From: Gottfriedia acidiceleris
GTDB taxonomy: Bacteria; Bacillota; Bacilli; Bacillales; Bacillaceae_G
Direction: 5' to 3'
Length of the DNA stretch: 64,000 nucleotides
NCBI RefSeq assembly: GCF_002128425.1
Contig: NZ_NESS01000017.1
Coordinates: forward strand, 1-64,000
Positions 1 to 64,000 of the stretch are shown piece after piece (within the stretch, counting starts at the first letter, position 1; each line of letters opens with the position of its first letter). The position numbers and the translations under genes are program-made. The notes under the pieces are model-generated. The model saw nothing but the letters and a program-made list of their open reading frames with translations, had not been told where the DNA came from and searched no databases.

Positions 1-29
1 TCCTGAGCCAGGATCAAACTCTCCATAAA
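1..29 (-). rRNA. 16S rRNA, 5' end only (cut by window start)
   Basis: On the minus strand the first bases read GGAGAGTTTGATCCTGGCTC, the universal 5' terminus of bacterial 16S rRNA (the 27F priming region). Only about 29 nt are inside the window; the rest lies to the left. The mature end is placed at the TTTATGG stretch by comparison with Bacillus 16S. It is the first gene of an rrn operon transcribed leftwards, away from the protein genes. Confidence 0.95.
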
Positions 30-134
30 AGTTAAGTTTAAATCTTGTATTGCTCAAAAAACTAATAATTGACGTTTACTTCATGTTTTGTTTAGTTTTC
101 AAAGTTCACTTTGTCGCTCGTAAGCGACTTTTTA
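30..134 (-). other. rrn leader (5' external transcribed spacer)
   Basis: This stretch separates the rrn P2 promoter from the 16S start. It holds a perfect 6-bp-stem hairpin at 113-128 (GTCGCT ... AGCGAC) followed on the minus strand by an A-rich segment containing TGAAAACTAAACAAAAC. That layout resembles the boxB/boxA antitermination and processing leader of Bacillus rrn operons. The leader role is inferred from position. Confidence 0.6.
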
Positions 135-164
135 ATATTACCATTTTGTAATATAGCCTGTCAA
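135..164 (-). promoter_or_regulatory. rrn promoter P2 (sigma-A)
   Basis: Minus strand: -35 TTGACA (159-164), 18-bp spacer, -10 TAATAT (135-140) preceded by TGG (extended -10). It lies about 105 bp before the 16S start, as expected for the proximal promoter of a tandem rrn pair. Confidence 0.8.
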
Positions 165-229
165 CATTTTTTAAAACTTTTATTTAAGTGTGTTGAAGTC
201 AGTTTTTGTTGTCGTTGAAGACAAGAAAT

Positions 230-259
230 AATATAACACGCATCTAAATAAAACGTCAA
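230..259 (-). promoter_or_regulatory. rrn promoter P1 (sigma-A)
   Basis: Minus strand: -35 TTGACG (254-259), 18-bp spacer, -10 TATATT (230-235). It is about 95 bp upstream of P2. Tandem promoters of this spacing are typical of Bacillus rrn operons. Positions 260-371 hold no further feature that I can support. Confidence 0.7.
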
Positions 260-371
260 TACATAATTTGATATTTTTTAAAAATCTTTTTCATGGACTA
301 GTTCAACAAGCTCTATATGATTGCGTGAGTGAGAAGCAATGTTGTCTTTACTCGATCTACACCATTATTTA

Positions 372-566
372 TTATTTATGTGTCTCCTCCCATAGCGGTA
401 ATCTATTATACACTTCATATAATATTTTCTTCTTTTGGACTATTTCATTTTTAACTCTTTCATTTAAATTATGCGATGATAACTCTTTATCTAATTCATA
501 TAGCGATCGTATTATGAGCGATTCGATCTCTAATACATGCTCTTTATTTAGAAGTATTCCAAACAT
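372..566 (-). CDS. conserved small protein, function unknown (64 aa)
   Basis: A 64-residue protein starting MFGILLNKE and rich in Glu, Leu and Lys, probably two helices with no membrane segment. A GGAG ribosome binding site 8 nt before the ATG supports it as a real gene. I recall Bacillus short proteins with the same MFGI..N opening followed by a Glu/Leu-rich helical body, annotated hypothetical and lying near rRNA operons; that is memory, not a search. It is divergent from pdaB and upstream of the rrn promoters, so it may run into the rrn operon. The start region (560-580) is identical over 21 nt to that of the dehydrogenase gene at 5221-6483. No function is claimed. Confidence 0.7.
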   Translation of the reverse strand: MFGILLNKEHVLEIESLIIRSLYELDKELSSHNLNERVKNEIVQKKKILYEVYNRLPLWEETHK

Positions 567-728
567 ATAAACAACTCCATGTTACTTTCATCTTTATACG
601 ATTTTAAGAAAATCTGAATTTTATTGTTCTAATACTTAAAACATTTAATCATTTCGTTTTATAGCATACAAGCTTGCTTAATCTCATATCCTTTATATAA
701 GAACTTGGACAAGAAAGAAGGCGATTTT

Positions 729-1496
729 ATGCTTTTTTACTTTTACATCACATCAAAAAGAAAATTAAAGCAATTTTCTTTAATTACTATTATTGCATTT
801 TTCACAGCTTGCTTAGTTTATATACAAGCACCTAAAACATTTTCAACTTTTTCAACAAATAAGGGGCCAATGGCAATTTACAAAGGCGATGCCTCACAAA
901 AAAATGTGGCTCTTACTTTTGATATAAGCTGGGGCGATGAAAATGTACTTAAAGTTTTGGATGTATTACGTAATCAAAAAATTACGAATGCAACTTTTTT
1001 CTTATCCGCATCATGGGCTGAACGACATCCAGAGATTGTTGAAACAATAGTTAAGCAAGGTCACGAGATTGGGACACTTGGGTATCGTTATAAAAGCTAC
1101 ACCCAACTAACTCCAGTTGAAATGCAAAGAGATTTAAATAATTCAGCCGAAGTATTTAATCGTTTAGGTGTAAAAGACGTTAAGTTATTTAGACCACCAA
1201 ATGGCGAATATAATAAAGAAGTTATAAAGCTTGCTGCACGGAACAATCTTTCAGTGATTCATTGGAGTATTAATACTGAAGACTGGAGAAATCCTGGAAC
1301 AAATAAAATTGTTAAAAGTGTAGAAAATAATACTGATCCGGGAGACATCATTTTGCTTCATGCAAGTGATTCGGCACTTCAAACGCCAAAAGCATTGCCA
1401 TTAATTTGGTCATACTTAAAAGACGAAGGATATCAAAACGTAACTGTTTCTCAAATGATATCTAATACTAAAACAAATATTAAAATTGTAAAATAA
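729..1496 (+). CDS. pdaB: PdaB, polysaccharide deacetylase-family sporulation protein
   Basis: A 255-residue protein: short cytoplasmic tail, one membrane anchor (about residues 15-33), then a NodB-type carbohydrate esterase 4 domain. Motif 1 reads TFDISWG rather than the TFDDG of active deacetylases, and the usual metal-binding His pair is replaced by GHEIGTLGY. Both are characteristic of PdaB (YbaN), needed for late spore maintenance in B. subtilis, so they are family traits and not damage. The ATG at 729 is preferred over a TTG at 705 because AGAAGG stands 7 nt before it and the length matches B. subtilis PdaB (254 aa). It is the only protein gene on the plus strand here, facing kbaA across a shared terminator. 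Confidence 0.93.
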   Translation: MLFYFYITSKRKLKQFSLITIIAFFTACLVYIQAPKTFSTFSTNKGPMAIYKGDASQKNVALTFDISWGDENVLKVLDVLRNQKITNATFFLSASWAERHPEIVETIVKQGHEIGTLGYRYKSYTQLTPVEMQRDLNNSAEVFNRLGVKDVKLFRPPNGEYNKEVIKLAARNNLSVIHWSINTEDWRNPGTNKIVKSVENNTDPGDIILLHASDSALQTPKALPLIWSYLKDEGYQNVTVSQMISNTKTNIKIVK

Positions 1497-1600
1497 AGAA
1501 AACTCGTTGATTGGCGAGCTTTAAGTGGAACAGAGGCGTGGATCATAACACTAAATAGGAAACTATGTCGATTTTTTCTCCGCTACCTTTTATATATAAA

Positions 1601-1630
1601 AAAAGCTAAGAGAACTTTCTCTTAGCTTTT
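1601..1630. terminator. bidirectional terminator between pdaB and kbaA
   Basis: A perfect 13-bp stem (AAAAGCTAAGAGA / TCTCTTAGCTTTT) with a 4-nt loop, flanked by A and T runs on both sides. It lies between two convergent genes, so it can serve both. Confidence 0.9.
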
Positions 1631-1672
1631 AACTTTTATACTGGTAGCGCGTTTGCCACCATTTTCGAAAAA

Positions 1673-2260
1673 TTATTTTTTTAGTATTTTGTGTAAAGTT
1701 AATAACTGATACATATTACAAACAAATAACGGTACTAACATTAGAATTAACCATGAAAGATCATTTTGTCTTAATGCAGGGACCCATTCCACTATTGTAA
1801 CGACAATCATAAAAAATAAAGCTGGAATAAACGCCCCTTTGTTTGTTTCTTTCATTTTTATATAAGAGACAATCAAACTACCAATAAAAAGCACTATTGG
1901 GAAAATTAAATAGACAGTAAAAGCCTCCCCTTGAGCATACTCTTTAAATCGAAAATAAGCTAAATCAAATAAAGCTAACACGATTAATACAATTTGAACT
2001 GTATTCCATAATGACTTAAATAGGCCTAATCCAAATCGATGTATTGTCAAATATGCAAAGAACCCCATCTGACTTACTGCACTGAATACTAATCCCAATA
2101 TAAATAAAAATGATACTTCAACTAGTAATTTTATTAATCTAACATCTTGTATGTAACCTAAATACTCTTTATACCCATAAAGAATACCCGTTACGATTGT
2201 TGCGATTCCACCAACTAGTAATGTTGTTAAAAATAATCGAACCAATTTCCGACTCGTCAT
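1673..2260 (-). CDS. kbaA: KbaA, KinB-signalling activation protein
   Basis: A 195-residue, very hydrophobic protein with about six membrane segments; B. subtilis KbaA has 198 residues. The block VSQMGFFAYLTIHRFGLG is recognisably KbaA-like. KbaA is needed for the KinB branch of the sporulation phosphorelay; the biochemical mechanism is not established. It lies downstream of salA. In B. subtilis gerD stands between salA and kbaA, but here the 193-bp gap holds no gerD. It converges on pdaB at a shared terminator. Confidence 0.9.
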   Translation of the reverse strand: MTSRKLVRLFLTTLLVGGIATIVTGILYGYKEYLGYIQDVRLIKLLVEVSFLFILGLVFSAVSQMGFFAYLTIHRFGLGLFKSLWNTVQIVLIVLALFDLAYFRFKEYAQGEAFTVYLIFPIVLFIGSLIVSYIKMKETNKGAFIPALFFMIVVTIVEWVPALRQNDLSWLILMLVPLFVCNMYQLLTLHKILKK

Positions 2261-2352
2261 TCGTTTCTTAATCCCCCGTTTTCACAAAGCTTCTGCTTTT
2301 CTTCTAAAATTCACGATTCATATAAAACTTTATTAACTATTTAATCAATATA

Positions 2353-2448
2353 AATACCCTAATAATTTAATTCATGTCTAAATATTAGATATGGTTATAC
2401 GATAACCATTACTAACAAAAAAACAAGCATACAAATTAAAAGGGTATT
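2353..2448. repeat. small inverted-repeat element in the salA-kbaA gap
   Basis: The ends 2353-2368 and 2433-2448 are inverted copies of each other with 14 of 16 positions matching (core AATACCCT / AGGGTATT). Between them is a second hairpin, ATGGTTAT / ATAACCAT, at about 2394-2412. No coding capacity. It occupies the place where gerD stands in B. subtilis. It could be a MITE-like remnant or a folded intercistronic RNA; the sequence does not decide. Confidence 0.45.
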
Positions 2449-2453
2449 GTTTA

Positions 2454-3515
2454 TTATTTATTTAATACGATTTTTTCGACTACTTGCTTAGCAATCGACG
2501 TATAGATTTTACCAGTCGGGTGATCTTTATCGTATATTGAAGGAGCAAAGTCCTCTTCATCCCAATCAGGCTGCTGTAAAGGTAATTGTCCTAATAGAGT
2601 TGTTTGAAGCTCTTTTGCAAGCCTTTCTCCTCCACCTTTACCAAAAACATACTCTTTTTCGCCAGTTTTCTTACTTTCAAAGTAACTCATATTTTCTACA
2701 ACACCAATAATTTCATGGTTTGTTTTTAATGCCATTACTCCCGCTCTAGCTGCAACAATTGAAGCTGTAGGATGTGGTGTCGTAACAATTATTTCCTTAC
2801 AAGATGGTAACATACTATGAACATCTAACGCTACATCTCCAGTACCAGGTGGTAAATCTAGTAATAAATAGTCTAAATCTCCCCATTCAACTTCTGTGAA
2901 GAACTGTTGTAGCATTTTACCAAGCATCGGACCTCTCCAAATAATTGGTGAATTATCTTCTACAAAGAATCCCATTGAAATGACTTTTACTCCAAAACGA
3001 TCAACTGGAATGATACGTTCACCTCTGATCACTGGTCTTGTCGTAATTCCCATCATATCAGGTACACTAAAGCCATAAATATCAGCATCAATAATACCTA
3101 CTTTTTTACCTAATCTTGCTAAAGCAACTGCTAAGTTCACCGAAACAGTTGATTTTCCGACTCCACCTTTTCCACTTGCGATCGCTAAAAATTGTACTTT
3201 TTTATTATCTAATAATGAAAGTGATGAGTTTTCTTGGTTGTCTTCAATAAACTGACTTTTTTCCTCTTCTGTAAATTCAGTAAATCGAATTCCAACTGTA
3301 TCAGCACCGTTTTGCTTCAATAACTGAACAATTTGTGTCTGAATTTGCATTTGTTCAGCTGTACCCGTTTTTAATAATGCAATTTTAACGCTTACATGTT
3401 TCTTCTCTTCTTTTATCGAAATTTCTTTAACAGCATCTAATTCGACTAATGATTTATTTAAAAATGGCTCGTTAATTGTACCTAAAAGTGATAATACTTG
3501 ATCATTGGTAAGCAT
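2454..3515 (-). CDS. salA: SalA/Mrp, ApbC-type P-loop ATPase
   Basis: A 353-residue protein: N-terminal DUF59/MIP18-like domain (about 1-80), a linker, then a MinD/Mrp ATPase domain with deviant Walker A SGKGGVGKS (around residues 114-122) and a DLPPGTGD Walker B region. The family includes Fe-S carrier proteins (ApbC/Mrp). The B. subtilis member SalA (YbaL, 352 aa) also acts as a regulator of scoC and exoprotease genes. The CxxC Fe-S ligands of many Mrp proteins are not evident, as in Bacillus SalA. It lies between cwlD and kbaA, the Bacillus order. Confidence 0.93.
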   Translation of the reverse strand: MLTNDQVLSLLGTINEPFLNKSLVELDAVKEISIKEEKKHVSVKIALLKTGTAEQMQIQTQIVQLLKQNGADTVGIRFTEFTEEEKSQFIEDNQENSSLSLLDNKKVQFLAIASGKGGVGKSTVSVNLAVALARLGKKVGIIDADIYGFSVPDMMGITTRPVIRGERIIPVDRFGVKVISMGFFVEDNSPIIWRGPMLGKMLQQFFTEVEWGDLDYLLLDLPPGTGDVALDVHSMLPSCKEIIVTTPHPTASIVAARAGVMALKTNHEIIGVVENMSYFESKKTGEKEYVFGKGGGERLAKELQTTLLGQLPLQQPDWDEEDFAPSIYDKDHPTGKIYTSIAKQVVEKIVLNK

Positions 3516-3605
3516 CTTTACACCTCGTTATCTTAATATACTAAATAGTATAACACATGTAACATAGTTAGTCCTAAGTAACATTAATTAGTTAGAAAAA
3601 ATGAA

Positions 3606-3628
3606 AACCACCGATTTACTCGGCGGTT
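3606..3628 (-). terminator. terminator downstream of cwlD (outer copy)
   Basis: Minus strand: AACCGCCGA - 5-nt loop - TCGGTGGTT, followed by TTTTCATTTTTTC. A 9-bp stem with one G-U pair and a U-rich tail. A near-identical hairpin (3768-3790) overlaps the cwlD stop codon, so the cwlD 3' end appears to have been duplicated around an insertion. Confidence 0.7.
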
Positions 3629-3790
3629 CTTATCACAGACGAAGTCCAAAATATATGATTCCAAACAAATTGAAAACATTTGTCTTTCAAGGCACGAAAT
3701 CTGTAAAAAAGCAGATTTACCGCAAGCAGACGAAATAACAAAGAAAGCGTGCGTTTGCAATAGTTTGAAACACCGATTAATTCGGCGGTT
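3606..3790. repeat. dispersed repeat, copy A, flanked by duplicated cwlD-end hairpins
   Basis: The core at 3680-3753 (74 bp) matches the segment at 12341-12437 behind aspA: shared blocks on the minus strand are CGC-C-CTTTCT-TGTT--TCG-CTG-TT at one end and CGT--NTTGAAAGA-AA at the other, with the second copy about 20 bp longer in the middle. The core is bracketed by two direct copies of a roughly 22-bp hairpin sequence (3607-3629 and 3769-3791), the second spanning the cwlD stop codon. No ORF in it is credible. Confidence 0.55.
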
Positions 3791-4487
3791 CATTTTTATC
3801 TGTATAGTATCTAATAACCCCTCTATATATAGCTGCAGCAAGTTTATCTTGATATTCTTCATCCCTTAGCTGCTGACTTTCTTCATAATTTGATAAAAAT
3901 CCTACTTCTACAAGCGCTCCTGGTACTTTTGAATATTTCATTAAATAAACATGATTAATAATTTTCGCTAATCGATGAGTATTATTTAGACTTTCTCTTA
4001 ACTCTGCTTGGACGTATTTTGCAAATCGCTCATTTTCAATCAATGAACCATAAAAGAATGTTTGTGCACCTTTTGAAGATGTTCTTGGTAAGGAGTTTAA
4101 ATGAATTGATATGTATAAGTCTGCGTTCGATCCATTAATAATTTCTACCCTTTTCCTTAAATCAACGCTTTTTCTTCTACTATATCCTTTCATTCCATCC
4201 TCTGCTAAATCGTAATCTCCATCTCTTGTCATAATAACCGTTGCACCTTGACCTTGTAAATAATCCCTCAGTTTGTTTGTTATTGATAGAGCAACAACTT
4301 TTTCAATAACATCTCCACCTGAAGCACCTCCATCTGGTCCACCATGTCCTGCATCCAAAACAATCACTTTTCCATCTAGAGGTAGTCCTCTAAAATTCCA
4401 GGTCTTTGAAGTCTTTTGTAATAAAGGTATACTCAAAATCAAAAAAACAAAGGTTACAATGATAACGATTAAATGCCATCTTTTCAT
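3777..4487 (-). CDS. cwlD: CwlD, N-acetylmuramoyl-L-alanine amidase (spore cortex)
   Basis: A 236-residue protein: N-terminal membrane anchor or signal segment (about residues 5-20), then an Amidase_3 zinc domain. Zinc-site motifs visible are VLDAGHGGPDGG, the ISIHLNS block and the C-terminal VEVGFLSN with the catalytic Glu. CwlD removes side-chain peptides from muramic acid so that muramic-delta-lactam can form in spore cortex. An in-frame start 14 codons upstream exists, but the ATG at 4487 has GGGGGAG just before it and gives the family length (B. subtilis 237). The final codons (NEPPN, stop) are encoded by a hairpin that recurs 160 bp downstream. Confidence 0.93.
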   Translation of the reverse strand: MKRWHLIVIIVTFVFLILSIPLLQKTSKTWNFRGLPLDGKVIVLDAGHGGPDGGASGGDVIEKVVALSITNKLRDYLQGQGATVIMTRDGDYDLAEDGMKGYSRRKSVDLRKRVEIINGSNADLYISIHLNSLPRTSSKGAQTFFYGSLIENERFAKYVQAELRESLNNTHRLAKIINHVYLMKYSKVPGALVEVGFLSNYEESQQLRDEEYQDKLAAAIYRGVIRYYTDKNEPPN

Positions 4488-4545
4488 TTTTTCTCCCCCT
4501 GATTGTCCTATAAAAAATATATGGGACAACTAGGAAGAATATGAC

Positions 4546-4977
4546 TTACTTTGATAAACGAAGTCTGTGTCTTCTTTCTCCTTTTACATATCCATCTAAC
4601 CACCAATTATTTAAAAAAGATTTACAACGGTCAAATGGTTCTGTTTGAATATCATCCTTACGACCAAATACTGAAGAATAAAATAAATAAGCTAACCATT
4701 CTGATTCTTTAGCTGATCTTCTTTTAACATTCTCGATTGGTTCACCATAAAAACCAAATCGGCTATATCTTGCACCCAATAAGTATGTTTCTACCGCTAA
4801 CTCTAAACAGTAATCTTCTCTTGCTTTTCTTTGGTTAATGTCTGCGTCTATACAGTAGGAAAATGAATCCTTTAATTGGGCTTTTAATTGCATTATTTTT
4901 AATTCTTTTAATAAGCTTTTTTCAAATGTAATTTGCTTTGCTCTTCTTTTTTCTCGGAAATTTGTTATAAGATTCAT
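4546..4977 (-). CDS. ybaK: YbaK, DUF2521-family protein
   Basis: A 143-residue, charged, probably soluble protein. The central block GARYSRFGFYGEPIENV and the C-terminal WWLDGYVKG segment match Bacillus YbaK (DUF2521). No function is known for the family. It stands 58 bp upstream of the cwlD ATG, as in B. subtilis, so co-transcription is likely. In B. subtilis it is close to rpsI; here a 12-kb block separates them. Confidence 0.85.
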   Translation of the reverse strand: MNLITNFREKRRAKQITFEKSLLKELKIMQLKAQLKDSFSYCIDADINQRKAREDYCLELAVETYLLGARYSRFGFYGEPIENVKRRSAKESEWLAYLFYSSVFGRKDDIQTEPFDRCKSFLNNWWLDGYVKGERRHRLRLSK

Positions 4978-5172
4978 GATGAAACCTCCCCGTAGCCATA
5001 GTCTAAGACGAAAAGGGGTGCTTCATTCAAAAACTACATACTTAATTTCTTCCATAAAAAAATAATAATTTTCATAAAAAACATAGATTTTATATAATAG
5101 AAAAATTGTATTAATTTTGAATTAAAAATGCATTATTTTAGGGCTTTTTAAATATCTTCTCTTTCTTAAATC

Positions 5173-5213
5173 ATAAAAAAGAGGGGTCTTTGAAGCACTC
5201 TATTCCCCTCTTT
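5173..5213 (-). terminator. terminator of the dehydrogenase gene
   Basis: Minus strand: AAAGAGGGG ... CCCCTCTTT with an 18-nt loop, then TTTATG. It begins 8 bp after the stop of the gene at 5221-6483. The segment 4978-5172 between this and ybaK is AT-rich and holds only the presumed ybaK promoter region. Confidence 0.8.
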
Positions 5214-5220
5214 CATATTT

Positions 5221-6483
5221 TTAATTATTATATGATTTCATTCTTTGTAAAAGTAATCCATCACTTTTTTCATTTTCTCCATATACAAACTGAGTCATAT
5301 GATATTTTAAATAATGTCCATATTTAGTATTTGTATTTAATATTAATTCATCTACAAAGTAGGCACCATTTTCTACTGTATCCAAGAATAAACTTGCAAC
5401 TCCTGCATAAACTCCACACGCTACCTGAAGATAGGTTGCATTTGTACCGTAATTAGCGAATGAATCTTTATTGTTCATAACATTATAGATATAGCGCTCT
5501 TTATCTTCGTACACAAGTAATACTCCAACTACGTCCTCTCCTACCAATGGAGCTGTTGAAGGATCTAGAAGCTTTTTATCAAAACCCAATATTTCGTCAG
5601 TGTTTTTTAAATTATCTCTAATTAGATTTGTTGTATGCTCATTAACACGATACACAAAACCACTTTCTAAGTTGAACAATTTGCCAATAATAAATACTTC
5701 TTCATGTGGCATTAGACAACCATAAAAGACTTTTTCACCCAATGTAACTTTAAATTCAACAGAATAAACATCATCATACAAGAAGATTGGAATATTTTCT
5801 TTAACGAACATAGGATAGCTCGTGACTGCTTCTTCTAGGAAACAATCTGGGGACCAAGTGGTGTAAATCGTTTCTTTTTGAGCTAAAGAAGGGTTTTCAT
5901 AAAAAGAGTTATCATGTTCAACAATGTAACATGCAAGAGGTTTTTCGGAAGGGAATTGGTTCATTAAATCGATTGCCATCCATTGCACAATTCCAGGATT
6001 CATACCTGAACCAATAATTGCTGTAGTATTTTTAAACTTTCGTTTATTTTCTTCGAAGATACGTAAACGTTCTTTTAGTGGGAACCCAGTACTAACATCT
6101 TCATCTACTATTTCACTTTCTAAAGCTGTGTTGACATACTTAACACCAAACTCATTACAACATCGTAACATTTCAACAGAATCCGCTCTAGAAACATCAA
6201 CTACAATAACTGTATTACTCTCTATGAGATGTTTTTTCATTAAATCAATATTATTAACATTCATCTCATGAAACGTAACTTTTTCTATTAGGTTAGGAAT
6301 AATTTTTTCAAAATATGTTAAGTCTTTCTGTTTCAAATCAATTAAATGAAACCTGGCATTTTTCATTAGCTTGTGGATCGGATCATTTTGATCATTCGCC
6401 GCTTTATTAAATATAGAAAGTACTGCCTTTGCTACTCCGCCGGAACTACCTAATAGGGTAATAATCGCATCTTTTTCAAACAT
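5221..6483 (-). CDS. saccharopine dehydrogenase / homospermidine synthase-like NAD(P)-binding protein
   Basis: A 420-residue protein. The N-terminus IITLLGSSGGVAKAVL (about residues 7-22) is a Rossmann nucleotide-binding fold. NTVIVVDVSRADSVEML and GVKYVNTALE follow, then IIGSGMNPGIVQWMA. The last corresponds to the NPGMV region of homospermidine synthase and saccharopine reductase-like enzymes. I infer an NAD(P)-dependent oxidoreductase or synthase of that superfamily; the substrate (polyamine or amino acid) cannot be told. It is monocistronic, with its own terminator. The ribosome binding site is GGAG 8 nt before the ATG. It is foreign to the conserved ybaK-rpsI neighbourhood, so either inserted or moved here. 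Confidence 0.65.
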   Translation of the reverse strand: MFEKDAIITLLGSSGGVAKAVLSIFNKAANDQNDPIHKLMKNARFHLIDLKQKDLTYFEKIIPNLIEKVTFHEMNVNNIDLMKKHLIESNTVIVVDVSRADSVEMLRCCNEFGVKYVNTALESEIVDEDVSTGFPLKERLRIFEENKRKFKNTTAIIGSGMNPGIVQWMAIDLMNQFPSEKPLACYIVEHDNSFYENPSLAQKETIYTTWSPDCFLEEAVTSYPMFVKENIPIFLYDDVYSVEFKVTLGEKVFYGCLMPHEEVFIIGKLFNLESGFVYRVNEHTTNLIRDNLKNTDEILGFDKKLLDPSTAPLVGEDVVGVLLVYEDKERYIYNVMNNKDSFANYGTNATYLQVACGVYAGVASLFLDTVENGAYFVDELILNTNTKYGHYLKYHMTQFVYGENEKSDGLLLQRMKSYNN

Positions 6484-6593
6484 ATAAACAACTCCATAAA
6501 TTGGTTTAATATTAGCTATTACTTTACTATATGTACCAACGAAAAAAAGTGTTCGGACAAGTATCCTATCTATATGATCTATACTATTTACTG

Positions 6594-6623
6594 AAAAAAA
6601 AAAGCCTAACTATAAATAGTTAA
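6594..6623 (-). terminator. terminator of the portal gene
   Basis: Minus strand: TAACTAT-TT-ATAGTTA followed by GGC and a run of ten T. The stem is short and AT-rich but the T run is strong, 15 bp past the portal stop codon. Moderate support. Confidence 0.55.
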
Positions 6624-6637
6624 AAGCCCTAATTTTA

Positions 6638-7963
6638 TTAACTAGTTTTATCATCAGTTTCTGTTTTTTCTAAAAGCTTCTTTTGTTGTTCCATACAAAA
6701 TTCATTAAGTTTTTTGCATTCTTCCCTACATTCTTGTCTACATCTTTCAATTTCTTCTTCTCGTTTCTTTTCTCGTTCAACACGTAATTCAAATTCTCGG
6801 TCTCTTTCTTTTTGGTCGATTGGGGCAGTACTTGTATTTAGAAGTGGCACATTACCTCTCTCGATTGGCCCAATCCCCATTAAAGAACGCCATTCATTAG
6901 GAGTTAAAGAAGCTCGTTCTACCATAACTGAAAATGCTAATTTTGTTGCGATTGATGCAAATTCTAAGTTAGATGCTTCAAAAACGATCCGATTACCATT
7001 TTTTCGTTCCGCAGGAGTGAAGAATTTACGTGTAAATTCATTATTTAGCTGGATAATTAAAGGATTAATTACGGCTTCATTATACGTATTCCATTGATCC
7101 TCATTAAAAGTACTTTGAACTATATTTTCGTTCGTATTAAAAAAACTATAGATTCGTTTTATCGTACCATTCGTTCGTTCCGCTTCCGGTGTATAGTCAT
7201 TTGGTGATACTTGTTCTAAATCATACGTTGGCTCTGAAAAACCTGCTTTTACACCATCACCTGTAAATTTCATATAATTGTTTACAAATTCATTCGTATT
7301 CTTAATCATATCTTCTTGATCTAGAGTTTCCTTAAAGTTCAATAACCAATTCATAAAGCGATTGTTGCTTACATTTTCGACGATACTGTCATCTACAGAA
7401 TCAATCACTTCTAATAACGGAAGTAAAGGATCATATGGGGGCGTACCAAATAGGTCATTGCTATTAAAATCTTGTCTTAAATGAATGATATCGCTATATG
7501 GTAAAATTAGTACATTTTTAGTTTTGAATGTGAATTTTAAAAATATCAAACCTTGATTATTTTCGAGCACTTCCACTTTCGTACAAGGAATAGGAAAAAT
7601 AGCGGTTGGATATCCAAAATCATTTCGCTTTATAAAAGCAAACGCATTACTATTTAAGTCAAGCTGAGTTACCATTTTCTCTAAAAGTAATTGCCTAGAC
7701 ATAAATGGATTTGGTTCTTGAAGTACATTAAAAACCCAAGGATCAGGGTTTATCTTGCATTCTCTGTTATTTTCTCTAACATGGGTTACTTTTAGTTTTC
7801 CAATTGCATTGGCTTTAGGTCTAATACATGCCCTGATGACATCATTCTTAAATAATGTATCGCCTAATGTTAATTGGCCATCCCCTTCATCATTTAATAA
7901 CTCAAAAGAACTAGTGCTAGATTGAAAATTCATTTTTCCCATTATCCAGTCGATCAAGCCCAA
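6638..7963 (-). CDS. orphan phage portal protein, HK97 family
   Basis: A 441-residue protein of HK97-type portal organisation: N-terminal MGLIDWIMGK, an early segment about acquiring or lacking residues (NDVIRACIRPKANAIGKL), the DIIHLRQDFNSNDLFGTPPY / LLPLLEVIDSVDDSIVE block, and the late NEFTRKFFTPAER and TPNEWRSLMGIGPIERG motifs typical of portals. Portals form the dodecameric DNA-entry ring of tailed phages. No terminase, protease, capsid or tail gene adjoins it. The last ~60 residues are an Arg/Glu-rich coiled coil with several Cys (CRQECREECKK). The start is TTG with an AGGGGTGAT site 5 nt before. The frame is open over the full portal length, so it is not a decayed pseudogene by eye. 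Function outside a phage is unknown. Confidence 0.85.
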   Translation of the reverse strand: MGLIDWIMGKMNFQSSTSSFELLNDEGDGQLTLGDTLFKNDVIRACIRPKANAIGKLKVTHVRENNRECKINPDPWVFNVLQEPNPFMSRQLLLEKMVTQLDLNSNAFAFIKRNDFGYPTAIFPIPCTKVEVLENNQGLIFLKFTFKTKNVLILPYSDIIHLRQDFNSNDLFGTPPYDPLLPLLEVIDSVDDSIVENVSNNRFMNWLLNFKETLDQEDMIKNTNEFVNNYMKFTGDGVKAGFSEPTYDLEQVSPNDYTPEAERTNGTIKRIYSFFNTNENIVQSTFNEDQWNTYNEAVINPLIIQLNNEFTRKFFTPAERKNGNRIVFEASNLEFASIATKLAFSVMVERASLTPNEWRSLMGIGPIERGNVPLLNTSTAPIDQKERDREFELRVEREKKREEEIERCRQECREECKKLNEFCMEQQKKLLEKTETDDKTS

Positions 7964-8138
7964 TTTACATCACCCCTAACGTAGAGGGCCGTAGGTAAAT
8001 TTTATAAAGGTATATTATTTTATTCTTTTAAAATTCTCATATGCTCCAAATCGGTAATGAATTATTAGATTTTTTTAATTTTCTCTATTTTAAAATATGA
8101 GTAAACAATTTAGTTTATTCCTGAAAGTAATCACATAC

Positions 8139-8170
8139 AAAAAAGCCCCTCAAACATATTGCTGAGGGCC
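8139..8170 (-). terminator. terminator of glnL
   Basis: Minus strand: GGCCCTCA - 10-nt loop - TGAGGGGC followed by TTTTTTG, 15 bp after the glnL stop. The segment 7964-8138 upstream of the portal gene is AT-rich and holds no other feature I can support. Confidence 0.8.
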
Positions 8171-8184
8171 TAATAATATTTAGT

Positions 8185-9117
8185 TTAATATCTTTCAACT
8201 AAAAGCTGTTTAGATTCAAAGTATAAAACTTGTATAAATTTCTTTGCATTAATTCGAGTATGTGTTGATGAAGTCAATGATGCTTGCTTCAATTCACTCA
8301 TTCTTTGACGAACTGTTTCAAAATCAAAAAACTTAGAAGCATAGTTTTCGAATTTAGGGTTCGCAAAATCTGTTAGTCCTATTGATGCCATATGGTTTAA
8401 TGATTGATAGATTGCTCTACGAACTCTTTGTTCAGATGATTTCCTTTCCCGCTCAACGTCTTCGCTAGAATTTACAATTCCTAGCTTTTTTAAACTGATG
8501 TGAGTGTATATATCCTTTAAAGTAGGAAATCCTGCCTCTAGACCAAAATTCGTTTCGTATTCATATAAGTAATTGAGCATATCCAGCAAATCCTTGCTCC
8601 CATTTTCTCCAGCTATGCCTAGCTCCGATAATAGAACCTGTCCCCAGTCCGTAATTTTCTTTTTATCAGACATTGGCTTATGTTGATTTATTGAATTTAC
8701 ATCAAAAACATTACTTAATGACTTTTGAATATCAAGAATCGACCGCTCTAGTCGAATTCGCTCCAAAACCTTTCTAACGACCGAAATCACTTCAATTTTA
8801 TTCAATGGCTTAGTAATGTAATATTCAATACCAAAAGAATACGCTTCTCCAATTAATTCTTTCGATTCAACTTGTGAAATCATAATAATTTTTCCTTTGA
8901 ATGAAGGTCCCATTCTACGAATTGTCTCTATACCGTCCTGGAGGGGCATTAATAAGTCTATAAATAAAATATCTACATGATTTATTTCAAGCGTATTTGC
9001 ATCTAAAAAGTAGCCATCTTCCGCCTCACCAACAACTTCTCCTAACTCTTCATCTTCTATAATTTGAGACAACATCGATCGAAAGACTTCATCATCATCT
9101 GTGATATAAAAATTCAT
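8185..9117 (-). CDS. glnL: GlnL-type response regulator
   Basis: A 310-residue response regulator. The receiver domain spans about 1-120 with acidic pocket D7-D9, phosphoacceptor D54 in FIDLLMP, and K103. The C-terminal half is the YcbB/GlnL-type DNA-binding domain, with SSEDVERERKSSEQRVRRAIYQSLNHMA and the closing region VLYFESKQLLVERY. The closest remembered relative is B. subtilis GlnL (YcbB, 314 aa), which activates glsA-glnT. The gene overlaps the end of the kinase gene by 4 nt, so the two are translationally coupled. The position behind maeA suggests control of dicarboxylate or acidic amino acid use rather than glutamine; that is inference. Confidence 0.85.
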   Translation of the reverse strand: MNFYITDDDEVFRSMLSQIIEDEELGEVVGEAEDGYFLDANTLEINHVDILFIDLLMPLQDGIETIRRMGPSFKGKIIMISQVESKELIGEAYSFGIEYYITKPLNKIEVISVVRKVLERIRLERSILDIQKSLSNVFDVNSINQHKPMSDKKKITDWGQVLLSELGIAGENGSKDLLDMLNYLYEYETNFGLEAGFPTLKDIYTHISLKKLGIVNSSEDVERERKSSEQRVRRAIYQSLNHMASIGLTDFANPKFENYASKFFDFETVRQRMSELKQASLTSSTHTRINAKKFIQVLYFESKQLLVERY

Positions 9118-10472
9118 AAATTCACCCTTTCTAGGACGAGAACTTCAATTGGTAGTCGGATCGTAAAAATACATTCACTCTCTTTTTGACTGAGAATAAC
9201 TTCTCCTCCCAATTCTTCTGCCATTTCTTTGATATAGGATAAACCAATTCCTGTAGATGGGGTTCCATCATCACTATATTTAGAAGTAAATCCAGGTTTA
9301 AAAATAAGCTTCATATATTTTGACGGAACTCCAGGGCCATTATCAATAACCTTACATTCAATCCAATCTTCAACTCTTTCTATTGATAAGAGAATTTTCC
9401 CTTTATCCTCTATAGCTTCAACTGCGTTCGCAACTAAGTTATTAATAAATGATAGCATTAGATAAATATGATAGTGCGGATGTTGTCCCTTTATTTGAGA
9501 AACAAACTCAATTTTCTTTCCAAGCATGCCTGCATATTTTTGATTAATTCGGACAATCATTGTTACTAAATCATTTACACTCATATATTCAGGTAAACTT
9601 TCACTTGTAATAAGTTTAGAAAGTCCCGCGAAAATTCTTTGGTTATCCTTTTTTATTTCATGTACCTCTCCTGCGATCCTTAGAGATTTGTTCCCCCAAT
9701 TTTCAATTGGAACTCCTAAATCCTGTTTATACTTACTCATGTCTCGATATAAATTGTAGGATTCTTTTGTTATCGTTTCGGCATTTTGTAGCGTTTTTTT
9801 CAAATATACAGACTCTACATACAAATTAGATAAATGCATAAGCATATTTTCATTCTCTTTACGAGTTTGTGATTCCTTCAGTTTTAGCTCGTAAAGTTTC
9901 ATCATATTGATAAATGCTAATACAAAAAAGCTTCTAAACACAGCAATAATAATAATTTTGTTTAACTCTTCTACAGTCAGTGTAGATCCCATTCCATATA
10001 GTTGAAGTATTAATTCGATTAAGCTAGAAGTGATCTCAATCGTAATACCGAATATCCCTATTAGCAAAGGATGCTGAAACCGATTCACCTTTATTAAATA
10101 AAATAAAACGGAATATGAAAAATAATATAAGAAAGTAGGAAATCTAACCGAAAAAGATGAAGCAAGATTAAAATCTGACAATACTAACCAATCTAGTCCA
10201 ACACGGAATACAAAGACAGATATGCCTATTAACAGCCCTATTACAACAGAATGATAATTCCTAAAATACAATAAAGAAAAGAAGAATATAGGGGTTCCAA
10301 AACTCACGCGAAATATATTATCAAATGGATGAAAGTTCAGTTCACCCGCTATCGGAACAAGAACCATAAGTGCAATAACAATCCAAAAATCTTTACTTTG
10401 CAGTCCTTTAGATTTCAAATCCGTCACTTCCTGATTTTTGCTACTAGTATATCGCCTTGTTGTTATTAACAC
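9114..10472 (-). CDS. glnK: GlnK-type sensor histidine kinase
   Basis: A 452-residue kinase: about six membrane helices in the first ~190 residues, a coiled-coil linker (about 195-240), a DHp helix with phosphoacceptor His near residue 271 (GEVHEIKKDNQR), and a HATPase_c domain with N box NNLVANAVEAI, G1 DNGPGVP and G2 STGIGLSYI. The HExKKD type of acceptor and the pairing with a GlnL-type regulator place it with B. subtilis GlnK (YcbA); it is not the PII protein GlnK. The GTG start has GGAGG 6 nt upstream. There is no obvious extracytoplasmic sensor domain, so sensing may be by the membrane part. Confidence 0.82.
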   Translation of the reverse strand: MLITTRRYTSSKNQEVTDLKSKGLQSKDFWIVIALMVLVPIAGELNFHPFDNIFRVSFGTPIFFFSLLYFRNYHSVVIGLLIGISVFVFRVGLDWLVLSDFNLASSFSVRFPTFLYYFSYSVLFYLIKVNRFQHPLLIGIFGITIEITSSLIELILQLYGMGSTLTVEELNKIIIIAVFRSFFVLAFINMMKLYELKLKESQTRKENENMLMHLSNLYVESVYLKKTLQNAETITKESYNLYRDMSKYKQDLGVPIENWGNKSLRIAGEVHEIKKDNQRIFAGLSKLITSESLPEYMSVNDLVTMIVRINQKYAGMLGKKIEFVSQIKGQHPHYHIYLMLSFINNLVANAVEAIEDKGKILLSIERVEDWIECKVIDNGPGVPSKYMKLIFKPGFTSKYSDDGTPSTGIGLSYIKEMAEELGGEVILSQKESECIFTIRLPIEVLVLERVNL

Positions 10473-10503
10473 AATGTTCCTCCAAACTACTAAATTTCAT
10501 AAG

Positions 10504-10535
10504 AAAATACAGCTTGATGATACAAGCTGTATTTT
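10504..10535 (-). terminator. hairpin between maeA and glnK (partial terminator)
   Basis: A perfect 13-bp stem, AAAATACAGCTTG / CAAGCTGTATTTT, with a 6-nt loop. On the minus strand it is followed by TTTTCTTATG, a weak T run, so it may only partly stop transcription coming out of maeA before glnK. On the plus strand the T run is longer. Confidence 0.65.
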
Positions 10536-10541
10536 TTATTT

Positions 10542-12236
10542 TTATATAGTAACCAATTCTTTTGTCGCTTTAATAGGTCGATAAGCAGGCTCCCACATTG
10601 CGTTTCGTACAGCTTGCTCAATATCGTCGTGTACTACTCGAGCTACCCCGTCTGCAACTGCTGCTTTTGCTACTTCAATCGCAACTACTTCTGAAATTGT
10701 ACGTAGATTTTCGATTTGAGGTAGTAAAGGTGCGCCTAATTTACTTACATCGATCATTTCCGCTACAGCTTCTGCAGCCGCTGCAAACATTCCATCTGTA
10801 ATAATACTTGCGCGTGAAACATTTGTTCCGAGTCCTAAGCCCGGGAAAATAAGAGCGTTATTTGATTGACCAATTACATAAACCGTTTTGTTATATGTTA
10901 CTGGAGCAAAAGGACTTCCTGTTGCTACCAGTGCTCTTCCTTCAGTCCACTTAATTAAATCAGAAGGTTTTGCTTCTGCAAGTGGTGTAGGATTTGACAT
11001 CGGTAAAATTACAGGTCTTTCAACATGTGCTGCCATATCTTTCACAATCTCTTCTGTGAATGCACCGGCAACAGTTGAAGTACCAATTAAGATAGTAGGA
11101 TGAACTTGGCTTACAACTTCTGCTAAGCTTGCACCTGATTTATTTTCTTCAGTTGGACGCGCATACGGTTGTTGGAAGTCGAACAATCCTTCCATATCCT
11201 CTGAAAGCAATCCATTTCGGTCTATGCACCAAAATCTGCGGTTTGCTAATTCGAATGAAAGACCTTCACGTACCATTGCATCACGTACTTGATCTGCAAT
11301 TCCAATACCAGCTGCTCCTGCACCGAATACAACTACTCGATGTTCACTTAATGGAATACCAGATGCATTCACTGCTGCTAGCACAGCGGCAAGTGATACT
11401 GCTCCTGTACCTTGAATATCATCATTGAAAGTACAAACTTGGTGACGGTACTTATCTAATATATTTCGTGCATTTTTAGAACTAAAATCCTCCCAATGTA
11501 GTAATGCATTTGGGAATTTCTCTACAGCAGTTGTTACAAACTTATCAATGAACGCATCATATCGACTATCGCGAACGCGAGGATGACGGTTTCCAACATA
11601 AAATGGATTATTTAGTAGCTCTTCGCGATCAGTACCTACATCTAAAACGACTGGCAATACTCGTGCAGGATCAATACCTGCAGCAGCTGTATATACCGCT
11701 AATTTACCAATTGCGATATTAATACCGCCAACTCCCCAGTCACCAATTCCTAATATGCCTTCACCGTCAGTAATAACGATTAAATCAATTTCGTCTGCAT
11801 TTGCACCATAATTATCAAATGCTTGTACAATACCATCCTCTTCATTAATAGATAGATACAAACCACGAGGTCTTCTATATTCATGACTATAACGTTGAAT
11901 TGCTAAACCAACTGTTGGCGTATAAACAACCGGAAGCATTTCTGGTAAGTGATCAGTTAGTACTCGATAAAATAATGTTTCATTACGATCATGTAAAGCT
12001 GATAATGCAACATTTTTATGCAAATCAGTAGGTTGTGACGAGAATTGCGCGTAAGCTCGTTTAGCTTGCTCTTCAAGCGTCAGTACAGCTGGCGGTAATA
12101 ATCCTGTTAAACCTAGTTCGTTTCGTTCCTCTTGAGTAAATGCAACTCCTTTATTAAGCATTGGCACACCTAATAATTCGGCACCTCGCAAGGTAGTCTC
12201 CACTTCTCCATTCGAACCTACCTTGAATTTATGCAT
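10542..12236 (-). CDS. maeA: NAD-dependent malic enzyme
   Basis: A 564-residue malic enzyme of the long SfcA/MaeA type: oxidative decarboxylation of L-malate to pyruvate. Motifs seen are [20 protein letters not shown] (substrate domain), [14 protein letters not shown], the metal-binding [11 protein letters not shown], and the nucleotide fold [13 protein letters not shown]. The ATG at 12236 gives [13 protein letters not shown] and has a GGGATGGGAT purine-rich site; an upstream in-frame start would run through a terminator hairpin and is rejected. E. coli MaeA has 565 residues. It lies downstream of gltP-aspA but is separated from aspA by a terminator and a repeat. Confidence 0.93.
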
Positions 12237-12280
12237 GTTATCCCATCCCTTTTCTATATTTTTATCTTTTTTAGTTAAGC

Positions 12281-12300
12281 AAAAAAGGGCTTTTCGCCCT
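12281..12300 (-). terminator. terminator/attenuator in front of maeA
   Basis: Minus strand: AGGGCGAAAAGCCCT followed by six T. It is a compact GC-rich stem with a GAAA-type loop, 156 bp past the aspA stop and only 45 nt before the maeA start. Either it ends the gltP-aspA transcript or it regulates entry into maeA. No strong promoter is visible between it and maeA. Confidence 0.75.
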
Positions 12301-12332
12301 TCACTTTGCAATTAATAATTGTCAGACTGATT

Positions 12333-12449
12333 AAAAACCACTTATCTTTCAATGTACGACGCCAGAAGCGGCGCTAAAGTTGCATAAATAGCAGTATAAG
12401 CACCGAAAAACAGGCGAGGCAACATAGAAAGTGAGCGTTTATCAGCAGT
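12333..12449. repeat. dispersed repeat, copy B, behind aspA
   Basis: The core 12341-12437 matches the repeat behind cwlD (3680-3753); this copy has an extra internal hairpin (GCGCCGCTTCTGGCGT on the minus strand). It is flanked by direct repeats GACTGATT at 12325-12332 and 12450-12457, which look like target-site duplications. It begins 7 nt past the aspA stop codon. No ORF. Confidence 0.55.
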
Positions 12450-12456
12450 GACTGAT

Positions 12457-13893
12457 TTATTGACGTTCTAAAAGAACTGCACCAGCAATACCAGGGTGAG
12501 TCATTTCAAATGGATCTAAAATTAAATCAAGCTCTTCTTCTGATAATACATCGTATTTTAAGCAAAGTTCACGAATTGGCTTTCCTGTTAGGATTGCTTC
12601 TCTCGCTATTCTTGCAGCAACTTCATAACCAATATGTGGATTAACCGCTGTGATTAGACCAACGCTCTTTTCTACATATTCTTTCATTCTGTCTTCATTT
12701 GCTTCAATTCCTTTTAAACAATTATCAGTAAATGCACGGAATGCATTATTCATAATGTTAATTGATTGAAGTAAATTAAATACTAGTACAGGCTCCATAA
12801 CGTTTAATTCTAATTGTCCTGCTTCAGACGCTAAACAAATTGTATGATCATTACCGATTACTTGGAATGCAACTTGGTTAATAACTTCTGCCATTACAGG
12901 GTTTACTTTACCTGGCATAATAGATGAACCAGGTTGACGTGCTGGTAATGAAATTTCACCAAGTCCTGCACGTGGACCTGAAGCCATTAAACGTAAATCA
13001 TTCGCAATTTTAGACATATTCATCATACATACTTTTAGAGCAGCCGATACTTCTGTGTAAGCATCAGTATTTTGAGTAGCGTCAACAAGATGCTCAGCTC
13101 CAACAAGTGATAAGCCGCTAATTTCAGCAAGATGCTTAACAACTAATTCAATGTAACGAGGATCTGCATTTAGACCTGTTCCAACCGCTGTAGCTCCCAT
13201 ATTTACTTCATATAAGTGCTGACGAGATTGTTCGATACGTTTTATGTCACGACCAAGTACTCGAGAATATGCTTCGAATTCTTGTCCTAAACGAATTGGT
13301 ACTGCATCCTGTAAGTGAGTACGGCCCATTTTAATAACATGGTCAAATTCTTTTGCCTTTAATTCAAATACATCACGCATATAATTTATTGTATTTAATA
13401 ATTTATCTAACATATTTAAAGTCGCGATATGAATTGCAGTTGGGAATGCATCATTTGTAGACTGCGACATATTTACATGGCTATTTGGACTAATACAGAA
13501 ATAGTCACCTTTTTCTTTACCTAGTATTTCAAGTGCACGATTCGCAATTACTTCATTTGCATTCATGTTCATTGATGTACCTGCGCCACCTTGAATAGGG
13601 TCAACAATGAACTGGTCATGCCATTTACCTTCAATAATTTCTTGAGCAGCCTCTGCAATTGCATTACCATTTCCCTCATAAAGACGTTTTGTTTCCACAT
13701 TAGCAAGTGCAGCTGCCTTCTTTACAATTGCTAAAGCTTTAATAAGCTCTTCGTGAATTTTATAACCAGTAATCGGAAAATTTTCAACTGCGCGTAATGT
13801 TTGGACACCATAATAAGCATCTGCTGGAATTTCTTTTTCCCCTAAAAAATCTTTTTCGATTCGTATGTTTGGTTTAATTTCAGTAGCCGCCAT
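12457..13893 (-). CDS. aspA: aspartate ammonia-lyase (aspartase)
   Basis: A 478-residue member of the aspartase/fumarase superfamily. Seen are the substrate-loop signature GSSIMPGKVNPVMAEV, PNSHVNMSQSTNDAFPTA, and the early GGAGTSMNMNANEVIANRA block. The full length and the E-P-V-L-V-F-N-L motif fit aspartase (L-aspartate to fumarate plus ammonia) rather than fumarase; the neighbouring glutamate/aspartate transporter agrees. B. subtilis has the equivalent ansB. It follows gltP by 18 bp with a ribosome binding site in the gap, so the two are an operon. Confidence 0.92.
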   Translation of the reverse strand: MAATEIKPNIRIEKDFLGEKEIPADAYYGVQTLRAVENFPITGYKIHEELIKALAIVKKAAALANVETKRLYEGNGNAIAEAAQEIIEGKWHDQFIVDPIQGGAGTSMNMNANEVIANRALEILGKEKGDYFCISPNSHVNMSQSTNDAFPTAIHIATLNMLDKLLNTINYMRDVFELKAKEFDHVIKMGRTHLQDAVPIRLGQEFEAYSRVLGRDIKRIEQSRQHLYEVNMGATAVGTGLNADPRYIELVVKHLAEISGLSLVGAEHLVDATQNTDAYTEVSAALKVCMMNMSKIANDLRLMASGPRAGLGEISLPARQPGSSIMPGKVNPVMAEVINQVAFQVIGNDHTICLASEAGQLELNVMEPVLVFNLLQSINIMNNAFRAFTDNCLKGIEANEDRMKEYVEKSVGLITAVNPHIGYEVAARIAREAILTGKPIRELCLKYDVLSEEELDLILDPFEMTHPGIAGAVLLERQ

Positions 13894-13911
13894 TTGTTTT
13901 TTCTCCCATCT

Positions 13912-15183
13912 TTACGCAACTTTAGATTCCTTAACAGAATTAATATATTGTTGCGCTTTATCTTTATCGTATTCGCCTTCCCATTTCGCCATCGTAATAG
14001 CTGCCAATGAGTTTCCTAATACATTTACTGCAGAACGAACCATATCTAAAATACGATCAATACCTGCAATTAATGCGATTCCTTCTAAAGGTAATCCCAT
14101 TGAACCTAGTGTAGCCAGTACAACTACGAACGATGCACCAGGAACACCAGCCATACCTTTTGATGTCAGCATTAGTACAAATAACAATGTAATCTGCTCC
14201 ATAAAAGACATGTGTACATTATACATTTGAGCGACAAATAATGCAGCAAGAGCTTGATAAATCGCTGAACCTGTTAAGTTAAACGAGTACCCTGTCGGTA
14301 TAACAAAAGATACTATTGCTTTTGGACAACCCATTTGCTCCATTTTTTTCATAATGTTTGGAAGTACTGCTTCCGAACTTGCTGTTGTAAAAGAAAGAAT
14401 CAGCTCTTCCTTTAAAATCTTCATAAGTGTAAAAATATTCGTCCCTGTCATTTTAGCATTAATACCTAAAATAACAATAGCAAAAAATGCCACAGTTACA
14501 TAAACAGCTAATACTAGTTTACCAAGTGGTAATAATGTACTTACACCAAACTTTGCAACTGTTACAGCAATTAACGCGAATACCCCAAACGGAGCAGTTT
14601 TCATAACTTGATTTGTAACCCAAAACATCGCTTCTAAAACGCCTTCGAAAAATCCAAGAACAGGCTTTCCTTTATCTCCAATCGCTGCTACACCTAAACC
14701 GAATAAAACAGAGAAGAAAATAATCGGTAATAGATCACCTTGTGCCATAGATTCAAACACGTTTTTTGGGAAGATATGAACGATTGTTTCTGCAAAGCCA
14801 CTTTGTTGAGTTGCAGTTGCTGTTTGTTCATAAGCTGAAATATCACCTTTTTGTAGATGGCTCATATCTACGCCTGTACCTGGGTGGAATAAATTCGCTG
14901 CAAGCAATCCTATTCCAAGCGCAATTGTCGTAATGATCTCAAAATAAAGAAGTGTTTTTCCTCCAAGTTTCCCTAACTTCTTTATATCGCCTACACCTGC
15001 TACGGCAACTACAAGTGCTGAAATTACAATTGGCATTACAATCATTTTAATTAAATGAATAAAGATATCACCAATCGGTTGAATATAAGATATTGCCGTT
15101 TCATTTCCGTATACTAATGCTCCTACAACTATACCTAATATAAGAGCAACAAAGATTTGCGTAGCTAATCCAAATTTCTTCAT
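13912..15183 (-). CDS. gltP: GltP-type glutamate/aspartate:proton symporter
   Basis: A 423-residue membrane protein of the dicarboxylate/amino acid:cation symporter family (DAACS). The C-terminal transport core is clear: a Ser-rich FTTASSEAVLPNIM re-entrant loop, SFVIPTGYSFNLTGSAIYQA, TSKGMAGVPGASFVV and AGIDRILDMVRSAVNVLGN. It resembles E. coli GltP more than DctA by these motifs. The ATG at 15183 has AAGGGGG 7 nt upstream; a start nine codons earlier falls inside the cre site. It is the first gene of gltP-aspA. Transport of aspartate, glutamate or C4-dicarboxylates cannot be separated by sequence. Confidence 0.9.
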   Translation of the reverse strand: MKKFGLATQIFVALILGIVVGALVYGNETAISYIQPIGDIFIHLIKMIVMPIVISALVVAVAGVGDIKKLGKLGGKTLLYFEIITTIALGIGLLAANLFHPGTGVDMSHLQKGDISAYEQTATATQQSGFAETIVHIFPKNVFESMAQGDLLPIIFFSVLFGLGVAAIGDKGKPVLGFFEGVLEAMFWVTNQVMKTAPFGVFALIAVTVAKFGVSTLLPLGKLVLAVYVTVAFFAIVILGINAKMTGTNIFTLMKILKEELILSFTTASSEAVLPNIMKKMEQMGCPKAIVSFVIPTGYSFNLTGSAIYQALAALFVAQMYNVHMSFMEQITLLFVLMLTSKGMAGVPGASFVVVLATLGSMGLPLEGIALIAGIDRILDMVRSAVNVLGNSLAAITMAKWEGEYDKDKAQQYINSVKESKVA

Positions 15184-15195
15184 ATAAATCCCCCT

Positions 15196-15209
15196 TGTTA
15201 ACGCTTTCA
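15196..15209. promoter_or_regulatory. catabolite response element (CcpA site) before gltP
   Basis: TGTTAACGCTTTCA matches the cre consensus TGWNANCGNTNWCA at every position. It lies between the promoter and the gltP ribosome binding site, a place where CcpA would act as a roadblock. This predicts glucose repression of gltP-aspA. Confidence 0.8.
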
Positions 15210-15236
15210 AACATTTAAGTTAAATGCTTAACTAAT

Positions 15237-15265
15237 TCTATATGCAAACCTACAAAACAATACAA
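15237..15265 (-). promoter_or_regulatory. candidate gltP promoter
   Basis: Minus strand: -35 TTGTAT (15260-15265), 17-bp spacer, -10 TATAGA (15237-15242). An alternative is -35 TTGCAT (15242-15247) with 17-bp spacing to TTTAAC (15219-15224), which would put the TTTTGT array directly upstream of the -35, in the position expected for an activator. Confidence 0.5.
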
Positions 15266-15277
15266 AAACCTACAAAT
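15252..15277 (-). promoter_or_regulatory. TTTTGT direct-repeat array, candidate GlnL operator
   Basis: Reading the minus strand from 15277: ATTTGT (15272-15277), AGGT, TTTTGT (15262-15267), ATTG, TTTTGT (15252-15257), AGGT, then TTGCAT (15242-15247). The last pair is an exact TTTTGT-N4-TTTTGT, the operator form I recall as reported for B. subtilis GlnL, with a third, upstream near-copy; all in 10-bp phase. Since a GlnL-type regulator is encoded about 6 kb downstream in the same block, it is the likely ligand (inference). Confidence 0.65.
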
Positions 15278-15300
15278 ACTTTTAAAATAATTTAAATAAG

Positions 15301-15331
15301 AAAAAAAGCTCGACCACTTTGATGGCCGAGC
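15301..15331 (-). terminator. terminator of the OppA-like gene
   Basis: Minus strand: GCTCGGCCA - 6-nt loop - TGGTCGAGC (one G-U pair) then TTTTTTTC. It separates the OppA-like gene from the gltP promoter. Confidence 0.85.
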
Positions 15332-15413
15332 AATTTCATATGTTTAACTATACTACTAGTAATACACCTCTATGAGGGTCACATTCATATCTAATTTTGT
15401 CTACACAAGTTTG

Positions 15414-17042
15414 TTATTTTTCAATATAGGCATATTTATAAGTATTAGGACCATATACATAGAAATCTTTCAAATATGGACGTTGAAGATAAGATGTCCC
15501 TTTTTGGAATAGAGGCACAACTGCATCATCATTCAACAAAATCTCCTCAGCTTCTTTCAACGCTTCCCAACGTTTTGGCAAATTATAAAGCAAATCTGTT
15601 TTAGCGTGATTAATTAAATTATCATATTTCGGATTTGAGTATCCGGTTTGATTAAATGCACCGTTTGTAACGAACATATCCAAATAAGTCATTGGATCTG
15701 GGTAGTCGGCTCCCCAACTAGAAAGTGAGATATCATAATCCATAGCTGATTCTAGCTTCAATTTTTGAGCATTAGGTTGTTGTTTGATATTAATCGTTAA
15801 TCCGCTTAAGTTTTTCTCGAGTTGCTCTTGTAAATATTCTGCAACCAGTTTAGAACTATCATCATCGTAATTTAACAACTCTAATGTTACATTCGTGACA
15901 CCAAGTTCATTTTTCGCTTTTTCCCAATAATCTTTTGCTTTTTTTATATCAAGATGGCCATATGTAGAAGTTGTTTTCCTGAAATCTTTTCCATCTGGGC
16001 CAAAGGCTAATTCCTCAGGCACTAGATAATCAGCAGGTACAGAGCCGTTGTTTAGAATAACATCTGCAATTCCTTTTTTGTCGATGCTTAAACTAATTGC
16101 TTTTCTGGCATTAGGATTTGCTAAAATTTTATTTTTTTCATTTAAACGTAAGAAGTTTGTTCTGCCATTCAAATAAGTTTTCAGGGTTGCATCATTTTTG
16201 TATTTATTTACTAAATCACCACTCAAGTCTACACGGTCAATTTGCTTTGTTGTGTATAAGTTTACTGCTGTTGAAGTATCTTTTACGACATTAATATTAA
16301 CTTCCTGCAGTTTCACTTTATCTTTATCCCAATAATTAGGATTTTTTACAAGTTGCAGGTTCTGCTCATGATTCCATTTTTTTACGATGAATGGACCATT
16401 ATATAGTGTAGCATTTGCTTCTGAACCAAATTTTTTTCCTTGTCCTTCCACGAACTTTTTGTTCAATGGATAGAATGTTGTAGAAGAAACTAAATCTATA
16501 AAATATGGTACCGGATTCTCCAACTCAACTTGCAATGTATGATTATCAATTGCTTTAACGCCTAGTTCATCTACTGGCAACTGCTTTTCATTAATTTTTT
16601 TCGCATTTTTTACATCATATAGTAAGTATGCATATTCTGCACCTGTTTCTGGATTTACAGCACGTTTCCAAGCGTATACAAAGTCTTCGGCCGTAATAGG
16701 ATCGCCATTGGACCACTTTGCATCCTGAAGTTTGAAAGTATAGGTCTTTTTATCTGGGCCAAGTGTATAGGACTTAGCTAAGGCTGGCTCCGGCCGATTA
16801 TTTTTGTCCACTCGATATAACCCCTCGAAAACGTTATTCATAGCGGAAATCGATACAGAATCTGTTGCCAAGGTCGAGTCTAAAGTAGAAATCTCCGCTG
16901 TTTGCGTTACATTCACAACCTGTTTCGTTGATTTTGATCGAGCAACTGTTTTTGTTTCTGCCGATTTGTTGCTACAGGCTGTAGCAAATAAGCTTGTAGT
17001 TAGTAATACAAATAAGGCAATATATCTTACTTTTTGATTCAT
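15414..17042 (-). CDS. OppA-type peptide-binding lipoprotein
   Basis: A 542-residue extracytoplasmic solute-binding protein (family 5, SBP_bac_5). The signal peptide ends in FATAC with lipidated Cys near residue 23, followed by a Ser/Lys-rich linker. Motifs include the N-terminal EISTLDSTLATDS, YTFKLQDAKWSNGDPITAEDFVYAWKR-type oligopeptide-binding signature and the C-terminal WGADYPDPMTYLDMF, as in OppA/DppE. It is a lone gene with its own promoter and terminator and no permease or ATPase genes beside it, so it must use transporters encoded elsewhere. The start is uncertain among three close ATGs; 17042 is chosen for its adjacent GGAG. Confidence 0.88.
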   Translation of the reverse strand: MNQKVRYIALFVLLTTSLFATACSNKSAETKTVARSKSTKQVVNVTQTAEISTLDSTLATDSVSISAMNNVFEGLYRVDKNNRPEPALAKSYTLGPDKKTYTFKLQDAKWSNGDPITAEDFVYAWKRAVNPETGAEYAYLLYDVKNAKKINEKQLPVDELGVKAIDNHTLQVELENPVPYFIDLVSSTTFYPLNKKFVEGQGKKFGSEANATLYNGPFIVKKWNHEQNLQLVKNPNYWDKDKVKLQEVNINVVKDTSTAVNLYTTKQIDRVDLSGDLVNKYKNDATLKTYLNGRTNFLRLNEKNKILANPNARKAISLSIDKKGIADVILNNGSVPADYLVPEELAFGPDGKDFRKTTSTYGHLDIKKAKDYWEKAKNELGVTNVTLELLNYDDDSSKLVAEYLQEQLEKNLSGLTINIKQQPNAQKLKLESAMDYDISLSSWGADYPDPMTYLDMFVTNGAFNQTGYSNPKYDNLINHAKTDLLYNLPKRWEALKEAEEILLNDDAVVPLFQKGTSYLQRPYLKDFYVYGPNTYKYAYIEK

Positions 17043-17141
17043 CTCCATTATCCCCTTCATATATATTGGCTAGATGAAAACTTTTCTTTGATTTATTTAC
17101 CTTTGAAAAAAGCAAAGAAAAAATACTAGTATAACTACTAA

Positions 17142-17170
17142 ATTATCATAGTATTCCGATAGAAAATCAA
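17142..17170 (-). promoter_or_regulatory. candidate promoter of the OppA-like gene
   Basis: Minus strand: -35 TTGATT (17165-17170), 17-bp spacer, -10 GATAAT (17142-17147) preceded by an AT-rich region. It implies a leader of about 95 nt. Confidence 0.5.
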
Positions 17171-17333
17171 GGATTAATTTTTGGGTAGGTAATAAGTTAT
17201 TCGATTTCTTGGTTTGAGAGCATTTTAAATGTGATTAATATATGTAAGAAGCAAACAGAAGATAAATTCAAAAGGTACCTTCAACTATGATTTGTAGACA
17301 AAAATTATTTCGTAGTCAAAAGCACTTTTTAGA
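17171..17333. other. intergenic, nothing recognised
   Basis: AT-rich sequence between the OppA-like promoter and the rpsI terminator. I find no ORF with a ribosome binding site, no strong hairpin and no repeat. It marks the right-hand edge of the block that separates ybaK from rpsI. Confidence 0.5.
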
Positions 17334-17372
17334 TATAAAAAAGACCCTTTCCACAAATGTGAAAAGAGTCTT
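17334..17372 (-). terminator. terminator of rplM-rpsI
   Basis: Minus strand: AAGACTCTTTTCACA-TT-TGTGGAAAGGGTCTT (G-U pairs tolerated) followed by TTTTTTAT, 13 bp past the rpsI stop. Confidence 0.88.
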
Positions 17373-17385
17373 GAGATTTTGATAA

Positions 17386-17778
17386 TTAACGTTTTGAGAA
17401 CTGAGGAGCTCTACGTGCACCTTTAAGACCGTATTTTTTACGCTCTTTCATACGTGCATCACGAGTTAATAATCCAGCGCGTTTTAAAGTTCCGCGGTAC
17501 TCAGGATCAACTTGTAATAATGCTCTAGAGATACCGTGACGAATTGCACCAGCTTGACCAGTGTATCCACCACCGTTAACGTTTACTAGAATATCATAGC
17601 TACCTAATGTTTCAGTTGCAACAAGTGGTTGTTTAACAACTTCTCTTAATGCAGCGAATGGGATGTAATCTTCAAAATCACGACCGTTAATGATAACGCG
17701 TCCTTCGCCAGGAACTAAACGTACACGAGCTACTGAGCTTTTACGACGTCCTGTGCCATAGTATTGTACTTGTGCCAT
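17386..17778 (-). CDS. rpsI: ribosomal protein S9
   Basis: 130 residues, the usual length. It opens [19 protein letters not shown], and its tail [14 protein letters not shown] places the conserved C-terminal Lys-Arg in the P site of the 30S subunit. It is 21 bp downstream of rplM with a GGAGG site, the standard L13-S9 operon. Confidence 0.98.
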
Positions 17779-17799
17779 GTGAATGCCCTCCTTTTATAA

Positions 17800-18237
17800 T
17801 TATCCGCGAAGTTCGTAAACTTCTGGTTTTTGTGCTTGGTGTGGATGCTCGTTACCAGCATACACGTGTAACTTTTTAATTTGAGCACGTCCAAGACGTC
17901 CTTTTGGAAGCATACCTTTAACAGCTAACTCAAGCATTTTAACTGGGTAGTTAGTACGCATTTCTAAAGCTGTACGCTCTTTTAAACCACCAGCATACAT
18001 TGTATGACGGTAGTAAATTTTATCGTTTAATTTGTTTCCTGTTAATTCAACTTTCTCAGCGTTGATGATGATTACGTTATCACCTGTATCAACGTGTGGT
18101 GTGAAAGTTGGTTTGTGCTTACCGCGAAGTAAAGTAGCTACTTCAGTTGCAAGACGACCTAAAGTTTTTCCTTCAGCGTCTACAACGAACCACTTACGTT
18201 CAACTTCGCTAGCTTTTGCCATATAAGTTGTGCGCAT
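17800..18237 (-). CDS. rplM: ribosomal protein L13
   Basis: 145 residues, family length, with the signatures [17 protein letters not shown] and [16 protein letters not shown]. The first start, [10 protein letters not shown], corresponds to B. subtilis MRTTPMANAS. L13 is an early 50S assembly protein binding 23S rRNA. It heads the rplM-rpsI operon behind a consensus promoter and a short structured leader, and starts after an AGGAGG site. Confidence 0.97.
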
Positions 18238-18295
18238 TCTATTTTCCTCCTAATACAATATACATAAAGTAAAATTGTTTTTATTGTTTATCTTT

Positions 18296-18325
18296 AACAC
18301 GACAGTTCCGGGGCTAATCGTGGTT
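18296..18325 (-). promoter_or_regulatory. L13-type leader hairpin (autoregulatory candidate)
   Basis: Minus strand: AACCACGA - loop with TTAGCCCCGG - TCGTGTT, at the very start of the predicted transcript and about 60 nt before rplM. An L13 leader motif is known from Firmicutes in this position. Assignment to that family rests on location and a similar stem, without a covariance search. Confidence 0.5.
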
Positions 18326-18346
18326 CTTAAAACAATACCGTATTTA

Positions 18347-18375
18347 ATATTAAACTTTATACCTTCTAATGTCAA
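18347..18375 (-). promoter_or_regulatory. rplM promoter (sigma-A)
   Basis: Minus strand: -35 TTGACA (18370-18375), 17-bp spacer, -10 TAATAT (18347-18352). It lies directly behind the truA stop codon, so rplM-rpsI can be transcribed independently of truA. Confidence 0.8.
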
Positions 18376-18393
18376 GCAAATGTTACACCAGGA

Positions 18394-19137
18394 TTAGTTG
18401 TTATAATCAACTTTCCATAAAAACAGTCCATTAGGCGGCGATGTCTTGCCAGCCTTGGCTCGATCACGTGCTAATAATGCGTTTTTAACACTTTTTACAT
18501 CACGCTTTCCTTGCCCTACTTCAATTAATGTTCCAACAATTATTCTTACCATATTATAAAGAAAACCATTTCCTTCAAGAGCGATAACAATCCCCTGATC
18601 TGTTTTATTAATAGTTCCTTTATAAATCGTTCGTACTTTGTCCTTTATATCCGTATTTGATGCGCAAAATGAACTAAAATCATGTGTACCTAGTAAGCAA
18701 TCTAATGCTTCTTGCATTTTGATAATATTTAGATCAAAAGGAAAAAAATAATGATGGTTTCTAGAAAAAACATTTTCGTCTTTTTCATTCCAAATAAAAT
18801 AACGGTATTCTTTTCGAACGACGTCAAATCTAGAATGAAAGTTTTCATCGACAATCTCTACAGATCTAATATTGATATCTTTCGGCAATTGTGCATTTAA
18901 TGCTCTCTTCCATTGCTCTGGTTGAAGTACATATTCACTATCAAAATGAATTACTTGTCCTACTGCGTGTACCCCAGTATCTGTCCTACCAGATGCATGG
19001 ATTCGTATCGGATGACCTTTGTGCATTTTTGTTAGAACCTTCTCAATATCAGTTTGGACTGTTCTTTGATTAGGTTGTACTTGGTATCCATTAAATAATG
19101 TGCCATCATATGAAATTATACATTTAATTCGATTCAT
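18394..19137 (-). CDS. truA: TruA, tRNA pseudouridine(38-40) synthase
   Basis: A 247-residue enzyme that isomerises U38-U40 in the tRNA anticodon arm. The catalytic Asp is in ASGRTDTGVHAVGQV (about residue 52); ISYDGTLFNGYQVQPN, FSSFCASNTD and the C-terminal FLYNMVRIIVGTLIEVGQG are also TruA signatures. It follows ecfT by 12 bp, forming the usual ecfA1-ecfA2-ecfT-truA operon of Bacillus. Confidence 0.97.
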   Translation of the reverse strand: MNRIKCIISYDGTLFNGYQVQPNQRTVQTDIEKVLTKMHKGHPIRIHASGRTDTGVHAVGQVIHFDSEYVLQPEQWKRALNAQLPKDINIRSVEIVDENFHSRFDVVRKEYRYFIWNEKDENVFSRNHHYFFPFDLNIIKMQEALDCLLGTHDFSSFCASNTDIKDKVRTIYKGTINKTDQGIVIALEGNGFLYNMVRIIVGTLIEVGQGKRDVKSVKNALLARDRAKAGKTSPPNGLFLWKVDYNN

Positions 19138-19149
19138 AACTTATCTCCA

Positions 19150-19944
19150 TTACTTACGTAAAAACAATAATAGTAAAAATAATATTAGTAATACTACTAA
19201 GCATGCTGTATCACGAAAATGCCACTTCATAACACGAAACTTTGATCTTCCATCTCCGCCTTGGTAACCTCTGGCTTCCATCGCAACTGCTAAGTCCTCA
19301 GCTCGTTTAAATGAATGAATAAATAATGGAACAAGTAAAGAGACTAATGCTTTTAACCTGTCTTTTATAGGTCCTGAAGAAAAATCCACTCCTCGGGACG
19401 ACTGTGCCTTCATAATCTTTTCAGTCTCTTCCATAAGCGTTGGAATAAATCGCAATGAAATTGACATCATTAAAGCCATTTCATGCACAGGTAGACCAAA
19501 TCTTTTAAATGGGTTAAATAATGATTCAAGCCCATCTGTAATTTCGATTGGATTTGTTGTTAATGTCAGTAGTGTTGTAATTGAAACTAAAAGAAAAAAT
19601 CTCGCTGATATATAAATCCCTTGAATAATTCCTTCTTTATGAATTTCAACCCAACCAAAATGATAGATTAGTGGTCCCTCTTTATTTGTAAACACATGCA
19701 ATAAAAAAGTAAACACTGCTAACAGCCAGATTGCTCTTAATCCTTTTAAATAATAATTAAGAGGTACTCTTGATAGTGATACTGTTACAATTGAGAATAA
19801 TAATAAAACCCCATAAGTTATAAAATTATTTGCAAAGAAAACGATACAAATAAAAATGAACATTGTAAGGAGTTTTGCTCTAGCATCTAGACGATGAATA
19901 AGTGAATTGATTGGGATATATTTTCCGATAATTAGACTATTCAT
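19150..19944 (-). CDS. ecfT: EcfT, energy-coupling factor transporter transmembrane protein
   Basis: 264 residues with about five or six membrane helices and a cytoplasmic coupling region containing MKAQSSRGVDFSSG and AMEARGYQGG, the two Ala-Arg-Gly coupling motifs that bind the ATPases. It is the scaffold of a group II ECF importer serving several vitamin-binding S components encoded elsewhere. It overlaps ecfA2 by 4 nt. Confidence 0.95.
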   Translation of the reverse strand: MNSLIIGKYIPINSLIHRLDARAKLLTMFIFICIVFFANNFITYGVLLLFSIVTVSLSRVPLNYYLKGLRAIWLLAVFTFLLHVFTNKEGPLIYHFGWVEIHKEGIIQGIYISARFFLLVSITTLLTLTTNPIEITDGLESLFNPFKRFGLPVHEMALMMSISLRFIPTLMEETEKIMKAQSSRGVDFSSGPIKDRLKALVSLLVPLFIHSFKRAEDLAVAMEARGYQGGDGRSKFRVMKWHFRDTACLVVLLILFLLLLFLRK

Positions 19945-20807
19945 TTTGTTTCCCCATTATAAAGATTTGCAATATAATTAGCGAGTTGTTCAATTGTTAA
20001 ACTTGTAGCCTTTTCATTGATACCTAATTTTTGATTTAATTCTTGATGAAATTTTAAAGAAAGCGGAATTTGTAATCCGATTTCCTCCAGTTCCTTTTCA
20101 TATGAGAATACTTCTAAAGGGCTTCCCTTTAAATACGTTGTCCCTTTTTGTAGTACATGGATCGTATCAGCATATCTCGCAGCATCTTCCATGCTATGAG
20201 TTACTAAAATGATCGTCAGGCCCTTTTCTTTGTGCAATTGATAAAACATATCCATTAACGCCTTTTGACCACTAGGATCAAGTCCAGCAGTTGGTTCATC
20301 CAAAACTAAAACTTCCGGTTCCATTGCTAATACGCCTGCAATAGCAACCCTTCTCATTTGACCTCCACTTAATTCAAATGGTGACTTCATTAAATATTCT
20401 TCACTTAAGCCTACTTTTTCAATTAAATCTTTCGCTCTTTTTTTTGCTTCATCTTCAGATACACCAAAATTCATTGGACCAAAGCAAATATCTTTCTCAA
20501 CAGTTTCTTCAAATAATTGCTGTTCAGGAAACTGAAAAACTAATCCTACTTTCTTTCTTAATGATTTTAAATTTTTGTTTTTCTTATCTGATAAAAGTGT
20601 AATATCGTCAATTTTGGCGATCCCCTCTGTTGGTTGTAAGAGGCCATTTAAATGTTGCAGAAATGTAGATTTACCTGAGCCTGTGTGACCAATTACAGCA
20701 TAATATGACCCATCAGGTATATTAACATCAATATTATAAAGAGCACGATGCTCAAATGGTGTTTTCGGCTGATAAGTATAGCCTACTTTTTCAAAAGTAA
20801 TTTGCAT
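19941..20807 (-). CDS. ecfA2: EcfA2, energy-coupling factor ATPase
   Basis: 288-residue ABC ATPase: Walker A VIGHTGSGKST, Q-loop VGLVFQFPEQQLFEETV, signature LSGGQMRR, Walker B VLVLDEPTAGLDP, switch His in VTHSMEDA. The FPEQQLFE form of the Q-loop marks EcfA2. It overlaps ecfA1 by 25 nt and ecfT by 4 nt, which suggests translational coupling and a fixed subunit ratio. Confidence 0.95.
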   Translation of the reverse strand: MQITFEKVGYTYQPKTPFEHRALYNIDVNIPDGSYYAVIGHTGSGKSTFLQHLNGLLQPTEGIAKIDDITLLSDKKNKNLKSLRKKVGLVFQFPEQQLFEETVEKDICFGPMNFGVSEDEAKKRAKDLIEKVGLSEEYLMKSPFELSGGQMRRVAIAGVLAMEPEVLVLDEPTAGLDPSGQKALMDMFYQLHKEKGLTIILVTHSMEDAARYADTIHVLQKGTTYLKGSPLEVFSYEKELEEIGLQIPLSLKFHQELNQKLGINEKATSLTIEQLANYIANLYNGETK

Positions 20808-21625
20808 AATTCGCTCACCAAGCTTTCTTGCTCTAGATGGTCTTGTCTCAAAGGTAAACCTTTTTCGATTAATAAACTAGAAAGGTTATTTGTAAAAGGA
20901 GATGCTAATCCAAGCGATTCTAAAGAAAACTCTGTTTTTAAAAGCTCTTCTGGAGTTACGCTCTGAACTAAATGACCATCATGCATAATTAAAATACGGT
21001 CTGCATGTATTGCTTCTTCTATATCATGAGTAATTGAAATAACAGTCATATTAATGTCTTTATGTAAATCTCGAATTGTCTCGATTACTTCTTTTCTACC
21101 GAAAGGATCTAACATCGATGTTGCTTCATCTAAAATTAATATACTTGGTTGAATTGCTAATGCTCCAGCTATTGCTACTCTTTGTTTTTGGCCACCAGAA
21201 AGTGAATGTGGCTCGTGGAGCACAAATTCTTTCATATTTACGATGTTTAATACTTCCTCAATTCGACGATCCATTTCTTCTTTTTCAAATCCATGGTTTT
21301 CCAATCCAAATGCAATATCATCTATTACTGTCGTACCTACAAACTGATTATCCGGATTTTGAAATACCATCGCAATTTTCTTTCGAACGTCCCAAATTGT
21401 TTGTTCTGATAAGCTGATTTCCTCATCAATCACGATTTGGCCTTCTTCGGGTAATATTAATCCATTTAAAAGTTTTGCCAACGTTGACTTTCCTGAACCG
21501 TTTCGACCTACTATAGCGATCCATTCATTTTCTTTTATATTAAATGATACAGAATGAACTGCATTTGATTGTGCCTGTGGATATTTAAAAGATATGTTAT
21601 CTACTTTAATACTATCTTTTCTCAT
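20783..21625 (-). CDS. ecfA1: EcfA1, energy-coupling factor ATPase
   Basis: 280-residue ABC ATPase: Walker A VGRNGSGKST, Q-loop VFQNPDNQFVGTTV (the EcfA1 form), signature LSGGQKQRV, Walker B ILILDEATSMLDP, His in ITHDIEEA. With EcfA2 it forms the heterodimeric ATPase of the vitamin importer. First gene of ecfA1-ecfA2-ecfT-truA, with its own candidate promoter after the rplQ terminator. Confidence 0.95.
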   Translation of the reverse strand: MRKDSIKVDNISFKYPQAQSNAVHSVSFNIKENEWIAIVGRNGSGKSTLAKLLNGLILPEEGQIVIDEEISLSEQTIWDVRKKIAMVFQNPDNQFVGTTVIDDIAFGLENHGFEKEEMDRRIEEVLNIVNMKEFVLHEPHSLSGGQKQRVAIAGALAIQPSILILDEATSMLDPFGRKEVIETIRDLHKDINMTVISITHDIEEAIHADRILIMHDGHLVQSVTPEELLKTEFSLESLGLASPFTNNLSSLLIEKGLPLRQDHLEQESLVSELCKLLLKK

Positions 21626-21650
21626 TTGTTCACCTATAATTTTTCATTGT

Positions 21651-21680
21651 TTTATAGATATATAATAGTCTAAAAGTAAA
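21651..21680 (-). promoter_or_regulatory. candidate ecfA1 promoter
   Basis: Minus strand: -35 TTTACT (21675-21680), 18-bp spacer, -10 TATAAA (21651-21656), immediately after the rplQ terminator. Confidence 0.4.
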
Positions 21681-21683
21681 CAG

Positions 21684-21728
21684 AAAAAAAGGGCAACGAC
21701 ATGTTTACAAGAAACGTCGAGCCCTTTT
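21684..21728 (-). terminator. terminator of the alpha operon (after rplQ)
   Basis: Minus strand: AAAAGGGC-CGAC ... GTCG-GCCCTTTT with an unpaired base on each arm, followed by TTTCTG. It starts 12 bp past the rplQ stop and separates the ribosomal cluster from ecfA1. Confidence 0.8.
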
Positions 21729-21739
21729 GTATTCGAATA

Positions 21740-22102
21740 TTATACTAATTCGATAACAACCATTGGTGCTGCGTCTCCACGACGAGGACCAATTTTTGCG
21801 ATACGAGTGTATCCACCTTGACGCTCAGTGTAACGAGGAGCGATGTCAGCAAATAATTTTTGTAAAGCGTCTTGACCGTTTTCAGCGTTAGCAACTTCAT
21901 TACGGATGTAAGCAGCAGCTAGACGACGAGCGTGTAAGTCTCCACGTTTACCTAAAGTAATCATTTTTTCAACAACTGAACGTAACTCCTTCGCACGAGT
22001 TTCAGTTGTTTGAATACGTTCGTTGATGATTAAATCAGTAGCTAAGTCACGTAACATAGCTTTACGTTGTGAGCTAGTACGTCCTAATTTTCTGTATCCC
22101 AT
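21740..22102 (-). CDS. rplQ: ribosomal protein L17
   Basis: 120 residues, family length. [20 protein letters not shown] and the terminal [14 protein letters not shown] are characteristic. L17 binds 23S rRNA near the exit tunnel. Last gene of the alpha operon, 84 bp behind rpoA with a GGAGG site. Confidence 0.98.
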
Positions 22103-22186
22103 TTCTAGTTCCCTCCTTTGTAAGTAGTATCAAAATTGGGTCATATAGACATGAAGAGAACGCCTCTCCCTTTATCGAAGCTACAA

Positions 22187-23131
22187 TCAGTCTTCTTTAC
22201 GTAGGCCTAAACCTAACTCTTCTAACTTATGCTTTACTTCTTCTAAAGACTTACGACCTAAGTTACGTACTTTCATCATGTCTTCTTCTGTCTTATTCGC
22301 AAGCTCTTGTACAGTATTAATACCAGCTCGCTTTAAGCAGTTATATGAACGAACAGAAAGATCAAGTTCTTCAATCGTCATTTCAAGGACTTTATCTTTT
22401 TGATCTTCTTCTTTTTCGACCATGATTTCTGCATTTTTAGCTTCGTCAGTTAAACCTACAAAAATGTTTAAGTGTTCAGTTAGAATTTTTGAACCAAGTG
22501 CGATAGCATCCTTTGGTCCAATACTTCCGTCAGTCCAAACATCAAGTGTTAACTTATCGAAATTTGAAACCTGTCCCACACGTGTATTTTCAACTTGGTA
22601 TGTGACACGAGACACTGGAGTGTAAATCGAGTCGATAGGAATAACACCTATTGCTTGATCCTCTCTTTTGTTACCATCTGCAGGGATGTATCCACGTCCA
22701 CGTCTAGCAGTTAGACGCATACGTAAATGAGCATCTTTAGCAAGAGTTGCAATATGAAGATCTGGATTTAGAACTTCAACATCGCTATCATGCGTAATAT
22801 CGGCCGCAGTAATTGGCCCTTCACCGCGCACATCAATTTCTAATGTTTTTTCTTCGTCCGAATAAATTTTCAGAGCAAGTTTTTTAACATTAAGAATAAT
22901 CGTTGTAACGTCTTCTACAACACCTTCAACTGTAGAGAACTCATGTAACACACCATCAATTTGAATAGCAGTTACAGCGGCACCAGGAAGTGAGGATAAA
23001 AGGATACGACGTAAGGAGTTACCTAGCGTTGTACCATATCCACGCTCAAGTGGTTCAATAACGAATTTACCATATTTGGAATCGTCACTGATCTCAACCG
23101 TTTCGATTTTCGGCTTTTCGATTTCAATCAT
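22187..23131 (-). CDS. rpoA: RNA polymerase alpha subunit
   Basis: 314 residues (B. subtilis 314): N-terminal dimerisation domain with [19 protein letters not shown], flexible linker (about 228-245), and a C-terminal domain with [18 protein letters not shown] and [14 protein letters not shown] that contacts UP elements and activators. It sits in the alpha operon between rpsK and rplQ. Confidence 0.98.
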
Positions 23132-23164
23132 TTTTTAAACCCTCCTTCAAAACGTCGAAACCCT

Positions 23165-23184
23165 CGGTTAGCCAATGCTAACCG
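23165..23184 (-). promoter_or_regulatory. hairpin in the rpsK-rpoA spacer
   Basis: A perfect 8-bp stem, CGGTTAGC / GCTAACCG, with a 4-nt loop, 33 nt before the rpoA start and without a T run. It stands in a 166-bp spacer that is unusually long for this operon. A processing site or translational control structure is possible; no family recognised. Confidence 0.4.
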
Positions 23185-23297
23185 AAAGTCCCTATTAGGC
23201 AGTTCCTAATTGTGCACAACAAGAGATGTCTGTTAATATTTGCCAAACATATATCATAATCCATTATAGACAATTTTTGAAAATTTATACAGACAAA

Positions 23298-23702
<405 letters not shown>

Positions 23703-23716
23703 TTACTTAAAAAATA

Positions 23717-24082
23717 TTATTTCTTCTTGTTCGCTACTGTACGGCGTGGGCCTTTACGAGTACGAGCATTATTTTTAGTGTTTTGACCACGAACAGGTAA
23801 GCTACGACGGTGGCGAATACCACGATATGAACCGATTTCGATTAGACGTTTAATGTTTAAAGAAACTTCACGACGAAGATCCCCTTCAACTTTCAACTTA
23901 TCGATTAATTCACGAATTTTACCTAATTCTTCTTCTGTTAAATCACGTACACGAGTGTCTTCTGAAATACCAGCTTCAGCTAAGATTTTTTCAGAAGTTG
24001 CACGACCGATTCCGTATACATAAGTTAAAGAAACAACCACGCGTTTGTCGCGAGGAATATCTACACCAGCAATACGAGCCAT
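23717..24082 (-). CDS. rpsM: ribosomal protein S13
   Basis: 121 residues. [19 protein letters not shown] and the basic tail [16 protein letters not shown] are diagnostic. It sits in the 30S head and contacts the 50S subunit and P-site tRNA through its tail. It follows rpmJ by 21 bp with an AGGAGG site. Confidence 0.98.
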
Positions 24083-24103
24083 TCTAGTGCACCTCCTTCT
24101 TTA

Positions 24104-24474
<371 letters not shown>

Positions 24475-24701
24475 TAGGGCATTCTCCTTTCTTCAAATCA
24501 GTAGCTTGCTTGTAGGCAAACATACGCAAGGAACATTAAGCCAAAGTGCTCTGATATGTTGGAGATTTTTTGGCCTACTAAAGACCTTATATTATATCAA
24601 TCGTTCCAAGCAAAGCCATGTTAAAGCTTTTATAACAGTATCAGTTTTGACGAAACAACAATACGTCATACACAAGGAACGACGATCTTATCGTTCAATT
24701 A
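24475..24701 (-). other. infA leader region; map and KOW gene absent
   Basis: 227 bp with no credible ORF on either strand. A TATAAT -10 (24591-24596, minus) with only a weak -35 suggests a separate infA promoter, implying a leader of about 110 nt. A short hairpin GAACGA/TCGTTC at 24678-24696 follows the adk stop. No remnant of methionine aminopeptidase is recognisable. Confidence 0.5.
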
Positions 24702-25370
<669 letters not shown>

Positions 25371-25401
25371 TTAGGTGAGCAATAGGGAATATTGCATTTC
25401 C

Positions 25402-26709
25402 CTACGCTCGTTCTTTAATAAAGCCTTTGTAGTTTCTCTTAACAAGCTGACTTTCTAATTGTTTCATTGTTTCAAGCGCAACTCCGACTACGATTAGTAA
25501 ACTTGTTCCTCCAATTTGAGCTGAAGGTGGTAAGTTCGCAATTTTACCAAATATGATTGGTAATAAAGCGATGACAGCTAAGAAAATTGCTCCTACGAAA
25601 GTTAAACGATATAAGACTTTAATGATATATTCTTGAGTGCTCTTACCTGGGCGAATACCCGGGATGTAGCCACCTTGCTTCTGAAGATTTTCAGCCATTT
25701 GCTCTGGATTAGCCTGAACAAAAGTATAAAAATAAGTGAATGCAATGATCAAGATTAAATAAAATGCCATTCCCCATGGATTGTTATACGTAAAATGCGC
25801 TTTAATCCATTCAGTCACATTGTTACTTGGTAAGAACGATGCAATTGTTGAAGGAGTAATTAAAAATGAAACAGCGAAGATTACCGGAATAACCCCAGCG
25901 CCATTTACTTTTAATGGCAAGTGAGTAGATTGTCCTCCGACATAGCTATTATTACCATTGTTTCGTTTAGCATATTGAATTGGAATTTTACGATTAGCTT
26001 GTTGAATATAAATTACAGCTACGATTACTAATAGTAAAACTAATAACACTAGGCCAACTTTCACGATGTTTAAGAATAGCGCGTCACCAGCACCTTTAAA
26101 TTGTTGCTGATAAACTTGACTTATTGTATTAGGTATAGCAGCAACTATACCACCAAAGATGATAACTGATATACCGTTCCCTACACCTTTAGCAGTAATC
26201 TGCTCACCTAACCACAATAAGAAAGATGTTCCAGCTGTTAGTACAACTGCTATATATAAATAGGTTGACCAACCTGGATTTTCGATTAACATTCCGCCAG
26301 TAACATTATTCATACTGATTGATAATCCAATTGCTTCTACAAAACCAAGAATAATTGTGATGTATCTAGTCAGCTGAGTTAATTTACGTCGACCAATCTC
26401 ACCTTGCTTCGACCATTCAGTTAACTTCGGAACAACGTCCATTTGAAGTAACTGAATAATGATTGAAGCAGTAATGTACGGCATTATACCCATTGCAAAA
26501 ATCGAGAACTGTTTAAGAGCTCCTCCACCAAATGTGTTTATAACACCAAAGATGCTCATTGAGCTATCTTGGGATGCTAATACATCAGCGTTGACGTTTG
26601 GAACAGGTATAAACGTTCCAATACGAAATACAATTAACATTAATAACGTAAAAAATATTTTTTTTCTAATATCTGCAATGCGCATAAAGTTGGAGATTGT
26701 CCGGAACAT
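25402..26709 (-). CDS. secY: SecY, preprotein translocase channel subunit
   Basis: 435 residues with ten membrane helices. Signatures MGIMPYITASIIIQLLQMD in helix 2 and the GIRPGKSTQEYI loop are intact. It forms the SecYEG channel with SecE encoded at 52391. It starts 1 bp after rplO, so translation is coupled. Confidence 0.97.
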   Translation of the reverse strand: MFRTISNFMRIADIRKKIFFTLLMLIVFRIGTFIPVPNVNADVLASQDSSMSIFGVINTFGGGALKQFSIFAMGIMPYITASIIIQLLQMDVVPKLTEWSKQGEIGRRKLTQLTRYITIILGFVEAIGLSISMNNVTGGMLIENPGWSTYLYIAVVLTAGTSFLLWLGEQITAKGVGNGISVIIFGGIVAAIPNTISQVYQQQFKGAGDALFLNIVKVGLVLLVLLLVIVAVIYIQQANRKIPIQYAKRNNGNNSYVGGQSTHLPLKVNGAGVIPVIFAVSFLITPSTIASFLPSNNVTEWIKAHFTYNNPWGMAFYLILIIAFTYFYTFVQANPEQMAENLQKQGGYIPGIRPGKSTQEYIIKVLYRLTFVGAIFLAVIALLPIIFGKIANLPPSAQIGGTSLLIVVGVALETMKQLESQLVKRNYKGFIKERA

Positions 26710-26710
26710 T

Positions 26711-27151
26711 TTAGATCACCTCAGCATTTCCACCAGCTGCTTCGATTGCCTCTACTGCAGTAGATGAGAACTTGTGAGCTTTTACAGTAAGTTTAACTTC
26801 TAACTTACCTTTACCTAAAATCTTAATACCAGCTAATTCTTTACGAACAATACCAGTTTCGATCAGTAACTCAGGAGTTACTTCAGTTCCGTTTTCGAAG
26901 CGATTTAACGTTTCAACATTAACGATTGCGTAATCTTTACGGTTGATGTTAGTGAAACCACGTTTTGGTAAACGACGGAATAAAGGAGTTTGACCACCTT
27001 CAAATCCAAGACGAACACCGCCACCTGAACGAGCGTTTTGTCCTTTATGACCTTTACCTGCAGTTTTACCAGTACCTGAACCAATACCACGACCGATACG
27101 TTTAGATACTTTACGAGAACCTTCTGTAGGTTTTAATTCATGAAGTTTCAT
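26711..27151 (-). CDS. rplO: ribosomal protein L15
   Basis: 146 residues, [20 protein letters not shown] then a Gly/Lys-rich extension [21 protein letters not shown] late 50S assembly protein. Adjacent to secY with 1-bp spacing, as usual in the spc operon. Confidence 0.98.
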
Positions 27152-27181
27152 TAGGGCACCTCCTTACTTATTCATGTTCAA

Positions 27182-27364
27182 TTAAATTTCTTTTACAGAT
27201 ACAAGGTGAGAAACTTTGTTAATCATCCCACGCATTGCAGCGTTATCTTCTTTAACAACAGTTTGGTTTGTTTTAGTAATACCTAAAGCACGAACTGTTG
27301 CGATTTGATCTTGTTTACGACCAATAACACTACGAGTAAGGGTAATTTCTAACTTTTTAGCCAT
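27182..27364 (-). CDS. rpmD: ribosomal protein L30
   Basis: 60 residues, the short bacterial form: [19 protein letters not shown] and [11 protein letters not shown]. 15 bp behind rpsE, 30 bp before rplO. Confidence 0.97.
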
Positions 27365-27379
27365 CGTTATCCCTCCTTA

Positions 27380-27880
27380 TTAACCTAGTAATTCTTCTAC
27401 AGATTTACCACGTAATTTTGCAACTTCATCCGCACGTTTTAAGTTACTTAAACCTTCAATTGTAGCACGTACAATGTTTACCGGTGTGTTTGAACCAAGA
27501 GATTTAGATAAGATATCATGTACTCCAGCAAGTTCTAATACCGCACGAACAGGACCTCCAGCGATAACTCCAGTACCTTCAGAAGCAGGTTTTAAGAATA
27601 CTTCACCAGCTCCAAAACGACCAGTAATTACGTGAGGAATTGTAGTTCCAACGATTGGTACGTTAATTAGATTTTTCTTAGCATCTTCAACAGCTTTACG
27701 AATAGCATCAGGTACTTCTTGAGCTTTACCAGTACCAAAACCTACATGACCGTTTTTGTCACCAACAACTACTAATGCTGCAAAGCGGAAACGACGACCA
27801 CCTTTTACAACTTTAGCAACACGGTTGATCGTAACTAAGCGTTCTTCAAGCTCTAATTTATTAGGATCAATGCGACGCAT
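27380..27880 (-). CDS. rpsE: ribosomal protein S5
   Basis: 166 residues. The N-terminal dsRBD-like domain has [18 protein letters not shown], the loop where spectinomycin resistance mutations occur; it reads as wild type. C-terminal domain [16 protein letters not shown]. Involved in decoding accuracy and mRNA entry. Confidence 0.98.
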
Positions 27881-27900
27881 GTATGTCCCTCCTTCTTTTA

Positions 27901-28263
27901 TTAAAATTGTAAACCAGCTTCACGAGCAGCTTCAGCTAAAGCTTTTACGCGACCATGATATAAGTAACCACCGCGGTCGAATACAACTTCAGTAACACCT
28001 TTTTCAGTAGCGCGTTTTGCAACTAAGCTACCAACTTGTGTTGCTGCATCGATATTACCAGTACCATTTAAAGTTAATTCTTTATCTAAAGTTGATGCAC
28101 TTGCTAATGTTACGCCATTAACATCATCAATGATTTGAGCATAGATATGGTTGTTTGAACGATAAACGTTTAAACGTGGACGTTCTTGAGTACCAGATAA
28201 TTTAGTACGAACACGAGCATGTCTTTTTTTACGTACTGCATTTTTATCAGCCTTAAAGATCAT
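27901..28263 (-). CDS. rplR: ribosomal protein L18
   Basis: 120 residues from the ATG at 28263, the family length; an in-frame GTG three codons earlier abuts the GGAG site and is rejected. [20 protein letters not shown] and [20 protein letters not shown] identify it. L18 carries 5S rRNA into the 50S subunit. Confidence 0.97.
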
Positions 28264-28296
28264 CTTGGTCACTCCTTTCTCTTATCTAGTTATAGA

Positions 28297-28833
28297 TTAC
28301 TTCGCAGTTTTACCTTCTTTACGACGAACCATTTCGCCTTCGTAACGGATACCTTTACCTTTGTAAGGCTCTGGTGGACGTACTTGACGGATGTAAGCAG
28401 CAAGAGCGCCTACACGTTCTTTGTCGATACCTTTAATACTAATTTTAGTATTTGAAGGTACTTCGATTTCAACACCTTTTTCAGGAGTGATCTCAACTGG
28501 GTGAGAATAACCAACAGCTAAAACAAGTTTGTCACCAGTTTTAGTTGCACGGTAACCTACCCCAACTAATTCAAGGTTACGAGTATAACCATTAGTTACA
28601 CCTTCAACCATGTTACCTAAGATAGCACGAGTTGTACCATGAAGAGCACGGTGCTCTTTGTTATCAGTTGGACGTGCAACTGATAATACGTTCTCGTTAA
28701 CTTCGATTGTCATATCAGGGCTAAAAGTACGAGTTAACTCACCTTTAGGTCCTTTTACTGTAATAGTATTGTTGTTATTAGTAAGAGTAACTCCAGCAGG
28801 AATTACAAGTTCTTTTTTACCAACACGAGACAT
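28297..28833 (-). CDS. rplF: ribosomal protein L6
   Basis: 178 residues, two homologous domains. [17 protein letters not shown] and the C-terminal signature [20 protein letters not shown] are diagnostic. Located near the factor-binding site. 30 bp behind rpsH. Confidence 0.98.
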
Positions 28834-28863
28834 TCACTACACCTCCATTCTCTCTGTGTTTTA

Positions 28864-29262
28864 TTACCAAACGTATGCTAAGATTTCGCCACCAGTTTTT
28901 GCTTGACGAGCTTCTTTATCTGTCATTACACCTTTAGATGTTGAAACAATTGCAACACCTAAACCGTTAAGTACGCGAGGTACTTCGTCAGCTTTCGCGT
29001 ATACACGTAAGCCAGGTTTAGAGATTCTTTTTAATCCAGTGATAACACGTTCGTTGTTCACACCATATTTTAAGAAAATACGGATGATACCTTGTTTATC
29101 ATCTTCAATGTACTCAACGTCACGGATGAAACCTTCACGTTTTAGAATTTCAGCAACTTCTTTCTTTAGGTTAGAACCTGGGAATTCTAATTTCTCGTGA
29201 CGTACCATGTTCGCATTACGAATGCGAGTAAGCATATCTGCAATAGGATCTGTCATGACCAT
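28864..29262 (-). CDS. rpsH: ribosomal protein S8
   Basis: 132 residues starting [20 protein letters not shown]; ends [19 protein letters not shown] ... GGEILAYVW. In E. coli S8 is the spc-operon repressor. 33 bp behind rpsN. Confidence 0.98.
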
Positions 29263-29295
29263 GTTCAGATAACCTCCTTCCTAATATCTATAGAA

Positions 29296-29499
<204 letters not shown>

Positions 29500-29515
29500 T
29501 TAGCGCTGGCTTTCA

Positions 29516-30055
29516 TTATTTTTGAAAAGGCATTCCGAATAATGTTAGCATTTCACGAGCTTCTTCATCAGTATTTGCAGTAGTTACAATAACGATGTCC
29601 ATACCACGTACTTTGTTTACTTTATCATAATCGATCTCTGGGAAGATTAATTGCTCTTTAACACCTAAAGTGTAGTTTCCACGGCCATCGAATGACTTTT
29701 TAGAGATTCCACGGAAGTCACGTACACGAGGTAATGTTACAGAAACTAATTTCTCAAAGAATTCGTACATACGCTCACCGCGTAATGTAACTTTAGCACC
29801 GATAGGCATTCCTTCACGAAGACGGAATTGAGCGATTGATTTCTTAGCTCTAGTTACAACAGGTTTTTGACCTGCGATTAAAGTTAATTCCTCAACAGCA
29901 GTATCTAATGCTTTTGAATTTGAAACAGCCTCACCAACACCCATGTTGATGACGATCTTTTCAATTTTTGGCACTTGCATAACTGATTTATAGTTAAACT
30001 TGCTCACTAGAGCAGGAGTGATTTCATTTTGATATTTCTCGACTAGGCGGTTCAT
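29516..30055 (-). CDS. rplE: ribosomal protein L5
   Basis: 179 residues. [35 protein letters not shown] and [10 protein letters not shown] are characteristic. Binds 5S rRNA and contacts P-site tRNA. 28 bp behind rplX. Confidence 0.98.
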
Positions 30056-30083
30056 TCAGTTGACCTCCTTTCATAAATTTCTA

Positions 30084-30395
30084 TTATTTATCAAGTAATT
30101 CGCCTGATTTTTTTGCAATACGTACTTTTTTACCATCCACTAATTGGTAACCTACGCGTGTAGGTACTCCAGTTTTTGGATCTAATGCCATAACATTAGA
30201 AACATGGATTGGTGCTTCTTTCTCGATGATGCCACCTTGTGGGTTAGCTTGAGTAGGTTTTGAGTGTTTTTTAATGATGTTAACACCTTCAACTAGTACG
30301 CGGTTATTCTTTGGAAAAGCAGCAAGGATAACACCTTGTTTTCCTTTGTCTTTACCAGAGATAACTTGAACTTTATCACCTTTTTTTACATGCAT
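30084..30395 (-). CDS. rplX: ribosomal protein L24
   Basis: 103 residues with an N-terminal KOW motif, [19 protein letters not shown]. An assembly initiator of the 50S subunit near the tunnel exit. Preceded by an AGGAGG site, 56 bp behind rplN. Confidence 0.98.
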
Positions 30396-30451
30396 CTTCT
30401 TCGTGCACCTCCTTAATAAGGCTTTCTGAAGTATTTATTAAAGTACATTAA

Positions 30452-30820
30452 TTAAAGTACTTCTGGAGCTAATGATACGATTTTCATGAAGTTGCTATCA
30501 CGTAATTCACGTGCAACTGGTCCGAAAATACGAGTACCACGTGGGCTCTTATCATCTTTAATGATAACAGCTGCGTTTTCATCAAATTTGATGTAAGTAC
30601 CGTCTGGACGACGAACACCGCGTTTCGTACGAACGATAACAGCTTTAACTACATCACCTTTTTTAACAACGCCACCTGGTGTTGCTTGTTTTACTGAACA
30701 TACGATGATATCACCGATGTTAGCAGTTTTACGGCCCGAACCACCTAATACTTTAATAGTAAGTAATTCACGTGCACCTGAATTGTCAGCAACTTTTAAA
30801 CGAGTTTCTTGTTGGATCAT
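30452..30820 (-). CDS. rplN: ribosomal protein L14
   Basis: 122 residues: [57 protein letters not shown]. It forms part of an inter-subunit bridge and is the docking site of RsfS. First gene of the spc section. Confidence 0.98.
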
Positions 30821-30866
30821 GTCAAATTGACCTCCTTTCGGATTAAGAATGATATCCGATCATCTA

Positions 30867-31130
30867 TTAGATAATAACAGCTTCTTCTACGATTTCAACT
30901 AAACGGAAACGTTTTGTAGCTGATAATGGACGAGTCTCCATGATTTTTACGATATCGCCAACTTTTGCAGTGTTTAGCTCATCGTGCGCTTTATATTTCT
31001 TAGAATATTTAACGCGTTTTCCGTATAGTTTATGTGTTTTATAAGTTTCAACTACAACAGTAATTGTCTTATCCATCTTATCAGAAACTACACGTCCTGT
31101 GTAAACTTTACGTTGGTTACGTTCGCTCAC
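30867..31130 (-). CDS. rpsQ: ribosomal protein S17
   Basis: 87 residues, OB fold: [19 protein letters not shown] and the [19 protein letters not shown] block. Primary 16S-binding protein. Last of the S10 section, 21 bp behind rpmC. Confidence 0.98.
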
Positions 31131-31151
31131 TGTGCAAACCTCCCCTCATCA

Positions 31152-31776
<625 letters not shown>

Positions 31777-31778
31777 AA

Positions 31779-32438
31779 TTAATTTCCTCCTTCCTCAGAA
31801 GCTTTCTTTTTTGTAGGAAGAACTTCACCTTTGTAAATCCATACTTTTACGCCTAGTTTACCGTATGTTGTATCTGCTTCTGCAGTTGCATAATCGATAT
31901 CCGCACGTAATGTATGAAGTGGCACTGTACCTTCACTATATGATTCTGCACGAGCAATATCTGCTCCGCCAAGACGACCAGAAACTTGTGTTTTAATACC
32001 TAATGCACCAGCACGCATAGCACGTTGAAGTACTTGCTTTTGAGCACGACGGAATGAAACACGGTTTTCTAATTGACGAGCGATGTTTTCAGCTACTAAT
32101 TTAGCATCAAGATCTGCTCTTTTAATTTCGATGATGTTGATATGAACACGTTTGCCAGTAAGGTTGTTTAAAGCTTTACGAAGAGCTTCAACTTCCGAAC
32201 CACCTTTACCGATTACCATACCTGGTTTTGCAGTGTGAACAGTAATGTTTACACGGTTTGCAGCTCTTTCGATTTCTACTTTAGATACAGCAGAATCTTT
32301 TAAACGAGTGCTGATGTACTCACGAATTTTGATGTCTTCATGTAAAAGATCAGCGTAATCTTTTTCAGCGTACCATTTAGATTCCCAATCTTTAATAATA
32401 CCAACACGAAGTCCGACTGGATTTACCTTTTGTCCCAT
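31779..32438 (-). CDS. rpsC: ribosomal protein S3
   Basis: 219 residues: [20 protein letters not shown], the KH-domain loop [19 protein letters not shown]-terminal [13 protein letters not shown]. Lines the mRNA entry tunnel. 3 bp behind rplV. Confidence 0.98.
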
Positions 32439-32441
32439 CGA

Positions 32442-32783
32442 TTATCCCTCCTTCTTCTCTGATACCACGATTGTAATGTGGCTTGTGCGTTTGTTGATTG
32501 CGCTAGCACGTCCTTGTGCACGAGGGCGGAAACGTTTTAAAGTAGCACCTTCATCAACGAATACTTTTTCGATGTATAAGTTATTAACATCCATATCATA
32601 GTTATGCTCTGCGTTAGCAATAGCAGATTTTAATAATTTTTCTACAACAGGAGAAGCAGTTTTTGGTGTGTGTCGAAGGATTGCGATCGCTTCGCCAACT
32701 TGTTTACCTCGGATTAAATCGACTACTAGACGAACTTTACGAGGAGCGATACGAACTGTTCTCAGTACAGCTTTAGCTTGCAT
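32442..32783 (-). CDS. rplV: ribosomal protein L22
   Basis: 113 residues from the ATG at 32783, which has GAGGAGG seven nt upstream; an in-frame start six codons earlier lacks a site. [20 protein letters not shown] and the beta-hairpin [18 protein letters not shown] that reaches into the exit tunnel (macrolide-resistance region) are intact. Confidence 0.96.
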
Positions 32784-32800
32784 TGGAGTGCCTCCTCTCA

Positions 32801-33079
32801 TTATCTTCTAGTTTTCTTGTCATCCGCATCGTGACCTTTATAAGTACGAGTTGGAGCAAATTCACCAAGTTTGTGACCTACCATATCTTCCGATACATAT
32901 ACAGGTACGTGTTTACGACCATCGTATACTGCAATAGTATGTCCGATAAATTGTGGGAAAATAGTTGAACGACGTGACCAAGTTTTAACAACTTGCTTAG
33001 AGTCAGTCTCGTTTAATTTCTCAACTTTAGCTAATAAGTGATCATCAATAAATGGACCTTTTTTCAGGCTGCGTCCCAT
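32801..33079 (-). CDS. rpsS: ribosomal protein S19
   Basis: 92 residues: [56 protein letters not shown] 30S head protein near S13. 57 bp behind rplB. Confidence 0.98.
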
Positions 33080-33136
33080 TGTGGTACCTCCCTTCGTGAT
33101 TGACCTACGGTTCTAGTGAACCGTAGCACAATCGCG

Positions 33137-33967
33137 TTATTTTTTACGGCGACGAACGATAAATTTGTCTGACGCTTTGTTTTTCTTACGAGTTTTGTAA
33201 CCAAGAGTTGGTTTACCCCATGGAGACATTGGTGATTTACGTCCGATTGGAGAGCGTCCTTCACCACCACCGTGTGGGTGATCAACTGGGTTCATTACAG
33301 ATCCACGTACAGTTGGGCGTTTACCCATCCAACGAGAACGACCTGCTTTACCGATGTTAATAAGTTCGTGATGTTCGTTACCAACTTGACCTACTGTCGC
33401 GCGGCAAGTTGCTAATACCATACGTACTTCACCAGAATTTAAACGAACTAGTACATAACGATCTTCTTTACCTAATACTTGAGCAGAAGTACCAGCTGAA
33501 CGTACTAATTGTCCTCCACGACCTGGTTTTAACTCGATGTTGTGGATTGTAGTACCTACTGGAATGTTAGCAAGTGGTAAAGCGTTACCTACTTTAATAT
33601 CAGCTTCAGGACCTGAAACGATTTCCATACCTACTACTAAGTTTTTAGGAGCTAGGATGTAACGTTTTTCTCCATCAGCGTAGTTAATTAACGCAATGTT
33701 TGCAGAACGGTTTGGATCGTACTCTATTGTAGCAACGCGTCCTGGTATACCATCTTTATCTCGTTTGAAATCGATGATACGGTATTGACGTTTGTGTCCA
33801 CCACCTTGGTGACGAACAGTAATTTTACCTTGGTTATTACGGCCAGCTTTTTTGTTAAGTGGAGCTAGTAATGATTTTTCTGGTTTGTCAGTAGTGATCT
33901 CAGCAAAATCATTAGTAGTCATACCACGGCGACCGTTAGTGGTTGGTTTATACTTTTTGATTCCCAT
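33137..33967 (-). CDS. rplB: ribosomal protein L2
   Basis: 276 residues. The C-terminal [20 protein letters not shown] loop, with the conserved His near the peptidyl transferase centre, is intact. Required for subunit association and tRNA binding. 31 bp behind rplW. Confidence 0.98.
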
Positions 33968-33998
33968 CGTAATTTCCCTCCTTTTCTAGTAGTTAATA

Positions 33999-34289
33999 TT
34001 AAACGCCTTCGAATAATGTAATTTCTTGGCTATCAGCAGTTAATTTAACGATTGCTTTTCTACGACGGTTTGTGTAACCAGCATGTTTACCCATACGTTT
34101 AAACTTACCTTTGTAGTTCATTACGTTAACTTTTTCTACTTTTACACCGAAGATTGCTTCAACAGCATCTTTAACTTCAGTTTTATTAGCTCTTACATCT
34201 ACTTCAAAAGTGTATTTTTTTTCAGCAATTGCTTCCATAGAAGCTTCAGTGATAACTGGGCGTTTGATAATATCACGAGGATCCTTCAT
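33999..34289 (-). CDS. rplW: ribosomal protein L23
   Basis: 96 residues: [39 protein letters not shown]. Docking site for trigger factor and SRP at the tunnel exit. Its ATG shares one base with the rplD stop codon. Confidence 0.98.
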
Positions 34290-34912
34290 TACGCAAGCAC
34301 CTCCTCTACTTTTTCCACCGCAGCTTTAGTCATGATTAAAGTATCATGATGTAAAACGTCGATTACGTTTACTTCATTAGCTGCAAGAACTGTGATTCCA
34401 GGGATATTGCGAGCAGATAAAGCTACGTTTTCATTTAGGTCAGCTGTTACGATTAAAACTTTCTTAGCAACTGATAAGCCAGTTAATACAGTAACCATAT
34501 CTTTTGTTTTCGGTGCGTTTAACGCTAAATCTTCAAGAACTAACATGTTTTGTTCTAAAACTTTAGTAGATAATGCAGATTTAATCGCTAAGCGACGTAC
34601 TTTTTTAGGTAATTTATAAGAGTATGATCTTGGAGCTGGACCGAATACGATACCACCACCACGCCATTGTGGAGAACGGATTGAACCTTGACGAGCACGG
34701 CCTGTTCCTTTTTGTCTCCATGGTTTACGACCACCACCACGTACTTCAGAACGTGTTTTAACTTTGTGAGTACCTTGACGTAAAGATGCACGTTGCATCA
34801 TTACAGCATCAAATAAAACGTGTTCGTTTGGAGCGATTCCGAATACAGCATCTGCTAATTCAATTTCTCCTACTTGAGCACCTGTTTGATTAAACATAGT
34901 AACTTTAGGCAT
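34289..34912 (-). CDS. rplD: ribosomal protein L4
   Basis: 207 residues. The central extended loop [20 protein letters not shown] ... [13 protein letters not shown], which lines the exit tunnel, is intact. In E. coli L4 is the S10-operon repressor; in Bacillus that control is not general. 27 bp behind rplC. Confidence 0.98.
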
Positions 34913-34939
34913 TTCTTTTCCTCCTTTCTTCTAAATTAA

Positions 34940-35569
34940 TTATTTAGATTTAACCGCAGTACGGATTGTTACGTAAGATTTTTTAGAACCTGGTACATTA
35001 CCTTTTACTAAAAGTAAGTTACGTTCAACGTCAACTTTAACGATTTGTAGGTTTTGTACAGTTACTTTTTCTCCACCCATTTGACCAGGTAAAGCTTTGT
35101 TTTTGAATACACGGTTTGGAGCAACAGGACCCATTGAACCTGGACGACGGTGGTAACGAGAACCGTGAGACATTGGTCCACGAGATTGTCCGTGGCGCTT
35201 AATGCTACCTTGGAATCCTTTACCTTTTGAAGTTCCAGTTACATCAACGATGTCACCATTTGCAAAAATATCTACTTTGACTTCTTGACCAACTTCATAA
35301 GCTGATACATCAGCGTTGCGAAGTTCACGAACGAAGCGCTTAGGTGCAGTGTTTGCTTTAGCAGAGTGCCCTTTTTCTGGTTTGTTAGCTAATTTTTCAC
35401 GTTTGTCAGCGAAACCGATTTGGATAGCTTCGTAGCCATCAGTTTCAGTAGTTTTCTTTTGTAAAACCACGTTTGGAGTAGCTTCGATTACAGTTACTGG
35501 AATTAACTCGCCGTTTTCAGCAAATACTTGTGTCATACCGATCTTTTTCCCTAAGATTCCTTTAGTCAT
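34940..35569 (-). CDS. rplC: ribosomal protein L3
   Basis: 209 residues: [20 protein letters not shown] and [20 protein letters not shown] with the loop reaching the peptidyl transferase centre. Early 50S assembly protein. 33 bp behind rpsJ. Confidence 0.98.
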
Positions 35570-35602
35570 AAGTCACACCTCCTGAATTTATATATAATGT
35601 TA

Positions 35603-35935
<333 letters not shown>

Positions 35936-35969
35936 TTAAATAATAGACATACTCCATGGAAATTTCCTT

Positions 35970-35998
35970 ACACTCGCCATGGCAAAGCGGCCGGGTGT
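35970..35998 (-). promoter_or_regulatory. S10-operon leader hairpin
   Basis: Minus strand: ACACCCGGCC ... GGCGAGTGT forms a stem (one G-U pair) with the loop GCTTTGCCAT, about 60 nt before the rpsJ start. I recall a similar CACCCGGCCGC-type sequence before rpsJ in other bacilli. Role unknown; no T run, so not a terminator. Confidence 0.4.
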
Positions 35999-36043
35999 AT
36001 CAGCAACCTTCCACTTCTACGCAGTCAAAGACCAACATCATCT

Positions 36044-36072
36044 ATTATACATAAAAAATAATGCTATTGCAA
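36044..36072 (-). promoter_or_regulatory. S10-operon promoter, proximal
   Basis: Minus strand: -35 TTGCAA (36067-36072), 17-bp spacer, -10 TATAAT (36044-36049), preceded by ATG. Leader to rpsJ about 125 nt. Confidence 0.75.
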
Positions 36073-36126
36073 GCATTTGTTATAAGTTTAAGTAAATAAT
36101 GTTCTTGTTGTCTTCAGTACTTAGTT

Positions 36127-36155
36127 ATTATATTATCTTCAATTATTAAAATCAA
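36127..36155 (-). promoter_or_regulatory. S10-operon promoter, distal
   Basis: Minus strand: -35 TTGATT (36150-36155), 17-bp spacer, -10 TATAAT (36127-36132). With the proximal promoter it gives a tandem pair 83 bp apart after the tuf terminator. Confidence 0.65.
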
Positions 36156-36205
36156 GCAAGAATCGGTTTTCTAGCATATTTAAATATTTTCCAATTAACT
36201 TATAT

Positions 36206-36241
36206 AAAAAAAGCTTAGAAGAATAGATCTTCTAAGCTTTT
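36206..36241 (-). terminator. terminator of the str operon (after tuf)
   Basis: A perfect 14-bp stem, AAAAGCTTAGAAGA / TCTTCTAAGCTTTT, with a 5-nt loop and T run on the minus strand, 8 bp past the tuf stop. It separates the str operon from the S10 operon. Confidence 0.92.
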
Positions 36242-36249
36242 AAGTTTAA

Positions 36250-37437
<1,188 letters not shown>

Positions 37438-37569
37438 TCTAAAAAGCCTCCTTATAATGTAAGAAAATTATTTTTTAGTTTATATGATAATGCTATAAAG
37501 GGTAACTTGTACCCTTAATAGCTAACATCTAACATAAATAGTTATACATGATGAGAACTAAATAATCAA

Positions 37570-39648
37570 TTACTCACCTTTAAATTTTTTAACGATTTCT
37601 TCAGAAATTGATTTTGGCACATCTTCGTAATGGTCAAATACCATTGAGAACGTTCCACGACCTTGAGTGTTAGAACGTAATGAAGTTGCATAACCAAACA
37701 TTTCTGAAAGTGGTACCATAGCACGAACAACTTGAGCGTTACCGCGTGCTTCCATACCTTCAACGCGTCCACGACGAGAAGTAACATCACCCATGATATC
37801 TCCTAAATATTCTTCAGGGATAACAACTTCTACTTTCATGATTGGTTCAAGTAGAACTGGGTTACATTTCTTAACAGCATTTTTAAGAGCTAATGAAGCA
37901 GCTACTTTAAACGCCATCTCGTTTGAGTCAACATCATGGTATGATCCGTCGAATAATTTCGCTTTAATGTCGATTAGTGGGAAACCAGCTAATACACCAT
38001 TTTTAAGTGAATCTTCAAGACCTGCAGCTACAGCTGGGATGTATTCACGAGGAACAACACCACCAACGATTGCGTTTTCAAACTCGAAGCCTTTTCCTTC
38101 TTCGTTTGGTGAGAATTCAATCCAAACGTGTCCGAATTGTCCACGTCCACCTGATTGACGAACGAATTTACCTTCTACTTGTGCAGAAGAACGGAAAGTT
38201 TCACGGTATGCTACTTGAGGAGCACCAACGTTAGCTTCTACTTTGAATTCACGACGCATACGGTCTACGATGATATCAAGGTGAAGCTCACCCATACCAG
38301 CGATGATTACTTGACCAGTTTCTTGGTCAGTATGTGCACGGAATGTTGGATCTTCTTCAGTTAATTTTACTAATGCTTGACCCATTTTATCTTGGTCAGC
38401 TTTAGATTTTGGTTCGATCGCAATTGAGATAACTGGATCAGGGAACTCCATAGACTCAAGAATTACTAAATTCTTTTCATCACATAAAGTATCACCAGTT
38501 GTAGTATCTTTAAGACCTACAGCTGCCGCGATATCTCCAGCATATACTTTCGAAATCTCTTGACGAGAGTTAGCATGCATTTGTAGGATACGACCTACAC
38601 GCTCACGCTTACCTTTTGTAGAGTTTTGAACGTATGAACCAGATTCTAATGTGCCTGAGTATACACGGAAGAACGTTAATTTACCAACATAAGGATCAGT
38701 CATGATTTTGAATGCTAATGCTGCGAAAGGCTCTTCATCACTTGATGGTACGACTTTCTCTTCATCAGTATCAGGTAATGTTCCTTTGATAGCTGGTACA
38801 TCTAATGGTGATGGTAGGTAATCAATTACTGCATCAAGCATTAATTGAACACCTTTGTTCTTGAATGCAGAACCACATACTACTGGGTAGAATTGTACTG
38901 AACATGTAGCTGTACGAATAGCAGCTTTTAATTCAGGAATTGTGATTTCTTCACCTTCAAGATATTTCATCATTAATTCTTCGTCAAGCTCAGCTACTGC
39001 CTCGATTAAACGACCACGGTATTCTTCAGCTTGTTCTTTGTATTCTTCAGGGATTTCGATTGTTTCAATGTCAGTTCCTAAGTCATTATTGTACTTAATA
39101 GCTTTCATTTCAACTAAGTCTACAATACCCCAGAAGTTATCTTCAGCACCCATCGCTAATTGGATTGGGTGAGCGTTAGCTTGTAAACGGTCATGTAACG
39201 TACCTACAGAGTATAAGAAATCCGCGCCGATTTTATCCATTTTGTTAACGAATACTACACGTGGAACTCCGTAAGTAGTTGCTTGACGCCATACTGTTTC
39301 AGTTTGAGGCTCAACACCAGATTGAGCATCAAGAACTGCTACTGCGCCATCAAGTACACGTAGAGAACGTTCAACTTCTACAGTGAAGTCTACGTGACCT
39401 GGAGTATCAATGATATTTACACGGTGGTTATTCCACTGAGCTGTTGTAGCAGCAGAAGTGATAGTGATACCACGCTCTTGCTCTTGCTCCATCCAGTCCA
39501 TTTGTGAAGCTCCTTCATGAGTTTCACCAATTTTGTGAATACGACCAGTGTAATAAAGGATACGCTCAGTTGTTGTTGTTTTACCAGCATCAATATGAGC
39601 CATGATCCCGATATTACGAGTGTTATTTAAGGAGAACTCTCTTGACAT
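37570..39648 (-). CDS. fusA: elongation factor G
   Basis: 692 residues: G1 [17 protein letters not shown]2 [11 protein letters not shown]3 [10 protein letters not shown]4 [10 protein letters not shown]; domains III-V follow with the domain IV tip [14 protein letters not shown]. Catalyses translocation and, with RRF, recycling. Third gene of rpsL-rpsG-fusA-tuf. Confidence 0.98.
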
Positions 39649-39785
39649 AAGGGTTCTTTCTCCCTTCCAATATTAAGTAGGATTTTTTTAGTATAAGAAA
39701 AAGTTATTCCTATACATACTTCATGTTATTAAGTTAAGTACTACAAGCAAAGAACTTTCATGTCATCCTAAGTTATGTAATCTGA

Positions 39786-39831
39786 CGTTCACCTACTTAA
39801 GCTAGCAAGCTAGTAGGAAAATAGGTGAACG
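39786..39831 (-). promoter_or_regulatory. large hairpin in the rpsG-fusA spacer
   Basis: CGTTCACCTA (39786-39795) pairs perfectly with TAGGTGAACG (39822-39831), enclosing a second perfect stem CTAGC/GCTAG (39802-39813). It has no T run. It lies 138 nt before the fusA start in a 232-bp spacer, a candidate S7 target or processing site; no known family recognised. Confidence 0.45.
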
Positions 39832-39880
39832 ACTTAACCAACATTTATTATGTGCAGAAATAACTAAATTGCTTTGAATC

Positions 39881-40369
<489 letters not shown>

Positions 40370-40383
40370 CTAAATCTTATCTA

Positions 40384-40806
40384 TTACTTCTTAGCTGCTT
40401 TTGGTCTCTTAGTTCCGTATTTAGAACGACCTTGCATACGCTTGTCAACACCTGCAGTATCTAAAGCACCACGAACGATATGGTAACGTACCCCCGGTAA
40501 GTCTTTTACACGTCCACCACGGATAAGAACAACACTGTGCTCTTGTAAGTTGTGTCCGATACCTGGGATATAAGCAGTTACCTCGATTTGGTTAGTTAAA
40601 CGCACACGAGCATATTTACGTAAAGCTGAGTTTGGTTTCTTTGGAGTCATTGTACCAACACGAGTACAAACACCACGTTTTTGTGGAGCTGATAAATCAG
40701 TTGATTTTTTCTTTAATGAGTTGAAACCTTTATTTAATGCTGGTGATTTTGATTTCCATACTTTAGAAGTACGTCCATTACGCACTAACTGGTTAATAGT
40801 AGGCAT
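40384..40806 (-). CDS. rpsL: ribosomal protein S12
   Basis: 140 residues from the ATG at 40806 ([12 protein letters not shown]), which has a GGGAGG site; the 34 upstream in-frame codons belong to the leader. [11 protein letters not shown] and [16 protein letters not shown], the two regions where streptomycin-resistance mutations fall, read as wild type. Decoding-centre protein. Confidence 0.97.
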
Positions 40807-40997
40807 GAGTTTTCCTCCCTTCAAATATTTATAAGACCACACATCCAGGTGGTTCATAATAAGTTGAAAACAAAGTTTTTGCAAGAAGGAAGAAGCCCTC
40901 CTTCTCACAAAAACAGTTTTAACTGTATATTCCTAAATTAGCCCCGGATCTAACCTGCTTAGATTAGCAGTGCTATTGTCTAGGAGCAACCTTGAAT

Positions 40998-41027
40998 ATC
41001 TTATCATTTTTCATCAAATAATGTCAA
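40998..41027 (-). promoter_or_regulatory. str-operon promoter
   Basis: Minus strand: -35 TTGACA (41022-41027), 18-bp spacer, -10 TAAGAT (40998-41003) with an upstream TGA (extended -10). It directly follows the rpoC stop, in the place where ybxF stands in B. subtilis, and yields a leader of about 185 nt before rpsL that contains a paired GAAGGAGGGCTTC segment. Confidence 0.75.
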
Positions 41028-41051
41028 CTCAAGTTTTAAAATATTTTAAGA

Positions 41052-44000
41052 TTATTTTTCAACTAATACTTCTTCGTTCATTTCAACTGATTCATTTAAA
41101 TCTTTAACAAGATCTACTTTACGGTATCTGTTCATACCTGTACCAGCTGGAACCAACTTACCTATAATAACATTCTCTTTTAATCCTAGCAACTCATCAC
41201 GTTTTCCTTTAATTGCAGCGTCTGTTAATACACGCGTTGTTTCTTGGAACGATGCAGCTGATAGGAATGAGTCTGTTTCTAATGATGCTTTAGTAATACC
41301 TAGTAATAATGGGCGTGCAGTAGCTGGTTGTTTACCTGCATATAATGCTTCTTTGTTTGCTTCAGTAAACTGGTGAAGTTCTAATAATGTTCCAGGTAAT
41401 AAATCAGTCTCACCCGCATCCATTACACGAACTTTCTTCAGCATTTGACGTACCATTACCTCTACGTGTTTGTCTCCAATTTCTACCCCTTGCATACGGT
41501 ATACTTTTTGTACTTCACGTAATAAGTATTCTTGAACAGCATTTGTACCTTTTACTTTTAGAAGTTCCTTTGGATCGATTGAACCTTCTGTCATTACTTG
41601 ACCACGTTCAATTGTTTCACCTTCTTGAACTTTAAGTCTAGCGCCATAAGGAACTGGGTAGTTTCTAGTTTCAACTGAGCCTTGAACAATAATTTCTTGT
41701 TTATCTTTAGCGTCAGTAGAAATCGAAATAATACCATCAATTTCAGAAATAACAGCTTGACCTTTAGGGTTACGTGCTTCAAATAGCTCTTGAATACGAG
41801 GTAAACCTTGAGTGATATCGTCTCCTGCTACCCCACCTGTATGGAATGTACGCATCGTTAACTGTGTACCTGGTTCACCGATTGATTGAGCAGCGATAAT
41901 ACCAACTGCCTCACCAACTTCAACCTCAGCACCTGTAGCTAAGTTACGGCCATAACATTTTTTACATACTCCATGGTTAGTATTACATGTGAATGCAGAA
42001 CGGATATTAACTTCTTCAATACCAGCATCGATAATTTCACGAGCTAAGTCTTCTGTAATTAAATCGTTCTCTTGAGCAAGTAATACACCTGTTTCTGGGT
42101 GGCGTATAGTTGAACGTAAATGACGACCAACTAAACGATCGTATAAACCTTCAATAATTTCGTTACCTTCTTTAATTGCTTTAACATGTAAACCACGGTC
42201 TGTACCACAGTCATCTTGACGAACTATTACGTCTTGCGCAACGTCTACTAGACGACGAGTTAAGTAACCAGAATCGGCAGTTTTAAGTGCTGTATCTGCA
42301 AGACCTTTACGAGCACCGTGAGTAGAGATGAAGTATTCAAGTACTGTCAGACCTTCACGGAATGAAGATTTAATCGGTAACTCGATAATACGACCAGCCG
42401 GGTTGGCCATCAGACCACGCATACCTGCAAGCTGAGTGAAGTTCGATGCGTTACCACGGGCACCAGAGTCACTCATCATAAAGATCGGGTTACGTTTATT
42501 TAAAGAAGCCATCAGTTTTCCTTGAATTACATCCTTCGCGTCACTCCAAATTGCGATTACACGGTCGTAACGCTCATCTTCTGTGATTAAACCACGACGG
42601 AATTGTTTTAGAACTTTATCTACTTTTTCTTGAGCTTCAGCAATAATTAATTGCTTTTCAGGTAATACGATGATATCGGATACACCAACCGTAATACCAG
42701 CTTTAGTAGAGTGTCTAAATCCAAGATCCTTCATGCGGTCTAGCATTTTTGACGTTTCAGTAATTTTGAAACGTTTAAATACTTCAGCGATGATATTTCC
42801 AAGTATTTTCTTTTTGAAAGGAGCAATTTCTTCTCTACTTTCAATAATCTCTTTAATATTCTCACCTTTAGCCACAAAGTACATCTGAGGAGTTTCCTTC
42901 TCAAGGTTACTCTGAGTAGGTTCATTAATATATGGGAACGACGTAGGTAAGATTTCATTAAAGATCAGCTTACCAACCGTTGTAATTAATAATGAATTAT
43001 TTTGTTCTTCAGTAAATGTTTCGTTATTTAAAGAATTTGCTGCAACAGCAACTCGAGAATGTAGATGTACATAACCATTTTGGTATGCAATTAACGCCTC
43101 GTTGATATCTTTAAATACCATACCTTCACCGACAGCGCCTGCACGCTCAAGCGTTAAGTAATAGTTACCTAATACCATATCTTGAGATGGAGTAACTACT
43201 GGTTTACCATCTTTCGGGTTCAGGATGTTTTGTGCTGCAAGCATTAGAATACGTGCTTCTGCTTGAGCTTCACTTGATAACGGTACGTGAACAGCCATTT
43301 GGTCACCATCAAAATCGGCGTTGTATGCAGTACATACAAGTGGATGTAGACGGATTGCACGGCCTTCTACTAATGTAGGTTCGAACGCTTGGATACCAAG
43401 TCTGTGCAGAGTTGGGGCACGGTTTAATAACACCGGATGCTCACGAATAACTGATTCTAATACATCCCAAATCTCAGGGTGTAAACGCTCAATTTTACGT
43501 TTTGCGGACTTAATGTTATGTGCTAATCCACGCTCTACTAATTCTTTCATCACGAATGGTTTGAATAATTCTATCGCCATTTCTTTTGGTAATCCACATT
43601 GATACATTTGTAAGTTTGGTCCTACAACGATAACCGAACGGCCAGAGTAGTCAACACGTTTACCAAGTAAGTTTTGACGGAAACGTCCTTGCTTACCTTT
43701 AAGCATATGAGAAAGAGATTTTAATGGACGGTTACCTGGTCCAGTAACTGGACGGCCACGACGACCATTGTCAATTAACGCATCAACAGCTTCTTGAAGC
43801 ATACGTTTTTCATTTTGTACGATGATGCTTGGTGCACCAAGGTCTAATAAACGTTTTAAACGGTTGTTACGGTTAATTACACGACGATATAAATCGTTTA
43901 GATCTGAAGTTGCAAAACGTCCACCATCTAATTGAACCATTGGTCGTAATTCAGGTGGGATTACTGGAAGCACATCTAAGATCATCCAAGAAGGCTCATT

Positions 44001-44660
44001 ACCAGAGTTACGGAATGCTTCTAAAACTTCTAAACGTTTAATTGCTCTTGTACGACGTTGACCTTGAGCAGTTTTTAACTCTTCTTTTAATGAATCAACA
44101 TCTTTTTCAAGATTAATATCGCTTAATAGCTTTTTAATTGCTTCAGCACCCATAGATGCTTGGAAAGTTTGACCGTAACGCTCACGATAAGCACGGAATT
44201 CTTTCTCAGAAAGCAATTGTTTCTTTTCTAAAGGAGTATCTCCAGCTTCTGTTACTACATAAGAAGCAAAGTAGATTACTTCTTCCAGAGCACGAGGGGA
44301 CATGTCTAAAACAAGTCCCATTCGGCTTGGAATACCTTTAAAATACCAAATATGTGATACTGGTGCAGCTAATTCGATGTGACCCATACGCTCACGACGT
44401 ACTTTTGCGCGAGTTACTTCAACTCCACAACGATCACAAACTACACCTTTATAACGTACACGTTTATATTTTCCGCAGTGACATTCCCAATCTTTCGTAG
44501 GACCGAAAATGCGTTCACAGAAAAGACCATCTTTTTCAGGTTTTAATGTACGGTAGTTAATTGTTTCAGGTTTTTTAATTTCCCCGTATGACCACGAGCG
44601 AATTTTGTCAGGCGATGCAAGTCCGATCTTCATATACTCGAAATTATTTACATCTATCAA
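41052..44660 (-). CDS. rpoC: RNA polymerase beta' subunit
   Basis: 1202 residues (B. subtilis 1199). Zinc-ribbon Cys near the N-terminus ([20 protein letters not shown]), catalytic [14 protein letters not shown] with the three Mg-binding Asp, bridge helix and trigger loop region [20 protein letters not shown], second zinc site CDCGTDRG-type replaced by DDCGTDRG and [13 protein letters not shown]. 46 bp behind rpoB. Confidence 0.98.
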
Positions 44661-44706
44661 GGGGCCTACCTCCCTTTCTGTCCTAAGGTTTTACCCTATA
44701 TAATAC

Positions 44707-47700
44707 TTATTCTTTTACGTATTCCATATCCATCGCTAAATGTTCTGAAGTTTGATCATCATCATCTTCAGTATCACGCATTTCAATTTCTTCGTCTGTA
44801 GCAGACATCATCTTAACATCCATACCAAGTGACTGTAATTCTTTAATTAATACTTTGAATGATTCAGGAACACCTGGTTCTGGTACATTTTCACCCTTAA
44901 CGATTGCTTCATATGTTTTCACACGTCCAACAACGTCATCAGATTTAACTGTTAAGATTTCTTGTAATGTGTAAGCAGCACCGTATGCTTCAAGTGCCCA
45001 AACCTCCATCTCACCAAAACGCTGTCCACCAAATTGTGCTTTTCCACCAAGTGGTTGTTGCGTAACAAGTGAGTAAGGTCCTGTTGAACGAGCATGTAAT
45101 TTATCGTCAACCATGTGTGCAAGTTTAATCATATACATGACACCTACAGATACACGGTTATCGAATGGCTCACCTGTACGACCATCATAAAGTACAGTTT
45201 TAGCATCACGTGCCATACCAGCTTCTTCAATTGTTCCCCATACATCTTCTTCACGCGCTCCGTCAAATACTGGAGAAGCAACATGAATACCAAGATATCT
45301 TGCAGCCATACCTAAGTGTAGCTCTAATACCTGACCGATGTTCATACGAGAAGGTACCCCTAATGGGTTTAACATGATATCAACTGGCGTTCCATCAGGT
45401 AAGAATGGCATATCTTCTTCTGGTAAAATACGAGAGATAACCCCTTTATTACCATGTCGTCCAGCCATTTTATCCCCTTCAGAGATTTTACGTTTCTGAA
45501 CGATATAAACACGAACAAGTTGGTTTACTCCTGGTGGTAATTCATCACCGTTTTCGCGAGTGAATACTTTTACATCAAGAATAATTCCGCCTCCACCGTG
45601 TGGAACACGTAAAGATGTATCGCGAACTTCACGAGCTTTTTCACCAAAGATAGCGTGTAGAAGACGTTCTTCAGCAGTTAATTCAGTTACACCTTTAGGC
45701 GTTACTTTACCAACTAATAAATCTCCATCTTTTACTTCTGCACCAATTCGGATAATTCCACGCTCATCAAGATTTTTAAGTGCATCTTCACCAACATTTG
45801 GAATATCACGAGTGATTTCTTCAGGTCCTAATTTAGTATCACGAGCTTCTGATTCATATTCTTCAATATGAACTGAAGTATAAACATCTTCTTTTACTAG
45901 ACGACGACTCATAATGATCGCATCCTCGTAGTTGTAACCATCCCATGTCATGAATGCTACTAATACGTTACGTCCTAGAGCTAATTCACCTTTTTCCATT
46001 GAAGGTCCATCTGCAAGAATTTCGCCTCTTACAACTTCATCACCAACACTTACGATTGGGCGTTGGTTATAACAAGTACCTTGGTTAGAACGTACGAATT
46101 TTAACATACGGTATTTATCAAGGTCACCTTTTACTTTTTGACCGTCTACATCTAAGTAGCGACGTACCCAAACTTCTTTCGCTTCAACACGTTCAACAAT
46201 ACCTGGGTGTTTACAAATTACTGCAGCACCAGAGTCTTTCGCTGATACGTATTCCATACCTGTACCTACGATTGGAGATTCAGGGTTTAATAATGGAACT
46301 GCTTGACGTTGCATGTTCGCTCCCATTAGGGCACGGTTCGAGTCATCGTTTTCTAAGAAAGGAATACATGCTGTCGCAGCTGATACTACTTGTTTTGGAG
46401 ATACATCCATGTAGTCAATACGTTCACGTTTAACAACTGTGTTGTCTCCACGGAAACGAGCTACTACATCTTCATCTAAGAAACTACCATCTTCACCTAA
46501 ACGAGCATTCGCTTGGGCTACAACGTATAAATCTTCTTCATCAGCAGTTAAGTAATCAATTTTATCTGTTAGACGACCAGTTTCAGAGTCTACACGACGA
46601 TAAGGAGTTTCAATAAAACCAAATTGATTTACTTTTGCATAAGAAGAAAGTGAGTTAATTAATCCGATGTTTGGACCCTCAGGAGTTTCAATCGGACACA
46701 TACGACCATAGTGAGAGTAATGAACGTCACGTACTTCAAATCCAGCACGTTCACGTGTTAAACCACCTGGTCCAAGTGCTGATAGTCTTCGTTTATGAGT
46801 TAATTCAGCAAGTGGATTTGTTTGGTCCATGAATTGAGATAACTGTGAGCTACCAAAGAATTCTTTTATTGAAGCAATTACAGGGCGAATATTAATTAAC
46901 GCCTGTGGAGTAACTGCATTTGTATCTTGAATTGACATACGTTCACGAACTACACGTTCCATACGAGATAAACCGATACGGAATTGGTTTTGAAGTAATT
47001 CACCAACTGAACGTAAACGACGATTTCCTAAATGGTCAATATCGTCAGTGTCACCTACGTTATGTAGCAGGTTAAAGAAGTATGAAATTGAAGAAATAAT
47101 GTCAGCTGGTGAAATATTTTTCACACTTTTGCTTACATTCGCATTTCCAATAACTTGAATAACTTGTTCACCATCTTCTACAGGAGCGTAAATTTTAATA
47201 GATTGTAGAGTAATCTCATCTTCTAATACGCCACCAGCAGGGTGAGCAACTTTTTCACCGATATTCTTTTCTAAGAATGGAAGAATACGGTCTAACGTAC
47301 GGCGATCAAGAGTTGTCCCCTTTTCTACAATAATTTCACCAGTTTCTGGATCTACTAATGTTTCTGCAATACGTTGGTTAAACAGTCTATTTTTAATGTG
47401 TAATTTTTTATTTATTTTGTAGCGTCCAACACTAGCTAAATCATAACGCTTCGGATCAAAGAAGCGAGTAATTAATAGGTTTTTAGCATTTTCTACTGTA
47501 GGTGGTTCACCTGGACGTAATCTTTCATAGATTTCAAGAAGCGCCTTTTCGGTGCTATCTGTGTTATCCTTTTCAAGCGTATTACGTAGGTATTCATTCT
47601 CGCCTAATAAGTCTAGAATCTCTTGGTCCGTACCAAACCCAAGCGAACGTAGTAGTACCGTTACAGGTAATTTTCTTGTACGGTCAATACGTACATAAAC

Positions 47701-48246
47701 TACATCCTTCGCGTCCGTTTCGTACTCTAACCAAGCACCACGGTTTGGAATAACTGTAGCCGTAAAACCTTTTTTACCATTTTTGTCGATCTTTCCACTA
47801 TAGTACACACTTGGAGAACGTACTAATTGTGAAACGATTACACGTTCAGCACCATTAATAATAAATGTGCCTGTATCCGTCATCAGTGGGAAATCCCCCA
47901 TGAAAACGTCTTGCTCCTTAACTTCGCCAGTTTCCTTATTTAATAGGCGAACTTTCACTCGAAGTGGAGCAGCGTAGTTTACGTCACGCTCTTTCGATTC
48001 TTCTACAACATACTTCGGCTCACCTAAACTGTAATCAATGAATTCTAATGATAGATTACCTGTGAAATCCTCAATCGGTGAAATGTCTTGGAACATTTCT
48101 CTCAAACCTTCATCTAAGAACCATTGGTAAGATGCTGTTTGAATTTCAATTAAGTTAGGTAACTCTAAAACTTCACTGATACGAGCATAACTTCTGCGTT
48201 GGCGGTGTCGTCCATATTGAACTAGTTGACCTGTCAACATATTCAC
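44707..48246 (-). CDS. rpoB: RNA polymerase beta subunit
   Basis: 1179 residues. The rifampicin region ([16 protein letters not shown] and [14 protein letters not shown]) has the sensitive-type Gln, Asp, His, Arg and Ser. [20 protein letters not shown] and the C-terminal [20 protein letters not shown] are intact, and an acidic tail ends the protein. It is transcribed with rpoC. A terminator-like hairpin stands in its leader. Confidence 0.98.
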
Positions 48247-48317
48247 CCCTTAAATCAAGAGTATTTAAAACAAAAAAATAGTAACAAATAAGCAGAAAAA
48301 ATCCCTTACTTGTTAAA

Positions 48318-48352
48318 CAAAAAATAAAATGGTTTCAAAATGAAAACCATTT
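48318..48352 (-). terminator. terminator-like hairpin in the rpoB leader (attenuator candidate)
   Basis: Minus strand: AAATGGTTT - 8-nt loop - AAACCATTT followed by TATTTTTTG. It lies 72 nt before rpoB and about 105 nt downstream of the predicted rpoB promoter, so it would act on the rpoBC transcript itself. It also ends any read-through from ybxB. Confidence 0.65.
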
Positions 48353-48457
48353 ATTAAACTCAACGACAGTCATTTTACTATCATTTCCAAAGAATATAGA
48401 AATATACCCACTTTCAAAAAATCATTTTTGAAAATAAATATATATTGGCATTTAATA

Positions 48458-48486
48458 ATACTATCACAAGCAAAAATTACAGTCAA
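48458..48486 (-). promoter_or_regulatory. rpoBC promoter (sigma-A)
   Basis: Minus strand: -35 TTGACT (48481-48486) overlapping the ybxB stop codon, 17-bp spacer, -10 TAGTAT (48458-48463). Predicted leader about 205 nt. Confidence 0.7.
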
Positions 48487-49082
48487 TCTTTTTTACTTTT
48501 TATGATATAATACCCTTTATCTTTTTTTACTACCTCAACCTCATCGAAAGTTTCTTTTAATAAATCAAGAGCAGATGGCGCACCTTGTTTCTTTTGTATA
48601 ACTACCCAAAGCTCACCACCAGGAAGTAATTTATCGTGTGCACCTTTCAAAATTTCGTGAACAACATTTTTCCCTGCTCGTATTGGCGGATTCGTTAAAA
48701 TAGCTGCATATTCTCCAGTTACATTTTCATAGATGCTACTTTCATAGATTTTCACATTTTCTATTTTATTTACAATCGCATTTTCTTTTGCTAATTCAAT
48801 TGCTCTTAAATTAACATCAACCATCTCTACTGTGCGGTTTACATCATCTTTTGCAATTGATAAACCGATTGGACCATATCCACATCCAACATCTAAAATA
48901 TCACCTTTAATTTCTGGAAATGCGAATGCGCTAATTAAAACACGTGATCCAAAATCAACTTCATTCCTAGAAAAAACACCTGAATCAGATTGGAATTTCA
49001 AATCATTACCTCTCAGAGTAAATGAAAATACCTTTTTATCATTTTTACTATTCGGTTGATTTGTAAAATAATGATCTGCCAT
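48483..49082 (-). CDS. ybxB: RsmC-like class I methyltransferase (YbxB)
   Basis: 199 residues from the ATG at 49082, which has GAAGGA six nt upstream. The SAM-binding motif is ILDVGCGYGPIGLSIA and the catalytic N-P-P motif is TNPPIRAGK. It belongs to the RsmC/RsmD-like family that methylates guanine N2 in 16S rRNA; only the C-terminal half of E. coli RsmC is represented, as normal in Bacillus. It lies between rplL and rpoB. Confidence 0.9.
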   Translation of the reverse strand: MADHYFTNQPNSKNDKKVFSFTLRGNDLKFQSDSGVFSRNEVDFGSRVLISAFAFPEIKGDILDVGCGYGPIGLSIAKDDVNRTVEMVDVNLRAIELAKENAIVNKIENVKIYESSIYENVTGEYAAILTNPPIRAGKNVVHEILKGAHDKLLPGGELWVVIQKKQGAPSALDLLKETFDEVEVVKKDKGYYIIKSKKD

Positions 49083-49142
49083 AAAAAATCCTTCTTCCAT
49101 ATATTCTTATCAACAGTCTTCCCAAAGTAATCCCATATGAAC

Positions 49143-49170
49143 AAAAAAAGCTCGCATAAATGCGAGCTTT
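49143..49170 (-). terminator. terminator after rplL
   Basis: Minus strand: AAAGCTCGCAT-TT-ATGCGAGCTTT followed by TTTTG, 18 bp past the rplL stop. Confidence 0.9.
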
Positions 49171-49188
49171 CTTAAAAACTTTTAGAAA

Positions 49189-49551
49189 TTACTTAACTTC
49201 TACGTTAGCGCCAACTTCTTCAAGTTTAGCTTTCATTTCTTCAGCTTCTTCTTTGCTGATTCCTTCTTTAATTGCTTTAGGAGTGTTGTCAACTAATTCT
49301 TTAGCTTCTTTTAATCCTAAACCAGTTAATTCACGAACTACTTTGATAACTTTGATTTTTTGGTCGCCAGCGCCAGCTAATACTACGTCAAATTCAGTTT
49401 GCTCAGCAGCAGCTTCAGCAGCGCCACCAGCCATCATAGCCATAGGAGCAGCAGCAGTTACGCCAAACTCTTCTTCGATTGCTTTTACTAAGTCATTTAA
49501 TTCTAATACAGTCATGTTTTTAACTGCTTCAATGATTTGTTCTTTAGTCAT
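49189..49551 (-). CDS. rplL: ribosomal protein L7/L12
   Basis: 120 residues: helical dimerisation domain, Ala/Glu-rich hinge ([18 protein letters not shown]), C-terminal domain [20 protein letters not shown] that recruits GTPase factors. It follows rplJ by 56 bp; the L10-L12 stalk genes share the L10 leader. Confidence 0.98.
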
Positions 49552-49607
49552 TGTTAATTTCCTCCTTGTTTATACCTTTAAATTATATATTTTAAGCGAT
49601 CTTGGCA

Positions 49608-50108
49608 TTAAGCGCCTTGTTCTTCTTTTTGTTCTGCAACTGCTTTAGTTGCAAGAGCGAAGTTGCGGATTGGTGCTTGTAGCACGCTAAGCAACATAGA
49701 AAGTAAACCTTCGCGAGATGGAAGTTCAGCAAGAGCTTTAACTTCTTCAACAGTAGCAACGTTTCCTTCGATTACACCAGCTTTAATTTCTAAAGCCTCA
49801 TGTTTTTTAGCGAAATCGTTGATTACTTTAGCAGGAGCAATTACATCCTCCATACTAAACGCGATTGCGTTTGGACCAGTTAATGATTCGTTTAAACCAG
49901 CTAAGCCAGCTTCTTCAGCAGCACGACGAGTTAAAGTGTTTTTGTAAACTTTGAACTCAACGCCAGCTTCACGTAATTGCTTACGTAATTCAGTTACTTC
50001 AGCAACGTTTAAACCACGGTAGTCAACAACGATTGTTGATTTGCTATCACGTAATTTAGCAGCTACTTCAGATACAACTTGTTTTTTAGCTTCTAATACT
50101 GCGCTCAT
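49608..50108 (-). CDS. rplJ: ribosomal protein L10
   Basis: 166 residues: [40 protein letters not shown]; the C-terminal helix carries the L12 dimers. It represses its own mRNA through the leader upstream in Bacillus. Confidence 0.98.
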
Positions 50109-50159
50109 TTATTACACCTCCTGTGGATTTTTGTGTGTATACCGCAAAAGTGTAACCAT

Positions 50160-50275
50160 AGCAAAACCTCCACGAATTTTTCAAAAAAAGACATGGAGGT
50201 TGTATATGCACGAATTTATCAGTTATACACCTCGGTAGGATATTAAGCGTAAGCACCTACTGTCTACGGTAGTCT
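50160..50275 (-). promoter_or_regulatory. L10 leader (ribosomal protein autoregulation)
   Basis: The 190-nt stretch between promoter and rplJ folds into the known L10 leader: minus strand GTAGACAGTAGGTGC, TTAATATCCTACCGAGGTG, then ACCTCCATGTC - T run - GTGGAGGT. The last part is a terminator-type hairpin (AACCTCCA near 50195, TGGAGGTT near 50166). Recognised from the GACAG-AGGTGC / CCUxCCGAGG consensus and position; L10(L12)4 is the ligand in the family. Confidence 0.85.
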
Positions 50276-50298
50276 ATTTAATTAGCAAGACAATCTCC

Positions 50299-50327
50299 AT
50301 TATAGAGAGTTCTTGTCGAATTGTCAA
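50299..50327 (-). promoter_or_regulatory. rplJ promoter (sigma-A, full consensus)
   Basis: Minus strand: -35 TTGACA (50322-50327), 17-bp spacer, -10 TATAAT (50299-50304). It begins 16 bp past the rplA stop. Confidence 0.88.
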
Positions 50328-50342
50328 CTTTGTTTTTTTATC

Positions 50343-51032
50343 TTAGAAACTAGCTGGATCTACTTTGATACCAGGGCCCATAGTTGAAGTGATTGCTACG
50401 TTCTTCATGTATGTTCCTTTAGCAGCAGCAGGTTTAACTTTTAACATAGTTTCAAAGATTGTTGTAAAGTTTTCTACTAACTTTTCGTTTTCGAAAGATA
50501 CTTTACCGATTGGTACGTGAATGTTACCAGCTTTATCAACACGGTATTCAACTTTACCAGCTTTGATTTCGTTAACAGCTTTAGTTACATCAAATGTAAC
50601 TGTACCTGTTTTAGGGTTTGGCATTAAACCTTTAGGTCCTAATACACGTCCTAATTTACCAACTTCAGCCATCATGTCTGGAGTTGCTACTACTACATCA
50701 AAATCGAACCAACCTTGTTGGATTTTGTTAATCATGTCAGCATCGCCTACGAAATCAGCACCAGCAGCTTCAGCTTCTTTAGCTTTTTCACCTTTAGCGA
50801 ATACTAATACACGTTGTACTTTACCAGTACCGTGTGGAAGAACTACTGCACCACGAATTTGTTGGTCAGCTTTCTTTGGATCTACTCCTAAACGGAATGC
50901 TACTTCAACTGTTGCATCAAAGTTAACAGTTGTAGTCTTTTTAACAAGTTCTACAGCTTCGTTTACTGCATAAACAGCTGTACGATCTACTAATTTAATA
51001 GCTTCTTGGTATTTTTTACCTTTGTTAGCCAT
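50343..51032 (-). CDS. rplA: ribosomal protein L1
   Basis: 229 residues: [20 protein letters not shown], the signature [21 protein letters not shown]-type block (seen as [18 protein letters not shown]), SLGP-like ending [12 protein letters not shown]1 stalk protein, and repressor of the L11 operon in bacteria where tested. 115 bp behind rplK. Confidence 0.98.
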
Positions 51033-51047
51033 GTTTTATTCCTCCTA

Positions 51048-51075
51048 ATGTGGTTTTAACGGATTTTCCTCCCAC
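51048..51075 (-). promoter_or_regulatory. candidate L1-binding motif before rplA
   Basis: Minus strand: GTGGGAGG, a short A/C-rich loop with TCCGTTAAA, then ACCACAT, ending just before the rplA ribosome binding site. The same pattern occurs before rplK (51598-51627). A separate hairpin GGTTGCGA/TCGCAACC stands just upstream (51083-51118). Confidence 0.5.
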
Positions 51076-51147
51076 GAATAAAGGTTGCGATAAAACACAT
51101 CAAGTGATGCTCGCAACCTCCTCAATCACACCTTATTGAAGATGGGA

Positions 51148-51573
51148 TTAGTCTTCAATAACGATACCCATACTACGTGCAGTACCTTCTACCATACGCA
51201 TAGCAGCTTCAACAGAAGCAGCATTTAAGTCAGGCATTTTTTGTTCAGCAATCTCACGCACTTTATCGCGTTTAACTGTTGCTACTTTTTTACGATTTGG
51301 TTCACCAGAACCAGACTCGATACCAGCCGCTACTTTAAGAAGTACAGCAGCAGGAGGAGTTTTCGTAATAAATGTAAACGAACGATCTTCGAATACAGTG
51401 ATTTCAACAGGAATGATTAGACCAGCTTGGTCAGCTGTACGAGCGTTGAACTCTTTACAGAATCCCATGATGTTAACACCTGCTTGTCCTAGTGCAGGAC
51501 CAACTGGTGGTGCTGGGTTTGCTTTTCCTGCAGGAATTTGCAATTTTACCATTTTAATTACTTTTTTAGCCAC
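51148..51573 (-). CDS. rplK: ribosomal protein L11
   Basis: 141 residues from a GTG at 51573 (read as [20 protein letters not shown]), with AAGGAGG well placed before it and the exact family length; the longer frame upstream runs through the leader motif. C-terminal rRNA-binding domain [17 protein letters not shown]. Part of the GTPase-associated centre; RelA senses stalling there, and the thiostrepton region ([13 protein letters not shown]) is wild type. Confidence 0.96.
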
Positions 51574-51597
51574 GAGACACACCTCCTTAAGTCCGTG

Positions 51598-51627
51598 ATG
51601 TGGTAATGGGGTTTTACACCCTCCCAC
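51598..51627 (-). promoter_or_regulatory. candidate L1-binding motif before rplK
   Basis: Minus strand: GTGGGAGGGTGTAAAACCCC, ATT, ACCACAT. It shares the GTGGGAGG ... ACCACAT frame with the rplA leader, 24 nt before the rplK start. Leader control of the L11 operon by L1 is established in several bacteria; here it is inferred. Confidence 0.5.
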
Positions 51628-51742
51628 TCATATCGTTTTGCATTTACATGCATATTCTTATACAGAAGTTAATATCATCTATTCGATGCATATTGACCTT
51701 TAAAAGTCTAACATTTTCAAATTAAAAATGCAAGGTCTTGTA

Positions 51743-52276
51743 TTATAATTTTTCAACAAGATGTAAATCCAGTTCAACCGGTGTTTCTTTATTAAAGAAT
51801 TCTACTAACACAGTCACTTTTTTCTTTTCGAAGTCAATTTCTTTAATTGATCCAGTATAATTCGCAAATGGACCTTCTTTTAATCGAACAACTTCATTTA
51901 CATCTAAATCAAAATCAATTATTTGTTCATCTAGACCCATGTGTTTTAGAATATGTGTAATTTCTTCTTCTAAAAGCGGGGTTGGTTTTGAACCAGATCC
52001 AGCTGAGCCAACGAAGCCAGTTACTCCCGGTGTATTTCGAACTACATACCAAGAATCGTCAGTCATTACTAGTTCAACTAACACATAACCTGGAAACACT
52101 TTACGTTTCGTTACTTTCTCTTTACCGTTCTTCATTTCTACTTCTGATTCTTCTGGAACTATTACACGGAAAATTTTATCCTGCATTCCCATTGTTTCTA
52201 CACGTTTTTCTAAGTTCGCTTTTACTTTATTCTCATATCCTGAGTAAGTATGAACTACATACCATCTTTTTTCCAT
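51743..52276 (-). CDS. nusG: NusG transcription factor
   Basis: 177 residues: NGN domain with KRWYVVHTYSGYENKVKANL, GYVLVELVMTDDSWYVVRNT and GVTGFVG, C-terminal KOW domain VRLKEGPFANYTGSIKEID. Bacillus NusG promotes pausing. The ATG has no nearby ribosome binding site: a GGGGAGGGAAGG tract lies about 20 nt upstream, separated by a small GGAC/GTCC hairpin that could bring it close. Confidence 0.97.
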   Translation of the reverse strand: MEKRWYVVHTYSGYENKVKANLEKRVETMGMQDKIFRVIVPEESEVEMKNGKEKVTKRKVFPGYVLVELVMTDDSWYVVRNTPGVTGFVGSAGSGSKPTPLLEEEITHILKHMGLDEQIIDFDLDVNEVVRLKEGPFANYTGSIKEIDFEKKKVTVLVEFFNKETPVELDLHLVEKL

Positions 52277-52326
52277 GTTAGAGGACTACTCGTCCTTCCC
52301 TCCCCGGTCAACTTTCTTTGCAAATT

Positions 52327-52353
52327 AAAAAACCCGTCACCGGGCTTTTTTTT
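52327..52353 (-). terminator. terminator-like hairpin between secE and nusG
   Basis: Minus strand: AAAAAAAAGCCCGG-TGA-CGGGTTTTTT. It lies between the secE stop and the nusG start, so it probably reduces secE transcript entering nusG. Confidence 0.75.
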
Positions 52354-52390
52354 AAACATTATCACTCATTATAGCACAATTAGTTTTAAC

Positions 52391-52573
52391 TTATTCAAGA
52401 ATAAGTCGAATTAGTTTAGAAAGTCCTGTGTCAATTACAGCGAAGAATACTACAAAGAATAAAACTGTAGCTAATACTGTAATTGTTGAATTAACTAATT
52501 CTTTACGTTTAGGCCATGAAACTTTTTTCATTTCACTTTTTACTTCGCGAAAAAACTTACCGATACGACCCAC
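52391..52573 (-). CDS. secE: SecE, preprotein translocase subunit
   Basis: 60 residues from a GTG at 52573, chosen because GGGGG stands 8 nt upstream and the length equals B. subtilis SecE (59); an ATG five codons earlier lacks a site. VKSEMKKVSWPKRKELVN precedes a single membrane helix. Clamps SecY. Confidence 0.92.
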   Translation of the reverse strand: MGRIGKFFREVKSEMKKVSWPKRKELVNSTITVLATVLFFVVFFAVIDTGLSKLIRLILE

Positions 52574-52700
52574 AGATGCAACCCCCATATATACTAGTTT
52601 AGAGATTTACGAAACGCCCACCTTGTCCAAAAAGTAGTGCATGATCTTTAATTTATATACTGAATAAGGACATTCGCAATTATCATTTATCTTACTTCAT

Positions 52701-52847
52701 TTATTTTGTTTCTTTATGTGTAGTATGCTCGTTGCACGTTTTACAGAACTTTTTCATCTCCAAACGTTCTACAGAAGAGGAATTCTTCATCGTGGAGTAA
52801 TTTCTATTATTGCAATTAGCGCACGACAGGACAACTTTTTTTCTCAT
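52701..52847 (-). CDS. rpmG: ribosomal protein L33, zinc type
   Basis: 48 residues, [20 protein letters not shown] ... [17 protein letters not shown]. Two CxxC pairs (CANC, CKTC) make it the zinc-binding form. Too short for common ORF cut-offs. It lies between sigH and secE exactly as rpmGB in B. subtilis. Confidence 0.95.
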
Positions 52848-52970
52848 GGTGACACCAACCTAATTCATCTATAATTATCCATTAAAAATGTACCATGCGA
52901 ACTTTAAACTGTCAAACTGATTTCTATACCCTGTTTTCCTATGCATTATAACGCTAATTTCTTAATCTAA

Positions 52971-53621
52971 TCAAACCGACAGTTCTCTAATTTCCATATA
53001 TCTTTCAAGCTTTCTTTTTACTCGTTGTAAAGCATTATCAATCGATTTTACATGCCTATTTAACTCTTCTGATATTTCTTGGTAAGAACGACCATCTAAA
53101 TAGAGTGATAATACTTTCCTTTCTAAATCGCTCAATAATTCAGACATTTTAAGCTCTATGTCCACATTTTCTTCTTGGTTGATAACAAGTTCCTCTGGAT
53201 CCATGTTTTTTGTTTCTGTTAAAACATCCAGCAATGTACGATCAGATTCCTCATCATAAATAGGCTTGTCCAATGAAACATATGAATTTAATGGGATATG
53301 CTTTTGTCTAGTTGCTGTTTTAATTGCTGTAATAATTTGTCTTGTAATGCATAATTCTGCAAACGCCTTGAAGGACGAAAGTTTGTCTTCTTTGTAATCA
53401 CGAATTGCTTTGTATAATCCAATCATACCTTCTTGAATGATGTCTTCACGGTCAGCTCCTATTAGGAAATAAGACCTAGATTTGGCTTTAACGAAATTTC
53501 GGTACTTTTGAATTAAAAATGTTAGTGCCTCTTGATCACCCTCTCGAACATATTCGAGAATTACCTCATCTTCTAAAGGTCCATACTCTATCATTAGCTT
53601 CAATTCCTGTTCAACGTTCAA
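52971..53621 (-). CDS. sigH: sigma-H, RNA polymerase sigma factor for early sporulation
   Basis: 216 residues. Region 2 has FLIGADREDIIQEGMIGLYK and FAELCITRQIITAIKTATRQ; region 4 has LSDLERKVLSLYLDGRSYQE and NRHVKSIDNALQRVKRKLE. The TTG at 53621 is preferred: GGAGG is 8 nt upstream, while the GTG at 53630 abuts the GGAGG and cannot be used with it. B. subtilis SigH has 218 residues. It directs spo0A, kinA and competence genes; it is repressed by AbrB in B. subtilis. Confidence 0.95.
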   Translation of the reverse strand: MNVEQELKLMIEYGPLEDEVILEYVREGDQEALTFLIQKYRNFVKAKSRSYFLIGADREDIIQEGMIGLYKAIRDYKEDKLSSFKAFAELCITRQIITAIKTATRQKHIPLNSYVSLDKPIYDEESDRTLLDVLTETKNMDPEELVINQEENVDIELKMSELLSDLERKVLSLYLDGRSYQEISEELNRHVKSIDNALQRVKRKLERYMEIRELSV

Positions 53622-53653
53622 AATTAGCACCTCCGACCAAACAATTTAATTAA

Positions 53654-53682
53654 ATTATACAGCACAAAGAAGAAGGAAACAA
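53654..53682 (-). promoter_or_regulatory. candidate sigH promoter (sigma-A)
   Basis: Minus strand: -35 TTGTTT (53677-53682), 17-bp spacer, -10 TATAAT (53654-53659). It lies 5 bp past the rae1 stop, so sigH can be transcribed apart from the upstream operon. Confidence 0.55.
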
Positions 53683-53686
53683 TAAG

Positions 53687-54238
53687 TCATCGTTCCCCTC
53701 TTCGCCATTTTTCTAAAATTTCTGTTTGTTTTGAATTTAAAGTCTTGCTAATTGTCAGTCTTTGATCAGGTATTTCACTAATTCGACTACTTATCATTTT
53801 TTTATTTTGCGTAACCGATCGATATAGTTCCATTGCAGGTATACGAAGTGCACCTTGTCCAAATATTTGCCATTGCTCAGTAAAGTCAGATGTCGCAACA
53901 TAAATATGATGGTTAACATGTCGAAGCTCAATTGCAAGTTTTTCAATTTTTTCATCAGCCGTTTGGTTTTTTCGAGTAAAAATCACTTCTACCTTTGAAT
54001 TCTTGTCTACCTTTTCGATTCCATTTACAAAATGAGCATCAAATACAACTATTATATACATCCCTGTGTATGCCTTATACTCAGCAAGCTGAGTAATTAG
54101 ATAATCACGTGATTTATCAAAGTCAATATCTCGAAGTTTTCTAAGATTCGGCCAAGCTCCAATCATGTTATAACCATCTACAATAAGAATTTCTTTCTTT
54201 TTATGATCCAAGCGGATGTCTCTTACGATGTATTTCAT
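53687..54238 (-). CDS. rae1: Rae1, ribosome-associated NYN-domain endoribonuclease
   Basis: 183 residues, a PIN-like NYN domain: ILIVDGYNMIGAWPNL with the catalytic Asp, VVFDAHFV, TADEKIEKLA and ATSDFTEQWQIFGQGAL. In B. subtilis Rae1 (YacP) cleaves mRNA in the ribosomal A site. Here the first ~15 residues extend beyond the B. subtilis start, overlapping the rlmB end by 38 nt; a shorter start is not obvious. Confidence 0.93.
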   Translation of the reverse strand: MKYIVRDIRLDHKKKEILIVDGYNMIGAWPNLRKLRDIDFDKSRDYLITQLAEYKAYTGMYIIVVFDAHFVNGIEKVDKNSKVEVIFTRKNQTADEKIEKLAIELRHVNHHIYVATSDFTEQWQIFGQGALRIPAMELYRSVTQNKKMISSRISEIPDQRLTISKTLNSKQTEILEKWRRGER

Positions 54239-54944
54239 ACATTAATAGACTAGCCGCAACAGACGCATTTAACGATGTAACTTTACCGACCATTGGTAAC
54301 TTAATTAGGAAATCACATTTTTCTTTTAAGATCCTGCTCATTCCTTTACCTTCGCTACCAATAATTAAACCAAGAGAAATTTGGCCATCCATGTTTCGAT
54401 AATCATCTGCACCTTTTGCATCAGTACCAAAAATCCAAACTCCTCTTTCTTTTAATTCATCTACAGTTCTTGCTAAGTTTGTTACTCGAGCAACTGGAAT
54501 GTATTCAATCGCTCCAGTAGAAGCTTTAGCAACCGCTGAAGTTAAACCTACTGCTCTTCTCTTTGGAATAATAATTCCATGAGCACCAACTGCATCTGCA
54601 GTTCTCATAATTGAGCCTAAATTATGTGGATCTTCAATTTCATCAAGAATTAAGAAGAACGGTTGTTCGTTTCGACTACTGGCAACTTCAAACAAGTCAT
54701 CAATTTCCACATATTCATATGCAGCTACTTGTGCTACTACACCTTGGTGATTTCCTTTAACCATTCCATCTAATTTCTTATTTGGTGCTGTTTGAACAAT
54801 CACTTTGTTTTGGTTAGCTAATTCTAAAAGTTTATGGATTTGACCTTTATTTGCTCCTTCGCTAACCCATATTTTATTTATATCACGACCTGAACGTATT
54901 GCTTCCATAACTGGATTACGCCCAATAATAAATTCCTCAGACAT
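54201..54944 (-). CDS. rlmB: RlmB-type 23S rRNA 2'-O-methyltransferase (SpoU family)
   Basis: 247 residues from the ATG at 54944, with AAGGAG six nt before. N-terminal substrate-binding domain, then a knotted SPOUT domain: LDEIEDPHNLGSIMRTADAV, VGLTSAVAKASTGAIEYIPV, IIGSEGKGMS, KLPMVGKVTSLNASVAASLL. Targets a 23S guanosine in E. coli (G2251). Between mrnC and rae1. Confidence 0.94.
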   Translation of the reverse strand: MSEEFIIGRNPVMEAIRSGRDINKIWVSEGANKGQIHKLLELANQNKVIVQTAPNKKLDGMVKGNHQGVVAQVAAYEYVEIDDLFEVASSRNEQPFFLILDEIEDPHNLGSIMRTADAVGAHGIIIPKRRAVGLTSAVAKASTGAIEYIPVARVTNLARTVDELKERGVWIFGTDAKGADDYRNMDGQISLGLIIGSEGKGMSRILKEKCDFLIKLPMVGKVTSLNASVAASLLMYEIHRKRHPLGS

Positions 54945-54945
54945 A

Positions 54946-55362
54946 TTATGCTCCTTTATCATTCTCAATAAATTGAATCGCAAAATGTACAATTGTATTG
55001 AGTCTATCTTCATTTTTTAATAAATAATGGTATCCGATTAACGCTTCCATTGCAGTTGCGTATCGATATGTTTGTACATCAGTATTTTTTGGCACAGTTC
55101 CTGATTTTGCATTACGGCCCCTTTTAACAACTGCGACTTCTTCATCTGACAATAGATCAGTTGAAAGCATTTCTCTAATTACTTTAGCTTGTCCTTTCGC
55201 AGAAACAAATCTTGTTGCCGCTCGGTGAAGTTGATTAGGTCTTACTGTCCCTTTTTCAAGGAGGTGATGACGTACATAAATTTCATATACAGCATCACCT
55301 ATATAAGCAAGTGCTAAACTGTTTAGTTGTTTAGCATCAATATTTTGGTTACTTTCAATCAT
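54946..55362 (-). CDS. mrnC: Mini-RNase III, 23S rRNA maturation
   Basis: 138 residues from the ATG at 55362 with GAGGA seven nt upstream. RNase III catalytic domain without a dsRNA-binding domain: [20 protein letters not shown] and [12 protein letters not shown] with the catalytic acidic residues. Matures 23S rRNA ends. It ends 1 bp before rlmB begins and follows cysS by 4 bp. Confidence 0.95.
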
Positions 55363-55366
55363 GAAG

Positions 55367-56767
55367 TTATCCTCTTTTCCAGCGAATGCCTTGTGGAGTA
55401 TCTTCAATGATTATATTCATTTCTTTTAATTGGTCACGAATTTGGTCCGCTAATGCAAAATCACGATTTTTACGTGCATCTGTACGTTTTTGAATTAATG
55501 CTTCGATTTCATCATCTAACATTGCTTCTTCTTTAACTAGTGTAATACCTAGTACATTTGATAATTCATCAAAAGTTGCTACTAATTGATTTAATACATT
55601 CGTTGAAGTATGTGTCTCTAGTAAATATTGATTTGCTAATTTAGCTAATTGATATAAAACTGAAATCGCATTAGCTGTATTAAAGTCATCATCCATTACT
55701 TTTGTGAAGACAGTTTTTTCATCTGCTATTTCTTTTAACCATTTATCGTCATCTTCTGTTAAATTAGTACTACTTTCTAAACGGTGTTTACTATTTTGGT
55801 AAGCCGTTTTAATACGTTCAAAACCATTTTTAGCTTCTTGTAAAAGTTCCTCGCTATAGTTAATCGGGTGACGATAGTGCACTGATAACATGAAGAAACG
55901 TAATAACATTGGATCAACGATTTTAATAATGTCATGTACTAATACAAAATTGCCCAATGACTTAGACATTTTTTCGTTGTCAATATTGATGTATCCATTA
56001 TGCATCCAATAATTTGAAAAAGTTTTCCCACTTAAAGCTTCTGACTGAGCAATCTCATTCTCATGGTGTGGGAATGATAAATCTTGACCACCTGCATGAA
56101 TATCGATTGTTTCTCCAAGATATTTCTTTGCCATTGCTGAGCACTCAATATGCCATCCTGGTCTACCTTTCCCCCACGGACTTTCCCAGAATATTTCACC
56201 TGGTTTAGCTGCTTTCCATAGAGCGAAATCTAATGGATCTTCCTTCTTTTCACCAATTTCAATTCTTTCACCAATTCGAAGGTCTTCAATTGATTGGTGT
56301 GAAAGTTTACCGTAACCATCAAATTCCTTTGTTTTAAAATAAACATCACCTTCAGATTCATATGCATAGCCTTTTTTTACTAGCTCATCAATAAACTCGA
56401 TAATAATATCCATATTATCCATTACTCGAGGGTGATTCGTCGCTGTTTTGCAACCTAATGCTTGAACATCTTCAAAATATGCATTAATAAAACGATCTGC
56501 TATCGTTGGGACATCTGAACCTAATTCATTTGCTGCTTTAATTAACTTATCATCAACATCTGTGAAATTTGAAACATAGTTTACTTCATATCCACGATAT
56601 TCAAAATAACGTCTTACTGTATCAAAAACAATTGCAGGTCTTGCGTTACCAATATGAATATAGTTATATACAGTAGGTCCACATACATACATTTTGACCT
56701 TGCCTTCTTCTATAGGCTTAAAATCTTCTTTATTCCTTGTTAATGTATTATAAATTTGAATTGCCAT
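55367..56767 (-). CDS. cysS: cysteinyl-tRNA synthetase
   Basis: 466 residues. HIGH motif in [19 protein letters not shown], with the zinc Cys; other zinc ligands in WHIECSAMA and [18 protein letters not shown] in [12 protein letters not shown]. Attaches Cys to its tRNA. It begins 4 bp after cysE, under the same T-box. Confidence 0.98.
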
Positions 56768-56771
56768 CGTT

Positions 56772-57416
56772 TTACTTCCTTTCAGATATTCTCATTAAAC
56801 TTCTTAGCTCTTCTAATTCCGCTTCTAGTTGTAGTAGTCGATCCGCTACTGGGTCAGGTAGATCACAGTGATCAAATTGATTATTTACTCTAATTCCATC
56901 TTGAACAACTATCTTACCAGGTATACCAACTACAGTAGTATTATTTGGAACATCCTTTAGTACAACTGAATTTGCACCAATTTTTGCATTTTCTCCGATT
57001 GTGATTGATCCTAGAACTTTTGCTCCAGTAGCTACTAATACCCCACTCAATAAGGTTGGATGTCGCTTACCTTTTTCCTTCCCTGTTCCACCTAATGTTA
57101 CCCCTTGATAAATAGTAACATCATCACCTATTTCACATGTTTCTCCAATTACAACTCCTGCTCCATGATCGATAAAAAATCGTCTACCAATTTTCGCCCC
57201 TGGATGAATCTCAATTCCTGTTAAAAACCGAGCAAACTGTGAAATACTTCTTGCAATAAAGTGCCATTTTTTCCGATTGAAATAATGAGCAAATCGATAA
57301 AGCCATAATGCATGTAAACCAGCATACGTAAGAATTACTTCTAAATAGCTAGTAGCGGCTGGATCGCGTTCAAAAATCGTCGCTACATCTTCCTTCATGT
57401 ACTTTAGCATCTTCAT
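56772..57416 (-). CDS. cysE: serine O-acetyltransferase
   Basis: 214 residues, the short Gram-positive form. A helical N-terminus then a left-handed beta helix of hexapeptide repeats: [60 protein letters not shown]. Acetylates serine for cysteine synthesis. The Cys-responsive T-box is immediately upstream. Confidence 0.96.
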
Positions 57417-57460
57417 TTCCCCTTAAAGAATTTATTAAGAATTTGATTTTTTTCTCTATA

Positions 57461-57507
57461 AAAAATAAAAAGCGTCCCTGTGTACATAACATACACAGAG
57501 ACGCTTT
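57461..57507 (-). terminator. terminator of the cysE T-box
   Basis: Minus strand: AAAGCGTCTCTGTGTA - 7-nt loop - TACACAGGGACGCTTT (G-U allowed), followed by TTATTTTTTATAG. It is the off-state structure opposite the T-box antiterminator. Confidence 0.9.
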
Positions 57508-57705
57508 ATGCGCGGTTCCACTCTGATTAGATAAAAATAAATTATCTCAACTCATGTAATGTAACGGTTTCCACCGCCTTAGCCTACTAAAACGTATTTT
57601 TCGGCTAAGGACTCAAGGGGGCACTTCCATGACTACCGTTAAAATCACTTTCACCAATGTGATTCTCTCTGGGTAACGAGTAACCATTTACTTTTCCCTA
57701 TCAAC
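57461..57705 (-). promoter_or_regulatory. T-box riboswitch controlling cysE-cysS
   Basis: Minus strand carries the T-box sequence AGAGTGGAACCGCGC (57510-57524) just before the terminator, in a 339-bp leader between gltX and cysE. Stem I occupies about 57600-57705. A candidate specifier codon is UGC (Cys) at 57621-57623 within GGAAGTGCCCC; it agrees with the genes but has not been placed by a fold. Uncharged tRNA(Cys) would favour antitermination. Confidence 0.9.
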
Positions 57706-57755
57706 ATTTTACCTATATGAATATTACTTATATATATTACAAATCAATCAAAATG

Positions 57756-59216
57756 TTAACCAATTATTTGTTGTAAACGAGCAATAACTTTTTCTTTTCC
57801 TAGCAAAGTCATCGCAGCAGGTAATTCCGGACCATGACATTGACCAGTAGTTGCAACTCGAATTGGCATAAATAACTTTTTGCCTTTTTGTCCAGTCGAC
57901 TTTTGAACTGATTTCATTGCAGCTTTAATCGAATCAACTGTAAATTCTTCAGAAGCTTTAAGTTCTTCAACTAATGCAGAAAGTACTTCCTTTACTTGCT
58001 CTTCCGAAATAACAGCTTGCTCTTCTTCACCGAATGTTAATACTTCTTTGAAGAATAAGCTTGATAATTCTACAATTTCAGCACCAAAGCTCATTTGGTC
58101 TTGATATAAAGCTACTAGGTTAGTAACCCACAGATTTTCATCTGCAGTGCGTTCTTCATTTACAAAACCAGCTTTAATTAGATGTGGTAATGAAATTTCT
58201 ACAACTTTTTCTAATGGTTGCTCTTTAATATAACGATTGTTAATCCAAGTTAATTTTTGCTTATCAAACATAGCTGGAGCAGAGCTTAAACGACTAGGAT
58301 CGAAAATTTTAATAAATTCATCCTTGCTGAAAATTTCTTCTTCACCAACTGGTGACCAACCAAGAAGAGCAATAAAGTTAAATAATGCTTCTGGTAAGTA
58401 ACCAAGATTTTGATATTGTTCAATAAATTGTAATACAGATTCGTCACGTTTTGAAAGCTTTTTACGGTTTTCGTTTACGATTACTGCCATATGACCGAAA
58501 TCTGGAGCATCCCAATTTAATGCACGATATACCATTAATTGTTTAGGAGTATTAGAAATATGCTCTTCCCCGCGCAGTACGTGACTAATTTTCATTAATG
58601 CATCGTCAACTACTACAGCGTAGTTATAAGTAGCGATTCCGTTCTTTTTAACAAGAACCCAGTCGCCGATATCTTTTGATTCAAATTTAATATTTCCACG
58701 AACGATATCTTCCCACTCATACGTATCGTTTGCTGGTACTGCAAAACGAATAGTGTGTTCTGCACCTGCTTCTTCTTTTGCAGCTCTTTCTTCAGCTGTT
58801 AAATGACGGCATTTTCCGCTATAACGTGTAGTTGGATGACCAGCGGCTAATTGGGCTTCACGTTCTGCTGCAAGCTCTTCCTCAGTACAATAGCACCTGT
58901 ATGCATGACCATTCTCAATTAATTCATTAGCATATTGTTTGTATAAGTCTAGTCTTTCTAGTTGACGATAAGGACCGTACTCGCCACCTTTATCTGGACC
59001 TTCATCCCAATCAATACCTAACCAGTGTAAATATTTCGCTTGGCTTTCTTCGCCACCTTCAACATTACGTTCTATATCAGTATCTTCTATACGTAATACC
59101 ATATCACCATTAAAATGCTTAGCAAATAAATATACATATAACGCAGTACGTGCGTTTCCAATATGTAAATGACCTGTTGGACTAGGTGCATAACGAACTC
59201 TTACTCTATTTGACAT
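57756..59216 (-). CDS. gltX: glutamyl-tRNA synthetase
   Basis: 486 residues. [19 protein letters not shown] holds the HIGH-like motif, [13 protein letters not shown] follows, and KMSKS is KLSKRDES. The C-terminal anticodon-binding region is full length. In bacilli it also charges tRNA(Gln) for the amidotransferase route. It precedes the cysE T-box. Confidence 0.98.
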
Positions 59217-59258
59217 TTATAGACACTCTCCACTGAATAATTAATATACTTTATTAGT

Positions 59259-59738
59259 TTAAGCCTTCTTTTGTAACAATACAACCGCTTGGGATGCAAT
59301 TCCTTCTTTTCTACCTGTAAAACCTAATTTTTCAGTTGTTGTTGCTTTTACATTAATACAATCAGATGTCGTTTCAAGCAGCTCTGCAATTCGCTCTCTC
59401 ATTAATTGGATATATGGTGCCATTTTAGGCGCTTGAGCAATAATCGTACAATCTGCGTTAACTAACTCATAGCCTTTATCCTTAACAATATGAAATACGT
59501 GTTGAAGTATTTTTGCTGAATCAGCATCTTTAAAAGCTGGATCCGTATCTGGGAAATGTCTACCTATATCTCCCTCACCGATAGCCCCAAGCAATGCATC
59601 CGATATTGTATGAAGAAGAACATCGGCATCAGAATGACCTAATAAACCTAATTCGTAGGGAATCTCAATTCCACCAATAATTAATGGGCGATTTTCTGCA
59701 AAAGCATGAACATCAAACCCTTGTCCAATTCTAAACAT
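59259..59738 (-). CDS. ispF: IspF, 2-C-methyl-D-erythritol 2,4-cyclodiphosphate synthase
   Basis: 159 residues: [19 protein letters not shown] with metal-binding Asp/His, [20 protein letters not shown] with the second His, and [18 protein letters not shown]. Fifth step of the MEP isoprenoid pathway. 11 bp behind ispD. Confidence 0.97.
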
Positions 59739-59749
59739 GTAAACACCTT

Positions 59750-60436
59750 CTAACTTCTATATTGTTCATAAATTGTTTCAGCAAAAAACAAATCTTCCTT
59801 AGTTGTTACTTTTATATTGTTATAATCTCCATTTACTACAAAAACTTTACTTCCGTTCCATTCAACTAAGCTTGCATCATCAGTTCCTAAATAACCATTT
59901 TCAATTGCTTTTTGATGCGCTTCCATTAAGCATTTGTATGAAAAAGCTTGGGGAGTCTGTACTCCCCAAAGTGTAGAACGATCGATTGTTTCAATGACTT
60001 CTTGATCTATAACCTTCTTAATTGTATCTTTCATTGGAACAGCACAGATAACTGCCTCATGTTCATTCATCTTTTCAAGAATCCGCTCAATTACTGCATT
60101 TGTTACAAAAGGTCTCGCCCCGTCATGTACTAAAATAAAACTTTCAGTATCTTTAATTGACACTAGACCATTATAAACACTTTCTTGTCTTTCTGCTCCA
60201 CCTTTTACATAGGTTATTTTATGTTGAATAAAGCTTGGCAAATTTAAAGTTTCAAAGAACTGTCTTTCAGATTCTTTAATCGGTAAGATAATCTCATTGC
60301 AACGATGATCTTCGCCAAATACTTTTAATGTTAATTCAATAATTGGCGAGTTAATTATTTTTAAAAATAATTTATTATAGCCTGCACCCATTCGTGAGCC
60401 AGAACCCGCTGCTGGAATGATGACCTTATATTGCAT
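59750..60436 (-). CDS. ispD: IspD, 2-C-methyl-D-erythritol 4-phosphate cytidylyltransferase
   Basis: 228 residues: nucleotide-binding [37 protein letters not shown] and [14 protein letters not shown]. Third step of the MEP pathway. 20 bp behind the PIN-TRAM gene, upstream of ispF. Confidence 0.97.
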
Positions 60437-60456
60437 TTTACGTATACCCCTCTAAC

Positions 60457-61530
60457 TTACTTTACTTTTGCAAAAATCATACGACCTGCAGAAGTTTGTA
60501 GTACGCTCGTAACGACTGTATCTACTCGTTTACCAATTGATTCTTTACCGTCTTCTACAACGATCATTGTACCATCGTCTAAATATGCAACACCTTGTAA
60601 TTTTTCTTTACCTTCTTTTACTACAAAAGCAGTTAATACTTCCCCAGGTAATACTACTGGTTTAATTGCATTTGCTAGATCGTTAATATTCCAAACTTTA
60701 ATTTGCTGAAGTTCACTAACTTTGTTTAAATTAAAATCATTTGTCACTAAAATACCATTTTTTAATTTAGTAAGCTTTACTAATTTTGCATCTACTTCAG
60801 GAACATCTTCAAAATCCCCTTCGTAGATTTCAACTTTCATAGCTAGATCTTTTTGGATTCTATTTAGAATATCTAATCCTCTTCGCCCTCTATTACGTTT
60901 TAACGTATCCGAGCTATCGGCTATATATTGTAATTCTGCTAATACAAATTGTGGAATCACAATTGTTCCTTCTATGAATCCGGTTTGACAAATATCAGCA
61001 ATACGACCATCAATGATTACACTAGTATCTAAAATTTTAACTGGAATATCGAATGATGTATCTTGCTCTTCAGCAGCCTTTTTCTTAGCTGCCCTTGAAG
61101 ATAAAGTAAATAAACTTAATAATTCTTCTCTTTTTTTAATCCCAACTTGAAAACCTAAATATCCTAATAAAATCGTAACAACTATTTGAATAATTGATGA
61201 AACATACTGTAATCTAATTGAGTCAATTGGCAATGAAATAAGAAATGCCAGAATAAGTCCAAAAACAAGTCCTAAACTACCAAACAAAATCATTGAAATA
61301 GGAGCTTTTAATAATTTCTCCTCAATATACTTGATAAACGTTACTGTTGGATCAACTAACCAAAGCGATAAAATAAAAAAGATCACTGCTCCACTTAAAG
61401 CTTGCACATAAGAATTATGCAAAATATTAGGTAACTCTGTTTTTAACAGTTTATCTAATAGTGGAAAAAGTACTAATCCTAAAGTACTTCCGACAAAAAT
61501 ATAAATAACTTGAACGATCCTCTTTATCAA
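60457..61530 (-). CDS. yacL: PIN/TRAM-domain membrane protein (YacL)
   Basis: 357 residues: four membrane helices (about 5-110), then a PIN nuclease-like domain beginning ILDTSVIIDGRIADICQTGF with Asp residues at the usual places, then a C-terminal TRAM domain (about 290-350). No confirmed function in Bacillus. The start is TTG with GGAGG and spacing 7, matching the B. subtilis MLKRIVQ start. It lies between disA and ispD, in its conserved place. Confidence 0.92.
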   Translation of the reverse strand: MIKRIVQVIYIFVGSTLGLVLFPLLDKLLKTELPNILHNSYVQALSGAVIFFILSLWLVDPTVTFIKYIEEKLLKAPISMILFGSLGLVFGLILAFLISLPIDSIRLQYVSSIIQIVVTILLGYLGFQVGIKKREELLSLFTLSSRAAKKKAAEEQDTSFDIPVKILDTSVIIDGRIADICQTGFIEGTIVIPQFVLAELQYIADSSDTLKRNRGRRGLDILNRIQKDLAMKVEIYEGDFEDVPEVDAKLVKLTKLKNGILVTNDFNLNKVSELQQIKVWNINDLANAIKPVVLPGEVLTAFVVKEGKEKLQGVAYLDDGTMIVVEDGKESIGKRVDTVVTSVLQTSAGRMIFAKVK

Positions 61531-61580
61531 TTCGCCACCTCCTTTAAATAAATAATTAACTCTATCTTAGACGAAATAAC

Positions 61581-62654
61581 TTAGTTATGTCTATTGATAT
61601 ACAGTTGCTCCTGAATTCGTTTTAGTCCTTCTTTGATTTTTTTCGCACGAATTTCACCAATTCCATCAACATCATCTAACTCATCAAGAGTAGCTTTGTA
61701 GATCCCTTTAAGGTGCTTAAATCGCTGTGTTAAATTTTCAATAACTAGCGGCGGTAGTCTAGAAATTTTCATCAACATACGATACCCTCTAGGCTCTACC
61801 ATTTCTTCAAGATTTGTGTTATTCGGATAACCAAGCAATTTAATAATGGCATGATCCTCTAACAATTCTTCATTAGCTAGTTCTTGGAGTTTTTGCAAAA
61901 TACTTTTAGGATCTTGTTCCTTATTATAATGATAATCCTTTATTAAAAGTAATGCCTCCTCCTCAAGGTCCGAAATGATCTCAATTAACTGTAATTCGAT
62001 CAGTCTTCCTTCATCACCAAGCTCAATTACATAGTTATTAATTTCATTTTTAATCCGAAGAACCATTTCAACACTATGTAAAACATTTACAACTTCAAAT
62101 AATGTAACTAGTTCTTCAAACTCTAAAATACTAAGTGAAGTAATTCCTTGATTCCACACAATTTTATATTTTTCAAGAGTCTGAATCGCCTGATTAGCCT
62201 TTGTTAAAATTACACCAATATCCCGCAGTGTATAGCGCAGATTACCTTTATATAAGGTAATAACATTACGTCTTTGCGAAATAGCAATTACTAAGTTTCC
62301 TGTTTGTCTTGATACTCGTTCTGCAGTTCGATGGCGCATACCAGTTTCTTTTGTAAAGATTGATTGATCTGGTATCAATTGTGCATTTGCCAACAGGATT
62401 TTTGTCCCAGTTTCATTTAAAATGAGTGCTCCATCCATTTTTGCTAATTCATATAAGCTAGCTGGAGAGAAAGGGTCATTAATATGAAAACCACCATCGA
62501 CCATTTCTTTTGTTTCATCATTAAAGCCAAGTACAATTAATCCACCAGTCTGTGCTCTAAGTACGTTATCAATGCCATCACGCAATGGTGTACCTGGAGC
62601 AATCATTTCTAAAACTGGCAACATTGATTTAGCTTTTTGTTTTTGATCCTCCAT
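61581..62654 (-). CDS. disA: DisA, diadenylate cyclase and DNA-integrity scanning protein
   Basis: 357 residues: N-terminal DAC domain with [11 protein letters not shown] and [15 protein letters not shown] (DGA and RHR motifs), linker, C-terminal helix-hairpin-helix DNA-binding domain [18 protein letters not shown]. Makes cyclic di-AMP and pauses at DNA lesions. It starts 2 bp after radA, so the two are translationally coupled. Confidence 0.97.
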
Positions 62655-62656
62655 CT

Positions 62657-64000
62657 CTACCCTCCTAACACGTATTTTAATGCTTCATGTACTGTATTAA
62701 TACCTATTATTTCCATTCCTTCAGGAAAACTCCATCCTCCAATATTTTTTGATGGAATTATTGCTCTTTTAAATCCAAGTTTAGCTGCTTCCTGCACTCT
62801 TTGTTCTATTCTAGATACCCTTCGAACTTCTCCTGTTAAACCAATCTCACCAATTACTACATCTGTTGGATTAGTAGGTTTATCTTGAAAGCTTGAGGCT
62901 ATACTTACCGCAACAGCTAAATCTACAGCTGGTTCATCTAACTTCAGTCCACCAGCAACCTTTAAATAAGCATCTTGATTTTGTAATAAAAGGCCCATTC
63001 TCTTTTCTAATACTGCCATAATTAATGATACTCTATTGTGATCTATACCCGTTGCCATTCGCCTCGCATTTCCAAAGCTAGTTGGTGAGACAAGTGCTTG
63101 TAATTCAACAAGTACAGGTCTAGTACCTTCCATAGAGGCAACAACAGTTGAACCCGCTACTCCAAAAGGTCTCTCTTCTAAGAATATTTCCGATGGATTC
63201 AGTACTTCTACTAATCCTAACTCTTTCATTTCAAAAATACCCGTTTCATTTGTAGATCCAAAACGATTTTTAACTGCCCTTAATATTCGATAAGTATGAT
63301 GTCTTTCACCTTCAAAATATAAAACTGCATCTACCATATGTTCCAATAAACGCGGGCCAGCAATCGATCCCTCTTTTGTCACATGGCCTACTATAAAGAT
63401 CGGTATGCCTTTTGTCTTCGCAATTTTCATTAATTCTGAAGTACACTCTCGAACTTGTGAAACACTACCAGGAGCAGATGTTACTTCTTGTAAATAGATT
63501 GTTTGAATCGAATCAATTACAACAAAATCAGGAGACATCTCATCCATATATCGAGCAATATAAGACAAATCTGTCTCGGATAATACATATAAGTTTTGCG
63601 TAGCGACACCTAGTCGTTCTGCTCTTAATTTTATTTGCTTCTGAGATTCTTCACCTGAAACATATAAAACTTTATGATCCTTTTTAGCCAATTGTGAGGA
63701 AACCTGCAAGAGCATCGTCGACTTTCCAATTCCAGGGTCACCACCAATTAATACTAATGAACCTAAAACGATACCACCACCTAAAACCCGGTTAAACTCA
63801 TCGAAGGAAGTTTCGATTCGAGTTTCAGTGCCTATTTCCACTTCCATGATCGAAATTGGTTTCGTTCCTTCTACTGTGGCATTTGTATTAAACGTTAGCC
63901 TTCTTGAACTAGCAGGCTGTTCGTTAAACTCAACCATTGTGTTCCATTCATTACACGCAGGACACTTTCCAACCCACTTAACTGATTCATATCCGCAAGA
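62657..64000 (-). CDS. radA: RadA, DNA repair ATPase (5' end cut by window)
   Basis: About 447 residues present; roughly the first 11 are beyond the window end. N-terminal zinc finger partly seen as [20 protein letters not shown], Walker [13 protein letters not shown], RadA-specific KNRFG in [14 protein letters not shown], then a Lon protease-like C-terminal domain ([16 protein letters not shown]). A branch-migration helicase acting with RecA. Confidence 0.97.

Follow-up and report, generated by a model that had tools for sequence, protein, structure and literature searches.

Introduction

To our knowledge, portal proteins work only within the vertex of a capsid. The nearest described relatives of the gene considered here, the HK97-family portals of Caldibacillus phage CBP1, Clostridioides phage phiCD08011, Terrisporobacter phage TPDSL_ph2, and Lactobacillus phage PLE2, are proteins of 384–411 amino acids encoded between terminase and protease/capsid genes; they belong to the same domain family and share 37–48% identity with it over about 385 residues. 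The GTA portal is an HK97-type portal domesticated by a bacterium and works within a full head–tail gene cluster, while the encapsulins are HK97-lineage capsid proteins turned into stand-alone cellular genes with cargo partners. A report on Tab, the tail assembly blocker of the Pseudomonas prophage JBD26 (PMC10884400), describes how this one protein stops the assembly of virions after replication; the present protein would work alike if it acts as a decoy in phage head assembly. According to the same report, Tab is encoded by a prophage and acts on the tape measure protein, unlike the portal described below, and its main text makes no mention of a portal.

Here, we describe an HK97-type portal gene that stands alone in the genomes of Gottfriedia, a bacterium of soil. 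The stretch of DNA analyzed (64,000 bases, hereafter the window) comprises bases 1–64000 of a 69,275-base contig in a genome of 4.77 Mb. In comparison with the portals of the four phages, the solitary portals have no terminase, protease, or capsid genes as neighbors and carry an acidic stem and an added helix. The GTA portal (PDB 6toa/6te8) is a structural match to the model of the solitary portal; unlike the GTA, no CBP1-type terminase or capsid is common to the Gottfriedia genomes. As compared with the encapsulins, the Gottfriedia gene derives from a portal and has no known partner. No published precedent for a solitary domesticated portal was recognized among the literature matches listed, which cover few subscription papers and were judged by titles and abstract openings. 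It is very probable, in our opinion, that this portal has been domesticated as a bacterial gene. A single portal gene conserved in 12 of 13 genomes of a genus that has no common CBP1-type capsid or terminase, with changes concentrated in certain parts of the protein, would offer a directly testable case of a bacterium using a portal ring for itself, in parallel to the capsid proteins that became encapsulins.

An intact portal gene between cellular genes

The stand-alone portal gene (positions 6638–7963, minus strand) is an intact open reading frame of 441 amino acids with a TTG start, flanked by cellular genes and identified by profile and structure matches. Residues 42–363 match Pfam PF04860 (Phage_portal) with an E value of 1.1e-43 and 150 bits (cut-off 39), and the protein also matches phrog_12 (portal; E 2.1e-63); against TIGR01537, the NCBIfam HK97-portal equivalog, it scores 95.5 bits, under the cut-off of 112. 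The HK97 portal 8cez was the only PDB match (E 1.8e-4) of a single-sequence search at E 0.001. An earlier structure model built from 24 sequences had a pLDDT of 46.5, which led to a deeper alignment; the model from 70 aligned sequences has a pLDDT of 76.2 and a pTM of 0.63. In this predicted portal fold (pLDDT 76) wing, stem, clip, and crown are all present, and the best 50 of its 647 PDB matches (E up to 10) are all phage or GTA portal, neck, connector, or virion entries, with E values of 8.9e-18 against HK97 8cez and 2e-12 against the GTA portal 6toa. The first-pass annotation, made from the letters alone, had recognized a full-length HK97-type portal of 441 amino acids, and these matches bear it out.

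The portal adjoins a saccharopine-dehydrogenase-like gene (5221–6483, minus strand), whose Pfam matches are sub-threshold, and a gene for a YcbB-domain response regulator, which we take to be GlnL-type. Reading of the window's open reading frames (at least 60 amino acids up to base 16000, at least 120 beyond) recovered ribosomal, metabolic, sporulation-type, and regulatory genes, and no terminase, capsid, protease, or tail gene was recognized among those listed; the initial statement that both neighbors are cellular and that the window holds no other phage head or tail gene agrees with this reading. A search of PADLOC at E 0.01 returned no family for the portal and both neighboring genes.

Distribution in Gottfriedia and insertion site

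An intact orthologue is found in 12 of the 13 Gottfriedia genomes, the window's own included; ten share 89–100% identity with the window's portal and two 63–64%. Named records of Gottfriedia acidiceleris and G. luciferensis are among the portal matches at 89–94% identity. The 13th genome, G004, has only a 25% portal match, located beside a terminase-like gene, and no such orthologue was found either in G004 or in six genomes of sister genera. The same dehydrogenase-like gene neighbors the portal in all 12 carriers; the DUF2521 gene (presumably ybaK) and an amidase gene come next, and then Mrp in 11 of the 12, the contig of L034 stopping before it. The dehydrogenase-like gene itself is missing from G004; its link with the portal is an association only. 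Extra copies of it occur elsewhere in G001, G009, and G011. On the other flank, the portal adjoins the regulator gene in ten genomes, a presumably SelO/YdiU-like gene (L041 6742–8214), which lies between regulator and portal, in L041, and directly an aspartase/fumarase-like gene in L042 (8166–8453). No malic enzyme or two-component genes were found within the 16.5 kb of L042.

The gap between rpsI and the DUF2521 gene (window 4977–17386 and L151–L156) is an insertion site in Gottfriedia: in the window's genome it holds a metabolic island that includes the portal, and the other carriers have its like. The DUF2521 gene is present in six genomes from three other genera of the family; in the five of them read at the site the rpsI–DUF2521 spacing is 132–435 bases, and G004 has different genes upstream of DUF2521. 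The short spacing in the sister genera and the other genes in G004 indicate therefore that the portal either entered this site within the genus or has been lost from G004. A comparison of the ybaK–rpsI interval in related species, suggested at the outset, thus places the portal at one site in 12 of the 13 genomes of the genus, with no such orthologue in six genomes of sister genera. The window starts at a contig end, which might raise the suspicion of an assembly artefact or of contamination; the portal–dehydrogenase–DUF2521–amidase order recurs across 12 genomes, including two in which the gene sits on contigs as long as 4.7 and 5.2 Mb, and refutes this explanation, to which we assign a negligible probability.

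Search for other phage head genes

The neighborhood of each portal was searched with the terminase, protease, and capsid of three phages, one being Caldibacillus phage CBP1. None of these proteins found a match at any of the 12 solitary Gottfriedia loci (12.5–19.5 kb each), and no adjacent phage head gene was found at them. In a sample of 397 genomes of the order, by contrast, every one of the 12 other portal loci with E up to 1e-60 has a terminase within about 1.5 kb; one of these loci belongs to Gottfriedia G002. Among 17 loci with E up to 1e-40 outside the genus (from class and phylum samples of 398 genomes each, two being already in the order sample) 14 have a terminase and the other three a capsid. 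The order, class, and phylum samples together gave 27 distinct relatives for this check, and all 27 stand beside terminase or capsid genes; 12 of them share less than 36% identity with the window's portal. A terminase is present at the weaker matches L015, L016, and L018 (L017, L019, and L020 lie outside this check), and L029 has none within its 3.4 kb, a terminase lying just beyond its end. The viral-contig relatives came from an alignment-based search, a single-protein search having given none; 78 of their 80 portal loci carry a terminase, one of the two misses being cut at its start and the other having a 280-base upstream flank.

At the scale of whole genomes, a CBP1-type terminase occurs in three of the 13 Gottfriedia genomes (G002, G004, and G006) and a CBP1-type capsid in two (G002 and G004), and the window's own genome has no match to either. 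Some of the terminase and capsid matches of G002 and G004 cluster with portal matches in a prophage-like manner (the G006 match and one further G002 terminase lie outside this look). At G002:C1:604773-609579 (L028, L064, L067), prophage-like terminase, portal, protease, and capsid genes of a related lineage are found in a genome that also has the solitary portal. Dispersed head genes were considered and rejected, no CBP1-type terminase or capsid being common to the genomes of the genus.

These counts bear on the idea that the portal serves a satellite or gene-transfer system with its remaining head genes encoded at other places in the genome. The match of its model to the GTA portal 6toa (E 2e-12) speaks for such a system, as do the domestication of GTA portals and the dispersed genes of some GTAs. 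The few genomes with a CBP1-type terminase or capsid, together with the strong divergence of the motor-docking end described below, speak against it, so that this explanation is improbable and the conduit of a satellite or gene-transfer system proposed in the first-pass annotation is disfavored.

Selection and descent

Over the 45 pairs of the ten close species, dN of the portal is 0.041, dS 0.50, and dN/dS 0.083 (Nei–Gojobori; the pairs are not independent); this value lies within the range of 11 neighboring genes, 0.036–0.115, three of which were estimated from 36 pairs. Selection on the portal is thus not relaxed. Along the protein, dN/dS is 0.101 for residues 1–40, 0.042 for 41–200, 0.138 for 201–290, 0.065 for 291–385, and 0.074 for 386–441. 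The nucleotide distances of the portal follow those of three core neighbors in the ten close species (Mantel r 0.88, p 0.0006), and this tracking of neighboring genes indicates vertical descent.

A tree of 92 portals groups the 12 solitary ones in a single clade (100/100) on a stem of 0.77 changes per site. This clade is nested in a 100/100 clade of 55 rows, the others of which are phage, viral-contig, and prophage portals of the CBP1/phiCD/PLE2 type; long-branch warnings concern L170 and L063 inside the 55-row clade and none of the 12 solitary portals. The base of the 55-row clade is unresolved, so that the tree does not single out a sister phage lineage. One clade on a long stem among phage portals argues for a single capture, and the 12 solitary portals thus likely go back to one acquisition from phage. 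It is well supported that an ancestor of most Gottfriedia species acquired one portal gene from a phage lineage of the HK97 type, and equally well supported that its descendants have retained it with no other part of the phage, as an ordinary gene that is vertically inherited and under selection. A recent or decaying prophage remnant would account for a phage gene standing alone; the gene is intact in all 12 carriers, with a low dN/dS, in a single clade, and at one site, which refutes a remnant and leaves it only the slightest likelihood. Retention for a cellular use, the central proposal of the first-pass annotation, is by the same token well supported, the gene being intact and syntenic in 12 of the 13 genomes with a dN/dS of 0.083.

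Remodeling of the portal protein

The solitary portals were compared with 39 close phage-type portals, in which 103 positions are near-invariant (the same in at least 37 of 39); 71 of the 103 are retained in all 12 solitary portals. In HK97, according to two reports (PMC10359639, PMC7617512), the clip touches the terminase and then the adaptors, while the wing touches the capsid. Retention is uneven between these regions, with 51 of 60 sites kept in the wing versus 8 of 22 in stem and clip (Fisher p 4e-5, which is not a clean prior test since the domain borders were set from the model after a 30-residue window scan had shown the pattern). From the N-terminus and on the minus strand, the N-terminal wing part (residues 34–176; 7436–7864) keeps 35 of 41 phage-conserved sites in all 12, stem helix 3 (residues 177–200; 7364–7435) keeps two of eight, the clip (residues 201–253; 7205–7363), which in phages is the terminase/adaptor-docking end, three of nine, the second stem helix (residues 254–276; 7136–7204) three of five, the tunnel loop and second wing part (residues 277–336; 6956–7135) 16 of 19, and the crown (residues 337–383; 6815–6955) 10 of 18; the model from which these borders were taken has only moderate confidence in this region (block pLDDT 47–80).

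In stem helix 3 the mean identity falls from 0.69 between phages to 0.29 between solitary and phage portals, a drop of 0.40; the corresponding drop is 0.21 for the clip, 0.20 for the second stem helix, and 0.25 for the crown, and the two wing parts lose 0.11 and 0.15. Solitary portals carry a net charge of −3 to −6 on stem helix 3 and phage portals one of −2 to +1, with no overlap between the ranges. The excess divergence of residues 177–276 over the rest of the protein amounts to +0.11 in the solitary portals, a value reached by 10 of 383 circular shifts, and ranges from −0.05 to +0.05 in eight hand-picked phage subgroups. Given the identity drop of 0.25 and the lost sites in the crown, the change is not limited to the motor-docking end.

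Beyond the crown, the solitary portals end in an added charged helix (residues 384–433; 6665–6814, minus strand) of about 50 residues, modeled with a block pLDDT of 59–90 and not found in close phage relatives; viral-contig portals with complete ends have 380–421 amino acids and 0–39 residues beyond the part that aligns with the window's portal. The tail contains four cysteines in each of the ten close species, five in L042, and one in L041, whereas the 39 phage portals have zero to three over the whole protein. Residues 386–441 are under purifying selection (dN/dS 0.074), and a Pfam search with the tail alone gave no match. The tail had been called a cysteine-rich coiled coil at first sight. 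The cysteine-rich, helical part of this description is real; the coiled coil is not proven by the helix, since a long charged helix is easily predicted.

Possible functions of the solitary portal

Several functions may be envisaged for such a protein. The portal product probably still folds and forms a ring through its wing, while the acidic, remodeled stem and clip would no longer dock the packaging motor or the tail adaptor and the added C-terminal helix would extend or cross-link the crown. It is tempting to propose that this ring acts as a decoy which seeds or enters the procapsids of incoming HK97-type phages, giving rise to heads that could not be filled and hence to a lower phage burst. 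Among the mechanisms considered, such a decoy against phage head assembly seems to us the most likely, albeit with somewhat less than an even chance of being correct. This reading is drawn from the kept wing together with the changed docking end, and the contacts described for HK97 (PMC10359639), in which the wing touches the capsid and the clip the terminase, are counted in its favor. Capsid-assembly interference or superinfection defense, put forward in the first-pass annotation, is a possible role. Several observations count against the decoy. Defense genes usually show diversifying selection or patchy presence; the portal shows no sign of diversifying selection, even residues 201–290 having a dN/dS of 0.138, its presence in 12 of 13 genomes of the genus is not patchy, and it is without a PADLOC match. 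Moreover, G002 carries both the solitary portal and a prophage of a related lineage, so that lysogeny by such a phage is possible, and divergence extends to the crown, a part other than the motor-docking end. Folding alone may explain why the invariant wing residues are retained.

Alternatively, the domesticated ring might have a cellular role apart from phage assembly, for instance as a scaffold, as a ring that conducts DNA or protein, or as a structural component with a partner bound to the new C-terminal helix, which we regard as almost as likely as the decoy. Its near-universal vertical inheritance in the sampled genus and its neighbor-like dN/dS support a cellular role, as do the new helical, mostly cysteine-rich tail held under purifying selection and the loss of motor-docking residues. 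The lack of an orthologue in G004 and in the six sister-genus genomes and the cysteine pattern, not retained in L041 with its single tail cysteine, weigh on the other side, and such a ring has no known partner or pathway. A cellular role agrees as well with the steady purifying selection and the near-universal vertical inheritance as the decoy does with the kept wing and changed docking end. Put more broadly, the chances appear evenly balanced that the portal is a stand-alone bacterial ring without motor docking and with a mostly cysteine-rich coiled-coil barrel, serving most of the genus as a procapsid-assembly poison or as a cellular conduit.

Expression signals

The portal had also been credited with its own ribosome binding site, promoter region, and terminator, and these fared differently. 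No sigma-70-like promoter was found upstream of the portal, contrary to the second of these claims. A block conserved in the alignment of the ten close species (8009–8044, minus strand, borders approximate) is a candidate promoter, and none of the sigma consensus strings tested on it fits consistently better than shuffled sequence. Promoters of named sigma factors were likewise rejected, none of these strings consistently beating shuffles across the 12 species. Matches resembling sigG sites are rare in shuffles (4–10 of 100) in seven of the 12 species, but they occur at two different positions; in the other five, including both deep species, they are no better than chance. That no sporulation-sigma promoter is consistently beyond chance is a further point against the cellular ring.

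As for the terminator, a hairpin downstream of the portal is present but weak (z −1.7; 14 of 200 shuffles fold equally well), and the clear terminator lies upstream, where a terminator-like hairpin (8147–8168, minus strand) ends the regulator gene and sets it apart from the portal. The ribosome binding site, in turn, is plainly visible: the strong site AGGGGTGA (7970–7977, minus strand) precedes the non-ATG start of the window's gene, and a strong site likewise precedes the non-ATG starts of its orthologues. The start codon (window 7961–7963) is non-ATG in all 12 orthologues, being TTG in ten, ATT in one, and CTG in one, and this common feature may keep translation of the portal low.
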